DNA from: Leisingera sp. ANG59 | GTDB lineage: Bacteria > Pseudomonadota > Alphaproteobacteria > Rhodobacterales > Rhodobacteraceae | Assembly: GCF_013317235.1 (NCBI RefSeq) | Contig: NZ_WLCM01000035.1 | Span: 1 to 44,807 of the forward strand | Direction of reading: 5' to 3' | DNA length: 44,807 nucleotides | Shown: positions 1-44,807 of the stretch, piece by piece | Layout: each line of letters starts with the position of its first letter | How positions within the stretch are numbered: the stretch's first letter is position 1 | Made by a program: the position numbers and the translations under genes | The notes under the pieces: generated by a model | The model's input: the letters and a program-made list of their open reading frames with translations, nothing else | The model's database searches: none | What the model was told of the DNA's origin: nothing

Positions 1-188
1 TGCCGCCGCCAGGTGGTCAGCAGCGACCGGCAAATGCCATGCCGCCGCGCTGTGGCAGCCGCTTGTCGGTGGCCGATAAAGCTCTCCTCCACGATGCGCA
101 GTTTATCATCATCTGACCAATACCGGCGGCGATCACCATCGGCAGCGGAAAGAACTTCGATTTGAGGGCGGTTATTGAAGTCGGACAT
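1..188 (-). CDS. tnpA: IS66 accessory protein TnpA, partial
   Basis: Reverse-strand frame from the ATG at 186-188, open through the left edge of the window (about 62 residues). The protein begins MSDFNNRPQIEVL and continues with WSDDDKLRIVEES and AAATARRHGICRSLLTTWRR. This is the helix-turn-helix start of the IS66-family TnpA accessory protein, which binds DNA as part of the three-gene IS66 transposition module. It is cut off by the window edge. A different frame over the same bases also stays open but shows no family resemblance. Confidence 0.75.
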   Translation of the reverse strand, partial: MSDFNNRPQIEVLSAADGDRRRYWSDDDKLRIVEESFIGHRQAAATARRHGICRSLLTTWRR

Positions 189-247
189 AAGGCCGGACTT
201 ACCATCGGATCGATCCCGGGATCAGGCGGCCGCCGCCGGAGCCTTAC
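1..247 (-). mobile_element. IS66-family element, one end only
   Basis: The window starts inside an IS66-type element. Reading the reverse strand, the element appears to begin at about 247 with GTAAGGCTCCGG, which fits the GTAAG-type ends of IS66 elements, followed by a short leader and the accessory gene at 188. The rest of the element (tnpB, tnpC and the other end) lies outside the window, so the target duplication cannot be checked. The exact end is inferred. Confidence 0.7.
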
Positions 248-429
248 GGTTTGCTTTCGCTATCAACGCTATGAGGAGCCGTTCGTTCCCGCGCCGGGCA
301 ACCGGATCGGAACCTCCGGCGGAATACGCAACACAGCGCTGTTTCGGGCGGACTGCTGTGCCTTTGAGCTTTTCCGCAAATTCTCTGCCGGATGCCGCCC
401 GAACTTGCCAGCAGCGTGACTGGAGGCGG

Positions 430-801
430 TTAGCGCGGCAGCTCCCGGATGGCGCCGCAGATCCGGCCGCCCGCATCGCTCACGAGGATCACGTCCGGAT
501 TGCAAGCTGCTGACAGCGCATTCAATTCGGCTTCACGGTCAGTTGTCCTGCAAATTGCATAGGAGGTATCCGCAAGGTTTCCTGCCAATTCGCCTGAAAG
601 ATCCGGGAACTCCACGATATAGGCTTTCAGCCTGCCGACGGAAATCTTTCCGACGACATCTGCGTTGTCTACAAGGACGATCAGACTTTCATCGCCATAG
701 TCTTCTGCGTAAAGCTGCCGCATGATGGCTGCGGCAGACCAGTCAGCGCGCAGAACGTGGCAAGGGGTGTCGATGAGGTTTTTCGCCGTTCGATTGGGCA
801 T
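430..801 (-). CDS. Hypothetical protein, possibly CBS-like
   Basis: 123-residue protein starting MPNRTAKNLIDTP. The ATG at 799-801 is chosen because AAGGAG lies about eight bases upstream; the frame stays open further upstream to 900 without a comparable site. The C-terminal half alternates short strands and helices (ESLIVLVDNADVVGKISVG, then PDVILVSDAGGRICGAI), a rhythm similar to CBS-type ligand-binding domains, but the match is weak and the function is unknown. It is divergent from the sigma-factor gene at 1020, with about 220 bp between them that could hold both promoters. Confidence 0.55.
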   Translation of the reverse strand: MPNRTAKNLIDTPCHVLRADWSAAAIMRQLYAEDYGDESLIVLVDNADVVGKISVGRLKAYIVEFPDLSGELAGNLADTSYAICRTTDREAELNALSAACNPDVILVSDAGGRICGAIRELPR

Positions 802-1019
802 CTGTCCAGCTCCTTGCGTGGTGTGGGACAGTGCATAAACGCTGGCTGGACCTGTTCTGCTCCCTGCATGCAAGCTTGGAGGCATGGCAAATAATGCCAT
901 TATTGTATTGTGCGATTTGCAGTGGTTTTAGTAAGATGGTGAAAGTTAGTTTCATCAAATCAATGTGTTAGGTGGCAACTCTCCGAGACAGACTGCCGGA
1001 TAGCGCGTAAAGTCAGGCC

Positions 1020-1541
1020 ATGGCCTGTTCTGAAAAATATGAGAAAGCACTCTCCAGTGCCGATCGTGAAAGCCGTGAAGAGTTTAATGACGCGCTTGTG
1101 CGGGAAATGCCGCATCTGAAGCGCTATGCGCTATCGCTGGTCAAGGACACATGGCAGGCAGACGATCTGGTCCAGGACTGTATGTTGCGCGCTATTCGCA
1201 AACGGCATCAATTCCGCCCCGCAACCCACCAGCGCCGCTGGCTGTTTACGATCTTGCGCAACCTGCACTTGGACTGGCGCCGGCAATGCACCCGCCGGGG
1301 ACCCCATGTGGCCCTCAAGGAATGTCAGGCGGAAACGAGGCGGCGCGCACCTCAGGATGACTGGATGGCTCTGGTCGATTTGCTCCGGTCGCTCAAAAGG
1401 TTGCGGTTTTGCGAACGGGAGGTATTGTTCCTGAACGCCTTTTCGCGGCTAAGCCAAAGGGACATTGCATACCGGTTGGGCATCGCCGAAGGGACAGTGC
1501 GGAGCCGATTGTCGCGCGCACGCTCCGCTCTGACCGGCTGA
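1020..1541 (+). CDS. ECF-type RNA polymerase sigma factor
   Basis: 173-residue sigma-70 family protein of the short extracytoplasmic-function class. Region 2 is about residues 25-95, with the helix YALSLVKDTWQADDLVQDC and then RRWLFTILRNLHLDWRR. Region 4 is about residues 118-172, with LRFCEREVLFLNAFSRLSQ and DIAYRLGIAEGTVRSRLSRA, the helix-turn-helix that reads the -35 element. There is no long extra domain, and no anti-sigma gene is adjacent, so the control partner is not visible. It lies in a group of stress-type genes (YciF-like, SpoIIAA-like), which hints at a general stress role. The ATG at 1020 has no strong ribosome-binding site. Confidence 0.85.
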   Translation: MACSEKYEKALSSADRESREEFNDALVREMPHLKRYALSLVKDTWQADDLVQDCMLRAIRKRHQFRPATHQRRWLFTILRNLHLDWRRQCTRRGPHVALKECQAETRRRAPQDDWMALVDLLRSLKRLRFCEREVLFLNAFSRLSQRDIAYRLGIAEGTVRSRLSRARSALTG

Positions 1542-1726
1542 GCAGCAGCTCAAACTTATTAAGGCTTTGCGGGTAGCGGCATTGACCCCCAACCCAGCCT
1601 GGCCGCCGTATGGCGGCGGAAACACTCCCAGCGCCTGCCTCCAACAAATGCTGAATGATCCGACTGCCCTGATAGCCGATGCCCCGGACGATTGTTACGC
1701 GCCGAAACATCCCTCTGGCTGGCTGT

Positions 1727-2215
1727 TCAGGCTGCAGCGGGGACCACTGTGTCTCCGGCTATCCTGCTCAGGTGAGCGCTTGCTTCCAACTTGTCATGGA
1801 GAATACTGGACAATACGGCGGCATCATCATCGTGGCCCAAGCAAATTGCCCAACCAGCAAGTAAACCGGCCACCGCCATTTCATAGTGTGCCATGCGCTG
1901 CAAAGAGGCGATAATGCCGACATCTTTGAGCTTTTTGTCCTCAATCATATCAACCCATTTGCCTGCTTCAGCGATCATCGCCTTCATCGAAAAGTCGGAA
2001 TGCCCTTCCATATACGACGAGTTCGGTTTCAAAAGATCGTCCAGGAGGTCCCTGTGCTGGGTTGTCACATCCTTCTGATCCCGGATCATTGCCCCCAGCC
2101 TGGCGTCTGCGGCACTCTCAGCGAAATTGCCCAGGATGCTGGCCATTTGCGCTTCGGCTGAGTGCAGTTCCTCTAACTCGGCCAAGTAGAGCTCGTGAAA
2201 ACTATTCGGGTTCAT
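1727..2215 (-). CDS. YciF/DUF892 ferritin-like protein
   Basis: 162-residue protein starting MNPNSFHELYLAELEELHSAEAQ, the usual opening of DUF892 (YciE/YciF) proteins. These are four-helix ferritin-like proteins, often stress-induced, with carboxylate and histidine residues that can bind a di-metal centre; E and H residues are seen in the first helix and later in AHYEMAVAGLLAGWA. The start at 2215 is preferred over the ATG at 2230 because GGAGAAG, which overlaps that earlier ATG, sits at a good distance from 2215. Physiological role is not established for the family. Confidence 0.85.
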   Translation of the reverse strand: MNPNSFHELYLAELEELHSAEAQMASILGNFAESAADARLGAMIRDQKDVTTQHRDLLDDLLKPNSSYMEGHSDFSMKAMIAEAGKWVDMIEDKKLKDVGIIASLQRMAHYEMAVAGLLAGWAICLGHDDDAAVLSSILHDKLEASAHLSRIAGDTVVPAAA

Positions 2216-2437
2216 TTCAATCTTCTCCATGCCGCTTCAGTACGTAAACGCTTACGGCGCATAACCTGTTGCAAAGGTTCCGGTGTAGCTGCTCACTTTG
2301 ATCCGGGCGTTAACGCGCAGGTGCATGCTTGGCAGGTTCGCCATACGCAACATGCGCAGCGCCCTGGCGTTGGTTACCAAGCAGACCTGAAGCCAGACTT
2401 GGTTCAGCCCCAACCTGGAAACAAAAGGGAGGTCCAG

Positions 2438-2800
2438 ATGATCGAGATTGGACACTTAGCCGAAAAGCCTTTCTTGACGGTTCGCGTATCAGGAACGCAA
2501 ACCACCGCTGACTACGGCAAAGCAATTCTAAGGGTTCAACAGGCGGTTAGCAGCAGCAACGAAAAGCTTAACGCAGTCATCATCCTAGATAGTCTGCAAG
2601 AATGGAGGTTGGCAGCAGTGTGGAAAGGCCTGGAACTCGATGCTGCACATTATGACGACTTTCAACGGATTGCCGTGGTCGGCAAGGGTACCATTGACGA
2701 GTTGAATGCCTTGGCCTCGTCCGTGATTACTGGTGCTAACGTCGAATTCTTTACCTTCGATCAACTCGACCGCGCTGGAAAGTGGGCTATAGCCGCCTGA
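2438..2800 (+). CDS. SpoIIAA-like (STAS/DUF3478) protein
   Basis: 120-residue protein beginning MIEIGHLAEKPFLTVRVSG. A clear AGGGAGG lies just upstream of the ATG at 2438; the open frame extends upstream but without a comparable start signal. It shows the alternating strand-helix order of the SpoIIAA-like STAS/SEC14-type family: TTADYGKAILRVQQAV, AVIILDSLQEWRLAAVWKGLE, DDFQRIAVVGKG and ANVEFFTFDQLDRAGKWA. The family is associated with membrane or stress roles but its function is poorly defined. It is transcribed away from the YciF-like gene. Confidence 0.8.
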   Translation: MIEIGHLAEKPFLTVRVSGTQTTADYGKAILRVQQAVSSSNEKLNAVIILDSLQEWRLAAVWKGLELDAAHYDDFQRIAVVGKGTIDELNALASSVITGANVEFFTFDQLDRAGKWAIAA

Positions 2801-2911
2801 AACACTTCCCAAACAGTAGGTGAACAGTCCGTCAATAGCGAAAGCTGAGATCATGCCCCATAGCGTGGTGTAGCTCATGGCTGGCCGGGTGCTTTTGACG
2901 GGCCGAGCTGA

Positions 2912-3468
2912 TCATTCTGTCTGAGTTGCAGGCAGGCTGATGACGGGAGTGAGAAAGATCAGGAATTGATCCAGTGGATCAATTCCCTGACGAACGCAGA
3001 CCGGCGCCAAGGTTTCCAGCGTCATGTATCGCGCACGCTGCACGGTCCATTCCTCGGTCTGCTCCATGAAGATGGCGCCGACGAGCCGGCGTATGGCAGG
3101 CTCATTGGGAAAGATCCCGACGACGTCTGTCCTGCGCTTGATCTCGCCGTTCAAACGTTCAATCGGATTCGTCGAATGCAATTTCGTCCGATGCTGATGG
3201 GGAAAGGTCATGTAGGCGAGCACGTCCTCCTCGGCATCGTCCATCAGCCCGGAGAGCCTTGGCAGCTTGCCCCGCATCTGATCGGCGACGTTGCGCCATT
3301 GGGTTTTCGCCGCCGCATGGTCCGGCTGTGCGAAGGCGGTGGCGATAAAGGCGGAGACGACGCGCCGGCTGCTCTTGCCCGCATGCGCAAGAGCGTTCCT
3401 CTGGAAATGCACCCGACAACGCTGCCAGGTCGTGTTCAGCACGCGTGCGACTGAGGCCTTGAAGGGGC
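2912..3468 (-). pseudogene. IS256-family transposase, C-terminal fragment
   Basis: Only the last ~185 residues of a Mutator/IS256-type transposase remain. Recognisable segments are TWQRCRVHFQRNALAHAGK, KLHSTNPIERLNGEIKRR, VVGIFPNEPAIRRLVGAI and RARYMTLETLAP. The first two catalytic aspartates and the whole N-terminus are missing; the sequence switches at about 3463-3470 to an IS30 fragment. The frame remains open into the IS30 part, so a hybrid open frame exists, but the protein would not be a working transposase. Confidence 0.85.
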
Positions 3469-3730
3469 CAGATGTGTGGGAGGCATTCCGCCAGAACTCC
3501 GAAACCACCGGCTTCCCACGGGAGCAGAAACACCTGCTGCTACAGCCGCCTCTTCGCTGGAGAGACCTGCTGCGACACCCTGCCAGAAGCGGCATAAATT
3601 CTCACGCTGCCAGACTGGTGGCCGTCCTGGCGAGGACAATTTACGCCGCGTCGAGCGCTCGGATTTCCGTCTTCCAGTCATCATCTACACCTCCACGAAC
3701 GGGGTGTTGCGACGACCGGTTGAATCCGCC
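3463..3730 (-). pseudogene. IS30-family transposase, N-terminal fragment
   Basis: A reverse-strand start at 3684 gives MMTGRRKSERSTRRK followed by SPGRPPVWQRENLCRFWQ and SSEEAAVAAGVSAPVGSRWF, then GGMPPTHLAPS. This is the N-terminal helix-turn-helix of alphaproteobacterial IS30-type transposases. It stops after about 74 residues where the IS256 fragment begins. The outer ~45 bases (to about 3730), including ACCGGTCGTCGCAACA, look like the IS30 terminal segment, which was inserted into the IS3 orfB gene. Confidence 0.75.
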
Positions 3731-4348
3731 TTGCACGCCGCGATCCGAATGGTGAATGAGCCCAGGCACCGGACCACGCCGCCCCAGGGCCATGTTCAAG
3801 GCATCACAGCAGAGTTTTGAACGCAGATGATCGTCCATTGCCCAGCCGACGATTTCACGCGTGGCCATGTCTTTGATGGCGGCGACGTAGAGCCATCCTT
3901 CGTCCGTATCGACGTAGGTAATGTCGGCCAGCCAAACCCGGTTTGGAACGGAACAATCGAACTGTTGCTCCAACAAATTTGGCGATGGTTTCAAAGAGTG
4001 ATTGCTGTCTGTGGTGCGCGGCTTCCGGCGCTTGCGCAGACGCGGTGAGATACTGTTTTCTTTCATTATTCTGGCGACGCGACGCTCCGAGACTGCCTCG
4101 CCATCGGCCTTCAGATCCTGGTGGACCCGCTTTGACCCATACCGTTTTTTGCTTTGAGAAAACGCCGCTTTTATCTTTGGCAGCAACTCGGCGTCCCGGT
4201 CGGCACGCCGCTTTTGCCGCTGATCTCGGGTTGGTTGCGACTGAGTAAAACCATAAAACCAACTGCGGCCGATCCCCAGAATGCGACAGAGCAGGGAAAT
4301 GGGATAAAGAGCCTTATGGGCAGCGACAAATGCATGTTTCGCAGTCAT
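3731..4348 (-). pseudogene. IS3-family transposase OrfB, truncated
   Basis: OrfB starts at 4348, overlapping the orfA stop by four bases (ATGA). About 206 residues of authentic sequence are present: the N-terminal HTH_21-type region (SQSKKRYGSKRVHQDLKADG), the first catalytic Asp in VWLADITYVDTDEGWLYVAA and the second in LIHHSDRGVQ. The frame then runs into IS30 sequence, so the third catalytic residue (Glu) and the rest of the integrase core are lost. The protein should be inactive. Confidence 0.85.
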
Positions 4349-4641
4349 GTCTTCGCTGCCCTTGAGGCGAAAAAAGCGGAAGCTTTCTCAAGGATTTCAT
4401 TTTCCAGCTTCAAACGTTTGTTTTCCTTCCGAAGACGATCCAGTTCCGCCGCATCCGCCTGCTGCCTGCGCAGTGCCGCCATTGATCCTGCCGCTTCGAT
4501 CTCCAAGCGCCACGTCTTCAATTGTGAGCTCGTCACTCCAAGCTCCTTGGCAACACCACCTTGTGTGGCACCAGGCTTATAAAGCCGACCAACAGCTGCG
4601 GCTTTGAATTCATCTGTGAACGTCCGTCTCGTTTGTCCCAT
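4345..4641 (-). CDS. IS3-family transposase OrfA
   Basis: 98-residue protein starting MGQTRRTFTDEFKAAAVGRLY, with a helix-turn-helix (GVAKELGVTSSQLKTWRLE) and then a leucine-zipper-like tail (RLRKENKRLKLENEILEKA). This is the usual DNA-binding and multimerisation partner of IS3-family OrfAB transposases. A run that reads TTTTTTC on the reverse strand (4369-4375) just before the overlap with orfB could be a -1 slippage site for making the OrfAB fusion. Because orfB is cut, OrfA probably has no active partner from this copy. Confidence 0.85.
   Translation of the reverse strand: MGQTRRTFTDEFKAAAVGRLYKPGATQGGVAKELGVTSSQLKTWRLEIEAAGSMAALRRQQADAAELDRLRKENKRLKLENEILEKASAFFASRAAKT
4369..4375 (-). 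other. Possible -1 frameshift site of IS3 orfA/orfB
   Basis: Reverse strand TTTTTTC, close upstream of the orfA stop and the overlapping orfB start at 4345-4348. IS3 elements commonly make OrfAB through -1 slippage on such a heptamer. No downstream pseudoknot was worked out, and the truncated orfB makes it moot. Confidence 0.4.
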
Positions 4642-4953
4642 TCCATGCTCCTTTCCTGGACAGGGGTAAATTACCCTGGTGTCCGGGAACAGGGACGAAG
4701 TTCACAGTCGATGAATGGCCGATCTCCGCGCTGCACGGCAGCGCCATTTTTTCAGCAGCTGCAGCATATCTGGTGCTGCGAGCGCGCGCAGCACGAAATC
4801 GCTATGACCGAGTTGGGCTCTCCGGTAACCTTAGCCGCGATCCGCTCTAAGGGCCGGTCTGGGGTGAATCGACTGGCCCTGCGCATCGTATGAACTGGAA
4901 AAGGGCGGACAATGTGAGCATTCGCTGCGCCTGCGCCTGCGCCTGCAATGGCT

Positions 4954-5397
4954 TTAAAATGGAGGTGGCCGCATTCTCACCGGGCTGGATTTCACGATAG
5001 ATGTATTTGTCGTTGCCATCCGGCTGAATGTTTCCAGCAGCGGGTCCAGTTCGCCGATGTCCTTCAACAAGAGACGAGCCACGAAACCATCCTCGCCCGT
5101 AACCTTGTCGCATTGGACAATCCTGTGGGTCTCCCGAATTTGTGCCTCCAACACATGACGCTTGCCCGGAAGCGGTCGAAACCGCACAACGGCTTCGAGG
5201 GAAAACCCCAGAGCGCTTGGTGAAAACTCTACCGCGAACCCCTGAATGACGCCTATGTCCTGAAGCCGTTTCACGCGATCACGAATGGTTGGGGCCGAGA
5301 CCCCCGCCTCGGCGGCGAGGTCTTTCCAACTGACGCGTGCGTCCCGCGACAGGGCGGTCAGAATGCTGCGGTCGAGGTCATCCAATGGGTTTTTCAT
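4954..5397 (-). CDS. Lrp/AsnC-family transcriptional regulator
   Basis: 147-residue protein starting MKNPLDDLDRSILTALSRDARVS; the frame is open further upstream but this is the standard family start. The N-terminal helix-turn-helix is WKDLAAEAGVSAPTIRDRVK followed by RLQDIGVIQGFAVEF. The C-terminal ligand-sensing (RAM) domain is about residues 65-140, with CDKVTGEDGFVARLLLKDIG. Such regulators sense amino acids. It is divergent from a LysE-family exporter at 5528, so it most likely controls that exporter and the EamA transporter behind it. Confidence 0.9.
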   Translation of the reverse strand: MKNPLDDLDRSILTALSRDARVSWKDLAAEAGVSAPTIRDRVKRLQDIGVIQGFAVEFSPSALGFSLEAVVRFRPLPGKRHVLEAQIRETHRIVQCDKVTGEDGFVARLLLKDIGELDPLLETFSRMATTNTSIVKSSPVRMRPPPF

Positions 5398-5527
5398 AGA
5401 AAGGCGAGTAGCGCATTCAGCCTCACAAAGCACGACATTTTCAGCCAGTAAGTTCCCTTTCTGAAAGTACGGGCGACCTGTTGATTGGTAAATTTCCTGC
5501 GATCTGACTTTATCGGCAGGAGGCTTC
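5398..5527. promoter_or_regulatory. Divergent promoter region, Lrp regulator / exporter
   Basis: A 130-bp gap separates the starts of the Lrp-type regulator and the LysE-family gene and must hold both promoters and probably the regulator's sites. AGGAGG (5518-5523) is a clear ribosome-binding site for the exporter. I could not fix -35/-10 elements with confidence. Confidence 0.5.
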
Positions 5528-6148
5528 ATGACCTGGGCACTTTGGCTATCGTTCGCGACCGTATCGGCCGTAAATATCGTGACACCGGGACCGGCAAATC
5601 TGAACACGCTGCGCCGGGCCGTGCAGTTGGGCGGCAAACGGGTCCTGCCGACAATTTTTGGCAACGCCCTTGGTCTTGCCCTTGGCGGGGCCATTTGCGC
5701 AGCTGGCATCGGGTCCTTTGTGATGGCGCCGGGCTTCTGGTGGTCGCTCTTTCGCTGGCTGGGGGTGGCCTATCTGGCCTGGCTTGGCCTCAAGCTGATC
5801 TTCAGAAAAGAAAGGTTGTCCCTGACGGCAAGGGCAGAGGCGCCTGTGCGCGCCAAGGCGCTGTTCTCCGAGGCATTCCTGCTTGCCGCGTCCAACCCCA
5901 AGGCGCTGCTCTTCTATATGGCGCTGTTCCCGCAAATCCTCGACGCGGAGCGCGGTCTAGCGCCGCAGGCCGGTATCTTGATCCTGACCTATTGCGGCCT
6001 GTCCATCCTGTCTCTCAGCACCTATTCCGCGTTGGCCCATGTTCTACGCACCCGGTTCATGACCCAGACGAGATACGACAGGTTCCGGCAGATCTCGGGC
6101 GTCGTTCTGTTGGGTTTTGCGGCCAAGCTTCTCGCCGAGTTGAGGTAG
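5528..6148 (+). CDS. LysE/RhtB-family amino-acid exporter
   Basis: 206-residue inner-membrane protein of the LysE/RhtB type, which exports amino acids or their analogues by proton antiport. It begins MTWALWLSFATVSAVNIVTPGPANLN; the TPGP motif after the first membrane helix is typical. About five to six hydrophobic segments follow (for example GNALGLALGGAICAAGIGSF and LFYMALFPQIL). AGGAGG precedes the ATG. It is the first gene of a two-gene unit with the EamA transporter, four bases away, and faces a probable Lrp-type regulator. Confidence 0.9.
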   Translation: MTWALWLSFATVSAVNIVTPGPANLNTLRRAVQLGGKRVLPTIFGNALGLALGGAICAAGIGSFVMAPGFWWSLFRWLGVAYLAWLGLKLIFRKERLSLTARAEAPVRAKALFSEAFLLAASNPKALLFYMALFPQILDAERGLAPQAGILILTYCGLSILSLSTYSALAHVLRTRFMTQTRYDRFRQISGVVLLGFAAKLLAELR

Positions 6149-6152
6149 AGCC

Positions 6153-7046
6153 ATGAAATACGGCCTTTTGCTCCTGCTGGGGGTGTTGTGGAGTCTGCGC
6201 CTTGCCGCCATGAAATCAGCGGGGCAGTCGGGCATTCCGCCCCATGTGGTTGTCCCGATGTCGGTTCTGGGCATAGCGGTCCTCTATTCCGCAACGTCGG
6301 CCATGCGCCGTAACTGGCCACCAATCGACCGCCCTGCCATCGCGTTTTATTGTCTCAGCGGCCTCTTCGGTTTTGTCTTGCCCTTCATCCTGGAGATCAT
6401 GGTCACTCCCCGGCTGCCCTTGTTCGCCTTTGCCGTGATCATCTCCACGATGCCCATCCTAACCACCCTCCTCGCGACCTATCTTGGTGTGGAAGATCTG
6501 AACACAAGGCGGGTCTGCTCGGTTCTTCTGGGATTTGGTGCAGCAGTTCTGATCCTTTGGGACACTGCGGAGCTCCCGGCTGGCAATGTTACCTGGACGT
6601 GGATACTGGTCGCATTGGCGGTTCCTGCCCTCTACGCGGCGAATACGGTTTTTGTCGCCGCGCGCTGGCCCGACGGGGTCGATGCATTGCATGTGGCCAA
6701 TGCGCAAGCGCTTATCCTTTCGGTGGCCGCACTCGCAGGGGGGCTGGTTTCCGGCAGCATCATTGAATGGCACATGGCCCCGTCAAACATGGCAGCCATC
6801 GGGACAATCAGCGCCTGCGAGGGGCTTGCGTTGCTCGTCTATTTGAAGCTGACACGGGATCATGGCCCGACGCTCGTTTCGCTGGCAAATTTCATCGCAC
6901 TGTTTATGGCCGCGATACTCGGAGCGGTTTTCTTCGGTGATCGGTTTAGCTGGCTGTCTGCCCTGGCGGGATTTGTTCTCGTGGCGGCACTGATCATGCG
7001 CAATCAGGACGAGCGGTACCGCGCATCGCACGGCTCAGCTACTTAG
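6153..7046 (+). CDS. EamA-family (DMT superfamily) transporter
   Basis: 297-residue membrane protein with about ten hydrophobic helices arranged as two EamA repeats (roughly residues 5-140 and 150-285). Segments include FYCLSGLFGFVLPFILEIMV, FAFAVIISTMPILTTLLATY and LANFIALFMAAILGAVFFGD. Family members export metabolites and amino acids. The start lies four bases after the LysE-family stop, so the two are very likely co-transcribed and the pair is probably an amino-acid or metabolite efflux module. Substrate is unknown. Confidence 0.88.
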   Translation: MKYGLLLLLGVLWSLRLAAMKSAGQSGIPPHVVVPMSVLGIAVLYSATSAMRRNWPPIDRPAIAFYCLSGLFGFVLPFILEIMVTPRLPLFAFAVIISTMPILTTLLATYLGVEDLNTRRVCSVLLGFGAAVLILWDTAELPAGNVTWTWILVALAVPALYAANTVFVAARWPDGVDALHVANAQALILSVAALAGGLVSGSIIEWHMAPSNMAAIGTISACEGLALLVYLKLTRDHGPTLVSLANFIALFMAAILGAVFFGDRFSWLSALAGFVLVAALIMRNQDERYRASHGSAT

Positions 7047-7839
7047 AAGCGGACTTTGGTTCATCCTGCAGCATCGGTAAGCACGGGCTCTAGTCAGCTT
7101 TAGCCGCACAGACCGCCAAGGGCTGGACTGGGGTAAGCCGACCTTGGGCCGTTCAGGAAACGGGGGTTTCCTAGACACCAAGACGCCGCCGAGCCAGCGT
7201 CCAGAGATCATGATAATTCTTGTCCTGAAATTGCGTCTGATATTCTATGTTCAGTCCAGATTTTGCGCCATGAGTTTCCAGACTGCATCAAAGCTTTGAA
7301 AACGATAGGTATTCTTATTCGCATCCAATGTGAGCCGGGCCGGATGATTGCAGGCTGGTTGCAAACAATGTGGGTTCGTTCGCAGATAATCCGGGTTTGA
7401 GGCCCCCGATAGCGTCAGATAATTCGAGTCGAAAATCGCGATGATTGCAGGTCGAGGTGTTTATGTTTGCAGGTCGCTACACCTATAGCCCTGCACTTCG
7501 CGCAAGCCTTACTTTGCTGCACCACTCGCTTCTCTGTTCGCGCCTCCTGGTGCGATGCCCTCCGGAAGATCCTCAGTTTTCGGATAGCCGAGGAGAGCAC
7601 ACATCAAATTCTACAAGTACGGAATCCTTCGCTCAGGAGCATAGCTTGGACGCGAGTTCCGAATGCTGTTCTGTCTGCAGCAATCAACGCGGAAGCTTTC
7701 GGAAGCAAAAAACAACGGTGCGTTGAAAACTGATGTTGACACGAATTTGATATTCGTGGCAAACACCGATTACGGGATGCCATGGCTTCTCGTTAAACAA
7801 TCATCTTGCTAGGAAGTCGTCGCCAACAGGGGACGACAC
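7047..7839. other. Long stretch without a supported gene
   Basis: Almost 800 bases between the EamA transporter and the first gene of the transfer region. Short frames on both strands (for example 7415-7733) overlap each other and look like no known protein, so I leave them out. This stretch is the likely boundary between cargo and transfer genes. The one structured feature seen is the inverted repeat at 7740-7758. Confidence 0.5.
7740..7758. promoter_or_regulatory. Inverted repeat, possible operator
   Basis: CACGAAT and ATTCGTG form a perfect 7-bp inverted repeat with a five-base spacer. It directly overlaps TTGACA (7736-7741), a match to a -35 hexamer, about 80 bases upstream of the 7840 gene. 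A regulator binding here would be well placed to control entry into the transfer operon. No convincing -10 was seen at 17 bases. Confidence 0.4.
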
Positions 7840-8220
7840 ATGCCGATAGAGAGATACCAATCCTTGGTCACGATTGCTGGCGTTATGAGCTGGAAGAAGG
7901 CGGGGAAGGACTTTCAAGTTCGGTACGACCTAGTAAAACTAGGGGTGAAAAGCGGTGCTCCGGCCTACAACTGCACATACATTGTTGACGGCCAGGAACA
8001 CGTGCTGGTCCCGACAAATCCCGGACCAAGCGGCTTCATTGAGAAACGCCAGATCAATCTTTGGCCGGGTATTCTCAAAAAGCACCACCTTGAATTCGGC
8101 GATGGTTCGATGCTGGTGTTCAACCCAAAGGATCAAACCATTACAACATGGGTGGTTGGACCTGACGGCACAGCTGAAGTTGGTACTGTCGGGAGAGACT
8201 GTACCCAGCCGGAAAGCTGA
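7840..8220 (+). CDS. Hypothetical protein upstream of the pilin gene
   Basis: 126-residue protein, MPIERYQSLVTIAGVMSWKK onward, soluble, with no signal peptide or membrane segment and no family I recognise. It contains two cysteines (YNCTYIV and GRDCTQ) and looks rich in beta strands (INLWPGILKKHHLEFGDGSM, TTWVVGPDGTAEVG). It is the first gene before the tra operon and is separated from traA by 235 bases, so it may be a regulator or a first-expressed accessory protein, but this is only positional. The start follows GGGGACGACAC. Confidence 0.6.
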   Translation: MPIERYQSLVTIAGVMSWKKAGKDFQVRYDLVKLGVKSGAPAYNCTYIVDGQEHVLVPTNPGPSGFIEKRQINLWPGILKKHHLEFGDGSMLVFNPKDQTITTWVVGPDGTAEVGTVGRDCTQPES

Positions 8221-8393
8221 ACAGAGTGCTGCGTGTTCGCAAGCACCAGCAAGGCATACTGAAAACACGCGCGAACTGAATGCCGTAACCTCCCCGTCGG
8301 CAGAGTTTGCGCGGCGCATGTTTGTGGCCCAGGCATGCGCCGAATTTTCCAAATCTCACGAACATTCTGAATTTCGTCCGCAATGGACGAGAT

Positions 8394-8415
8394 CCCGCGG
8401 TGTCGGACCCGCGGG
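8394..8415 (+). promoter_or_regulatory. GC-rich hairpin in the traA leader
   Basis: CCCGCGG (8394-8400) and CCGCGGG (8409-8415) form a perfect 7-bp stem with the loop TGTCGGAC. It lies about 40 bases before the traA ATG and is not followed by a T-run, so it is more likely an RNA control or stability element than a simple terminator. The loop octamer recurs in the traD leader at 30250-30257. Confidence 0.45.
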
Positions 8416-8440
8416 TTATTTCTGTGCATCTGAAACAACG

Positions 8441-8455
8441 AAAGGAACGAGGGAT
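8441..8455 (+). repeat. Leader 15-mer, copy 1 (before traA)
   Basis: AAAGGAACGAGGGAT directly before the traA ATG; the identical 15 bases occur at 30271-30285 before traD. It contains the ribosome-binding sequence (AAGGA) and is longer than a ribosome-binding site needs to be, so it may also be a shared control element. Confidence 0.6.
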
Positions 8456-8821
8456 ATGCACATTTCGAAGACCCTGAAGACTGCCGCGATGGCTGCGGTA
8501 GTGGCTGTGGCTGGAACCAGCGCGATGGCGGCCGGTTCGGACACCGGTGTTGAAGCCGGTTTCTATGCGCTCGGCCAGGACCTGAACACCATTCTCGATG
8601 GTGCAGGTGGTTACGTCATCTTGATCCTGTCTGTGATCATCGGTGGCGCAACTCTGGCAGTTACCGGCCGCTGGGGCCATGTTTTCATTGCCATCGGTGT
8701 TGCGGTTTTCCTGGGCTACGGCGTCCAAACCGCCACCAGCCTCGGCGGTGTTACTGCAAGCACCGATCTTCTGGAGCTGTCGGCCGTGGAGGCCCCCGTT
8801 TCGGAAACCGTCACTCAGTGA
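8456..8821 (+). CDS. traA: F-type conjugative pilin TraA
   Basis: 121-residue prepilin. The leader (MHISKTLKTAAMAAVVAVAG, then TSAMA) ends in an AMA-A signal-peptidase site at about residue 26. The mature part is small with two hydrophobic helices, YVILILSVIIGGATLAVTG and HVFIAIGVAVFLGYGVQ, separated by a short basic turn (RWG), the standard F-type pilin layout. A hydrophilic tail of about 25 residues (ending SETVTQ) follows the second helix. Position as first gene of the traLEKBV series supports the call. An S26 peptidase encoded at 15160 may process it further. The ATG has a strong site in the leader 15-mer. Confidence 0.85.
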   Translation: MHISKTLKTAAMAAVVAVAGTSAMAAGSDTGVEAGFYALGQDLNTILDGAGGYVILILSVIIGGATLAVTGRWGHVFIAIGVAVFLGYGVQTATSLGGVTASTDLLELSAVEAPVSETVTQ

Positions 8822-8877
8822 TCTGGACTGCTTCCCGTGCCTTCTGGTGCGGGAAGCAATTCCTGAAAGGAAGAGGC

Positions 8878-9165
8878 ATGGACAAGGTCGTTAAAGTGGA
8901 ACAGAGGCTGCAAGACCCGCCGCAGTTCTTTTTCCTGCCTGCCGATGAAGCGGTGGCCGGAATGTTTCCCATTGTACTGGGCCTCCTGGGCCGTCAGGCG
9001 TTTTTTGGCTTCGCAGCCGGGCTTGCGTTTTATTTCATCTGGAAACGTGTGAAGGGCGAGCGTGGATTGCACGGGCTCCTGGCTCTTCTCTATTGGATCA
9101 CTCCGAAAGAGATCACCATCTATCGGTCCTTCCCGGATAGCGCTGTCAGCGCCTGGAGGGCGTGA
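8878..9165 (+). CDS. traL: Pilus assembly protein TraL
   Basis: 95-residue small membrane protein, MDKVVKVEQRLQDPPQFFFL onward, with the TraL pattern: a short cytoplasmic N-terminus, the segment LPADEAVAGMFPIVLGLLG, a second hydrophobic stretch (FFGFAAGLAFYFIWK) and a conserved end (LLYWITPKEITIYRSFPDSA). TraL/VirB3-type proteins work with the TraC ATPase at the inner membrane in pilus assembly. AAAGGAAGAGG precedes the ATG. Its stop overlaps the traE start. Confidence 0.9.
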   Translation: MDKVVKVEQRLQDPPQFFFLPADEAVAGMFPIVLGLLGRQAFFGFAAGLAFYFIWKRVKGERGLHGLLALLYWITPKEITIYRSFPDSAVSAWRA

Positions 9166-9719
9166 TGAACTTTCAGAACATGAACAAAGCCCTGAACCGC
9201 TCCCGGAAAGCGGTGCTAACTCTGGGTGTTGTATCGGCTGGACTGGTTGGTGCCGTCGTGATGCTGTCGGCCAAGCTCTATTCGCAGTCCAATCAGGTGG
9301 TTCTTGTGCCTACCACCGTCAGCGACGGGATGGTGGCGCGCGGAACAGTGGATAAAGGCTATGTTGAGGCGCTTGCGCTGGATGCGGTCTATGCGATGTA
9401 CAATAGCTCGCCCCGGACCCTTCATTACGGGCGCGGCGTCCTGGAACGGCTGAGCGGCCCGGCTGAGCGGGCCGGCATCCTGGATACTTACGACCGGATT
9501 GCCAAGGACATCACCGAACGCAAGATCTCGACCGTCTTCTTTCCCCGGAAGATCGAGCACAACTTTGCCACCTATGAAGTGGTGGTTGAAGGCGACCTCG
9601 CCACCTACCTGGAAACAACTCAAGTCACCCGCGAAGACCGCCGGATTTTGATCCGGTTCAAGCCGCAAGCCGGTTCAGTCCGGCTCGCCGCTATCGGGAA
9701 AATCTCAGCGGAGGAGTGA
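9165..9719 (+). CDS. traE: Conjugal transfer protein TraE (VirB5/VirB8-position)
   Basis: 184-residue bitopic inner-membrane protein with one N-terminal helix (RKAVLTLGVVSAGLVGAVVM) and a periplasmic domain that looks VirB8-like (KGYVEALALDAVYAMYNSSP, ISTVFFPRKIEHN, TYEVVVEGDLATYL). It belongs to the F-type core between TraL and TraK. The ATG at 9165 is used, overlapping the traL stop (TGATG) with GGAGGG just upstream; a GTG at 9162 is possible. Confidence 0.9.
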   Translation: MNFQNMNKALNRSRKAVLTLGVVSAGLVGAVVMLSAKLYSQSNQVVLVPTTVSDGMVARGTVDKGYVEALALDAVYAMYNSSPRTLHYGRGVLERLSGPAERAGILDTYDRIAKDITERKISTVFFPRKIEHNFATYEVVVEGDLATYLETTQVTREDRRILIRFKPQAGSVRLAAIGKISAEE

Positions 9720-9727
9720 AGCTGACC

Positions 9728-10441
9728 ATGATGAAGACTTTGAAACTGGCGGCGGTTTTCGCGGCCGGGCTGGCGGCGGCTTGCCCGGTGAATGCGGCAG
9801 ATCAGCGTTTTACCGTCTCAGAGGATGGCCTTGTCCGCTTCAAGGCATCTGTAACCGGCATTACCCGCGTCAGTGTCGTGGGCGACCGGATAACGTCGAT
9901 TGTCAACGACAATGAGGCTTCGGTCTATCAGGTCCGCAATGACGAAAAGACCGGGGATCTGTTCCTCAAATACGCAGGCCCGGAGGGAATGCCGGAAAAG
10001 GAAGGCGGCTATCTGGTCACGGAAAGGGGTCTGACAGTCGCCTATGAAATCCTGCCGATCCGCGCGAGCACGCAAACCGCGCTGATCACCGTCAGAAGCA
10101 AGAACCCGGAACCAGAGGCTGCTGCGGGCAGCGGCGGCTTCGCCGACACCTCACTTGGCGGCGGCGACGGCCTTGCAGCTCAGCTGACAGCCGCGACCCG
10201 CGACACCATCAGATCGAAGATCCGCAGCCCGCGCCCGGGCAGCGCTCGCCATGGTGCGCTGATCACCTCGCACCGCACCGGTGAGCTGGTTGGCGAGGTT
10301 CGTGTGGCTGCGGCTGGCAAGTCGCCTCGGCAGGTTCGGGAGCAGGAGTTTTACCGGTCCGGCGTGCTGTCGGTTTGGGTTCAGAAAAAGAGCCTCGCTG
10401 CCGGTGAACGGTCCTGGGTTGTTGTTGTGAGGGCGAAGTGA
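9728..10441 (+). CDS. traK: Outer-membrane core protein TraK (VirB9-like)
   Basis: About 237 residues with a signal peptide (MMKTLKLAAVFAAGLAAACP, cleavage near NAA-DQ). TraK is the secretin-like VirB9 counterpart and forms the outer core with TraB and TraV. Matching segments are RFTVSEDGLVRFKASVTGI, LFLKYAGPEGMP and GGYLVTERGLTVAYEILP, with a beta-rich C-terminus (QEFYRSGVLSVWVQKKSLAA). The start is uncertain: GTG at 9716 or ATG at 9728/9731. I prefer 9728 because it gives a normal signal peptide. The end overlaps traB. Confidence 0.88.
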   Translation: MMKTLKLAAVFAAGLAAACPVNAADQRFTVSEDGLVRFKASVTGITRVSVVGDRITSIVNDNEASVYQVRNDEKTGDLFLKYAGPEGMPEKEGGYLVTERGLTVAYEILPIRASTQTALITVRSKNPEPEAAAGSGGFADTSLGGGDGLAAQLTAATRDTIRSKIRSPRPGSARHGALITSHRTGELVGEVRVAAAGKSPRQVREQEFYRSGVLSVWVQKKSLAAGERSWVVVVRAK

Positions 10442-11721
10442 TGGCGCAGAAAGACCGCAAAAAGAACCAGATCATTGCCATTGGTGTTGTTGGCACCGTC
10501 GTGGTTGGTGGCTTTATTGTCCTTGGGTCGATGATGAACGGCGGAGCAGGGGGCGCGGGTCTGCCAAAACGCTCCAATCCCACAGTTGACGAAACGATCA
10601 TTTCGGACCGCACGGCTGCGGCCTCACCGGAAATGTCCTGGATCACCTCCGGGCGGATCCAAATGGAGCAGTTGCAAAAGGAACTGGAAGAGCAGCGTAA
10701 GCTGGTCGAGCAGTCCCGCCGCGAAGCCGAACAACAGGCTGAGGCAATCCGTCAGGAGTATGACGAACCGATCCTGCAGCTGATCGAGAAAATCTCGACG
10801 CTGGAAACACAACTGGCTGAAGCCAAAAACCGCCCTGCTTCAAGCGGGCCGGAGCAATCGTTCAATGCCGCGGCGCAATTGCCCGGCAAAGAGCAGTTGA
10901 CCCGGGAACCTGCGGAAATCGGGCCGGGAAGTGACTTCATTGAGCGCCGCACCCCTACGCGCACCACACCTCGCCGGACGGGGCAAACAGCCGGTGATGG
11001 GGAAGGGGCCTCGGTACGCAGCAACTTCGGGCAGAGTTTCACACTCGCCGCCATCGAGCAGCCGCAAACGGAAGAACGCGAGATCCGCCGCCTGGGCAGC
11101 TACCTCCCTGCAGGCAGCTACGCACCAGCAGTTGTCCTTTCGGGCGCCGATGCGGCCACCAACGTCTCTAACAGGGACAATCCTATTCCGGTTCTGTTCC
11201 GGATTACCGGCTCTGCAGTGACCGCAGCGCTTGGAAACCGTCAGCCCGCGCGGGTGAACCTGAAGGGCTGCACAGTGCAGGGGTCTGCAACCGGTGATCT
11301 GTCGTCGGAACGGGTCAAGGTACGCCTGATTTCCATGACCTGCGTAAACCGGCAGGGGGAAGTTCTTGAAACCAAAGTTGCGGGCTACATGGCCGGGTCC
11401 GGCAAGGAAGGCGTGCGCGGGCACGTCGTCAGCCGCGAAGGCGCCAACGTCCGGAATGCGGCCATTGCAGGGGCTTTGGGCGGCCTGGGCAAAGGGCTGA
11501 GCGCCGGGGCTACCGCGTCTCTTAGCCAGGAAAACGCCTCGGTCAGCCAGATCCTGCAGAGTGCAGGCGCAGGCACACTGGCCGGCGGAGCGGAAGAAGC
11601 GGCCAGTACGCTGGCAGATTACTACATCAAACGGGCCGAACAGTATCAGCCGGTGGTCTCCCTCTATGGCGGAACCAAGGTCGAGCTCGTGTTTCTCGAA
11701 GGGGTGGAGCTGGGCCAATGA
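10441..11721 (+). CDS. traB: Core channel protein TraB (VirB10-like)
   Basis: 426-residue inner-membrane protein. One membrane helix (IIAIGVVGTVVVGGFIVLG) is followed by a coiled coil (about residues 75-130, QMEQLQKELEEQRKLVEQSR), a Pro/Thr-rich linker and the C-terminal VirB10-like domain. The latter carries LGSYLPAGSYAPAVVLSGAD, a hallmark of F-type TraB, and ends in a Gly-rich helix pair (AGALGGLGKGLSAGATASL). It spans the envelope and links the inner-membrane ATPases to the outer core. It overlaps traK at its start and traV at its end. Confidence 0.93.
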   Translation: MAQKDRKKNQIIAIGVVGTVVVGGFIVLGSMMNGGAGGAGLPKRSNPTVDETIISDRTAAASPEMSWITSGRIQMEQLQKELEEQRKLVEQSRREAEQQAEAIRQEYDEPILQLIEKISTLETQLAEAKNRPASSGPEQSFNAAAQLPGKEQLTREPAEIGPGSDFIERRTPTRTTPRRTGQTAGDGEGASVRSNFGQSFTLAAIEQPQTEEREIRRLGSYLPAGSYAPAVVLSGADAATNVSNRDNPIPVLFRITGSAVTAALGNRQPARVNLKGCTVQGSATGDLSSERVKVRLISMTCVNRQGEVLETKVAGYMAGSGKEGVRGHVVSREGANVRNAAIAGALGGLGKGLSAGATASLSQENASVSQILQSAGAGTLAGGAEEAASTLADYYIKRAEQYQPVVSLYGGTKVELVFLEGVELGQ

Positions 11722-12107
11722 AGAAACTCGCAAGCCTGATTTTGATCGCGCTGGCCGCTGGTTGTGCCAATCCGAACACGGAAAAAGACTTTCTGTGTGA
11801 AGCGCAGCAAGGGTCGCCCTGTACAACTATCGGTGCGGTGGACGGCACTGGAACCGCCGCCGTGACCTCTGTTCAGGAACGTCCCGAAGATACTGCGGTG
11901 AAGAGCCTGGCACAAAATCCGCTGTTCTCCGGCAAAGGGGCCTTCACCGGTCTGCCAGACGGCGGTTTTCCCTACAACGCTGCGGCCTACCGCTCTCCGG
12001 AAGTCGTCGGAACGCTCTGGATTGCGCCGATCCTTGATGAAGGCGGGATCATGCATGAGGCGCGCTTTGTGCATTTCGTGATCCAGGAAGGGCAGTGGCG
12101 GCAGTAA
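11718..12107 (+). CDS. traV: Outer-membrane lipoprotein TraV (VirB7-like)
   Basis: 129-residue lipoprotein. The signal ends in the lipobox LAAGC (Cys at about 16), followed by a short secreted part with a Cys pair (FLCEAQQGSPCTT), as in F TraV. TraV anchors the TraK/TraB outer core in the outer membrane. The start overlaps the traB stop (ATGA). The C-terminal end, VGTLWIAPILDEGGIMHEAR, is family-like. Confidence 0.88.
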   Translation: MKKLASLILIALAAGCANPNTEKDFLCEAQQGSPCTTIGAVDGTGTAAVTSVQERPEDTAVKSLAQNPLFSGKGAFTGLPDGGFPYNAAAYRSPEVVGTLWIAPILDEGGIMHEARFVHFVIQEGQWRQ

Positions 12108-12331
12108 TGAGCAAAACCAACTCAACAAGCCTGAGCGACAAAGCAGCCCGCATGGTTTCGATCAGGCAAGAGCGCCGCAATGCTGGTTTTGTCGAAGTGA
12201 CGGTGTGGCTCCCTGTAGAGGAAGTTCGCCACTTCCGTGACAAGGCTTGGCAAGCAGTTGAGGCCGTAAGCCGCTCTTTTCCACGCAATACCCTATTGGG
12301 CCAAAAACGCCGTCAGAGGGGCAGGAAATGA
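12107..12331 (+). CDS. Small basic protein between traV and traC
   Basis: 74-residue protein, MSKTNSTSLSDKAARMVSIR onward, translationally coupled to traV (TAATG) and to traC (ATGA). The central part, RRNAGFVEVTVWLPVEEVRH, is a predicted strand flanked by helices and resembles ribbon-helix-helix (MazE-like/DUF3018-type) DNA-binding proteins. It ends in a very basic tail (QKRRQRGRK). It is not part of the standard F core. A DNA-binding role, for example autoregulation of the operon, is a guess from shape alone. Confidence 0.65.
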   Translation: MSKTNSTSLSDKAARMVSIRQERRNAGFVEVTVWLPVEEVRHFRDKAWQAVEAVSRSFPRNTLLGQKRRQRGRK

Positions 12332-14814
12332 AAATTGTTCGTGACATAATGGACGGTCTGTTCGGGGATGTCCCGTGGACAGAGGAAGAGCCTGACCTGA
12401 TGGAGGGTGATGTGCTCTCCGACATTCTGCCGTGGCGGGTCTATGATCCGGAACACAAGCTCTACCACTTTACCCACGGCAGCGGCTTCCTCATGGAAGT
12501 GGGGGCGTCGATCGGTCAAAACGATTTGGCGGAGAATATTGGCGGTGTCATTGCCGCCAACCTGCCGTCCGGCGCCACATTTCAGGTGCTGAATTGGACC
12601 TCTCCGGCCATCGAACCGGTTGCCGGGCGGTGGAAATCGGCGCGGCTTGGCCGTTCGGCTCTGATTGACGAAATGGTCCGTCAGCGGGTGTCCCACCTTC
12701 AGAATATGCGGTTCGGCATTGATGAGGATGGTGCCCGTGCCATCCCCTTCGACAGGCACATCTTCGTCGCGGTCTGGCAGGAAGGGGAAGAGCTTGGGAT
12801 TGAGGACGAGAAGCGCCTCAAGTCCATGCGCTCGGCCCTCAGGAACGTGTTCGCCACGGCCAGCTGGTCGATGGATGTAGAGCCGCCGCGCTTCCTCGCC
12901 CTTTTGAGGGAGCTGTTCCACGCTGCCCGCCCGGAAGGGAGCGGTGAAGACTGGGACCAGGAAGCCTATGACGACAACATGCCGCTCAACTATCAGCTGC
13001 CCGGCGCGTCCCTGCGGGTTGGCAGCCAGGCCCTTCAATTCTCTGGAAGCCCAGAGCTGGCGGCTACTGTCTCTTCGGTGAATGCCTACCCGGGGGAATG
13101 GGTCTTTGGCCTTGGCATGGCACTCAACGGCGATCCCGCCCGGCTGATGGACCGGCCGCTCGGCCCGGTTCTGACATCCTTCACGCTGAAGGCTATGCCA
13201 GGGCAGAAAGCCGGTGCTTTCATTCTGAAGAAACGGGGCATGGCGGAACACGCTGCCAACAGTTCCTTTGGTAAGTTTGTCCCGAATTTCGCGGAGAAAA
13301 AGGCGGAGCTGGACGGGCTGGCGGCTGAAATCCAAGCGGGCGAACGCCTCTTTGAAACACTTTATACTATCGTTTCCTACGCCAGGGGCGGTGCAACAGA
13401 GGCGCAGATGGCGGCAGGCGAGGTGGAATCCATCTACCGGCGCCAGCGGATCAAACTCTCCAAAGACACTTTCCTGCAGCTTCCCTTGTTCCTTGCCAGC
13501 CTGCCGTTTGGCTGCTCGGGCCGGATGATGTCCGACTTCGGCCGGCAGATGCGTATGCGGCTTATGAAATCGACAGCGGCAATGGCCTTCCTGCCAGTGC
13601 ATGGGGAGTGGATGGGCAATGCCCGGGGAACCGGAATGCTGCTGGCGGGCCGTCAGGGGCAGGTGTTCCAGTGGGACAATTTCCGTTCGTCGGGCAACTA
13701 CAACACCGCCGTGGTAGGCAAGTCCGGTGCCGGTAAATCAGTGTTCATGCAGGAGCTGGCGGTGGGGATCTACACCTCCGGCGGCAACGTTCTGGTGATC
13801 GACGACGGCTATTCGTTCAAAACCACGGCGGAAATCCTGGGCGGCAAGCACATTGCTTTTGACGGCCAGACCCGCAACCGCCTCAACCCGTTTTCTCTGC
13901 TCGATGCGGGTGCCATGGGGCAGGACGAATACAAGACTGATGCGATCGAGCTGGTTACCCGCGTTGTTGCCTCGATGGCTGATCTCGGCGGCCACACTGG
14001 CGGCCGGGTTGAAGGGGTTGAAGAGGACTATATCCGCACGGCCATTGCCCAGGTCTGGGACGAAAAGGGCCGGGACGGTGAAATCTCCGATGTGCGCGAC
14101 CGGCTGCAGGATGCCGCGGCTGGTGAGCCGCGGCTGCCGGATGTGGTTCGCAAACTCAATCGGTATTCCCGCGGCGGGGCCTACGGCCATTACTTTGAAG
14201 GCGAGGCCAATATTGCACTGGATGCCCCGTTCACGGTGGTGGAGCTGAGTGACATCAAGGGGCAGGCCGGTCTTGAGGCGACTATCCTGCAGATCGTCAT
14301 GTTCCTTGGCACCGAACTGATGTTCAAGACCTCCCGCTCCACGCCTACAGCCATCGTGATTGATGAGGCTTGGGATCTGTTGAAAGGAACCGGCACAGCG
14401 GCCTTTATCGAGGGTGTCGTGCGCCGGGCGCGGAAATACACCGGGGCGCTGATCACGGGCACGCAGTCGATGCAGGACTATAAGGCCAACCCGGCCGCCA
14501 GCGTCTGCCTGGAAAACTCGGACTTCCGGATCTTTCTGGCCCAGAAACCGGAGAGTATCGACGCGCTGCAGAGCATCGACCCGCCGGTGAAAATGCTCCT
14601 GAAGTCGCTGACATCAGTTCCGGGCCGGTTTTCCGAACTCGCAATTCAGATGCCTGAGGGCTTTGCCTACGGGCGTTTGCTGCTCGATCCGTTCTCGCTG
14701 GCAGTGTTTTCATCGAAAGGCTCCACGGTTGAGCGGATGAACCACTACAAGGCCCAAGGCATGAGCACAGTGGAGGCCATCAAAACCCTTGTTGAGCGGG
14801 GGGAAGTGGCATGA
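12328..14814 (+). CDS. traC: Conjugative ATPase TraC (VirB4-type)
   Basis: 828-residue cytoplasmic ATPase that powers pilus assembly. The N-terminal half contains the TraC-type domain (DIMDGLFGDVPWTEEEPDLM, FTHGSGFLMEVGASIGQNDL). Walker A is VVGKSGAGKS (residues about 462-471), Walker B is AIVIDEAWDLL (about 675-685), and RRARKYTGALITGTQSMQDY follows as a family motif. Length matches F TraC (about 875) fairly well. It overlaps the small gene upstream and trbI downstream, each by four bases. Confidence 0.96.
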   Translation: MKIVRDIMDGLFGDVPWTEEEPDLMEGDVLSDILPWRVYDPEHKLYHFTHGSGFLMEVGASIGQNDLAENIGGVIAANLPSGATFQVLNWTSPAIEPVAGRWKSARLGRSALIDEMVRQRVSHLQNMRFGIDEDGARAIPFDRHIFVAVWQEGEELGIEDEKRLKSMRSALRNVFATASWSMDVEPPRFLALLRELFHAARPEGSGEDWDQEAYDDNMPLNYQLPGASLRVGSQALQFSGSPELAATVSSVNAYPGEWVFGLGMALNGDPARLMDRPLGPVLTSFTLKAMPGQKAGAFILKKRGMAEHAANSSFGKFVPNFAEKKAELDGLAAEIQAGERLFETLYTIVSYARGGATEAQMAAGEVESIYRRQRIKLSKDTFLQLPLFLASLPFGCSGRMMSDFGRQMRMRLMKSTAAMAFLPVHGEWMGNARGTGMLLAGRQGQVFQWDNFRSSGNYNTAVVGKSGAGKSVFMQELAVGIYTSGGNVLVIDDGYSFKTTAEILGGKHIAFDGQTRNRLNPFSLLDAGAMGQDEYKTDAIELVTRVVASMADLGGHTGGRVEGVEEDYIRTAIAQVWDEKGRDGEISDVRDRLQDAAAGEPRLPDVVRKLNRYSRGGAYGHYFEGEANIALDAPFTVVELSDIKGQAGLEATILQIVMFLGTELMFKTSRSTPTAIVIDEAWDLLKGTGTAAFIEGVVRRARKYTGALITGTQSMQDYKANPAASVCLENSDFRIFLAQKPESIDALQSIDPPVKMLLKSLTSVPGRFSELAIQMPEGFAYGRLLLDPFSLAVFSSKGSTVERMNHYKAQGMSTVEAIKTLVERGEVA

Positions 14815-15173
14815 GCTGGCGTAAGATTACTCTCATTGCGCTTTTCCTTGTGGCGATGGCCCAGGTCGCAGTGTTTGCCTTCCTGCTGTTGTTCGATCTC
14901 TTGCGTGATGAGCCTCCGGCGGTTGCGGTTTTCGACCCGGAAAAGAGCCTGACCATGTTTGTGGTCTGGTCTAATGGCCGGGTGCCGGATGAACAATTCG
15001 GGGACACACTCCCAGCGTTCCAGCAGGCTGTTCAGTTGGAAATTGACCGTCTGTCCGGCCAGACCGGCCAAATTGTCGTCCGTAAAGGCGCTGTCCTATC
15101 GGCTGCGGGCCTTCAGGCCTCAGATGTCACCGGCATCATCATGGAAAAGGTGCTGAGTGATGCAGCGTTCTAA
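14811..15173 (+). CDS. trbI: TrbI-like inner-membrane protein
   Basis: 120-residue protein with one N-terminal membrane helix (ITLIALFLVAMAQVAVFAFL) and a periplasmic part typical of F-type TrbI (MFVVWSNGRVPDEQF, FQQAVQLEIDRLSGQTG, ending GIIMEKVLSDAAF). In F, TrbI affects pilus retraction and length. It overlaps traC by four bases and the next gene by 14 bases. Confidence 0.85.
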   Translation: MSWRKITLIALFLVAMAQVAVFAFLLLFDLLRDEPPAVAVFDPEKSLTMFVVWSNGRVPDEQFGDTLPAFQQAVQLEIDRLSGQTGQIVVRKGAVLSAAGLQASDVTGIIMEKVLSDAAF

Positions 15174-15672
15174 GCTGGTTATAATCCTGCCTGTCCTGGC
15201 AGTGACCGTTGCCGGTTACTACGGGCTTGCCTGCGGGCGGCTGGTTGTGAATGCAACCGGCAGCCTGAAAGGCAATGCCTATGCAATGGTGACCTGGCCG
15301 CTGATCCTGCGGCCAGGTGCCATCGTCGCGGTTGAAATGCCGGAGGTTCTGGAGGGAAAATTCGGCGGGCATGAACTTTACCTGACCAAGCGGATTGCCG
15401 GAGTAGCCGGCGATCCGGTCCGCCGCTCGGGCAATAGCATCTGCATCAATGGAACCTGTGTCGAGGGGCAGCTGAAGAAAGGCGCGCTTGTTGCACCGCT
15501 CTGGCAGGGCGATGTGGTGCCGGACGGCATGATTGCCGTGTTTGGAGACAGCCCGGACAGCCTGGACAGCCGGTATTCAGTGATCGGCCCGCGGCCGGTG
15601 GCGGAAGTCGTCGCCGCCGGATTTGAAATCCCTTTCCCCCATTGGACAGACCTTGCGGAGCGCTGGAAATGA
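15160..15672 (+). CDS. S26-family signal peptidase (conjugative TraF/TrhF type)
   Basis: 170-residue membrane-anchored serine peptidase. After an N-terminal helix (KLVIILPVLAVTVAGYYGLA) the catalytic Ser lies in NATGSLKG (S35) and the catalytic Lys in YLTKRIAGVAGDPV (K77). The last conserved box is FGDSPDSLDSRYSVIGPR. This is the conjugative branch that includes RP4 TraF and R27 TrhF, which process and in some systems circularise the pilin; F itself lacks such a gene. The ATG at 15160 is used; GTG at 15157 is also possible. It must not be confused with the TraF at 21215. Confidence 0.88.
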   Translation: MQRSKLVIILPVLAVTVAGYYGLACGRLVVNATGSLKGNAYAMVTWPLILRPGAIVAVEMPEVLEGKFGGHELYLTKRIAGVAGDPVRRSGNSICINGTCVEGQLKKGALVAPLWQGDVVPDGMIAVFGDSPDSLDSRYSVIGPRPVAEVVAAGFEIPFPHWTDLAERWK

Positions 15673-16319
15673 CACATCACCGCCGCCGTCTTCAAGCTGC
15701 CGTTCTGGTTCTCGCTGCCGCCGCAGGGCAGGGAGCGGCCAAGGATCTCGGCACCCACGGCCCATTGTTCGAGGTGGCTGAACCCTCGCTGCTGGACACG
15801 ATCAAGACCCGGCTTCTGGAAATGGAAGCGGCTGGCGAACTGGATCAGATGCGTCAGGACATGCAGGACACCACGCGGGCCTATGTGAACCGGCCGCGTC
15901 CGGTTCAGGGTATCGGCAAAGCGGAGGAATACGCGGTTTGGGAGGTCGATATGTCGATCACCCTGAAAGAGGATCTGGCAGACCATCAGGGCCGGGTCTT
16001 CGCCCGCGCTGGCACAGTCGTTAATCCGTTGGCCTATTCCCGCTTTGAAAAGCGCATCGTCCTGCTTGACGGCGACGATCCCGACCAGGTGGCTTTCGCG
16101 CTGGCAGATGGCGGCGAGTTGGACACGCTTCTGGTTCTGGTGAACGGTGATCCGTTGGGGCTCATGCGCGAGCATGGCCGCCGGTTCTATTTCGACCAGG
16201 ATGCTGTTCTGGTGAAGCGTTTCGGCATTCGCAATGTGCCTGCCGTGGTGCAGCGCGCGGATCCCGTCATGCAGGTGGAAGAAATCGCGCTCGGAAAGGG
16301 CGGGGAGGTGCTGCAATGA
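15669..16319 (+). CDS. traW: Pilus assembly protein TraW
   Basis: 216-residue periplasmic protein with a signal peptide (RRLQAAVLVLAAAAGQGAAK). TraW-type segments are DLGTHGPLFEVAEPSLLDTI, RPVQGIGKAEEY, LKEDLADHQGRVFARAGTVV and the end FYFDQDAVLVKRFGIRNVPA. In F it works with TrbC and TraU in pilus assembly. The start overlaps the peptidase stop (ATGA) and the end overlaps traU. Confidence 0.93.
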   Translation: MTHHRRRLQAAVLVLAAAAGQGAAKDLGTHGPLFEVAEPSLLDTIKTRLLEMEAAGELDQMRQDMQDTTRAYVNRPRPVQGIGKAEEYAVWEVDMSITLKEDLADHQGRVFARAGTVVNPLAYSRFEKRIVLLDGDDPDQVAFALADGGELDTLLVLVNGDPLGLMREHGRRFYFDQDAVLVKRFGIRNVPAVVQRADPVMQVEEIALGKGGEVLQ

Positions 16320-17305
16320 ACCTGCGCGCTCTAATCCTCGCCTTTGCCTTCGCCCTTGCAGCAACCCAAGCGGCAGCAATCTGCAACAAGCGGTTTCTGA
16401 ACCCCATCACGGAAGTTTGCTGGGACTGCATTTTTCCCATTTCCATCGGCGGCCTGAGCCTGAGCTTTGGCGCCAGCCGCCCGGATACGAGAAACCAGAC
16501 CTTCCCGCTCTGCGTCTGCCCGGGTGTTCCGCCCCGGCTTGGCCTTTCCATTGGTCTTTGGGAACCGGCCCGGCTGGTCGATGTAGCAAATGAGCCCGGC
16601 TGCTTCGTGAATATGGGCTTTGAAATGGATTTCGGGTTGCTGTCGCTCGGTAAATCATCAGCCACCCAGCAAAGCGGCGGCAGCACCGGGTCGCGCTGGC
16701 AGGCACATTATTACTTCTATCCGCTGATTTCCTGGCTTGGTGTGGTGGTCGATGGTCTCTGCCAGCAAAGCGCGCAATTCGATGTCGCCTATATCTCGGA
16801 AATTGACCCGCTCTGGCAGGACGCGGAGTTGAACAACCTGATCAACCCGGAGGCAATCCTGTTTGCCAATCCGATTGCCCAGGCGGCCTGCGCTGCAGAT
16901 TGCACTAAGGCATCCTCCGGCAATCTGCCGATGGATGCGCTGTTCTGGTGCACCGGCTGCGGCGGCTCGATCTACCCAATTCAGGGCGATGTTGCGGCCC
17001 ATGTTGGCGGGGTGATGGCAAGCCAGGTGGTTGCAACCAAGATGGTGGCCCGGATGCACAGGCTGCTGATCGCACGGAAAACCGCGTCGGAAAGACCGCT
17101 TTGCCAGACCCAATCGCAGCCGGTGATCAAGAAAAGCCAGTACCGGATGCAAGTGACGCGCCCGCGCCCGAAAACCTCGGGCCGCTACGGCTGCGGCCCC
17201 ATCGGCTTTTCAGCTCAATACGTGGACCGGCTGAGAGAGTTCCCATTCAAAGGGGAATCCTTCGGCTGGCTGTTCTGGAGGAAGAGAAATTGCTGCGCAC
17301 TCTGA
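16316..17305 (+). CDS. traU: Conjugal transfer protein TraU
   Basis: 329-residue Cys-rich periplasmic protein with a signal peptide (LRALILAFAFALAATQAAA). TraU hallmarks are FLNPITEVCWDCIFPISIGG, FPLCVCPGV, GLWEPARLVDVANEPGCFVN, WQAHYYFYPLISWLG and DALFWCTGCGGSIYP. About a dozen cysteines suggest disulfide bonds, matching the thiol proteins encoded nearby. It is needed for DNA transfer and stable mating pairs. The C-terminus overlaps the trbC start by 16 bases. Confidence 0.95.
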   Translation: MNLRALILAFAFALAATQAAAICNKRFLNPITEVCWDCIFPISIGGLSLSFGASRPDTRNQTFPLCVCPGVPPRLGLSIGLWEPARLVDVANEPGCFVNMGFEMDFGLLSLGKSSATQQSGGSTGSRWQAHYYFYPLISWLGVVVDGLCQQSAQFDVAYISEIDPLWQDAELNNLINPEAILFANPIAQAACAADCTKASSGNLPMDALFWCTGCGGSIYPIQGDVAAHVGGVMASQVVATKMVARMHRLLIARKTASERPLCQTQSQPVIKKSQYRMQVTRPRPKTSGRYGCGPIGFSAQYVDRLREFPFKGESFGWLFWRKRNCCAL

Positions 17306-18072
17306 CTTTTGCCCTGTCGGTTGGACTGGCGGCTGGATCCGCATTGGCTGTCACGTCCCTGTCCCTTGGCGCCCAGGAGGCTGGGGAAGGTGTGACCGAA
17401 TACGCACCGGGCAGCACCGGGCGGATCACTACTCCGCTGGCGACCATCGTTGACAGCGCCAAACAGCAGGGTGAGGTGCTGCGGCAGACCCTGCGGCCGC
17501 TTGATGAGGCGGAAGGGGCCTTTTCTGACGTCGATTTCGACGGGCTGCGCACCCGCGCACTGTCGGATCCCCGTGTCAGGGCCTTGCTTGGTGCCGATGC
17601 CACCGGGGGAGCTGCCAGTGACGCGGAAGAAGTGCGGTACGACGGTGCCACCATCTTCTTGCTGGCCTCTTTCTCGATGCCCAAGGAGTCACTGCAGCAA
17701 ATGATGGCTGAAGCCCGGAAATTCGGTCTGCCCATCGTGTTCCGCGGGTTCGTGAACAACTCGGTCTATGAAACTCAAGCAGCCTTGGAGGAGACGTTTG
17801 GCTCTCTGGATGATGCCGTGGGCTTTTCCATCGACCCTACAGTGTTCACCCGGTTCCGGATCACTTCGGTGCCGCAGGTCATTGCCATGAGTGAAGCGGT
17901 CGATGTCTGCGAAACACCCGGCTGTGAAGCGGACCCTGTGCCGCTGCATGACCGGGTGGGCGGCAATGTACCGGTCGAATTTGCCCTGCGCCTGATCGCG
18001 GAACAGGGGGAGGCCGGCGCTTCTGAGGCCCGGCGGCTGCTCGCCCAGCGGGAGGCCGCAGATGCTGAATAG
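17290..18072 (+). CDS. trbC: Pilin assembly protein TrbC
   Basis: 260-residue periplasmic protein. There is no ATG near the start; TTG at 17290 is chosen because GGAGG (17277-17281) sits at a good distance and it gives a clean signal peptide (LLRTLTFALSVGLAAGSALA). The open frame runs further upstream only through traU. The C-terminal domain has the F-type TrbC pattern: ATIFLLASFSMPKESLQQMM, FGLPIVFRGFVNNSVYETQA, FRITSVPQVIAM. It partners TraW. It overlaps traU and the first traN gene. Confidence 0.88.
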   Translation: MLRTLTFALSVGLAAGSALAVTSLSLGAQEAGEGVTEYAPGSTGRITTPLATIVDSAKQQGEVLRQTLRPLDEAEGAFSDVDFDGLRTRALSDPRVRALLGADATGGAASDAEEVRYDGATIFLLASFSMPKESLQQMMAEARKFGLPIVFRGFVNNSVYETQAALEETFGSLDDAVGFSIDPTVFTRFRITSVPQVIAMSEAVDVCETPGCEADPVPLHDRVGGNVPVEFALRLIAEQGEAGASEARRLLAQREAADAE

Positions 18073-19522
18073 ATCTCTTTCCCTTGCCCTGATGGCCGTC
18101 CTGCTTGGCAGCGGCGCTTTCGCGCAATCCTTCATGGATCGCGCGGCGGCTGCTGCCGATGGGTCTGTGAATACAGGCAGCACTTTCCGGGATGAAACGA
18201 TCGACGAGGTGGTGACGCCTTTTGAAACCTCCCGGCCGCCAGAGGCGGGCATGAGGCACACCACTTTCGAGGACCGTATTCTGGAAACCCGCGATGCGGA
18301 CAATGACCAGGGCCGGGTTTTGCGCGCCACAGAAGACAGCGCGCTCATCCGTCCGGACATCGACATCGACGGGCAGGGGGAACTGTTCGATGACGCCAAT
18401 TGGGCGCATGAGAATGCAGAGGACATTGCCGGGCGGTATTTCAGCAGCGAAACCGGCAGCTGCACCACGCCGGAAGTTCCGGTGTCTGACGTGCGCGACG
18501 AGTTCTGCGAAAGCCTGCCTGCGCGGGAAGAAAAGACCTGCCGCCTGATCCGGAAAATCTGGGTGGATCGTACTGACACTTACCGCTGCGACAGGCGGGC
18601 CTCGAATTTCGTGCAGGTCTGCGAAAAGACCAATGAATATGAGTGCAAGGTCAACTCGAACCAGGCTGCCTGCATTCGCAGAAAAGTCCGGATTACCGGC
18701 GGTGATGTTACCTGGAGCGGAAAAACTGCGACCATCAGCTTCCCGGCCGCTTCGCCAACCGCGAACGATGGCAGCAGCCATCTGAAAAAGCATAGGTTTT
18801 CCATTGAGGTCTCAGACCGGTTTGCACCTGATGAAGTTATCATGGAGCACGTTGAGGCCCGGGGCGCTCTGCAGGTTTTGGCTGGGAACACAGTTGTTGG
18901 CACGTTCTCCCGCACCCGTACCGGCCATTTCCTGAATGGCCGCGGCAATGCGTGCCCGGCCAATGACACAGACGGCTTGCTTGTCCCCATGGTCAAATTG
19001 GGACCGCCTCATTTCAATCAAAACCAACGATACAGGTGCTTTTGGGGACCGCCCTTTGGAGGCATGGGCGTGCAGCCTCTGGCGGCAATTATCAAGAAAC
19101 CGCTGGCAAGCAGCACCGCCTTGCAGCCGCCGGCATCCGGACCCGGCGTTTTCTCAAGCGGCTGGGATATGCCGGAAGGCCCTACTTCCTGGCGGGCAAA
19201 AGTCTACAGGCTCATCGAGCGCGGCAACGATAAAATCCTGCAGTGGTTCGAATGCCAGCCGCTGGAGCATGAACTTTGCCATCAAATGCAGGTGCTTACC
19301 CGGAGCGAAACGGTTTCGAAAGATGTGCTTCGTTTCATCAATCTGAACACCTACCCCCGGTCGCGCCCGGATCAGGGCCAGCGGTTCCGCAAGACCGACT
19401 TCACAGCCCGCGTTGTCTTCGCCGGAGGGACGTCCAATGGCGGCAGAGCCAAGATTACCATCAAGTTCGATGGTGCCTGCTGTGACAGCTTCAGAAACGT
19501 CGGAGAGGAGGTCTGCGAATGA
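18062..19522 (+). CDS. traN: TraN-like protein, N-terminal half
   Basis: 486-residue secreted protein with its own signal peptide (SLSLALMAVLLGSGAFA, cleavage before QSF). The first part matches the N-terminal region of TraN mating-pair stabilisation proteins, including the Cys cluster CTTPEVPVSDVRDEFCE, CRLIRKIWV, YRCDRRASNFVQVCE and NSNQAACIRRK. It ends with GACCDSFRNVGEEVCE and a stop, and a second TraN-type protein begins four bases earlier in another frame. Together the two equal a long TraN. GGGAGG precedes the ATG, so translation start is well supported. Confidence 0.8.
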   Translation: MLNRSLSLALMAVLLGSGAFAQSFMDRAAAAADGSVNTGSTFRDETIDEVVTPFETSRPPEAGMRHTTFEDRILETRDADNDQGRVLRATEDSALIRPDIDIDGQGELFDDANWAHENAEDIAGRYFSSETGSCTTPEVPVSDVRDEFCESLPAREEKTCRLIRKIWVDRTDTYRCDRRASNFVQVCEKTNEYECKVNSNQAACIRRKVRITGGDVTWSGKTATISFPAASPTANDGSSHLKKHRFSIEVSDRFAPDEVIMEHVEARGALQVLAGNTVVGTFSRTRTGHFLNGRGNACPANDTDGLLVPMVKLGPPHFNQNQRYRCFWGPPFGGMGVQPLAAIIKKPLASSTALQPPASGPGVFSSGWDMPEGPTSWRAKVYRLIERGNDKILQWFECQPLEHELCHQMQVLTRSETVSKDVLRFINLNTYPRSRPDQGQRFRKTDFTARVVFAGGTSNGGRAKITIKFDGACCDSFRNVGEEVCE

Positions 19523-20820
19523 GCCGCCTGATCCTTCTTCTCTTTGCTCTCCTGATCTGGGCTGCACCCGCCTCGGCCGAAATTACCTGCGGAGAAGCCG
19601 AATACAGCTGTGTGGCAACAGACACGGCGTCCACAGGCGGCATCCGGCTCACCAGTTATTGTTCCCGTGAAGCAGGAACACGCTCCTGTCGTGACAGCGC
19701 TCCGCTTGATGAATGCACCGCCACGCGCGCCAGTGTTAATTGCACCAGAACCGACCGCCGCTGCGTCGATTACCGCAACGGGGAATGCCGTCAGTGGCGT
19801 CTCACCTATTCCTGCCTGAATGAAGACGACGACATGAGCCCGGCGCGGCTTGTGAACACCGAGTTCGGGCCGACGCAGGAGGAAATCATCAACCGCTGCG
19901 GCAGGTTTGAAGGCAATGAGGAATGCGAGCTGGTTGAAACCATCACCGAGGAGGGGGCCGAAGTCCGCGACATCAACCGCAAGAGCTTTTCCCGGAGCTG
20001 GTGGAAGCGGAAGCGCGTTTACAGCTGCCTGTCCGTTGGCGAAGGCGAAACCAACTGCGGGCCGCTGGAAAGCGATCCTACCTGTATCCTGCAGGGCAAT
20101 ACCTGTCTTGCGGAACGCGATGGGGTCTGCACGAACCGGGAGTATCACTACCGTTGCGGCGTCTCTTCCGGGGATCTGGAAACCAGCTGCGAGCCGATCA
20201 ACGTCTGTGTCGGTGACAACTGCATCGGGGTCGAACAGGAAACTTCTGATGACTTTGGCAGATCTGCGGCCTGGCTGAATGTGCTGGCGCAGATGCAGGA
20301 AGAATACCGGGAGCAGGCCGCCACTGACCCGAACGATGTGCGTTTCTTCCAGGGCACCACAATGACCTGCAGTAAGGCGCCGGGACGGAATTGCTGCGGG
20401 ACCGGGGGTCTCTTTGGCGGCACCTGTCCGGAATCTGCTGCAATCTTGCGGGACAAGCGGGAAGCGGGCGCGACCCACTTTGTCGGCGTCACCTGCCAGC
20501 AGAAGGTTTTGGGGGCCTGCGTCAAGAAGCGCTACCACTACTGCACTTACAACTCGAAATTCGGCCGGGTCTTCATCGAGGAGTTCAAAAAGCAAGTTGA
20601 CGAGGGCTGGGGCACGCCGGGTTCAGCAAACTGCGGGTATGTCACCATCGAAGATTTCGGGAATGTGGACATCGAGGAAATGGATCTGTCGCCTGTCTTC
20701 GGTGACATCATGAGCGATATCCAGGTTCCCGTTTCTGAAGACCTGCAGGACTTCTATGAAGACCGCTTCCCGTCCGCCGACAGCCAGGCGCAGGACGCAT
20801 TCGAGGAGATGGGCAAATGA
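19519..20820 (+). CDS. traN: TraN-like protein, C-terminal half
   Basis: 433-residue, very Cys-rich secreted protein with a separate signal peptide (LILLLFALLIWAAPASA, cleavage before EITC). Its end carries the diagnostic TraN C-terminus: TMTCSKAPGRNCCGTG, ATHFVGVTCQQKVLGACVKK, YHYCTYNSKFGRVFIEEFKK, GWGTPGSANCGYVTIEDF. TraN is the outer-membrane protein that contacts the recipient. A strong site (GAGGAGG) precedes the ATG, and the gene overlaps the first half by four bases. This looks like a true two-gene form and not a frameshift, since both halves have good starts and signal peptides. Confidence 0.85.
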   Translation: MSRLILLLFALLIWAAPASAEITCGEAEYSCVATDTASTGGIRLTSYCSREAGTRSCRDSAPLDECTATRASVNCTRTDRRCVDYRNGECRQWRLTYSCLNEDDDMSPARLVNTEFGPTQEEIINRCGRFEGNEECELVETITEEGAEVRDINRKSFSRSWWKRKRVYSCLSVGEGETNCGPLESDPTCILQGNTCLAERDGVCTNREYHYRCGVSSGDLETSCEPINVCVGDNCIGVEQETSDDFGRSAAWLNVLAQMQEEYREQAATDPNDVRFFQGTTMTCSKAPGRNCCGTGGLFGGTCPESAAILRDKREAGATHFVGVTCQQKVLGACVKKRYHYCTYNSKFGRVFIEEFKKQVDEGWGTPGSANCGYVTIEDFGNVDIEEMDLSPVFGDIMSDIQVPVSEDLQDFYEDRFPSADSQAQDAFEEMGK

Positions 20821-21215
20821 ACCGGCGCTCCTTCCTTTTGTCCAGCCTTTCCATTGCAACTGCACCGGCCTTGGCCGGTGCTCAGGAAAATCCCGGCGTT
20901 GGTGTGATCTTCATCGGGGCGTCCTGGTGCTCTTTCTGTAAATCTGCTGCGCCGGTGCTGGCGGCCATGACCCAGCCCGCCGGCATTCCGGTCCTGGTTG
21001 CCTCGCATGACGCGCGGCCGATCCCGCCGTTTGCGGAAGTGACCGATGCCAGAACCCACCCGGTTGCCGCGCAGATCACCGAGTTCCCCACCACTCTGAT
21101 CTACTCGCAGGCTGCCGGGGAAATCACACGCCAGATTACTGGTTACCGCAATGCGCGCCACTACGCGCAGTCCGTGCGGGCCGCAGTTCTCGCCGCAGCC
21201 GGGAGGACAGGCTGA
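20817..21215 (+). CDS. Periplasmic thioredoxin-fold protein (TrbB-like)
   Basis: 132-residue thioredoxin-like protein. The export signal MNRRSFLLSSLSIATAPALA has a twin-arginine pattern (NRRSFL), so it may go through Tat. The active site is WCSFCKSAAP (Cys 38 and 41), and the cis-Pro loop is ITEFPTTLIY. It stands where F has the disulfide isomerase TrbB and probably handles disulfides in TraN, TraU and TraH. It overlaps the second traN gene (ATGA) and traF (TGATG). Confidence 0.82.
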   Translation: MNRRSFLLSSLSIATAPALAGAQENPGVGVIFIGASWCSFCKSAAPVLAAMTQPAGIPVLVASHDARPIPPFAEVTDARTHPVAAQITEFPTTLIYSQAAGEITRQITGYRNARHYAQSVRAAVLAAAGRTG

Positions 21216-22039
21216 TGCTGAAACCGTTGACCCTTGCCGCACTTCTAGCCACTGCAGCCTATCCCGCCAGCGCGGGGCTGGTCTGCAATGGTGAAGAGGT
21301 AGACGGCTGGCATTTCTATTGCGATCCGGAACCTGAGCCGGAGCCGGTCAAACCGGAACCGGCACCGGAGCCGGAACAGGAAGCCAGGGAAGAACCACAG
21401 GAGCCGAAAGAACCCAAAGAGCTGACGGCCACCGAGGAGATCGAGGCGTTCCGGGAATACGCCGACGAGCTGAAGCACCGCGCCATTCTCGATCCGACGC
21501 CGGAAAATGTGCAGGCGTATATGGAGGTGAACAAGCAGATGGCGCAGCAGGCGGCGCGTTTCGCAGCCGTCTGGCAGCGCGTGCTGTTCGGCTCGCCCCA
21601 CCTCGATGCCAATACCCGCCGCCCGCTGACCCAGATGGGCACCAACATTTATCAGGACCAGCGCAATGCGGCGGAGCAGGCAGCGCTGCGCCGGGCGGCT
21701 CAAGAGGCCGGTCTGATCTTTGTCTATGATAACCCCGCGGACTGCCGCTTGTGCCTCGCGCAGGCGCAGATCCTCGACGGCATCCGCAATGCCTACGGCG
21801 TGGAAATTCTGGCTGTGTCCACCGATGGCAGCCCCATCGAATTTTTCCCGGACGCGGTTCAGGACGCGGGCCAGCTTGAGGCCCTTCAGCTCGCGGACAA
21901 GCCGCGCCCCTTCATCGCCATTGTCGATGCCGCCAGCGGGGAAACCCAGCTGATCGGGGGCGGACTGCTGACAGAAGATCAGATCCTGGAGCGCATCTAC
22001 GTGGTCCGGGAAGTGCCCATGGGCGAACGGTATCAGTGA
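21215..22039 (+). CDS. traF: Pilus assembly protein TraF (F-type, thioredoxin-fold)
   Basis: 274-residue periplasmic protein with a signal peptide (LTLAALLATAAYPASA), a Pro/Glu-rich spacer (about residues 40-70, EPEPEPVKPEPAPEPE), a helical region (ENVQAYMEVNKQMAQQAARF) and a thioredoxin-fold end. F TraF has lost its active cysteines, but here a CxxC is kept in NPADCRLCLAQAQ, so this copy may be redox-active. Other family segments are LIFVYDNPADC and YGVEILAVSTDGSPIEFFP. It probably acts with TraH and TraU. Confidence 0.92.
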   Translation: MLKPLTLAALLATAAYPASAGLVCNGEEVDGWHFYCDPEPEPEPVKPEPAPEPEQEAREEPQEPKEPKELTATEEIEAFREYADELKHRAILDPTPENVQAYMEVNKQMAQQAARFAAVWQRVLFGSPHLDANTRRPLTQMGTNIYQDQRNAAEQAALRRAAQEAGLIFVYDNPADCRLCLAQAQILDGIRNAYGVEILAVSTDGSPIEFFPDAVQDAGQLEALQLADKPRPFIAIVDAASGETQLIGGGLLTEDQILERIYVVREVPMGERYQ

Positions 22040-22052
22040 AGGAACAGGCAGA

Positions 22053-23336
22053 ATGGCGTATTTCATTGGCAATATCCCCGTGGATCCGGCAACTGACGAC
22101 GGCCAGAACCTACTTGGCCGGGCGCATCAGGAACACAGCCGCATCACCTGCGGCTGCCGGAAACCGGCTCCGCAAATGTACGTGGCCTGCGTGAATGGCC
22201 GGTTCATCCTGAAGCGGATGCCGGGCACCGGCGCGGAACACGCTCCCGGCTGCGAGTCTTTCTTGCCGCCGGAAGATCTCTCGGGCCTCGGACAGGTGCA
22301 GGGCAGCGCGATCAAGGAAGATCTGGACAGCGGAACCACGACGCTGAAGGTCGATTTCCCTTTGACCATGGGCAGCAAACGTCCGGCACCACCTGCGCCT
22401 TCAGGGAAAAAACCGACAGAGGCCAAGGCCAGCCCGCGCAAGCTCGGCCTGTCGAGCCTGCTGCAATACCTGTGGCATGAGGCCGACCTGGTGAAATGGA
22501 CCCCGGCGATGCAGGGTAAACGCTGGTGGGGGCCAGTACAGCGTGCGCTTTTGAACGCAGCCTCGGGGAAATCCGCCAAGTCTCGTGACTTGCGGGATAT
22601 TCTCTATGTTCCGGACAACTGGAAGGCGGAGCGGAAAGAAGAAAACGCCGCGCGCCGGGCCAAACTCCTGCGCGGCCTTCAGGCGCCTGCGCGCGGCACC
22701 GCTCCATTGGGCCTCGTAGTGGCCGAATACAAAAGCCATGAAGCCACCCGCATGGGTGCGCGCTTCCTGTTCAAACACGCGCCGGACTGCGCCTTCTTCG
22801 CGGAAGAGGACCTGGTGCGGAAATTTGAGAAGGTGTTTGCGGATCAGCTCATGCTCGCGGACGCTTTGGGTGACGTGCATGTGATGGTGATCGCCACCTT
22901 TAGTGTGGCTAAAGCTGGCTACCCCGTTCTGCGGGAAATCGGCATGATGCTGGTCACTTCAAACTGGATCCCGTTTGAATCCATCCGCGACTATCAGCTG
23001 ATCCAGGCACTGACAGAGAGTAGGCGCGCTTTCCTCAAGTCCCAGCGGTTCACCCTCGACCATGAGACCCCGATTGCCTGCGCGGTGCTGACCGACCTGG
23101 AAAGCCCGGTTTCGCTGTTCGTTGCTGATCCCGCCGCAGACACCAATGCGGTCGCTGCCCTGCGCGAAGTGGCTGCAGAGGGCACCTATCCTGCTTGGCT
23201 CTGGCTTGACGAGGACGCGATGCCGGATCTCCCGCAGCAAGGTTGCCTTGGGCCGGACAACCAAGGCGCCGCCTCCGCAGGATCCAAAAAACAAGAGGCA
23301 GACAACAGCCATCAGCAGGAAGAGGCAGGCCAATGA
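22053..23336 (+). CDS. DUF1173-family protein
   Basis: 427-residue soluble protein with no signal peptide. The N-terminal part holds a Cys/His cluster (ITCGCRKPAPQMYVACVNGR, then EHAPGCESF) that could bind metal. The middle carries SSLLQYLWHEADLVKWTPAM and GKRWWGPVQRAL, typical of DUF1173 proteins found on mobile elements, whose function is unknown. It is predicted cytoplasmic yet lies between the periplasmic TraF and TraH genes. GAAGGAACAGG precedes the ATG, and the end overlaps traH (ATGA). Confidence 0.8.
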   Translation: MAYFIGNIPVDPATDDGQNLLGRAHQEHSRITCGCRKPAPQMYVACVNGRFILKRMPGTGAEHAPGCESFLPPEDLSGLGQVQGSAIKEDLDSGTTTLKVDFPLTMGSKRPAPPAPSGKKPTEAKASPRKLGLSSLLQYLWHEADLVKWTPAMQGKRWWGPVQRALLNAASGKSAKSRDLRDILYVPDNWKAERKEENAARRAKLLRGLQAPARGTAPLGLVVAEYKSHEATRMGARFLFKHAPDCAFFAEEDLVRKFEKVFADQLMLADALGDVHVMVIATFSVAKAGYPVLREIGMMLVTSNWIPFESIRDYQLIQALTESRRAFLKSQRFTLDHETPIACAVLTDLESPVSLFVADPAADTNAVAALREVAAEGTYPAWLWLDEDAMPDLPQQGCLGPDNQGAASAGSKKQEADNSHQQEEAGQ

Positions 23337-24721
23337 AACGCAATCTTCTGAACCTTTTGACCGCGGCCGCGCTCCTTGCTGCTGGACCCGTCAGTGCAGA
23401 CATCGGAAACGACCTCAAGAACTTCTGGGAGCGCACTGGCGGCGGTGTGAACGTCACAAAACCGACAGCCTATAAAGGCCAGCAAGCGGGCTATGCCACG
23501 CTTGGATCCCTCTATCTGCGCACCCGGCCGCGCAACAGCCAGCTTGCAGCCATTCAACTGCCCTCCGTTCGCGCGGGGTGCGGCGGCATCGACATCTTCG
23601 GCGGCGCCTTCTCCTTCATCACCGAGGAGGAGCTTATCGCGCTCATGGAAGCGATTATGCAGAACGCCGCCGGTTTTGCATTCGAGCTGGCACTGGAAAG
23701 CCTGTCGCCTGCGGTGCAGGAAATCGTCGCCAAACTGCGGGATTTGATCCAGCAGGTGAACGCGGGAAACATCAATTCCTGCGAAGCAGGGCAACTGCTC
23801 ACTGCCTCGCTCTGGCCTAAAATGGACGGGGCATCCCAGCACGTCTGCCAAACTATTGGCGGTTATACCGGCCGGTTTGCAGACCGCGTTGCCTCCCGCC
23901 ACGGCTGCGGCACTGGCGGCCAGCATAACTCGACGCTGGGGCGCGCAAGCGGGGCCTTAGCTGAGCAAGTGCCAACTGATGTGAACTATGCGTGGCGCGC
24001 GGTGAAGAAAAACAACTTCCTTGCTTCCAATCCGCGCATCGCAGAATTCTTCATGACTCTCACGGGCACGATCATCACCGTATCGCCTGAAGATGATGAC
24101 GAAAGCCCGACGCACCGCACCATTCCGCCGCGTGCCCTATCGCCGGATGCTGCCAAATCCCTGGTTGAGGGCGGCGCCTACAAAAGCCTTCAGTGCGATG
24201 AAACAAATGACTGCCTGCACCCGGTTTTCAGAAACAGGACTATCGCTGCCCGCAATGCGCTGTTTTCCGTCACGGCTGAAGCGATCCAGGGACTTTCGGA
24301 TGCTATCAGCAACGATACCGCCCCGCCGGAAGAGGCCATTGCGCTCATCAACCTGACCACCATTCCGGTCTACAAGCACCTGGTTACGGCCAAGAGCTAC
24401 AAGTACGAGTTTGTCCAGGACGACATCAACTCGATGGCGGAGCTGGTCGCGGTCGATCTGGCGATTGCCTACATTGACGAGGGCATGAACGAGATCCTGA
24501 ACTCGGCCGCCAACGTCGATATTGCCGGTGACATCAACCGGGAGTTTCAGGACACGGTACGCCAGACCAAAGGCGTGCTGCAGGACCTGCGGGCGTCTGC
24601 ACAGCGGAAATACGCGGAAGCTCTGCGCAACCTGGAGCGCCTGAGCCTCGCCAGGGGGGAACTAGCAGCATCGTCCAACGCGATTTTCGGCAACATCATC
24701 AATCAGACCGGGGGGCAGTGA
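23333..24721 (+). CDS. traH: Conjugal transfer protein TraH
   Basis: 462-residue periplasmic protein with a signal peptide (NLLNLLTAAALLAAGPVSAD). TraH signature segments are GSLYLRTRPRNSQLAAIQLP, RAGCGGIDIFGGAFSFITEE, FAFELALESLSPAVQEIV and the Cys pair in NINSCEAGQLL. A C-terminal coiled coil (about residues 395-445) follows. It works with TraF, TraG and TraN in pilus assembly. The start at 23333 overlaps the stop of the DUF1173 gene; a longer frame upstream is not used. Confidence 0.95.
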   Translation: MKRNLLNLLTAAALLAAGPVSADIGNDLKNFWERTGGGVNVTKPTAYKGQQAGYATLGSLYLRTRPRNSQLAAIQLPSVRAGCGGIDIFGGAFSFITEEELIALMEAIMQNAAGFAFELALESLSPAVQEIVAKLRDLIQQVNAGNINSCEAGQLLTASLWPKMDGASQHVCQTIGGYTGRFADRVASRHGCGTGGQHNSTLGRASGALAEQVPTDVNYAWRAVKKNNFLASNPRIAEFFMTLTGTIITVSPEDDDESPTHRTIPPRALSPDAAKSLVEGGAYKSLQCDETNDCLHPVFRNRTIAARNALFSVTAEAIQGLSDAISNDTAPPEEAIALINLTTIPVYKHLVTAKSYKYEFVQDDINSMAELVAVDLAIAYIDEGMNEILNSAANVDIAGDINREFQDTVRQTKGVLQDLRASAQRKYAEALRNLERLSLARGELAASSNAIFGNIINQTGGQ

Positions 24722-24724
24722 TCT

Positions 24725-27700
24725 ATGCCCGAACTCGAAATTCATACAGTTGGCGGCGGCTACTATCTCTATGATGTCTTCAACTACCTCGCGGCCTTCA
24801 CCGGCTCAGGCAACTTCGGAGCACTGATTTACGGCGGCATCGTCGCTGGCGTGCTCGTGGCCGGCCTCCAACTGGCGATCTTCGGAGCAGCACGGCAGGC
24901 TGTGACCTATTTCATCGGCGTGATGCTGGTGGTTACCGTCGGCCTCGGCCCTAGGGCACGCGTGATCATCATGGATTCCACCGTACCGCTTGGCATCTAC
25001 GGCACAGTAGACAATGTGCCGTGGTCCGTGGCCTGGGTCGGTTCTCTAACATCGAGGGCCAGCGCTTCGCTCACCGATGTGATGGAAACGCTGCTCACTG
25101 CGCCGGATAACCTGACATACCAGAAATCCGGAATGCTCTTTGGTTCCACTATTTTGAGCCAAGCCGCCCGCTGGCGCTCTGTCACTCCGGTTGTTCAGGA
25201 AACCCTCGTGAACTTTATGGAAAACTGCATGGTCGATGGCTCGAACATCGGCATTGTCGATGTGGGCGAACTGGGTCAGGCGGGCAATCTGGTGGCCTAC
25301 ATCGGCGCCAATGTTCCGCAATCTCTGGCCTACTACGATCCGGTTCTGGAAGAAACCACGACCTGCGCCGATGGCTGGCCGCAGATTACCAACCGTCTCA
25401 ACAATGAAGTGCAAAACGTCCTCTATCAGAAGGCCGCTGCTGCGGATCAAAGCCACTTCGCTGCAGATCCCGCACTCTCCGCGGCCGACATGCGCCGGAC
25501 ACTCAACCAGTTTCAAACCTTCATCGGCATGACCTCGGCCGGCGCCCAGGCAACCATCCGGCAAACCATGCTCGTCAATTCGCTGGACGGCGCGGTGCAA
25601 CGGCTGATTGCCTCCTCTGGAAACAACGCGGCCATGACGGCCTATCAGGCAGCTCGAACGGAAGCCCAGACCTCGGCCAGCTACAGCGCCGTAGGTATCT
25701 CGGCTCTGAAATGGGTGCCGCTCCTGAAAATCGTCTTTGAATCGCTCTACTACGCGGCGTTTCCGCTGGCGATGATCATGATGATGACGCCCTTGGTATG
25801 GAATGTCATGAAAGGCTACTTTGGGGGCTTCCTCTGGCTTGCCGCCTGGGATCCGCTTTCCGCCATCCTGCATTCCATCGTCATGAAAGCCAGCTCCGGC
25901 TATTACCGGGAGGCAATGGGCTCTTATAGCACTGGTGCGCTCGACTATTCCCTGACCTTCGCCAATTACCTGGGCGTCCGCGCGGTCGAACAGGATGTCG
26001 GCACCATCGCGGGTTACCTGATGATGTCGATTCCCTTTGTTTCCACGGTGATCCTGTTCGGCGCGAGCCGCATGGCTGGCCTTGCGACCTCGATGCTGAA
26101 CGTGGGGCAGGGGGCAGCAATTGAATCTGGCCGTGAAGCAGCGACCGGCAATATCTCCCTCTCCAATGCCAGCATGAACAATTTCGCGGCCAACAAGTGG
26201 AACACCTCTGCCGTTCGGGATGTCGGAGCATACACAGAACGGATGGCAAACGGTGCGATGAGAACGCGAAACGCAGATGGGTCGGTAAATTTCGCCACCG
26301 GAACCGCCCAATCTACTGGCGGGATGTCCGCGCGTGTGGGCCAAACCATCCGGGAAGAGGTTTCCGACAGGTCAGAAGCGGCAATCCGGACCGCGACCTC
26401 GCTGCGCGATGAATGGAGCACTGCGCTGAACCAAACCGCGGCGAATTATGCGAACTTCGGCCGTTCTCTGACCTCCGGAACCAGCACTGCGAGCGACAGC
26501 TCAACATCGCAGAGCCATAGGTGGACCGAAGAGGCTCGTGAAGCGCATACCGCAGTGGAAAATTTCGCCAAGGAGCACGGGATCTCTTTGGACGCAGCTT
26601 ACAAAGTGGCATTGTCCGCGAGCACCCCAGGAGGAACCGTTTTCGGGGCACAAGGAAGTGTCAATGGGACAGGCCTCGACAGTGATGCCTATCGTCGCGT
26701 TGCCTCTGCCGCTCGGGACACAGGCCTGACGGAAACCGTCGCCAAATACGGCGATGCGGTGAACTCGATCCGGGCCAGCGAAACCAGCAGCTTGACCAAC
26801 ACAGAGGATGGCGGCAACCGCTGGAGCGTGGACAATGTACAGCGCAAGGGTAACGCCTATGCGGAAGCCCGCGAAGAGGCCAGAACTTTGGCCGCGGCGG
26901 AGAGCAAACTCTACTCGCACGGCATCAGCTATGACGGTCAGCTGACCGACGCGGTGATCGGCGAATGGCGAGAGGCTGGACTTAGCGATCAGCAGATCTC
27001 CAATTTGCTCAACCCGAAATCTGCCGCTGGCGTAAAGGCCCAGGAGGCCGCCGTTGAGCGGGTTCTTCCCGGACTGCTTCAGGAGCTTGGGCTGGATCGA
27101 CCGAACCCGGGGTTGGCTCAAGCCCATACGCTGACGCGCCCGGAAGACAGCATCACCACCCAGCGCCTGCCATCGAGCGGCATGGATCATCACAAAGAGT
27201 ATGGCCGCATTACTGAGGCCACAGGGAAAGTTCAAGACGCCATTGAAGGGCACCGGACAGCTCTGTCAGAGCAAGCGGTTGTCAAAGCAACTGAAAACGA
27301 GCGGGCTGTGGTCGATGGTCAAGACTTCGGTGTGGTTCCGGGCGCGCTTCATAAGGTTTGGACGACCGGAGAGGACATCGTGGACAGCGTTTTAGATGCA
27401 GGATCAGCCGTTTCCTCCGTAGTCAATGGCACGCCGCCCCTTACCCATTATGACCGAGACGCCATGATCCGTACCATCTATGGCGAAGCCGGGAATGAAC
27501 CTCAGCTTGGTCAGGCAGCGGTTGCGCATGTGATCATGAACCGGGTCGCAGATCCGCGCTGGGGTGATAACCCCGCTGAAGTCAGCCTGCAGCTTAAACA
27601 GTTCTCTGCATGGAATGAGGGGCATGGCGGAAACTCACTGCCACTGAGCCTTGAGGAGAGCGACCCGGCTTATGAGAGGATTGGGCGGGTTGTCGATGCA

Positions 27701-27901
27701 GTGGCAGCAGGCCAAATCCTTGACCCGACCGGAGGAGCTACCAACTATTACCAGCCAGACCTCATGAAATCCTATGTAGAACAGGGACTTCAGAAGAATG
27801 CGATTCCGCCTTGGCTGGAGAATGCATCACGCGAGCGCGGTGGCGAAAACGTCAAAATAGGACGGCACATCTTCACCGGACGCATGCGGGATGCAGAATG
27901 A
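24725..27901 (+). CDS. traG: TraG mating-pair protein with C-terminal SleB-type hydrolase
   Basis: 1058-residue inner-membrane protein. The N-terminal ~470 residues are TraG-like with several membrane helices (for example FGALIYGGIVAGVLVAGLQL, YYAAFPLAMIMMMTPLVW, YLMMSIPFVSTVILFGASRM). A long Ser/Thr-rich helical periplasmic section follows (about 480-900). The last ~145 residues, from IRTIYGEAGNEPQLGQAAVA through HVIMNRVADPRWGD and PTGGATNYYQPDL, match the SleB/hydrolase_2 cell-wall hydrolase domain with its YGEA glutamate. F TraG has no such domain. TraG acts in pilus assembly, mating-pair stabilisation and entry exclusion in F. Confidence 0.9.
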   Translation: MPELEIHTVGGGYYLYDVFNYLAAFTGSGNFGALIYGGIVAGVLVAGLQLAIFGAARQAVTYFIGVMLVVTVGLGPRARVIIMDSTVPLGIYGTVDNVPWSVAWVGSLTSRASASLTDVMETLLTAPDNLTYQKSGMLFGSTILSQAARWRSVTPVVQETLVNFMENCMVDGSNIGIVDVGELGQAGNLVAYIGANVPQSLAYYDPVLEETTTCADGWPQITNRLNNEVQNVLYQKAAAADQSHFAADPALSAADMRRTLNQFQTFIGMTSAGAQATIRQTMLVNSLDGAVQRLIASSGNNAAMTAYQAARTEAQTSASYSAVGISALKWVPLLKIVFESLYYAAFPLAMIMMMTPLVWNVMKGYFGGFLWLAAWDPLSAILHSIVMKASSGYYREAMGSYSTGALDYSLTFANYLGVRAVEQDVGTIAGYLMMSIPFVSTVILFGASRMAGLATSMLNVGQGAAIESGREAATGNISLSNASMNNFAANKWNTSAVRDVGAYTERMANGAMRTRNADGSVNFATGTAQSTGGMSARVGQTIREEVSDRSEAAIRTATSLRDEWSTALNQTAANYANFGRSLTSGTSTASDSSTSQSHRWTEEAREAHTAVENFAKEHGISLDAAYKVALSASTPGGTVFGAQGSVNGTGLDSDAYRRVASAARDTGLTETVAKYGDAVNSIRASETSSLTNTEDGGNRWSVDNVQRKGNAYAEAREEARTLAAAESKLYSHGISYDGQLTDAVIGEWREAGLSDQQISNLLNPKSAAGVKAQEAAVERVLPGLLQELGLDRPNPGLAQAHTLTRPEDSITTQRLPSSGMDHHKEYGRITEATGKVQDAIEGHRTALSEQAVVKATENERAVVDGQDFGVVPGALHKVWTTGEDIVDSVLDAGSAVSSVVNGTPPLTHYDRDAMIRTIYGEAGNEPQLGQAAVAHVIMNRVADPRWGDNPAEVSLQLKQFSAWNEGHGGNSLPLSLEESDPAYERIGRVVDAVAAGQILDPTGGATNYYQPDLMKSYVEQGLQKNAIPPWLENASRERGGENVKIGRHIFTGRMRDAE

Positions 27902-27903
27902 TG

Positions 27904-28134
27904 CTAGTCCGGCCGATGGTAATGAGAGTAACCGCCATAAAGCCCCCGCGAGTCGATCAAATCCGGTTCGGCGTCGTAAGTGCCGCCGCTGTTTCGCAGC
28001 AAACAAACGACAAACCAGACTGCACCTGCGCCGATATAGAACAACCCAATGGCTTCGAGCTGCAGAACAACCAGCGCGGCAAAGCCCACCAAGTAGGCGA
28101 TTTCTTTCCAGAATTTCGTCATCAGGCGTCGCAT
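27904..28134 (-). CDS. Small two-helix membrane protein, opposite strand
   Basis: 76-residue protein starting MRRLMTKFWKEIAYLVGFAA, with two hydrophobic stretches (IAYLVGFAALVVLQLEAIGL and FYIGAGAVWFVVCLL) and a Tyr/His-rich tail (YGGYSHYHRPD). AAAGGAG lies eight bases before the ATG at 28134, and the stop is only two bases from the traG stop, so the genes converge. It is the only reverse-strand gene inside the transfer region. No family was recognised; a small entry-exclusion-type or regulator role is possible but unsupported. Confidence 0.6.
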   Translation of the reverse strand: MRRLMTKFWKEIAYLVGFAALVVLQLEAIGLFYIGAGAVWFVVCLLRNSGGTYDAEPDLIDSRGLYGGYSHYHRPD

Positions 28135-28228
28135 GGGGACTTCTCCTTTAGGGCGAACAAGCATAGCAAAACACTCCTCAACAGGCAATGAAACCGCCGC
28201 AATTTGAAGAACGGAAAGGAAACGAGCA

Positions 28229-28978
28229 ATGATTTTGAGCAACAAACCATGGCGCAAGGCAGTTTTGGCGGCAGCAGTGGGTCTCACCATGACCACGGCC
28301 CCTGCTGCCGCTGAAACGCCGCAGGCCGATTTCGAGTTTGATCAACGCGTACGTGACGCACTTCTTCGCAATCCGGACATCATCCTGGAAGTGTTCGCTC
28401 TGCTTGAAGCAAAGGAAGAAGCCGCCAAAGCCGTGAAAGATCAGGAACTGATCGCCAAGGTGGCTGACGAGCTGTTTCAAGGGCTCGATCTGGAAAAGCC
28501 GATCCTGGTGGAATTTCAGGACTACAACTGCGGGTATTGCCGCCGGGCACACCCCGTTGTCGCCTCTCTGAAGGAAACCATGCCTGACCTGCAGCTGGTG
28601 ATCATGGAAACACCTGTCCTGGGCAAGGAATCGACCTTCACTGCCAAGGCGGCGCTGGCGCTGAAAGCGCTGAAGGGCATGGACGCTTACCGCGAATTTT
28701 CCGATGCCATGATGTCGGTTCAAGGCAAGGCCAGTGCAGCCACCACCATCCGCACGCTGGTAGAGCTGGGCCATGATCCGGAAGAAATCACCGCTGCGGT
28801 GAATGAAGGCATCGGCGCAGATGATCTGGAAAAGGCCAAGCGCCTGGCCGCTGCACTCGGCGCGACCGGCACCCCGTATTTCGTCGGCCCCGGCGGCATC
28901 ATCCGCGGCGCGGCCCCAGCGGACCGTCTTCAGGTAATCACCAACGCACCGGAAACCAGTGAAACAGCCTCGAATTGA
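28229..28978 (+). CDS. DsbA-family periplasmic thiol:disulfide protein
   Basis: 249-residue protein with a signal peptide (VLAAAVGLTMTTAPAAAE), an N-terminal helical segment (about residues 30-85) and a DsbA-type thioredoxin fold. The active site is CGYC (Cys 101 and 104) in EFQDYNCGYCRRAHPV. Near the end ATGTPYFVGPGG supplies the cis-Pro loop. The order is like the DsbA/ScsC-like COG1651 group. It probably oxidises or isomerises the Cys-rich transfer proteins. A ribosome-binding site (GAAAGGAAACGAG) is present. Confidence 0.9.
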   Translation: MILSNKPWRKAVLAAAVGLTMTTAPAAAETPQADFEFDQRVRDALLRNPDIILEVFALLEAKEEAAKAVKDQELIAKVADELFQGLDLEKPILVEFQDYNCGYCRRAHPVVASLKETMPDLQLVIMETPVLGKESTFTAKAALALKALKGMDAYREFSDAMMSVQGKASAATTIRTLVELGHDPEEITAAVNEGIGADDLEKAKRLAAALGATGTPYFVGPGGIIRGAAPADRLQVITNAPETSETASN

Positions 28979-28983
28979 GGAAG

Positions 28984-29063
28984 TGTCAGCGGCGGGCCAT
29001 GGCAGCAATACCTCTGCAAAGGATGAGGCCCACAGCCGGGCATAGCAAAGCCCACCGCTGACA
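28984..29063. repeat. Long-spaced inverted repeat between dsbA-like gene and lipoprotein
   Basis: TGTCAGCGGCGGGC (28984-28997) and GCCCACCGCTGACA (29050-29063) are inverted repeats matching at 13 of 14 positions, with about 50 bases between them. It starts a few bases after the DsbA-like stop. It could fold into a stable RNA arm around a loop, or mark the ends of a small inserted piece. No T-run follows. Confidence 0.5.
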
Positions 29064-29128
29064 ATCAGGTTACGCAATAAGGCCCACGAGTAAAAGACGG
29101 GCCGCACATTTCGAGAAGGGATTTTCCA

Positions 29129-29617
29129 GTGAAGACGATCAAGCGAGCAGTCGCAGTTGCGGGCCTGATGGGCCTGGCCGGTTGCATGGGAAACACCTCC
29201 CAGACCTCGGCCAATATCATGGGGCTCCAATCTATGGCAGGCGTCCAGCGCGCGGCCCAGGCCAAGCCCTCGGAAAAGGATCTCGCCATGAGCTGCAGCG
29301 AGGTTCAGGAAGAGTTGGACACGCTTTATGCCCGCAGCGAGGCGATCAACAAGGCAGAGCGGAAACGGGAGCGCAAAGCCAACCTGACCGGCGGCCTCAT
29401 GGAGGCGGGTTTGTCTGTCCTCGGTGCCGGTGCCATCGCCAACGCGGGATCCGCCCAGTCAATTTCCAACGTGGGCACAGCCACCGCTGTAGCCGGCACC
29501 GCGGCCAGCGGCGTGCGCGGATCCGGCGGCCCTGACGCCCAAACCTACAATACGGCGCTAGCGATCGCAGAACGCAGCGCGCTCCTGGAGCGCGTCAAAC
29601 TCGCCAACGGCTGCTGA
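29129..29617 (+). CDS. Hypothetical lipoprotein
   Basis: 162-residue lipoprotein. Signal and lipobox are VAVAGLMGLAGC (Cys at about 19). The mature part has a charged helix (EVQEELDTLYARSEAINKAE, RKRERKAN), a Gly/Ala-rich hydrophobic stretch (GLSVLGAGAIANAGSAQS) and a Cys at the very end (KLANGC*). The start is GTG at 29129 with AAGGG upstream. No family recognised. As an outer-membrane lipoprotein beside transfer genes it might serve surface exclusion or channel assembly; this is inference from place. Confidence 0.7.
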   Translation: MKTIKRAVAVAGLMGLAGCMGNTSQTSANIMGLQSMAGVQRAAQAKPSEKDLAMSCSEVQEELDTLYARSEAINKAERKRERKANLTGGLMEAGLSVLGAGAIANAGSAQSISNVGTATAVAGTAASGVRGSGGPDAQTYNTALAIAERSALLERVKLANGC

Positions 29618-29654
29618 AGCCCCGCTACAATCTACCGGAAAAGGAAATACGAGC

Positions 29655-30089
29655 ATGAAACTCAAACACTTTATCCCCGCTATCTTCGCAGCAACGGCAC
29701 TTTCCGGCTGCCTGAATGACGGCTCCGTGCCGGACAAACACGCAATCACCTTCGAGAAACCTGTTCCGGCTGGCGGCCCGTCCAAGTCCCAGAGCATGGC
29801 AGCCTTGCGGCAGTGGCTGGTTGCAAATGTCCCGGAAGGCGACACCGCCAAAGATGTGAGCGTGGGACCGGTCCGCTATGCGGCCGTCCTGTGGCCGTTC
29901 CCGGAAAAGGATTTTTTCGTCTGCGCCCGGTTCACCGCCAAAAACCGTTTCGGCACATACGAGCCGTCGCAAAACGCCCTTATGACCATGCGTGTCTATG
30001 ACCCTGCAAAGGGCTGGGAACCGGCGCTGGTCAAAGGAGTGGAGCACGACGCGTACCGGCAATACTGCATCAGTCAGCCGCACGCATAG
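29655..30089 (+). CDS. Hypothetical lipoprotein
   Basis: 144-residue lipoprotein with lipobox ALSGC (Cys at about 19) after MKLKHFIPAIFAATALSG. The mature domain is mixed alpha/beta (SMAALRQWLVANVPEGDTAK, VRYAAVLWPFPEKDFFVCAR, NALMTMRVYDPAKGWEPALV) and holds two further cysteines. AAAAGGAAATACGAGC precedes the ATG. It closes the unit that starts with the DsbA-like gene; a palindrome at 30100 follows. Function unknown. Confidence 0.7.
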   Translation: MKLKHFIPAIFAATALSGCLNDGSVPDKHAITFEKPVPAGGPSKSQSMAALRQWLVANVPEGDTAKDVSVGPVRYAAVLWPFPEKDFFVCARFTAKNRFGTYEPSQNALMTMRVYDPAKGWEPALVKGVEHDAYRQYCISQPHA

Positions 30090-30099
30090 CGGCGTAGTT

Positions 30100-30120
30100 T
30101 AGGTCAGATAATCTGACCTA
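30100..30120. promoter_or_regulatory. 21-bp perfect palindrome, probable operator
   Basis: TAGGTCAGAT and ATCTGACCTA are perfect 10-base inverted repeats with a one-base centre. It lies in the 200-bp gap between the lipoprotein gene and traD. No T-run follows, and the compact symmetry fits a dimeric repressor better than a terminator. It would be well placed to regulate a promoter for traD and traI. Confidence 0.6.
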
Positions 30121-30270
30121 CTTAACATAAATCGGATTATGACGCTGAGCGCACTTAGCGCGGCCTGGTGAAACACCTGGGCCGCGGCACCCCGGCTATT
30201 GCCGTTTGGAAACAACAATTTGCGAAGTGCCGCGGGTGTCCCGAGCTGTTGTCGGACTGCTCGCGTTGCA

Positions 30271-30285
30271 AAAGGAACGAGGGAT
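30271..30285 (+). repeat. Leader 15-mer, copy 2 (before traD)
   Basis: AAAGGAACGAGGGAT, identical to 8441-8455 before traA. Here six bases lie between it and the ATG, against none before traA. TGTCGGAC (30250-30257), the loop of the traA leader hairpin, also recurs just upstream. Confidence 0.6.
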
Positions 30286-30290
30286 TCGTC

Positions 30291-32654
30291 ATGCGCAACA
30301 AAGGACATACCCAGCTTGTCAGAGGCGGCCAGACGACACAACACTGGACCCGCATGGCAACTCAGGTGTTCAAGTACAGCACCTCGGTAGCTGCTGCAGC
30401 GTTCACCATCACGTTTCTGATTCTAGTCGCTCAGAATTACGAAATGGATAAGGTGCGCCTCACCGGCATCTACTGGATCGCGGAATTCAACGTTGAACAG
30501 CGGGGCACGGAACTCCGCGAACTCAACTATGTGGATCTCGACGGCAGGCGCGTGAAGCGTACCGCCGGACAGATCTATGCCGACCGCGACATGCGTGCGA
30601 CCTATCACCTCTACACTGCCAATGCCTGGCGCTACCTCTATTTCTCCCTGCTGCCAGCCGCCGCAGCGTTCGCTTTCACCTTCGCGGTCTTCGCCATGGT
30701 TGGCCGGTCGCTGAAAGAGGAAGAACATATCCGGGGTGCGCGCCTGGTCACAGCCAAGGAGTTGAAAGCCTGGTCTAAGCGGAAGTGGCGCGAATACGAG
30801 AAGCGCTTTGGAAAGGGTACCAAGAAAGGCCCCCGCTACACGCTGGCCGGGATCGAGTTTCCGCCCAATGCCGTAGAGGCGCAGATCGGCATCACCGGCA
30901 CCGTCGGCACCGGTAAGTCGAACCTCATGCACGAGCTGCTGAACACCATCCGGGCCGCTGACGGCAGGGCCATCATCTATGACAAGATGGGCGGCCTGCT
31001 GCGCGACCACTACGACCCGGAAAAAGACATCATCCTCAACCCCTTCGATGAACGCTCCGTGGGCTGGTCGCCTTTCAATGAGGTGGCTTCACCGGAGGGC
31101 TTCGCGCAGATCGCCGAGGTGATGATCCCGGATCAGCAAGGCTCCATGGACAGTTTCTGGACGCAATCCGCCCGGCTGGTCTTCCAGTACACCGCCCGCG
31201 AGCTGGCAAAGGCCGGAAAGACCACCAACGCAGATCTTCGCAAGGCTATCATGAACATACCTTCCGAGGAGCTGGGCAAGCTGGTGGCTTCTACGCCGGG
31301 CGCTCACTTCTTCGGGGAGCATGTTGCGAAAACCTCCGGCTCGATCCGCGCCAACATGATCACCGAGCTGCGGTTTCTGGAATATCTGCGCGATGACGCC
31401 GAACCCTTCTCCATCCGTGATTGGGTTGTGAATGACCGGCCCGGCTTTGTGTTCCTGACCGGCGATGCGGAAAAGTCGGCCGCGACACGCAACATCATCT
31501 CGACCCTATTTGAGGTGGCAGCCAACGCGCTGATGACGACAGAGGAAAGCCGCGACCCCAAAGTCTGGTTCTTCCTGGATGAGGTGCCAACCCTCAACAA
31601 GATGCCGTTCTTGCCCAAGAGCCTTGCGGAGATCCGGCAGTTCGGCGGCGCTTTCGTCGTCGCCTACCAGGTGTTTTCCCAGCTGGAAGACATCTACGGC
31701 GACAAGGCGGCAGAGACGATTTCCGGCGTTCTGAACAACCGGGTTGTGTTCAACACTCCAGATTACAACACCGCGCAGCGCTCCTCCCGCTCTCTTGGTG
31801 AGGAGGATGTGATCGAGCAGCAGGAAAACATCACCCTCGGCGCGCATGACACCCGCGACGGCGTGGGCATTGTCGGCCGCCGTACTCAACGCGCCATCGT
31901 CACCCCGGCGGAAATCCAGTCATTGCCGCAGTTCGTGGCCTACTTTCGCCCGGCCTATGACGCCCCGACCGCCAGGGTGCGTTTTGAACCTGTGCCGACC
32001 ACGGCCACTGCGGAGAAGTTCGTCCCATACAAGGGTAATGGCTTCGATGCGGGCGGAATGCAGGTTGCCGCCTTGAATGTGGAAATCGAGGAGGGCGAGA
32101 CTGCGGAAGAGGGGTTCGCGGCCCTGAAACCCGAAGAACAGAAAGCTGAGTTTTTTCGGTTCCTGGACCGCGTGCGCCCCGAAGGCGCGGTGGGAATTGA
32201 GGAACCCGCCAAAATCTCGGAACGGGACTGGTACTGGCAGCATTTTGCCACAGCCCGGGTACGCGGCCACGATGTGAAAGAGATTGCTCCGCCAGACCCT
32301 TATGCAGGCTTCGCAGGCAACGGCACTGCCAAGGCCCGCGAAACTGCCGCGCTCCCCTACCCCGGCACCACGCCGGCACAGGCTGACCAGGAGACTGCAG
32401 CCGCCGCGCCAGCGAAAGAGCCTGCGCCAGAGGATCCGGCTCAAGTAGCAGAAAAACCTGCGGACGGAGACGCGGCGGCCGAAATGGTCAGCCCTGCCCT
32501 ACCCCTCTCTGTTCGTGCCCATCCCGCCGTCGGCCGCGCCCAGCCGGACAGGAAAACACCCAACCGGCCGGAACACCCGCAGGAGCCTCCAGCCAAAAAA
32601 TCCGCCGCCAGCGCACTGCTGGCGATGGAAACCACCATCCGGGGAGTGAAGTGA
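30291..32654 (+). CDS. traD: Type IV coupling protein TraD
   Basis: 787-residue inner-membrane ATPase that joins the relaxosome to the channel. Two N-terminal membrane helices (about residues 27-45 and 110-135, AWRYLYFSLLPAAAAFAFTF) are followed by the motor domain. Walker A is ITGTVGTGKSNLMHE (around 203-210) and Walker B KVWFFLDEVPTLNKM (around 424-435). FWTQSARLVFQYTARELAK, FGGAFVVAYQVFSQL and FNTPDYNTAQRSS are TraD-type. The last ~130 residues are Pro/Ala/Glu-rich and probably flexible. The ATG at 30291 is chosen from the leader 15-mer; an upstream GTG (30168) is less likely. Confidence 0.95.
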   Translation: MRNKGHTQLVRGGQTTQHWTRMATQVFKYSTSVAAAAFTITFLILVAQNYEMDKVRLTGIYWIAEFNVEQRGTELRELNYVDLDGRRVKRTAGQIYADRDMRATYHLYTANAWRYLYFSLLPAAAAFAFTFAVFAMVGRSLKEEEHIRGARLVTAKELKAWSKRKWREYEKRFGKGTKKGPRYTLAGIEFPPNAVEAQIGITGTVGTGKSNLMHELLNTIRAADGRAIIYDKMGGLLRDHYDPEKDIILNPFDERSVGWSPFNEVASPEGFAQIAEVMIPDQQGSMDSFWTQSARLVFQYTARELAKAGKTTNADLRKAIMNIPSEELGKLVASTPGAHFFGEHVAKTSGSIRANMITELRFLEYLRDDAEPFSIRDWVVNDRPGFVFLTGDAEKSAATRNIISTLFEVAANALMTTEESRDPKVWFFLDEVPTLNKMPFLPKSLAEIRQFGGAFVVAYQVFSQLEDIYGDKAAETISGVLNNRVVFNTPDYNTAQRSSRSLGEEDVIEQQENITLGAHDTRDGVGIVGRRTQRAIVTPAEIQSLPQFVAYFRPAYDAPTARVRFEPVPTTATAEKFVPYKGNGFDAGGMQVAALNVEIEEGETAEEGFAALKPEEQKAEFFRFLDRVRPEGAVGIEEPAKISERDWYWQHFATARVRGHDVKEIAPPDPYAGFAGNGTAKARETAALPYPGTTPAQADQETAAAAPAKEPAPEDPAQVAEKPADGDAAAEMVSPALPLSVRAHPAVGRAQPDRKTPNRPEHPQEPPAKKSAASALLAMETTIRGVK

Positions 32655-32655
32655 C

Positions 32656-35640
32656 ATGATGTCGATCTCAAACGTCTCGGCCGGGGCGGCTGCCAGCGGC
32701 TATTACAAGGAAGAAGGCTATTACAAAGCGGGTACAGAGGAGGGCGAACGGGCGGCCACCTGGTTCGGCAAGGCCGCGGACGAAAACGGCCTGAGCGGCT
32801 TTGTCGATGACAGGCACTTTGCACAGATGCTCGATGGTGAAGCACCGGACGGCAAGCTGATGGGCCGCTATGTGGACGGCGAACGCCAGCACCGCCCTGG
32901 CCTCGACCTTACCTTTTCTGCGTCCAAATCGGCTTCAGTGGCCGCCCTGGTGATTGGCGACAAACGCATAATTGAAGCCCATGACGCCGCAGTGCGCGCG
33001 GCTATGACAGTGGTGGAAGAGCGGTTTATTAAAACGCGATTCCAGCAAGACGGGGAAATCGTCACGAAAAACGGGGAAGGAATTATTGCCGGAATTTACA
33101 GACACGACACCTCCCGCGCGCTTGATCCGAATTTGCACAGCCACGCCGTCATTGCCAATATGGTGAAAAACGAAAACGGCGGATATTCGGCAATTCGGAA
33201 TGAAGCCATATACAAAAACCAAAAACTAATTACGGAAATCTATCGCTCCGATTTTGAGAACCGGATGGCAGACCTAGGCATTGCCACGGAACGCGGGAAA
33301 TACGGAGAAGTGAATATTTCCGGTATTTCTCAGGAAGTGACCGAAGCCTTTTCCAAGCGGCGGCAGGAAATTCTCAATGCCCTCGACAACAAGGGAATGG
33401 ATGTTTCGCCGGAAACAGCGAGCAAAGCGGCATTAGCCACCCGTGCGGCCAAGCACAAAAATCTGGACCGGGACGCGCTGCGCGAAACCTGGCGCGCAGA
33501 CGCACTCTCAGCCGGTCTTGGCCGGGATCAGCTGGACCTTGGTCGGGTGGGTCACGCAGCCCCGCAGCCCGTTATACCGCTCGACCAGCAGCGCCCGATC
33601 GACCCCCTTGCGGAAACCGGCCAGCCGTCCGGGATGTTCGGAAAGGCAAAGGCCATGCTGTCCAGTGCCGCAGCCGTGGCACGCGTGGAGACTGACCCCA
33701 GGCAGGCCGTAAACCGTGCTGTCGAGCACATAAGCGAACGGGAATCCGCCTACAGCAGGGCGGATCTCACGGTGGCGGCGATGCACTTCGCTTACCGTTC
33801 AGACTTCAAGGCGGTGGACGCAGAGATAAACCGGCAGATCAAAGCTGGCCGGCTCTTCGAAAGCGGCGAGGATGGACAGATCTTGACAGACAAGGCGTCT
33901 GTGGAACTGGAACGCTCCATCCTGGCTTCCTGGCGGAAGGCCGAAAAGGCCGGTGGACTGGAATTGAATGGATACCGCGGACGCAGCGGTGAAAGCACCC
34001 TGCTTACGAAACTTGCCGCAGTGACCAGCCTGACCGATGGTCAGCGCGCTGCCATCGAAAACACCCTAACCGGCTCAGGACGGTATGTCGGGATCCAGGG
34101 CTACGCCGGTTCAGGCAAAACCTTCATGATGGAGCGGATGGCTCATTACGCCGGTCAAAGCGGTTACGAGGTAAAGGGCTTTGCTCCAAGCCACCAGGCT
34201 GTTCAGGAACTTGCCAGTGTCCTCGGCAGTGCGGAAACCCTCGCCAAGGTAACTACCGCTGAGAGGCATCATCCGCAGGACGTGGACAACAGCAAGACCA
34301 TTCTTGTGGTCGATGAAGCCTCAATGGTGTCCGCCCAGGACATGCGCAGCTTCATGGATTACGCGGAGCGCACCGGCGCACCGCGCGTCGTCTTCGTGGG
34401 CGACACGCAGCAGCTCGATGCGGTTGCCGCCGGTCAGCCATTCGCCCAAATGCAGAAAGCCGGGATGCGAACGGCGGTCATGGATGAGATCCGCCGCCAA
34501 CGGGACGATGACCTAAAAGCAGCGGTCTATCACTCGATCCGGGGCGAAATCACGGCTGCCTTCAACCGGATGGAAAACAACGTTCTGAAGGTCGATGACC
34601 CCCGGCAAGAGGCCGCGGAAAGGTTCCTTGCTCTCAACCCGGCGGAGCGGCAGGGAACGCGGATCCTCGCCCTCACCAACGCCGCACGCGCGGAAATCAA
34701 TGAGGCCGTGCGCGATGGCCTCCGGCAGGAAGGCCGCATCGCCTCCGAGGAGGTCAAAGTGAACGGCCTGCTGAACCGTCAGCTCACCGAAGCAATGCTG
34801 GCCGACGCCCGCAGCTACGCCCCCGGCGATGTGGTCATGTCTGTGGCGACAAGCAAGGAATACGGCTTGAAGAAGAACGGTCTCTATGTGGTCCGCGACG
34901 CTGATCATCGGGGCAACAAGCTGACCGTTGAGCACGAGGAAACCGGTGCCCGGACCACCCTGCCCCTGGCTGCGAAGTTCAATCAGCGGGAGCTTGGAAA
35001 GGCACTGGTGGCCTATGAGCGCGAGGCCCGCGGCATGGCTGAAGGCGACCAGGTGCGGTTCCGGATCACAGACCCTGAAAGCAGCATCAAGAACGGTTTG
35101 CGGGCTGAAATTAAATCAACTAAGGGTGGAGTAATTGAGGCCGAGACGCAGGAAGGATCGCGCATCACCATTCCCGCTGACAGCCTCGCGGCCCGTGGCC
35201 TGGAACACGACTACGCAGCCACCGCTCACGCGGTTCAAGGCGAGTCCGTTGACAGGGTGATTGTAGCGATGCGCTCCACCGAACGGCTGGCGACCCAGAA
35301 GAGTTTTTACGTTGAAATCAGCCGGGCTCGGGATGAGGCGATGCTGCTGACCGAAGACCCGGACCGGCTGTCCAAAACCATCGAGAACGAAACCGGGATC
35401 CGCCAGACCGCGCTCGATGCCTGGCTGGACGGCCGCCTCGCTGGCGCCCGCGCCCGCCAACCGGAAGAGGAACAAACCCGAGAGGAACCACAGGAGAAGC
35501 CTGAGGCGGTGAAGGAAAAAGAGGCCAAGGAGAAGGAGCCGGACACCCCTGCCCTGCCCGGCCTCTTCGATGAGAAACTTAAAGAAGTTGAAAAGCAGGC
35601 TGAAATTGTCCTGCAGCGAGACAAGGACATTGAACGATGA
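32656..35640 (+). CDS. traI: MobF relaxase-helicase (TraI/TrwC type)
   Basis: 994-residue protein, close to TrwC in length and shorter than F TraI. The relaxase domain starts with a tyrosine cluster, SGYYKEEGYYKAG (residues about 15-25), and has the metal-binding His motif in YRHDTSRALDPNLHSHAVIA (about 149-164). The helicase has Walker A GYAGSGKTFMME (about 482) and Walker B ILVVDEASMVSAQD (about 549), with HDYAATAHAVQGES near residue 855. It nicks oriT, covalently holds the 5' end and unwinds the strand. The C-terminus is charged. An A+T-richer patch covers about 33000-33440. Confidence 0.96.
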   Translation: MMSISNVSAGAAASGYYKEEGYYKAGTEEGERAATWFGKAADENGLSGFVDDRHFAQMLDGEAPDGKLMGRYVDGERQHRPGLDLTFSASKSASVAALVIGDKRIIEAHDAAVRAAMTVVEERFIKTRFQQDGEIVTKNGEGIIAGIYRHDTSRALDPNLHSHAVIANMVKNENGGYSAIRNEAIYKNQKLITEIYRSDFENRMADLGIATERGKYGEVNISGISQEVTEAFSKRRQEILNALDNKGMDVSPETASKAALATRAAKHKNLDRDALRETWRADALSAGLGRDQLDLGRVGHAAPQPVIPLDQQRPIDPLAETGQPSGMFGKAKAMLSSAAAVARVETDPRQAVNRAVEHISERESAYSRADLTVAAMHFAYRSDFKAVDAEINRQIKAGRLFESGEDGQILTDKASVELERSILASWRKAEKAGGLELNGYRGRSGESTLLTKLAAVTSLTDGQRAAIENTLTGSGRYVGIQGYAGSGKTFMMERMAHYAGQSGYEVKGFAPSHQAVQELASVLGSAETLAKVTTAERHHPQDVDNSKTILVVDEASMVSAQDMRSFMDYAERTGAPRVVFVGDTQQLDAVAAGQPFAQMQKAGMRTAVMDEIRRQRDDDLKAAVYHSIRGEITAAFNRMENNVLKVDDPRQEAAERFLALNPAERQGTRILALTNAARAEINEAVRDGLRQEGRIASEEVKVNGLLNRQLTEAMLADARSYAPGDVVMSVATSKEYGLKKNGLYVVRDADHRGNKLTVEHEETGARTTLPLAAKFNQRELGKALVAYEREARGMAEGDQVRFRITDPESSIKNGLRAEIKSTKGGVIEAETQEGSRITIPADSLAARGLEHDYAATAHAVQGESVDRVIVAMRSTERLATQKSFYVEISRARDEAMLLTEDPDRLSKTIENETGIRQTALDAWLDGRLAGARARQPEEEQTREEPQEKPEAVKEKEAKEKEPDTPALPGLFDEKLKEVEKQAEIVLQRDKDIER

Positions 35641-36128
35641 GCGAGACACCCCAGAACGTCCGTATCGTGCTCGGCCCTGTGGCCCGGCAGCTTATCGACG
35701 GCGCAGGAGAGAACCGCCCCAAGGCATTGGACGATGCGATTACTGCCCTTCTGGAAGGGCAGAAAAGCGGGCAGGCAGAAGCCCTTGAACAGACCCCGCT
35801 GGATACACGTTTGGCGTCCCTGGAGGCTGCGATGGAGCGCCAGACCGAAGCGCTCCGGAACCTCTCCTATACCGCGTCACTGGAACTGAAAATGACCCGC
35901 ATCCTGATTGCCTCACTCATGAGTGAGGGCAATCAGGATCAGCAGACTCTCCTTGCTTTGGCCTCCCAGGCCACCGAAGAGGTTCAATCAAAACTGCAGT
36001 TGCTTGGAGATTCCGAGATTGAGAAACTGCGGGAAAACGAGGCATCGGTTCAAACGGCGATCTTGCGCGATTTAGAGCGTGGCGGCTTGGAAAACGAACC
36101 GGCAGCAGAGGCGGAGATTGAGCGATGA
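35637..36128 (+). CDS. Hypothetical protein downstream of traI
   Basis: 163-residue soluble protein, MSETPQNVRIVLGPVARQLI onward, overlapping the traI stop by four bases. The first ~40 residues resemble a short DNA-binding or dimerisation module (QLIDGAGENRPKALDDAITA). The rest is mostly helical with coiled-coil character (RLASLEAAMERQTEALRNLS, EVQSKLQLLGDSEIEKLREN). Being made with the relaxase and next to the presumed oriT, it could be a relaxosome accessory protein; this is inference. A 39-base palindrome lies within the gene. Confidence 0.7.
   Translation: MSETPQNVRIVLGPVARQLIDGAGENRPKALDDAITALLEGQKSGQAEALEQTPLDTRLASLEAAMERQTEALRNLSYTASLELKMTRILIASLMSEGNQDQQTLLALASQATEEVQSKLQLLGDSEIEKLRENEASVQTAILRDLERGGLENEPAAEAEIER
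35901..35939. repeat. 39-base near-perfect palindrome inside a gene
   Basis: ATCCTGATTGCC-TCACTCA and TGAGTGAGGGCAATCAGGAT pair throughout except for one unpaired base, centred on CATG at 35918. It lies in the coding sequence for the relaxase-linked 163-residue protein, about 420 bases before the nic-like site. It could act as a protein-binding site, an RNA hairpin or a single-strand DNA structure. Confidence 0.75.
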
Positions 36129-36168
36129 TGAGCTTCCTGAAGCGGGCCGAAACCGGCCAGTACCGCGC

Positions 36169-36204
36169 TGCCATGCCGTGCCATTCGCGTGGCATGGCAT
36201 GGCA
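36169..36204. repeat. 15-bp inverted repeat with TGCCA units
   Basis: TGCCATGCCGTGCCA (36169-36183) pairs with TGGCATGGCATGGCA (36190-36204) at 14 of 15 positions, six-base loop TTCGCG. Both arms consist of repeated TGCC(A/G) units, and two more CCCCTGCCAC repeats follow at about 36207-36228. This is the left part of the presumed oriT region. Confidence 0.7.
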
Positions 36205-36221
36205 CACCCCTGCCACAACCC

Positions 36222-36239
36222 CTGCCACGGGCAGTTTTT
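36222..36239 (+). terminator. Possible intrinsic terminator after the traI unit
   Basis: CTGCC-ACG-GGCAG followed directly by TTTTT (36235-36239). A short 5-bp GC stem with five T, about 95 bases after the stop of the gene downstream of traI. The stem is short, so termination may be partial. It fits an end of the traD-traI unit before oriT. Confidence 0.5.
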
Positions 36240-36292
36240 GGGCCTTCAGAACCCCTAAAAATATGGGCGAAAAAGGTTCTAGCAGTGCCGCT

Positions 36293-36375
36293 TTGCCAAA
36301 ATGCCAATTTTGGCAATTAAATCAGCGCCTTGCGCTGATTTGCAGCTTGCTGCGTGAGGTGTGGACCTTCTATGA
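36293..36375 (+). other. oriT: Candidate origin of transfer (oriT) with F-like nic site
   Basis: Three hairpins stand in a row: TTGCCAAAAT/ATTTTGGCAA (36293-36316), AAATCAGCGC/GCGCTGATTT (36319-36341) and GCAGC/GCTGC (36342-36353). Directly after them comes TGCGTGAGGTGTGG, against TGCGTGGGGTGTGG at the F nic site as I remember it (one change in 14). Nicking would be between 36362 and 36363 on the + strand. A hairpin just 5' of nic is normal for MobF relaxases such as TrwC. The neighbouring MobF relaxase gene and the tra-last polarity support the call. Confidence 0.75.
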
Positions 36376-36514
36376 GGACCGAAGGGCCGAATTGGGCGTT
36401 GCTGGCCCGAACCATCAGGGAGGGCTGAGCCAAAAGCCCGCCAACGAGGCGGCGCAAAGCGCCTCAATTCCCCTCTGGGGTCAGAGGCCACGGAATGCCC
36501 TTTCGGCCCTCCTG

Positions 36515-37303
36515 ATGGCGCTCCTGGCTCCTGCGGCTGTCTCTGCCGGAGACTGGTCCAGCTCTGGCAGCTTCGACCTGAAAGAGACCACTGAAATCCG
36601 CGAAAGTCTGGCCTCGGCTCCGGCTTCCTCCCAGGGCGGCTGGAACTTCGCCACGAGGGAAAGTGAGTGGGTTGCCCTCGATGCCTTTGAACGCTCGCGG
36701 CCGGGAAAGCAGCCCCCTGCCCCGGCCACCTTCCGCCTTCCCTCCGGCTCCAATGTCGAGCAGCTGTTTGCCCTCATCGCATTTGCTGAAGCTCCCGGCG
36801 GCCGCTATGACGCGATCCATCACGGCGCCAAGGTGAAGCCCGGCAAGAAACCCTCACAGATGACGCTTGCGGAAATCTACGCCTGGATCGACCGCACGCC
36901 GGGCCAGCCCCATGCCATCGGAAATTTCCAGATCATACCTTCGACTTTACTTAACTTGCAGAAACGTCTGGGCTTGCCTGACGGAACCCGGTTCAGTCGG
37001 GACACACAGAACCGCATGGCCGCGCTTCTGATTTCGGACGCGGGGTATCAGAAGTTCTCGGCTGGCCGGATTTCACGCTCTGCTTTCATGGACAACCTGG
37101 CGCGCATTTGGGCTGGTCTTCCGCTGGTGTCCGGCAAGTCCGCCTATCATGGGTATGCTGGAAACCGCGCAACCATCACGCGGGCATTCTATAGCGAGCA
37201 GATGGAAAGGATCTTTGGCACGGGAAAAGCCCGGACAGCGGCTGTATCCCAAGCACCACGAACGCGGGCACTCTCCGCGGGGTGGACAGGTCTGGGCAAG
37301 TGA
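36515..37303 (+). CDS. Secreted lysozyme-like / lytic transglycosylase protein
   Basis: About 262 residues from the ATG at 36515, with a signal-like start (MALLAPAAVSAGDWSSSGSF). The C-terminal ~190 residues look like a lysozyme-fold muramidase: LFALIAFAEAPGGRYDAIHH, MTLAEIYAWIDRTPG, then GQPHAIGNFQIIPSTLLNLQ. The Glu of AFAEAP is a plausible catalytic acid. It probably opens peptidoglycan for the channel, like VirB1/orf169. The same frame is open back to 36125, where an ATG overlaps the upstream stop and has GGAG before it; I prefer the shorter form because that stretch is oriT-like. Confidence 0.7.
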   Translation: MALLAPAAVSAGDWSSSGSFDLKETTEIRESLASAPASSQGGWNFATRESEWVALDAFERSRPGKQPPAPATFRLPSGSNVEQLFALIAFAEAPGGRYDAIHHGAKVKPGKKPSQMTLAEIYAWIDRTPGQPHAIGNFQIIPSTLLNLQKRLGLPDGTRFSRDTQNRMAALLISDAGYQKFSAGRISRSAFMDNLARIWAGLPLVSGKSAYHGYAGNRATITRAFYSEQMERIFGTGKARTAAVSQAPRTRALSAGWTGLGK

Positions 37304-37314
37304 CGGGCCGACCA

Positions 37315-37782
37315 ATGAAACGGCGGATTCTTACGGTTTCCATTAGACAATCTCCTACGCTCAGAAATTCAGCCAGAAGGAGATTGGGCCGGAGAAATTT
37401 GAAAGGCCCAGATCAGCCAGCAGAAACCCAATCTGACCGGCTGTACAACCTCTCCAAATGCGACATCCGGGCAGCTGACTATGCCCTGAAATCTGCTGCG
37501 CTTCTCGTGGTAGCTGGAGCACTCTCAACAGGGTCGTACACCGTCCTGAAAACCGCAGACAATATCTGGGAGGTGTTGCATCCACTCGCAGGGTTTGTGG
37601 GCACCATCGCACTACTGTTCGTCGCTTTTCAGCTCATGTGCTCGTTTGCTCTTTCCTTCGACAGGGCCGGAAGACTTCGGGGGACTTCCGTTCTTATCTG
37701 GGGGCCAGTCGCTCTCTTCATTGTCGGGGTCATCGGCCAGTTGGCCCCTCTCTTCTTTCGGATCTGGGCTGCAGGACTATGA
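37315..37782 (+). CDS. Hypothetical membrane protein
   Basis: 155-residue protein with a basic N-terminus (RRRLGRRNLKG) and three hydrophobic segments (SAALLVVAGALSTGSYTVL, LAGFVGTIALLFVAFQLMC, VLIWGPVALFIVGVIGQLAP). No family recognised. It starts 12 bases after the lysozyme-like gene and is probably co-transcribed. Start choice is uncertain (ATG 37315, or GTG 37300) because there is no clear ribosome-binding site. As one of the first genes to enter a recipient it might be an establishment or exclusion protein, but nothing proves this. Confidence 0.55.
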   Translation: MKRRILTVSIRQSPTLRNSARRRLGRRNLKGPDQPAETQSDRLYNLSKCDIRAADYALKSAALLVVAGALSTGSYTVLKTADNIWEVLHPLAGFVGTIALLFVAFQLMCSFALSFDRAGRLRGTSVLIWGPVALFIVGVIGQLAPLFFRIWAAGL

Positions 37783-37787
37783 CCTGG

Positions 37788-38129
37788 TTAGCCTCTTACC
37801 CAACGAGGGAAATCGTCCAAGATCCGGAAGAATTCACCGGATCTGACGCCGAGCAAGAAGACGACATACACAGCAGCAAAAAGCCCTGACCAGACGCCGA
37901 AGATCGAGGCCCAGGATACGGTCAGAAAAAAGAGTGCGCAGTGTCCCGTCAGTTGCCCCTCCAACCCTTCAACTGCCTCGGTCCGAAGCCGGGGCGACTC
38001 TGACTGTAACACGTTTCCGGTTAATTTTCTGGACCGCCCTTGCTGTACCGGAACTGACAGGTGATCTCCCTGGCTAACCTGCAGGGGTATCCAAAGCATT
38101 CCGGGCGGCTCGGGCGTTGCAGACTTCAA
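37788..38129 (-). CDS. Possible small membrane protein
   Basis: Reverse-strand frame of up to 113 residues with one or two hydrophobic segments (CALFFLTVSWASIFGVWSGL, FAAVYVVFLLGV). The only early starts are TTG at 38129 and ATG at 38099, neither with a good ribosome-binding site. It converges with the gene ending at 37782, six bases away. It may be real, since the hydrophobic segments are sound, but support is weak. Confidence 0.35.
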   Translation of the reverse strand: MKSATPEPPGMLWIPLQVSQGDHLSVPVQQGRSRKLTGNVLQSESPRLRTEAVEGLEGQLTGHCALFFLTVSWASIFGVWSGLFAAVYVVFLLGVRSGEFFRILDDFPRWVRG

Positions 38130-38162
38130 GGGTTGTGGGCACTCCGCTCAACAGACCTGGCT

Positions 38163-38202
38163 TGAAATGAAAAGGCCAAGGTGTTTTTGAACACCTCGGC
38201 CT
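38163..38202 (-). terminator. Intrinsic terminator of the H-NS-like gene
   Basis: AGGCCAAGGTGTT and AACACCTCGGCCT form a 13-bp stem with one mismatch and a TTTG loop (38173-38202). On the reverse strand it is followed by TTTTCATTT, so it can end transcription of the H-NS-like gene, whose stop is about 50 bases away. Confidence 0.75.
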
Positions 38203-38250
38203 CTGTCTGTCTTCTGGCAAGAGCAGGAAATCTTGAGCCCGGTCAGCTCG

Positions 38251-38562
38251 TCATGTGATCTCCAAGTCTGTAAGGTCAGCTCCAGCTTGCAGTACCTCGT
38301 AGACCCATTTGGGTTTCCGGCCCCTGCCCGTCCAGGTTTGGTCTGGGTTCCCCGGGTTTCTGTACTTTGGGACCGCTTTCCCTTTCGGTCTTTTCACCGC
38401 TGACGGAAAAACGTCCTCCAGGGAAAATCCAAATTCACCTACGGCTTTTTCTGCCGCCAGATGCGCTGACCTCAAGTCTTCCTTCTGCCGCGCGTCAATC
38501 GCGTTTTCCAGATCAGCCTGCAGCTGCTTCAATTCGGCAGACGACATTGCATTCAAATCCAT
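38251..38562 (-). CDS. H-NS-family nucleoid protein
   Basis: 103-residue protein with an N-terminal coiled-coil dimerisation part (MSSAELKQLQADLENAIDAR, QKEDLRSAHLAAEKAV) and the C-terminal H-NS DNA-binding motif in PDQTWTGRGRKPKWVYEVLQ. The ATG at 38562 is preferred over those at 38568 and 38595 because AGGA sits seven bases upstream. Plasmid H-NS proteins silence A+T-rich genes and ease the burden of a newly arrived plasmid. It lies in the probable leading region on the strand that reads from the transferred strand. Confidence 0.88.
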   Translation of the reverse strand: MDLNAMSSAELKQLQADLENAIDARQKEDLRSAHLAAEKAVGEFGFSLEDVFPSAVKRPKGKAVPKYRNPGNPDQTWTGRGRKPKWVYEVLQAGADLTDLEIT

Positions 38563-38647
38563 TGCCATTCCTATAACTTTGCCTCTGGTGAGCACTGAAT
38601 AGTTTAGCGACTAATAAAAATCCAGAATATCCTTTGCGCGTAGAAAA

Positions 38648-39034
38648 TTACCCGCACCAACTTTGTCTCCGCCCTCCTCTATATGGGCGTGCTAAACCTT
38701 CGGAGATCAGAATACTGCCCAAGTCGTGCCCATGCAGAAAAATACGGGCAAGCCCTCTCCCATATTTATCCCGGCCAGGAAGCACAATGAAATCGACTGT
38801 TCCGGCTTCCCTGACCAGTTGACGAGCACGGCGTGTCGCTTCATCGCCAAGGGCTTTTTCATACCGGCACCGCGGCTTGTATGTTTCCGGTGTGTCGTAA
38901 CCCACAAGCCGGAACCGATCGTTTCCAACATCGGCCGTGTCACCGTCTATCAGATATATGTCCCGGCTGCTTAAGGGAGCCGATTGGGCCACGGCGGCCG
39001 AGACCAGAAAGAGTATTGCTGCAAGGAATCTCAT
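38648..39034 (-). CDS. Thermonuclease (SNase)-family secreted nuclease
   Basis: 128-residue protein with a signal peptide (MRFLAAILFLVSAAVAQSAP). SNase motifs: IDGDTADVG (metal-binding Asp), FRLVGYDTPET (Arg and Asp) and DKYGRGLARIFLHG with the second catalytic Arg, then LISEGLARPY. It should cleave DNA or RNA in the periplasm. Small SNase proteins are common on conjugative plasmids (for example ParB of RK2). It overlaps the upstream 39031 gene by four bases and so belongs to that reverse-strand operon. Confidence 0.88.
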   Translation of the reverse strand: MRFLAAILFLVSAAVAQSAPLSSRDIYLIDGDTADVGNDRFRLVGYDTPETYKPRCRYEKALGDEATRRARQLVREAGTVDFIVLPGRDKYGRGLARIFLHGHDLGSILISEGLARPYRGGRRQSWCG

Positions 39035-39690
39035 GCCGGGACCTCGAAAACACGTTCAGCTTTATTGGCTGGCAAGCGCTCTCCCCTGTGGTTCAGCGGC
39101 CACCCGGTTTGATCAGTATCCTTTTCCAGCTCGGGGGCGAGATAGAAACCGGGCGCCCAGCGTTCAGCACCGCAAGAGCATCGCTCCAACCGATCAGTCG
39201 CTCGCACTATTGGCAGATCGTTCTTGAAGCGCGGCCAGCCAAGAGTTGCAAAGCCGGCGCACCTCATGCTTCCTGGGCCACCCACTGGCTTGAATTCGCA
39301 TTCGTGTTCTCTTCCACCGCCAGGAAGAGTTCTGGAAGGCAAGGAAAATCCGGCGCGCACAATTTGCAGAGGGTCCACACCGACCAAAACCCCCACCGCA
39401 ATCAAGGTGATGAAAATGAAAGGGTAGCCGTGCTGGAGCATTGGCGCCTCTTGGATCACCACTGAAACGTCAGCTGCTGCCACTGCGAACAAGCCAGCTC
39501 TGAAAATGTCGAAACAGAAGTATGCGAACGGCGCTGTAAGCATGTTTGCCAGTCCGAAGTCGCCTAGGCGCATGTTTCGCAGGGCAGCTGCTACACAGAA
39601 AATAGCGACACCGCAGAAAAACCAAGCATACCCAATGTTAGGTGCGGCGACTCTAGCCTGGTCGAGGACGACCCAAAAATCTTGAAACAT
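39031..39690 (-). CDS. Hypothetical membrane protein with Cys-rich tail
   Basis: 219-residue protein with about three to four hydrophobic segments in the first half (YAWFFCGVAIFCVAAALRN, FGLANMLTAPFAYFCFDIFR, PFIFITLIAVGVLVGVDPL) and a soluble C-terminal half with several cysteines (GREHECEFKPVG, MRCAGFATLGW, RCSCGAERW). Its layout recalls TraX/TrbA-type plasmid membrane proteins but no family is certain. It is translationally coupled to the nuclease gene. It could anchor a partner at the inner membrane. Confidence 0.6.
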   Translation of the reverse strand: MFQDFWVVLDQARVAAPNIGYAWFFCGVAIFCVAAALRNMRLGDFGLANMLTAPFAYFCFDIFRAGLFAVAAADVSVVIQEAPMLQHGYPFIFITLIAVGVLVGVDPLQIVRAGFSLPSRTLPGGGREHECEFKPVGGPGSMRCAGFATLGWPRFKNDLPIVRATDRLERCSCGAERWAPGFYLAPELEKDTDQTGWPLNHRGERLPANKAERVFEVPA

Positions 39691-39723
39691 TCTGAAACCT
39701 ATATGCCTATGTGTGATGCCCGG

Positions 39724-40239
39724 TTAGCGAGCTTTGGAAATCACCCCGTCTGTCCGGATCGCCGCGAAGTCTGAGGCTGTTCGCCTGGACATCTCCACCC
39801 CGTCTCCTGACATGATCGCTTCGACGTGATCTGTCACTTTGATCACGGAACCGTCGGCCTCGATGGCTGTTAGATCTCCATCTCGCGTTTGGGAAACAGA
39901 ACCATCGGCCTTGATGCGGATCCACGCGCCGTTGACCTGGACAGCTACCTCGTAATCATCGACCTTGATCCCCTGCCATCCTTGAGCTGGATCCCGGCGC
40001 AGGACTATTTGATCTGGGCGCAGTTTAATTTGCACGTCGCCGTTTTCAGTTTGGTCAGACGCTTTGACCACCACGAACGCTTCTTGCTCGTCCGGATCCC
40101 GGTGAATCGATGCGTTGCCATTTCTGGGCGGCCACAGTTTGGCGGCCTCCCGCTGGTTTCCTGACTGGTCCCTGTGAAACCCGATGTACATCTGTGCCGA
40201 ACGCCAGGTCCGGCTCAATCCTTCAGACAACATGTTCAT
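39724..40239 (-). CDS. Hypothetical beta-repeat protein
   Basis: 171-residue soluble protein. The first half is hydrophilic (SGNQREAAKLWPPRNGNASI). The second half has a repeated unit of the form I-x-(A/T)-D-G-(S)-V-(I/S): WIRIKADGSVSQ, TAIEADGSVIK, AIRTDGVISKAR, each about 20 residues apart, suggesting a small beta-repeat or spike-like fold. No family recognised. It overlaps the small 40223 gene by 17 bases, so the two are probably co-translated. Confidence 0.6.
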   Translation of the reverse strand: MNMLSEGLSRTWRSAQMYIGFHRDQSGNQREAAKLWPPRNGNASIHRDPDEQEAFVVVKASDQTENGDVQIKLRPDQIVLRRDPAQGWQGIKVDDYEVAVQVNGAWIRIKADGSVSQTRDGDLTAIEADGSVIKVTDHVEAIMSGDGVEMSRRTASDFAAIRTDGVISKAR

Positions 40240-40357
40240 GATTGCCTATCCTCATATTGCAGGTCAGTGACCCTGCGAAACTCTTTTCCACCCCGTCATA
40301 CTCGATGTTCCAGACGGTAGAACCGTCACTAAGGATCAATTCAATCAATCTGATCAT
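40223..40357 (-). CDS. Small hypothetical protein, first gene of the reverse operon
   Basis: 44-residue protein, MIRLIELILSDGSTVWNIEY onward, preceded by a strong GGAGGCAGGACG-ATG. It is predicted to be a short beta structure (LILSDGSTVWNIEYDGVEKS). No family recognised. It is the first gene after the 43-bp dyad on the reverse strand and overlaps the next gene, so it may be a leader peptide or small regulator of that operon. Confidence 0.55.
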   Translation of the reverse strand: MIRLIELILSDGSTVWNIEYDGVEKSFAGSLTCNMRIGNHEHVV

Positions 40358-40401
40358 CGTCCTGCCTCCGGAAAATGCGGGTTTCGTCTCTTGCATCACG
40401 A

Positions 40402-40444
40402 ATATCACACCTATATCATTATAGCAATGATACAAGTGTGATAT
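40402..40444. promoter_or_regulatory. 43-bp nested dyad between divergent units
   Basis: Outer arms ATATCACAC (40402-40410) and GTGTGATAT (40436-40444), four-base gaps on each side, inner arms ATCATT (40415-40420) and AATGAT (40426-40431), centre ATAGC. All arms match perfectly and the gaps are equal, so two dimers or one large dimer could bind. The reverse strand carries TATAAT at 40418-40423, a perfect -10 hexamer for the reverse operon. The GTG of the resolvase-like gene is 13 bases away, so this is a control region for both directions. Confidence 0.75.
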
Positions 40445-40457
40445 AGATGGAAAAGAC

Positions 40458-41039
40458 GTGAAAAGAGGCTTTGTCCGCTCTTTCAAATCCGGGCCGACCC
40501 TCCGCAGCCAGAAGGCGGCGCTTCGAGGGGCGGGCCTGGATGTTGATGACCCATTTGGCCCGGTCTATTCCGAGGATAGGGAGGTTGCGATTGCCAGCCT
40601 GGAGCCGGGAGATGTTCTTGTGGTGGCCTCAGCTTCCTGCCTGGGGTTCTCCGCGCGCGATGTTCTCGAAGCTCTCAGCGAAATAGGGAAGCGCAGCAGC
40701 TCGGTGCTGGATCTCGATACATCCGAAACTGTTTCGATTCATCCCGATGCCGTGCCTGCTTTGGAGTTTGCTGCACGCGCCGAGAGTAGCAGCCGGGCTG
40801 CGGCTTTGTCTCGCGCGCGACAGGCCCGGCGGGAAAGCGGCAACCTAGGCCAAAAACCCTTTGAGTGGTCCACGGAGAAGATCCGCACTATCCTCCAGAT
40901 GCGCGGTGAGGGGGCCACAAACGCCCAGATCGCAGAGGCCGTAGGGGCCAGTATCGCCACATTGAACCGAAAAATTCGAGCGCTGCGCGACAGCGGCAAG
41001 CTCAGTGACACTTCCAAGAAAGGTGCAACGGGTGGCTGA
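40458..41039 (+). CDS. Resolvase-fold protein without catalytic residues, with HTH
   Basis: 193-residue protein with a GTG start. The N-terminal ~125 residues follow the serine-recombinase (resolvase) pattern: GFVRSFKSGPTLRSQKAALR, SLEPGDVLVVASASCLGFSA, RDVLEALSEIGKRSSSVLDL, then AVPALEFAARAESSSRAAA. Aligned to GYxRVST, the serine is replaced (RSFK), and the LDRLGR arginines read as SCLGFS, so strand cutting is unlikely. The C-terminus is a helix-turn-helix (GATNAQIAEAVGASIATLNRK). It is probably a DNA-binding regulator, with the adjacent dyad as its likely site. Confidence 0.65.
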   Translation: MKRGFVRSFKSGPTLRSQKAALRGAGLDVDDPFGPVYSEDREVAIASLEPGDVLVVASASCLGFSARDVLEALSEIGKRSSSVLDLDTSETVSIHPDAVPALEFAARAESSSRAAALSRARQARRESGNLGQKPFEWSTEKIRTILQMRGEGATNAQIAEAVGASIATLNRKIRALRDSGKLSDTSKKGATGG

Positions 41040-41274
41040 ACGAATTTATAGGTTAATGGTGCTTCTAGCATTCATGGTTTTCTTGCTGGGCATTGTTCGC
41101 CTGACTGACGAAGCACCTTTCGGAACGGACATCACGGGCCACCCCATTGAAGTTGATAGGTCGCAGTATTTGCTTCGAGGATTGGGTGCCGCGCTCCCCC
41201 TATTCGCATTGCTGGCGGGCTCATACCTTTTCAGGGGAAAATTTTTCGACAGATCAAAAAAAGGTGCAGATTGA
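41032..41274 (+). CDS. Small hypothetical membrane protein
   Basis: 80-residue protein with two hydrophobic segments (LMVLLAFMVFLLGIVRL and GLGAALPLFALLAGSYLF) around a short acidic loop (TDEAPFGTDITGHP). GTG at 41032 is chosen because AAAGG precedes it; it overlaps the resolvase-like stop by eight bases. The end overlaps the next gene (TGATG-type). No family recognised. Confidence 0.55.
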   Translation: MAERIYRLMVLLAFMVFLLGIVRLTDEAPFGTDITGHPIEVDRSQYLLRGLGAALPLFALLAGSYLFRGKFFDRSKKGAD

Positions 41275-41594
41275 TGGATGATACTACTGATCAGGTGCTT
41301 ACCGAGCGGATTCAGGAGCAAGAGCGGATTATCTCTAATCTGCGAGAGCGGCTTCAAGCTGCCGAAGAAAACAGCGCAGACTATGTCGTGCGACGCCTCA
41401 GGCTTCACGGGACAATTCTCCTTCATGTAGCTGGAGACATGCCAAAATACGAAAGCTCCGTTAGAGCTGAAGGATTGGAACGTATGGGCGAGGACCTAAT
41501 CAGCCAGACTTGGGATCTCGACAGTGCGCCTTTGGCCGATGATGTGAAAGCTGCCGTGAAATCTGCGTGCAACAACGGATTATACCGGTGGTGA
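41274..41594 (+). CDS. Hypothetical coiled-coil protein
   Basis: 106-residue soluble acidic protein. Residues about 8-35 are a coiled coil (LTERIQEQERIISNLRERLQ). The rest is helical (AEGLERMGEDLISQTWDLDS, DDVKAAVKSACNNGLYRW). It is translationally coupled to the small membrane protein before it. No family recognised. Confidence 0.55.
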   Translation: MDDTTDQVLTERIQEQERIISNLRERLQAAEENSADYVVRRLRLHGTILLHVAGDMPKYESSVRAEGLERMGEDLISQTWDLDSAPLADDVKAAVKSACNNGLYRW

Positions 41595-41622
41595 TCTACC
41601 CTTCTAAGAAAGATGTCCTCAA

Positions 41623-41820
41623 GTGAATAGCGATGCGGAGCAATGCCCCAATCCTACCTGCAAAGGTTGGTTTTGTGTGGCTGAGAGGCCAATGGGTGTA
41701 CCTGGCGGAAAAGAACGTGAGCCTATCGTTTGCCCTCACTGTGGAGAAACCGCTCGGACCTCCAAGACTGATGGTTGGTGGGTGACCTTCGAGGTTTCGC
41801 GGCCAGAAGCTTCATCGTGA
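41623..41820 (+). CDS. Small zinc-ribbon protein
   Basis: 65-residue protein with two Cys pairs, CPNPTC (about residues 8-13) and CPHCGE (about 37-40), which fit a single zinc ribbon. The end has GWWVTFEVSRPE. The start is GTG at 41623. Similar small ribbons are common in phage and plasmid accessory regions, with roles from RNA to protein binding. Function unknown. Confidence 0.6.
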   Translation: MNSDAEQCPNPTCKGWFCVAERPMGVPGGKEREPIVCPHCGETARTSKTDGWWVTFEVSRPEASS

Positions 41821-41844
41821 CCCCTTCCGAAAAGGAGCGAAAAT

Positions 41845-42033
41845 ATGCCCTATTGGTACTGGTATCGACAGACAAACCCAAGGCCGCCGGGATCCTGGGT
41901 AATAAGTGGTCCCTATGACAGCCGCGAAGCCGCGATGTCCGATCGATCAGTTGACAAGAAAGATGGGCAAGTAGGTATTCCGTTTCTCGCTGCGACGAAA
42001 GCAGAAGCAGAGACCTGTACTTCATTCCAGTAA
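41845..42033 (+). CDS. Small hypothetical protein
   Basis: 62-residue protein, MPYWYWYRQTNPRPPGSWVI onward, rich in aromatic residues at the N-terminus. AAAAGGAGCGAAAAT precedes the ATG, a good site. It contains GPYDSREAAMSDRSVDKK, a pattern seen in several unnamed plasmid proteins (a strand followed by a helix). No function known. Confidence 0.55.
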   Translation: MPYWYWYRQTNPRPPGSWVISGPYDSREAAMSDRSVDKKDGQVGIPFLAATKAEAETCTSFQ

Positions 42034-42046
42034 AGGGTGCGGATCG

Positions 42047-42739
42047 TTGACCGACAGTACGCGACGTTCGAGTGGTAAAACGCCCATCAACAAACAGACC
42101 GCTTTATCTCTAGGTAAAGGAGTTCAAGACCCGCGCCCCTCTAAGCTGGGCCACAGTCCAACAGTGCTCACTGGAAAAGCTATGGAACAGGTCAAATCAG
42201 ATCCCAGATTTGTTGACCTTACTGATCGTCAATTTGGTCGGCTGACAGTGAAGGGCTTGCAAGTGGAAAGGAGTTCCAACGGCCGCGCTTGGGTGTGTCT
42301 TTGCATATGCGGTCGATTTGAAGCCTTTCAGAGACAGACCTTGCTGAATGGCACTAGGGACAGGTGTAGCAGCTGCGACCTCGCACAAAAGTCAAGGGAA
42401 GGAGGTCTTCCCCTGGCCGTGTCTAAGCGGAAACCGCAGAAAACTGATGAAACGCTTCCCTCATGGTATCACTCATTAGAAAGAGCCTGTCCGGAGTTCC
42501 AAGTACCAAGAAGTCTACCAAAGAATCGAAACTGCACGGGCAAGCTTTACGGCTCTCTTAGAGTAATTGGACAATCTATTCGTGAGCGCGATGGTCGGAC
42601 CAAATCATTGCTATGGGTTTGTTTGTGTAAATGCGGTTTTTTTGTACTTCGTCCTCGCAGGGTTCTTCTGACGAACAAGCCACCACTCTGCCCTGCTTGT
42701 GAAAACACGGAATCTTCTTCAAAGGAAAGTGAAAAGTAA
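42047..42739 (+). CDS. Protein with two zinc-ribbon-like repeats (phage AP2/HNH-associated style)
   Basis: 230-residue protein with two similar units. Unit 1: FVDLTDRQFGRLTVKGLQVE, then WVCLCICGRFEAF and DRCSSCDL. Unit 2: CTGKLYGSLRVIGQSIRERD, then WVCLCKCGFFVLR and PLCPACEN. The pattern FGRLTV-WxCxCxCG-CxxC is known from small phage DNA-binding and homing-endonuclease-associated domains. A start at TTG 42047 has AAAGGG upstream; ATG 42182 is the alternative and would still keep both units. It is probably DNA-binding; no nuclease motif is seen. Confidence 0.6.
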   Translation: MTDSTRRSSGKTPINKQTALSLGKGVQDPRPSKLGHSPTVLTGKAMEQVKSDPRFVDLTDRQFGRLTVKGLQVERSSNGRAWVCLCICGRFEAFQRQTLLNGTRDRCSSCDLAQKSREGGLPLAVSKRKPQKTDETLPSWYHSLERACPEFQVPRSLPKNRNCTGKLYGSLRVIGQSIRERDGRTKSLLWVCLCKCGFFVLRPRRVLLTNKPPLCPACENTESSSKESEK

Positions 42740-43026
42740 TGACCGAGAAAGAAATGATTGCCTCCCTGCAAGGGACGGTCGAGGTACTAGAGGCTCTTGT
42801 GGTGCACCTTCTCATGAAGGAGACTAAGGAAGGGTCACTAGATGACCAAATTCTTCAAGAAAAACTTGCCCTATTGGGGGCGAACAACTCTCAGGAAGAA
42901 GAGACCGAATTGGGCCAGCTATCCGCGGACGCCGCAGTGGCAACCGTGACTCGGATCAAGGCAATGATCGGGATAGGGCAAGTAGTGACAAGGGACGCCA
43001 AACGCAGTGCGACGGGCGAGGCCTAA
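42739..43026 (+). CDS. Hypothetical helical protein
   Basis: 95-residue acidic helical protein, MTEKEMIASLQGTVEVLEAL onward, with VVHLLMKETKEGSLDDQILQ and a C-terminal helix. The start overlaps the upstream stop (TAATG) and GGAAAGTG is the site. No family recognised. It belongs to the run of small genes from 40458 to 43599. Confidence 0.55.
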   Translation: MTEKEMIASLQGTVEVLEALVVHLLMKETKEGSLDDQILQEKLALLGANNSQEEETELGQLSADAAVATVTRIKAMIGIGQVVTRDAKRSATGEA

Positions 43027-43063
43027 CGGTGGGGCATGACCGCCATAGAAAGGCTGCGGATTA

Positions 43064-43384
43064 ATGATTGATTTTCTGGCTGGCCTTGATGACTGGCAAT
43101 CGCACGACACCGCTCCAAAGGACGGAACACACATAGTCGTCAGCCAAGACGGCTGCCCCATCGGTGTTTTCCATTGGGAGGATCGCCCAGAACATTTGTT
43201 GAAAACAAATTCGGGAAAACCAATGCCACCAGCGTGGGTCGGTGTTTACTTCATTTCAGAATTCGACCCAATGAAGAAGGGCGATGTGCTGCTGGGTGAT
43301 CGCATGTTCGGCGCGCACGGTTTGGATGAACCCTTTTTGTGGCGACCTCTCCCAGGGCGCCCTAAAAAGTTTGAAACACAATGA
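43064..43384 (+). CDS. DUF551-like small protein
   Basis: 106-residue protein. The segment LDDWQSHDTAPKDGTHIVVS matches the phage/plasmid pattern W-x-x-x-x-T-A-P-K-D-G (DUF551-like), followed by PAWVGVYFISEFDPMKKGDV and FLWRPLPGRP, a typical ending for that group. Function is not known. AAAGG lies about 12 bases before the ATG. It is translationally coupled to the next gene. Confidence 0.55.
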   Translation: MIDFLAGLDDWQSHDTAPKDGTHIVVSQDGCPIGVFHWEDRPEHLLKTNSGKPMPPAWVGVYFISEFDPMKKGDVLLGDRMFGAHGLDEPFLWRPLPGRPKKFETQ

Positions 43385-43599
43385 AAACCTTCCGGAAAAG
43401 GGGCTGCAGAATGACCTCCGAAGGTCAAAATCAGAACATCGACGCCGCCTCAGAACAGGCGGATCTCTGGGCGGTGTGGAACGGCTTCAATGATGCTGAC
43501 GAGCTGAAAGAATGGGGCGAAAATGCTGAACGTGAAAGACTGGGTGAACGAGCTTCCCAATCGGGGCAGATCGCCAAGTCCTCGCAGGGCAGTTTTTAA
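43381..43599 (+). CDS. Small hypothetical protein, last of the forward run
   Basis: 72-residue hydrophilic protein (ATG at 43381 overlapping the previous stop; ATG at 43411 possible). It contains ADLWAVWNGFNDADELKEWG and a charged helix (ENAERERLGERASQ). No family recognised. It ends 23 bases before the stop of a reverse-strand antitoxin-like gene, so the two runs converge here. Confidence 0.45.
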   Translation: MKTFRKRGCRMTSEGQNQNIDAASEQADLWAVWNGFNDADELKEWGENAERERLGERASQSGQIAKSSQGSF

Positions 43600-43621
43600 A
43601 GGAGGAGCCGAAGGCAGGGAA

Positions 43622-43792
43622 TTAAACCCCCGCCTCAACTGTCACTTTCATACTAAGGGCCTTCATCACCCCCAGCACAGTTGAGAGCTTCGGATCGCCT
43701 GCCTCGGATAAGCCCTTGTAAAGCGCCTGCCTCGTAACGTCTGCAGCTTTGGCAATTTCAGTCATGCCACGCGCGCGGGCAACAGTTGCCAT
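43622..43792 (-). CDS. HigA-like antitoxin, short form
   Basis: 56-residue protein starting MATVARARGMTEIAKAADVT, then RQALYKGLSEAGDPKLSTVL and GVMKALSMKVTVEAGV. This is the helix-turn-helix half of the 'addiction module antidote' (HigA/TIGR02684-type) family, whose full members have ~40 extra N-terminal residues. A stop codon lies just upstream in frame, so it is a shortened copy, either a pseudogene remnant or a stand-alone DNA-binding antitoxin. Upstream on the same strand, 20 bases away, is a possible toxin gene. Confidence 0.7.
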   Translation of the reverse strand: MATVARARGMTEIAKAADVTRQALYKGLSEAGDPKLSTVLGVMKALSMKVTVEAGV

Positions 43793-43812
43793 AGCCCCAG
43801 GAAATTCGCCCT

Positions 43813-44289
43813 TCAGACCCGCTCAATGATTTTGCAGTCCAGGACCTCGATTTTCTCGGGTCTAAGGACGCAATACGAAATTTCTTCGTCGTCACCTTCA
43901 TGAGTATTTCGATAGCGGATCGCGCTGATATCCAAATGCTCAATCGCCTTCATAACCATTAGCCTCGCCCTCAACGGATCATTTCTTTGAGCTTCATTGA
44001 AAGGCCTAAGAAACTCATGTTTCTCCTTAGCGGACACGGCTAGGAGACCAGAATTTATCAAGGCAAGGATTACCCCGGATGGCTGGGCAATGTCCCAGTC
44101 AGGCAAGTCCACAACGTTTGCACCCAGGACCAGTCTACATTTGTTCAAAACGCACTGCGGGTCTTCGCCAGGAAAGCACTCTTCGTAGTTTACCGTGATG
44201 CGGTCCATGGCAGCCTGCAGGGTTCCAAAGTGCGTGATGGGCCAGATCTTTCCATTCTGTAAGCGGCTTCCACCGTGAAAAAGGATCAC
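43813..44289 (-). CDS. Hypothetical protein, possible toxin of a TA pair
   Basis: 158-residue soluble protein with a GTG start and a strong GGAGG. It begins MILFHGGSRLQNGKIWPITH and continues FGTLQAAMDRITVNYEECFP. A start with a (F/Y)HG element followed by ITHFGT resembles ADP-ribosyltransferase- or RES-like folds, but the match is faint. Its end (ISYCVLRPEKIEVLDCKIIE) also fits a small toxin. It lies directly before the HigA-like gene with a 20-base gap, which suggests a toxin-antitoxin unit. Identity unproven. Confidence 0.55.
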   Translation of the reverse strand: MILFHGGSRLQNGKIWPITHFGTLQAAMDRITVNYEECFPGEDPQCVLNKCRLVLGANVVDLPDWDIAQPSGVILALINSGLLAVSAKEKHEFLRPFNEAQRNDPLRARLMVMKAIEHLDISAIRYRNTHEGDDEEISYCVLRPEKIEVLDCKIIERV

Positions 44290-44417
44290 TTCGAGACCTC
44301 CGGAACCATTCTGAATTTTGATAGAAGGAGGGACTGCCCCCGGCTAAGTGAATGCTTCCGGCATATATGAATCTCTTCCCTCCAGGGCAAGTATCCAAGG
44401 AATAACCTTTTAGCACG

Positions 44418-44571
44418 TTAGTGCCGCCAGTTGTCCCGCCCATACTTCCTCCCATTGACGGTTAAGCGGTCGCTGCCATCTATCGGCACATCCTCATGCA
44501 CAAGGCTGCCATCTTCCCTGATCCGGTAGATACTGGCAGTCGTGTCATCGAACCCGAAGCTGTCAATGAGC
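44418..44571 (-). pseudogene. 3' part of a gene cut by an IS21 element
   Basis: Reverse-strand frame with no start, joined to the IS21 end at about 44571. The remaining ~50 residues include FGFDDTTASIYRIREDGSLV and end DRLTVNGRKYGRDNWRH. No family recognised. The sequence looks coding (sensible codon use and a natural stop), so the IS element probably interrupted a working gene whose start lies beyond the element, outside the window. Confidence 0.55.
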
Positions 44572-44807
44572 GTTCAAAACTGACCCGGTTTCAGCGTTTG
44601 AATTTGACCCACCCCTTGTGGCGCAAAGGCCCCAGGCGGGCCGCCCTCCTATAGCGAGTCCGTCTGGGGCCTTTGCTTGCGCGACGTTTATGTTTTTCTG
44701 CGTCGCTTGCTCTGTGCGAACCGGTATGACGTGTTGCCTGTCTCGATGATTGCGCAGTGATGAGTTACGCGATCCAGAAGCGCGGTTGTCATCTTGGCGT
44801 CACCGAA
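44572..44807 (-). mobile_element. IS21-family element, istB end
   Basis: The window ends inside an IS21-family element. The end region has two related motifs, TTCAAAACTGACCC and TTTGAATTTGACCC (about 44574-44610), typical of the repeated terminal sequences of IS21 elements. The 3' end of istB follows. A 13-bp stem GCAAAGGCCCCAG/CTGGGGCCTTTGC (44623-44676) between them may stop transcription. The left border at about 44572 is approximate. Confidence 0.75.
44688..44807 (-). CDS. istB: IS21 helper ATPase IstB, C-terminal part
   Basis: Partial reverse-strand gene entering from the right edge: [20 protein letters not shown] followed by [14 protein letters not shown] and a basic end before a TAA at 44688-44690. 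This is the usual C-terminus of the IstB AAA+ helper ATPase of IS21-family transposons, which controls target choice for the IstA transposase. The start is outside the window. Confidence 0.85.

Follow-up and report, generated by a model that had tools for sequence, protein, structure and literature searches.

Integrative elements that insert in the oriT of conjugative elements are described from Firmicutes as IME_oriTs; in the passages of Libante et al. (2020, PMC7563843) drawn on here, they occupy the oriTs of MobT ICEs and rely on a relaxase of their own for transfer. As described there, they are the closest precedent for the locus reported below. For staphylococcal non-conjugative plasmids, the sections used (PMC8136818) describe mimics of a conjugative plasmid's oriT and no transfer genes. 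Relaxase-driven integration at a MOBF nic site is described for TrwC of R388 (PMC4176350, in part). The strand-biased integrative elements SE-6283 and SE-6945 are described with a core set of intA-CDS2-intB-CDS4 and an attB without inverted repeats (PMC9345347, in part). A search of the open-licence literature found no earlier report, for roseobacters, of oriT-targeting elements or of oriT copies on plasmids without transfer genes.

The window (the whole stretch of DNA analyzed, 44,807 bp) is contig C38 of the 5.33-Mb draft genome of Leisingera sp. ANG59, which comprises 108 contigs. We consider it likely that positions 36169-36364 are the oriT of a conjugative MOBF plasmid with F-type transfer, and that its hairpin and core double as a docking site. 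That the site is the oriT of this plasmid, with its MOBF relaxase and F-type T4SS, is almost certain.

Predicted oriT and neighbouring transfer genes

The following features were assigned.

30168-32654, + strand: F-type coupling protein, TraD-like (PF10412, 1.4e-134)
32656-35640, + strand: MOBF relaxase-helicase, 994 aa (PF08751, 2.1e-76; NF041492 MobF, 268.5 bits, cut-off 100)
35637-36128, + strand: 163-aa accessory protein, proposed binder of the half-site array; a homologue or same-place gene lies behind the relaxase in relatives
36169-36227, no strand: seven TGCCA/TGGCA half-sites, spacing 5, 10, 11 or 12 bp, with starts 128-182 bp before the core
36293-36302 with 36307-36316, no strand: inverted repeat 1 (IR1), TTGCCAAAAT/ATTTTGGCAA, perfect 10-bp stem, 4-nt loop
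36319-36328 with 36332-36341, no strand: inverted repeat 2 (IR2), AAATCAGCGC/GCGCTGATTT, perfect 10-bp stem, 3-nt loop
36342-36346 with 36349-36353, + strand: nic-proximal hairpin GCAGC-TT-GCTGC, perfect 5-bp stem, proposed relaxase-binding hairpin
36351-36364, + strand: F-like nic core TGCGTGAGGTGTGG, predicted cut 36362/36363; in relatives also the putative crossover core of integrative elements
36500-37303, + strand: lysozyme/endolysin-like gene, the first after nic (phrog_90 endolysin, 9.1e-14); true start uncertain

F-type transfer proteins in the window were identified by family profile matches to TraC_F_IV, TraG_N and the TraD-like coupling protein. The latter scored 407.8 bits (8.5e-122) against TIGR02759 TraD_Ftype, under the cut-off of 521.35 bits. 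The 994-aa relaxase gave the single PF08751 match of the whole genome. Its relaxase domain scored 165.5 bits against TrwC and 156.8 bits against F TraI among PDB chains, which favours neither subgroup. Identity is 36.8% with F TraI and 36.6% with R388 TrwC, and the domain was grouped in an alphaproteobacterial clade of its own (Rhodobacterales and Maritalea), with weak placement with F. A reading made earlier from the sequence only had suggested that the locus would link two MOBF subgroups; a bridge between the F and R388 subgroups is unsupported by these identities and by the clade.

The core at 36351-36364 (+) is one base off the F nic core as read from NC_002483, and the F core given in the sequence-only reading agrees with that record. 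The three adjacent perfect stems of 10, 10 and 5 bp lie exactly where that reading had placed them. The F T-strand in NC_002483 is GCAAAAAC-TT-GTTTTTGC-GTGGGGTGT-GG; over a longer stretch, F has GCAAAAACTTGTTTTTGCGTGGGGTGTGG and the window GCAGCTTGCTGCGTGAGGTGTGG. As expected of a MOBF F-type oriT, the hairpin is immediately 5' of a TGCGTNNNGTGT core. The cut homologous to that of F falls at 36362/36363 in the window, in agreement with the sequence-only reading, and nic is probably there.

With at most one mismatch, the F core occurred once in the window against 0.03 expected, and at least one match was obtained in 3 of 100 dinucleotide shuffles. A three-mismatch scan gave 6 matches (only one exact) against 4.4 expected and is not significant alone. 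The single strand 36160-36400 folded better than 200 of 200 shuffles (z -5.1), a score to which an extra inverted repeat at 36169-36204 contributes. A chance match as origin of the core was rejected by the folding and one-mismatch shuffle tests. No better nic-like block was noticed in the remaining plasmid, which was viewed without a systematic scan.

The half-site array is the densest such cluster in the window (80-nt windows). TGCCA arrays with 10-12-bp spacing were also present in Chachezhania, Pukyongiella, Cereibacter and Gemmobacter, and the place of the array is constant in relatives, some of which carry a GGGCCA motif. Close relatives with an accessory protein 93-96% identical to that of the window have a TGCCA array, whereas in those with a protein 38-44% identical (L043, L046, L035 and L047) the array in this position is built of GGGCCA. 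No simple rule joins motif and protein identity, because distant accessory proteins are again found with TGCCA (Pukyongiella 34%, Cereibacter 23%, Gemmobacter 19%). The 163-aa protein matched no Pfam, NCBIfam or PHROG family, and the few proteins scanned gave no match to a TraM or TraY model. Its AlphaFold model is weak and consists of helices only (pLDDT 69.7), so that with no family a ribbon-helix-helix fold would be a guess. The array is the putative binding region of this protein.

The gene order is relaxase, 163-aa protein, oriT candidate, lysozyme-like gene. The 994-aa relaxase would probably bind the GCAGC-TT-GCTGC hairpin and would cut the + strand after GTGT (36362/36363), with the 163-aa protein probably bound to the phased half-site array. 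On the predicted strand, the lysozyme-like gene would lead into the recipient and the tra genes would enter last. In F, a transglycosylase gene directly follows nic and is likewise sense on the T-strand, which makes the polarity equal to that of F, as the sequence-only reading had proposed.

The lysozyme-like protein is 51% identical to a Pukyongiella protein annotated as glycoside hydrolase family 104. Searches of Pfam, NCBIfam and PDB sequences were uninformative for it, and the endolysin assignment came from PHROGs alone. An open frame, 36125-37303 (+), spans the whole oriT into this gene, and in two relatives (L034, L042) the annotation treats it as one gene; translation probably begins downstream of nic. 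At its right end, 44559-44807, the window is an inverted copy of the first 249 bases of contig C79 (L014 1-249), beside a transposase-like ORF, which indicates that both contigs run into one repeat.

Conservation beside MOBF relaxases

Positions 36100-37303 were searched with blastn against 72,556 plasmids, giving 26 records; in 13 of these, the match touches nic. Twelve of the 13 were fetched (the match of the thirteenth, H4, was the same as that of H3). The sequence-only reading had named the block a likely oriT, to be compared with related plasmids; in these it is kept beside the relaxase, and hairpin and core were present in all 12 fetched records, one with an extra base. Loci L030 and L031, which end within or directly behind the matched relaxase part, were left out; the matches of L032 and L033, which come from a cyanobacterium and a clostridial MAG, are weak. 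The F core occurs without any difference in three Leisingera loci (L024, L037 and L041).

Hairpin and core were also located behind diverged relaxases of Gemmobacter (52.7% domain identity), Cereibacter (55.9%), Yoonia (47.1%) and Chachezhania (62.3%). The Yoonia stem, GCAACC/GGTTGC, contains a compensated change. The Chachezhania core is TGCATGAGGTGTGA and is outside the alignment described below; for Maritalea, a weak hairpin is all that was found at the expected place. An oriT has reportedly been described in older work for the S factor plasmid of Rhodobacter sphaeroides, which may be identical with the Cereibacter sites; no report on this S factor was found in the open-licence literature. 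In Sphingobium pYGP1 (L105), near 601 (-), a hairpin TGCACC-GCA-GGTGCA followed by TACGGTGTGC lies upstream of coupling-protein and relaxase genes and resembles a further F-like nic, in a sphingomonad.

Twenty-nine sites were aligned, Chachezhania and Maritalea being excluded. TGCG and GTGTG are invariant, an invariance partly built in since part of the sites were picked by motif. In alignment A4 of 20 sites, the nic-proximal hairpin forms four or more Watson-Crick pairs at every site, in one or the other of two registers, and 60.6% of cells pair in one fixed register. For IR1 and IR2, 86.9% and 83.5% of cells are paired over the 20 sites, each with both-side changes in 3 of 10 pairs. Covariation in the stems is modest: 6 pairs changed on both sides, a result seen in 3 of 500 shuffles and better than most slid controls, with slides of -3 and +2 likewise giving 6 both-side pairs in fewer cells.

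Conservation of the block as coding sequence was considered, as the open frame noted above (NQRLALICSLLREVW) runs through nic and similar residues are found there in Pukyongiella. The codon test covered 28 of the 29 aligned sites, one with an insertion being dropped. GTG is present in 28 of 28, and neither the V codon nor either L codon varies in its third base. The codon that separates R from V, by contrast, specifies E, Y, G, Q, H or M. Few synonymous changes were seen: CGC replaces CGT at two sites and TTG replaces CTG at one. Fixed third bases next to a codon giving six amino acids point to a constraint on the DNA and not on the protein. The core also runs on into the unrelated right flanks B and C described below, and in F this DNA adjoins a gene with a different annotation. 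Coding constraint was rejected by the codon test and is left with a very low probability.

A sample of 21 genomes of the genus was scanned with the site pattern CAGCN{2,3}GCTGCGYNNNGTGTG. Eighteen pattern sites were found in 8 genomes, and the reversed pattern gave none. PF08751 gave 9 matches in 8 genomes, one being a contig-end fragment (G406, a genome with no site); both features occur together in 7 genomes (Fisher p 0.0005), and G399 has three sites and zero PF08751 matches. For all 8 genes with a complete MOBF domain, one of them in a shortened 870-aa frame (G400), the contig also carries a site, at 3.64-3.67 kb from the start of the domain. In this sample the site is thus linked to, and co-conserved with, the MOBF relaxase.

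In a sample of 394 genomes of the family, the site was found in 15, PF08751 in 13 and both in 7 (p 4e-8). Five of the 7 double-positive genomes have a same-contig site 3.7-5.4 kb downstream of the domain start; in G328, also double-positive, the site is far from the relaxase and is without oriT-like flanks. Six of the 13 PF08751 genomes are without a pattern site. The reversed pattern gave 3 matches in the 394 genomes, and 9 of 20 pattern sites, those without oriT-like flanks, are probably chance.

Site copies without a MOBF gene and flank exchange at the core

Ten of the 18 sites in the genus are on contigs without PF08751 (three each in G000 and G399, one each in G396, G400, G405 and G412). 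The genome of the window has such copies on C17, C45 and C79. C17 (97,012 bp) has identical 249-bp ends and is therefore probably a circle of ~96.8 kb; C45 and C79, both draft contigs, might be part of the window's plasmid. Left of the oriT copy on C79 (L014, ~6258-10022), ectoine-like cluster ORFs were noted from their translations, which suggest an acetyltransferase, an aminotransferase, a protein similar to ectoine synthase and an aspartokinase.

None of the seven closed plasmids with the site that were scanned for PF08751 gave a match. Six are typed non-mobilizable (pBMJM1_1, pBMJM1_6, CP081040, CP081054, CP081094 and CP136705). The seventh, NC_023136, is typed mobilizable and has, besides the site, the accessory gene and a relaxase remnant of 117 aa. 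PF03432, another relaxase family, was not found in five of the seven and is present in CP081094 and CP081040, both of which may thus own a mobilisation gene. The second core of CP081094 is degraded. The Left2 site of pBMJM1_1 (L108 near 6240; transposase genes nearby) has one extra base between GCGT and GTGTGG, as does that of pBMJM1_2 (L038 near 4010); these sites may be inactive or shifted. Tritonibacter CP136705 (L109 near 5186) has a Left2 site with the diverged core TGCGTAGTGTGTAG, which resembles the R100 nic more than the F nic. The copies on C45, C17 and pBMJM1_6 are without IR1, IR2 and the array and for this reason may not work as oriT. Judged from the site copies, mobilisation of MOBF-less replicons in trans is plausible; it could be provided by the relaxase of a plasmid with the same oriT.

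Left flanks of the core fall in two classes, Left1 (with IR1/IR2 and the array where intact) and Left2. Right flanks fall in class A (lysozyme-like gene), class B (recombinases), class C (HipBA) and one singleton (G399 C15). The classes change exactly at the core, which we attribute to integrative elements with tyrosine recombinases sitting exactly there. C45 is not quite clean, its first post-core bases being B-like and the rest A. HipBA modules behind nic cores of MOBF-less contigs or plasmids were recorded at L014 10624-12515, L060 25886-27784, L108 ~6240-9309 and L097 5326-7222; the HipA proteins of C79 and G399 are 96.3% and 94.8% identical to that of Leisingera sp. M527.

The tyrosine recombinase IntA was found behind 8 of 10 RightB junctions, at a distance of ~176 nt from the core in loci where the alignment includes residue 1. 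The exceptions, G396 C5 and G405 C97, keep just 27 and 83 bp of RightB. IntA is 88-100% identical over aligned stretches, apart from two L. methylohalidivorans pieces at 90% and 82%. IntB was found in 6 of the 8 IntA loci; one locus is cut before the IntB position, and the 19 kb fetched from L. methylohalidivorans contained none. The elements therefore have their own integrase at one end, although the recombinase genes of M527 look broken by fragmentation and IS.

Left1-core-B and Left2-core-C share a strand in M527, separated by 23,877 bp; the separation in G399 C16 is 39,423 bp. Contig C79, from the genome of the window, has Left1-core-C and represents the empty site for the 23.9-kb and 39.4-kb elements. 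The joined flanks of the M527 element gave a single alignment to C79 across the core (1050 bp, 95.6%, with just 50 bp left of the core), and those of the G399 element likewise (1241 bp, 90.7%, 240 bp left of the core). Precise insertion in oriT is thus documented with a known empty site for both. The left flanks of two L. methylohalidivorans plasmids are 98.0% identical over 1041 bp to the core and continue as A in one and B in the other. In pBMJM1_2, Left1-B and Left2-A are on the same strand ~86 kb apart; in Tritonibacter CP136707 they are in opposite orientation, for which a later inversion is needed. A Left2-core-B joint, as expected of a circle or tandem, was found once (G405 C97, with 83 bp of RightB and no IntA) and may be a tandem remnant. 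The core variants give no choice between a core that moves with the left flank and one that moves with the right.

The two bounded elements gave no match to PF08751 or PF03432, the two relaxase families searched; the PF03432 matches of M527 unnamed3 and of G399 fall outside the elements, and PF08751 was found neither in G399 nor in M527 unnamed3. Behind the recombinases, an OLD-family protein (M527) and SIR2 with HerA (pBMJM1_2) were identified as cargo. For five of six proteins examined in the G399 element, PADLOC gave no match, and the sixth was matched by models of RtcR-like regulators; defence cargo is thus not universal.

Exchange of flanks by the relaxase, through TrwC-like nic-to-nic recombination or integration of transferred strands, would account for a junction at the nic core in every flank class, and is possible because the crossover base could not be mapped. 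Against it, IntA is behind 8 of 10 RightB junctions, the other two being the short remnants, and G399 holds a bounded element with no PF08751 today, although past loss is possible. Integrase-driven elements moreover usually have the integrase beside their attachment site. IntA at the junctions and the absence of PF08751 from G399 speak for the recombinases, and relaxase-driven exchange is judged rather unlikely. Since the core is a junction site in relatives, the motif might also be an integrase attachment site only, with the true nic elsewhere on the plasmid. This is very improbable given the F match and the fixed position behind relaxase and array; in Cereibacter, Gemmobacter and Yoonia plasmids, hairpin and core are behind the relaxase with no integrase annotated beside them. 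Most likely, from the compared loci, one sequence would be used by two enzymes, by the relaxase as nic and by the element recombinases as crossover core. In this genus, hairpin plus core would then be the attachment core for elements with tyrosine recombinases, and the oriT their docking site. The copies on replicons without a MOBF gene and the elements inserted at the core are beyond what the sequence-only reading could see.

Implications and comparison with known systems

The site would provide a concrete oriT for F-type plasmids of roseobacters, which have many plasmids per cell. Large plasmids typed non-mobilizable, pBMJM1_1 and pBMJM1_6 among them, are predicted to be able to move in trans via one relaxase. 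In the part of the 2013 genome paper of L. methylohalidivorans used here (PMC3910543), pMeth_B221 is called probably non-conjugative, having no virB operon. This plasmid, taken by its size as NC_023146, has the oriT beside a MobF relaxase and is conjugative according to PLSDB. If insertion at the core is as proposed, the notion of oriT-parasitising elements, reported from Firmicutes, would extend to MOBF plasmids, and element genes, defence genes among them, would land immediately behind nic, in the leading region, the first DNA to enter the recipient.

A wider reading equates nic with att: relaxase-less elements would dock at the MOBF nic hairpin by tyrosine recombinase, their circle would carry a nic core that a helper relaxase could transfer, and several large plasmids typed non-mobilizable would share one transfer system. 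We put this forward tentatively, as an idea somewhat short of an even chance.

Compared with the oriT of F (MOBF, MPF_F), the window shares 13 of 14 core bases and a TT-loop hairpin ending in TGC immediately 5' of the core. The stem is 8 bp in F and 5 bp in the window, with equal geometry and equal distance to the predicted cut. A gene sense on the T-strand follows nic in both (transglycosylase in F, lysozyme-like in the window), with the tra genes last. Unlike in F, the relaxase gene of the window adjoins oriT and reads toward it, and a phased array with the 163-aa protein is at the place of traM in F, as compared by family scans. The relaxase has 994 aa in the window and 1756 in F.

In contrast to the IME_oriTs as described in the passages used, the elements here are in MOBF plasmids of Alphaproteobacteria, at an F-like nic, with IntA/IntB and with no PF08751 or PF03432 in the two bounded elements. 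The staphylococcal mimics, so far as the source sections describe them, differ from the copies reported here, which are on roseobacter replicons of ~54-355 kb and are in some cases split by inserted elements. SE-6283 and SE-6945, as described in the passages used, likewise have a pair of tyrosine recombinase genes (intA, intB) at one end. With R388 TrwC, as far as the cited extract describes it, recombination at a MOBF nic is common to both systems, while here recombinase genes flank the junction.
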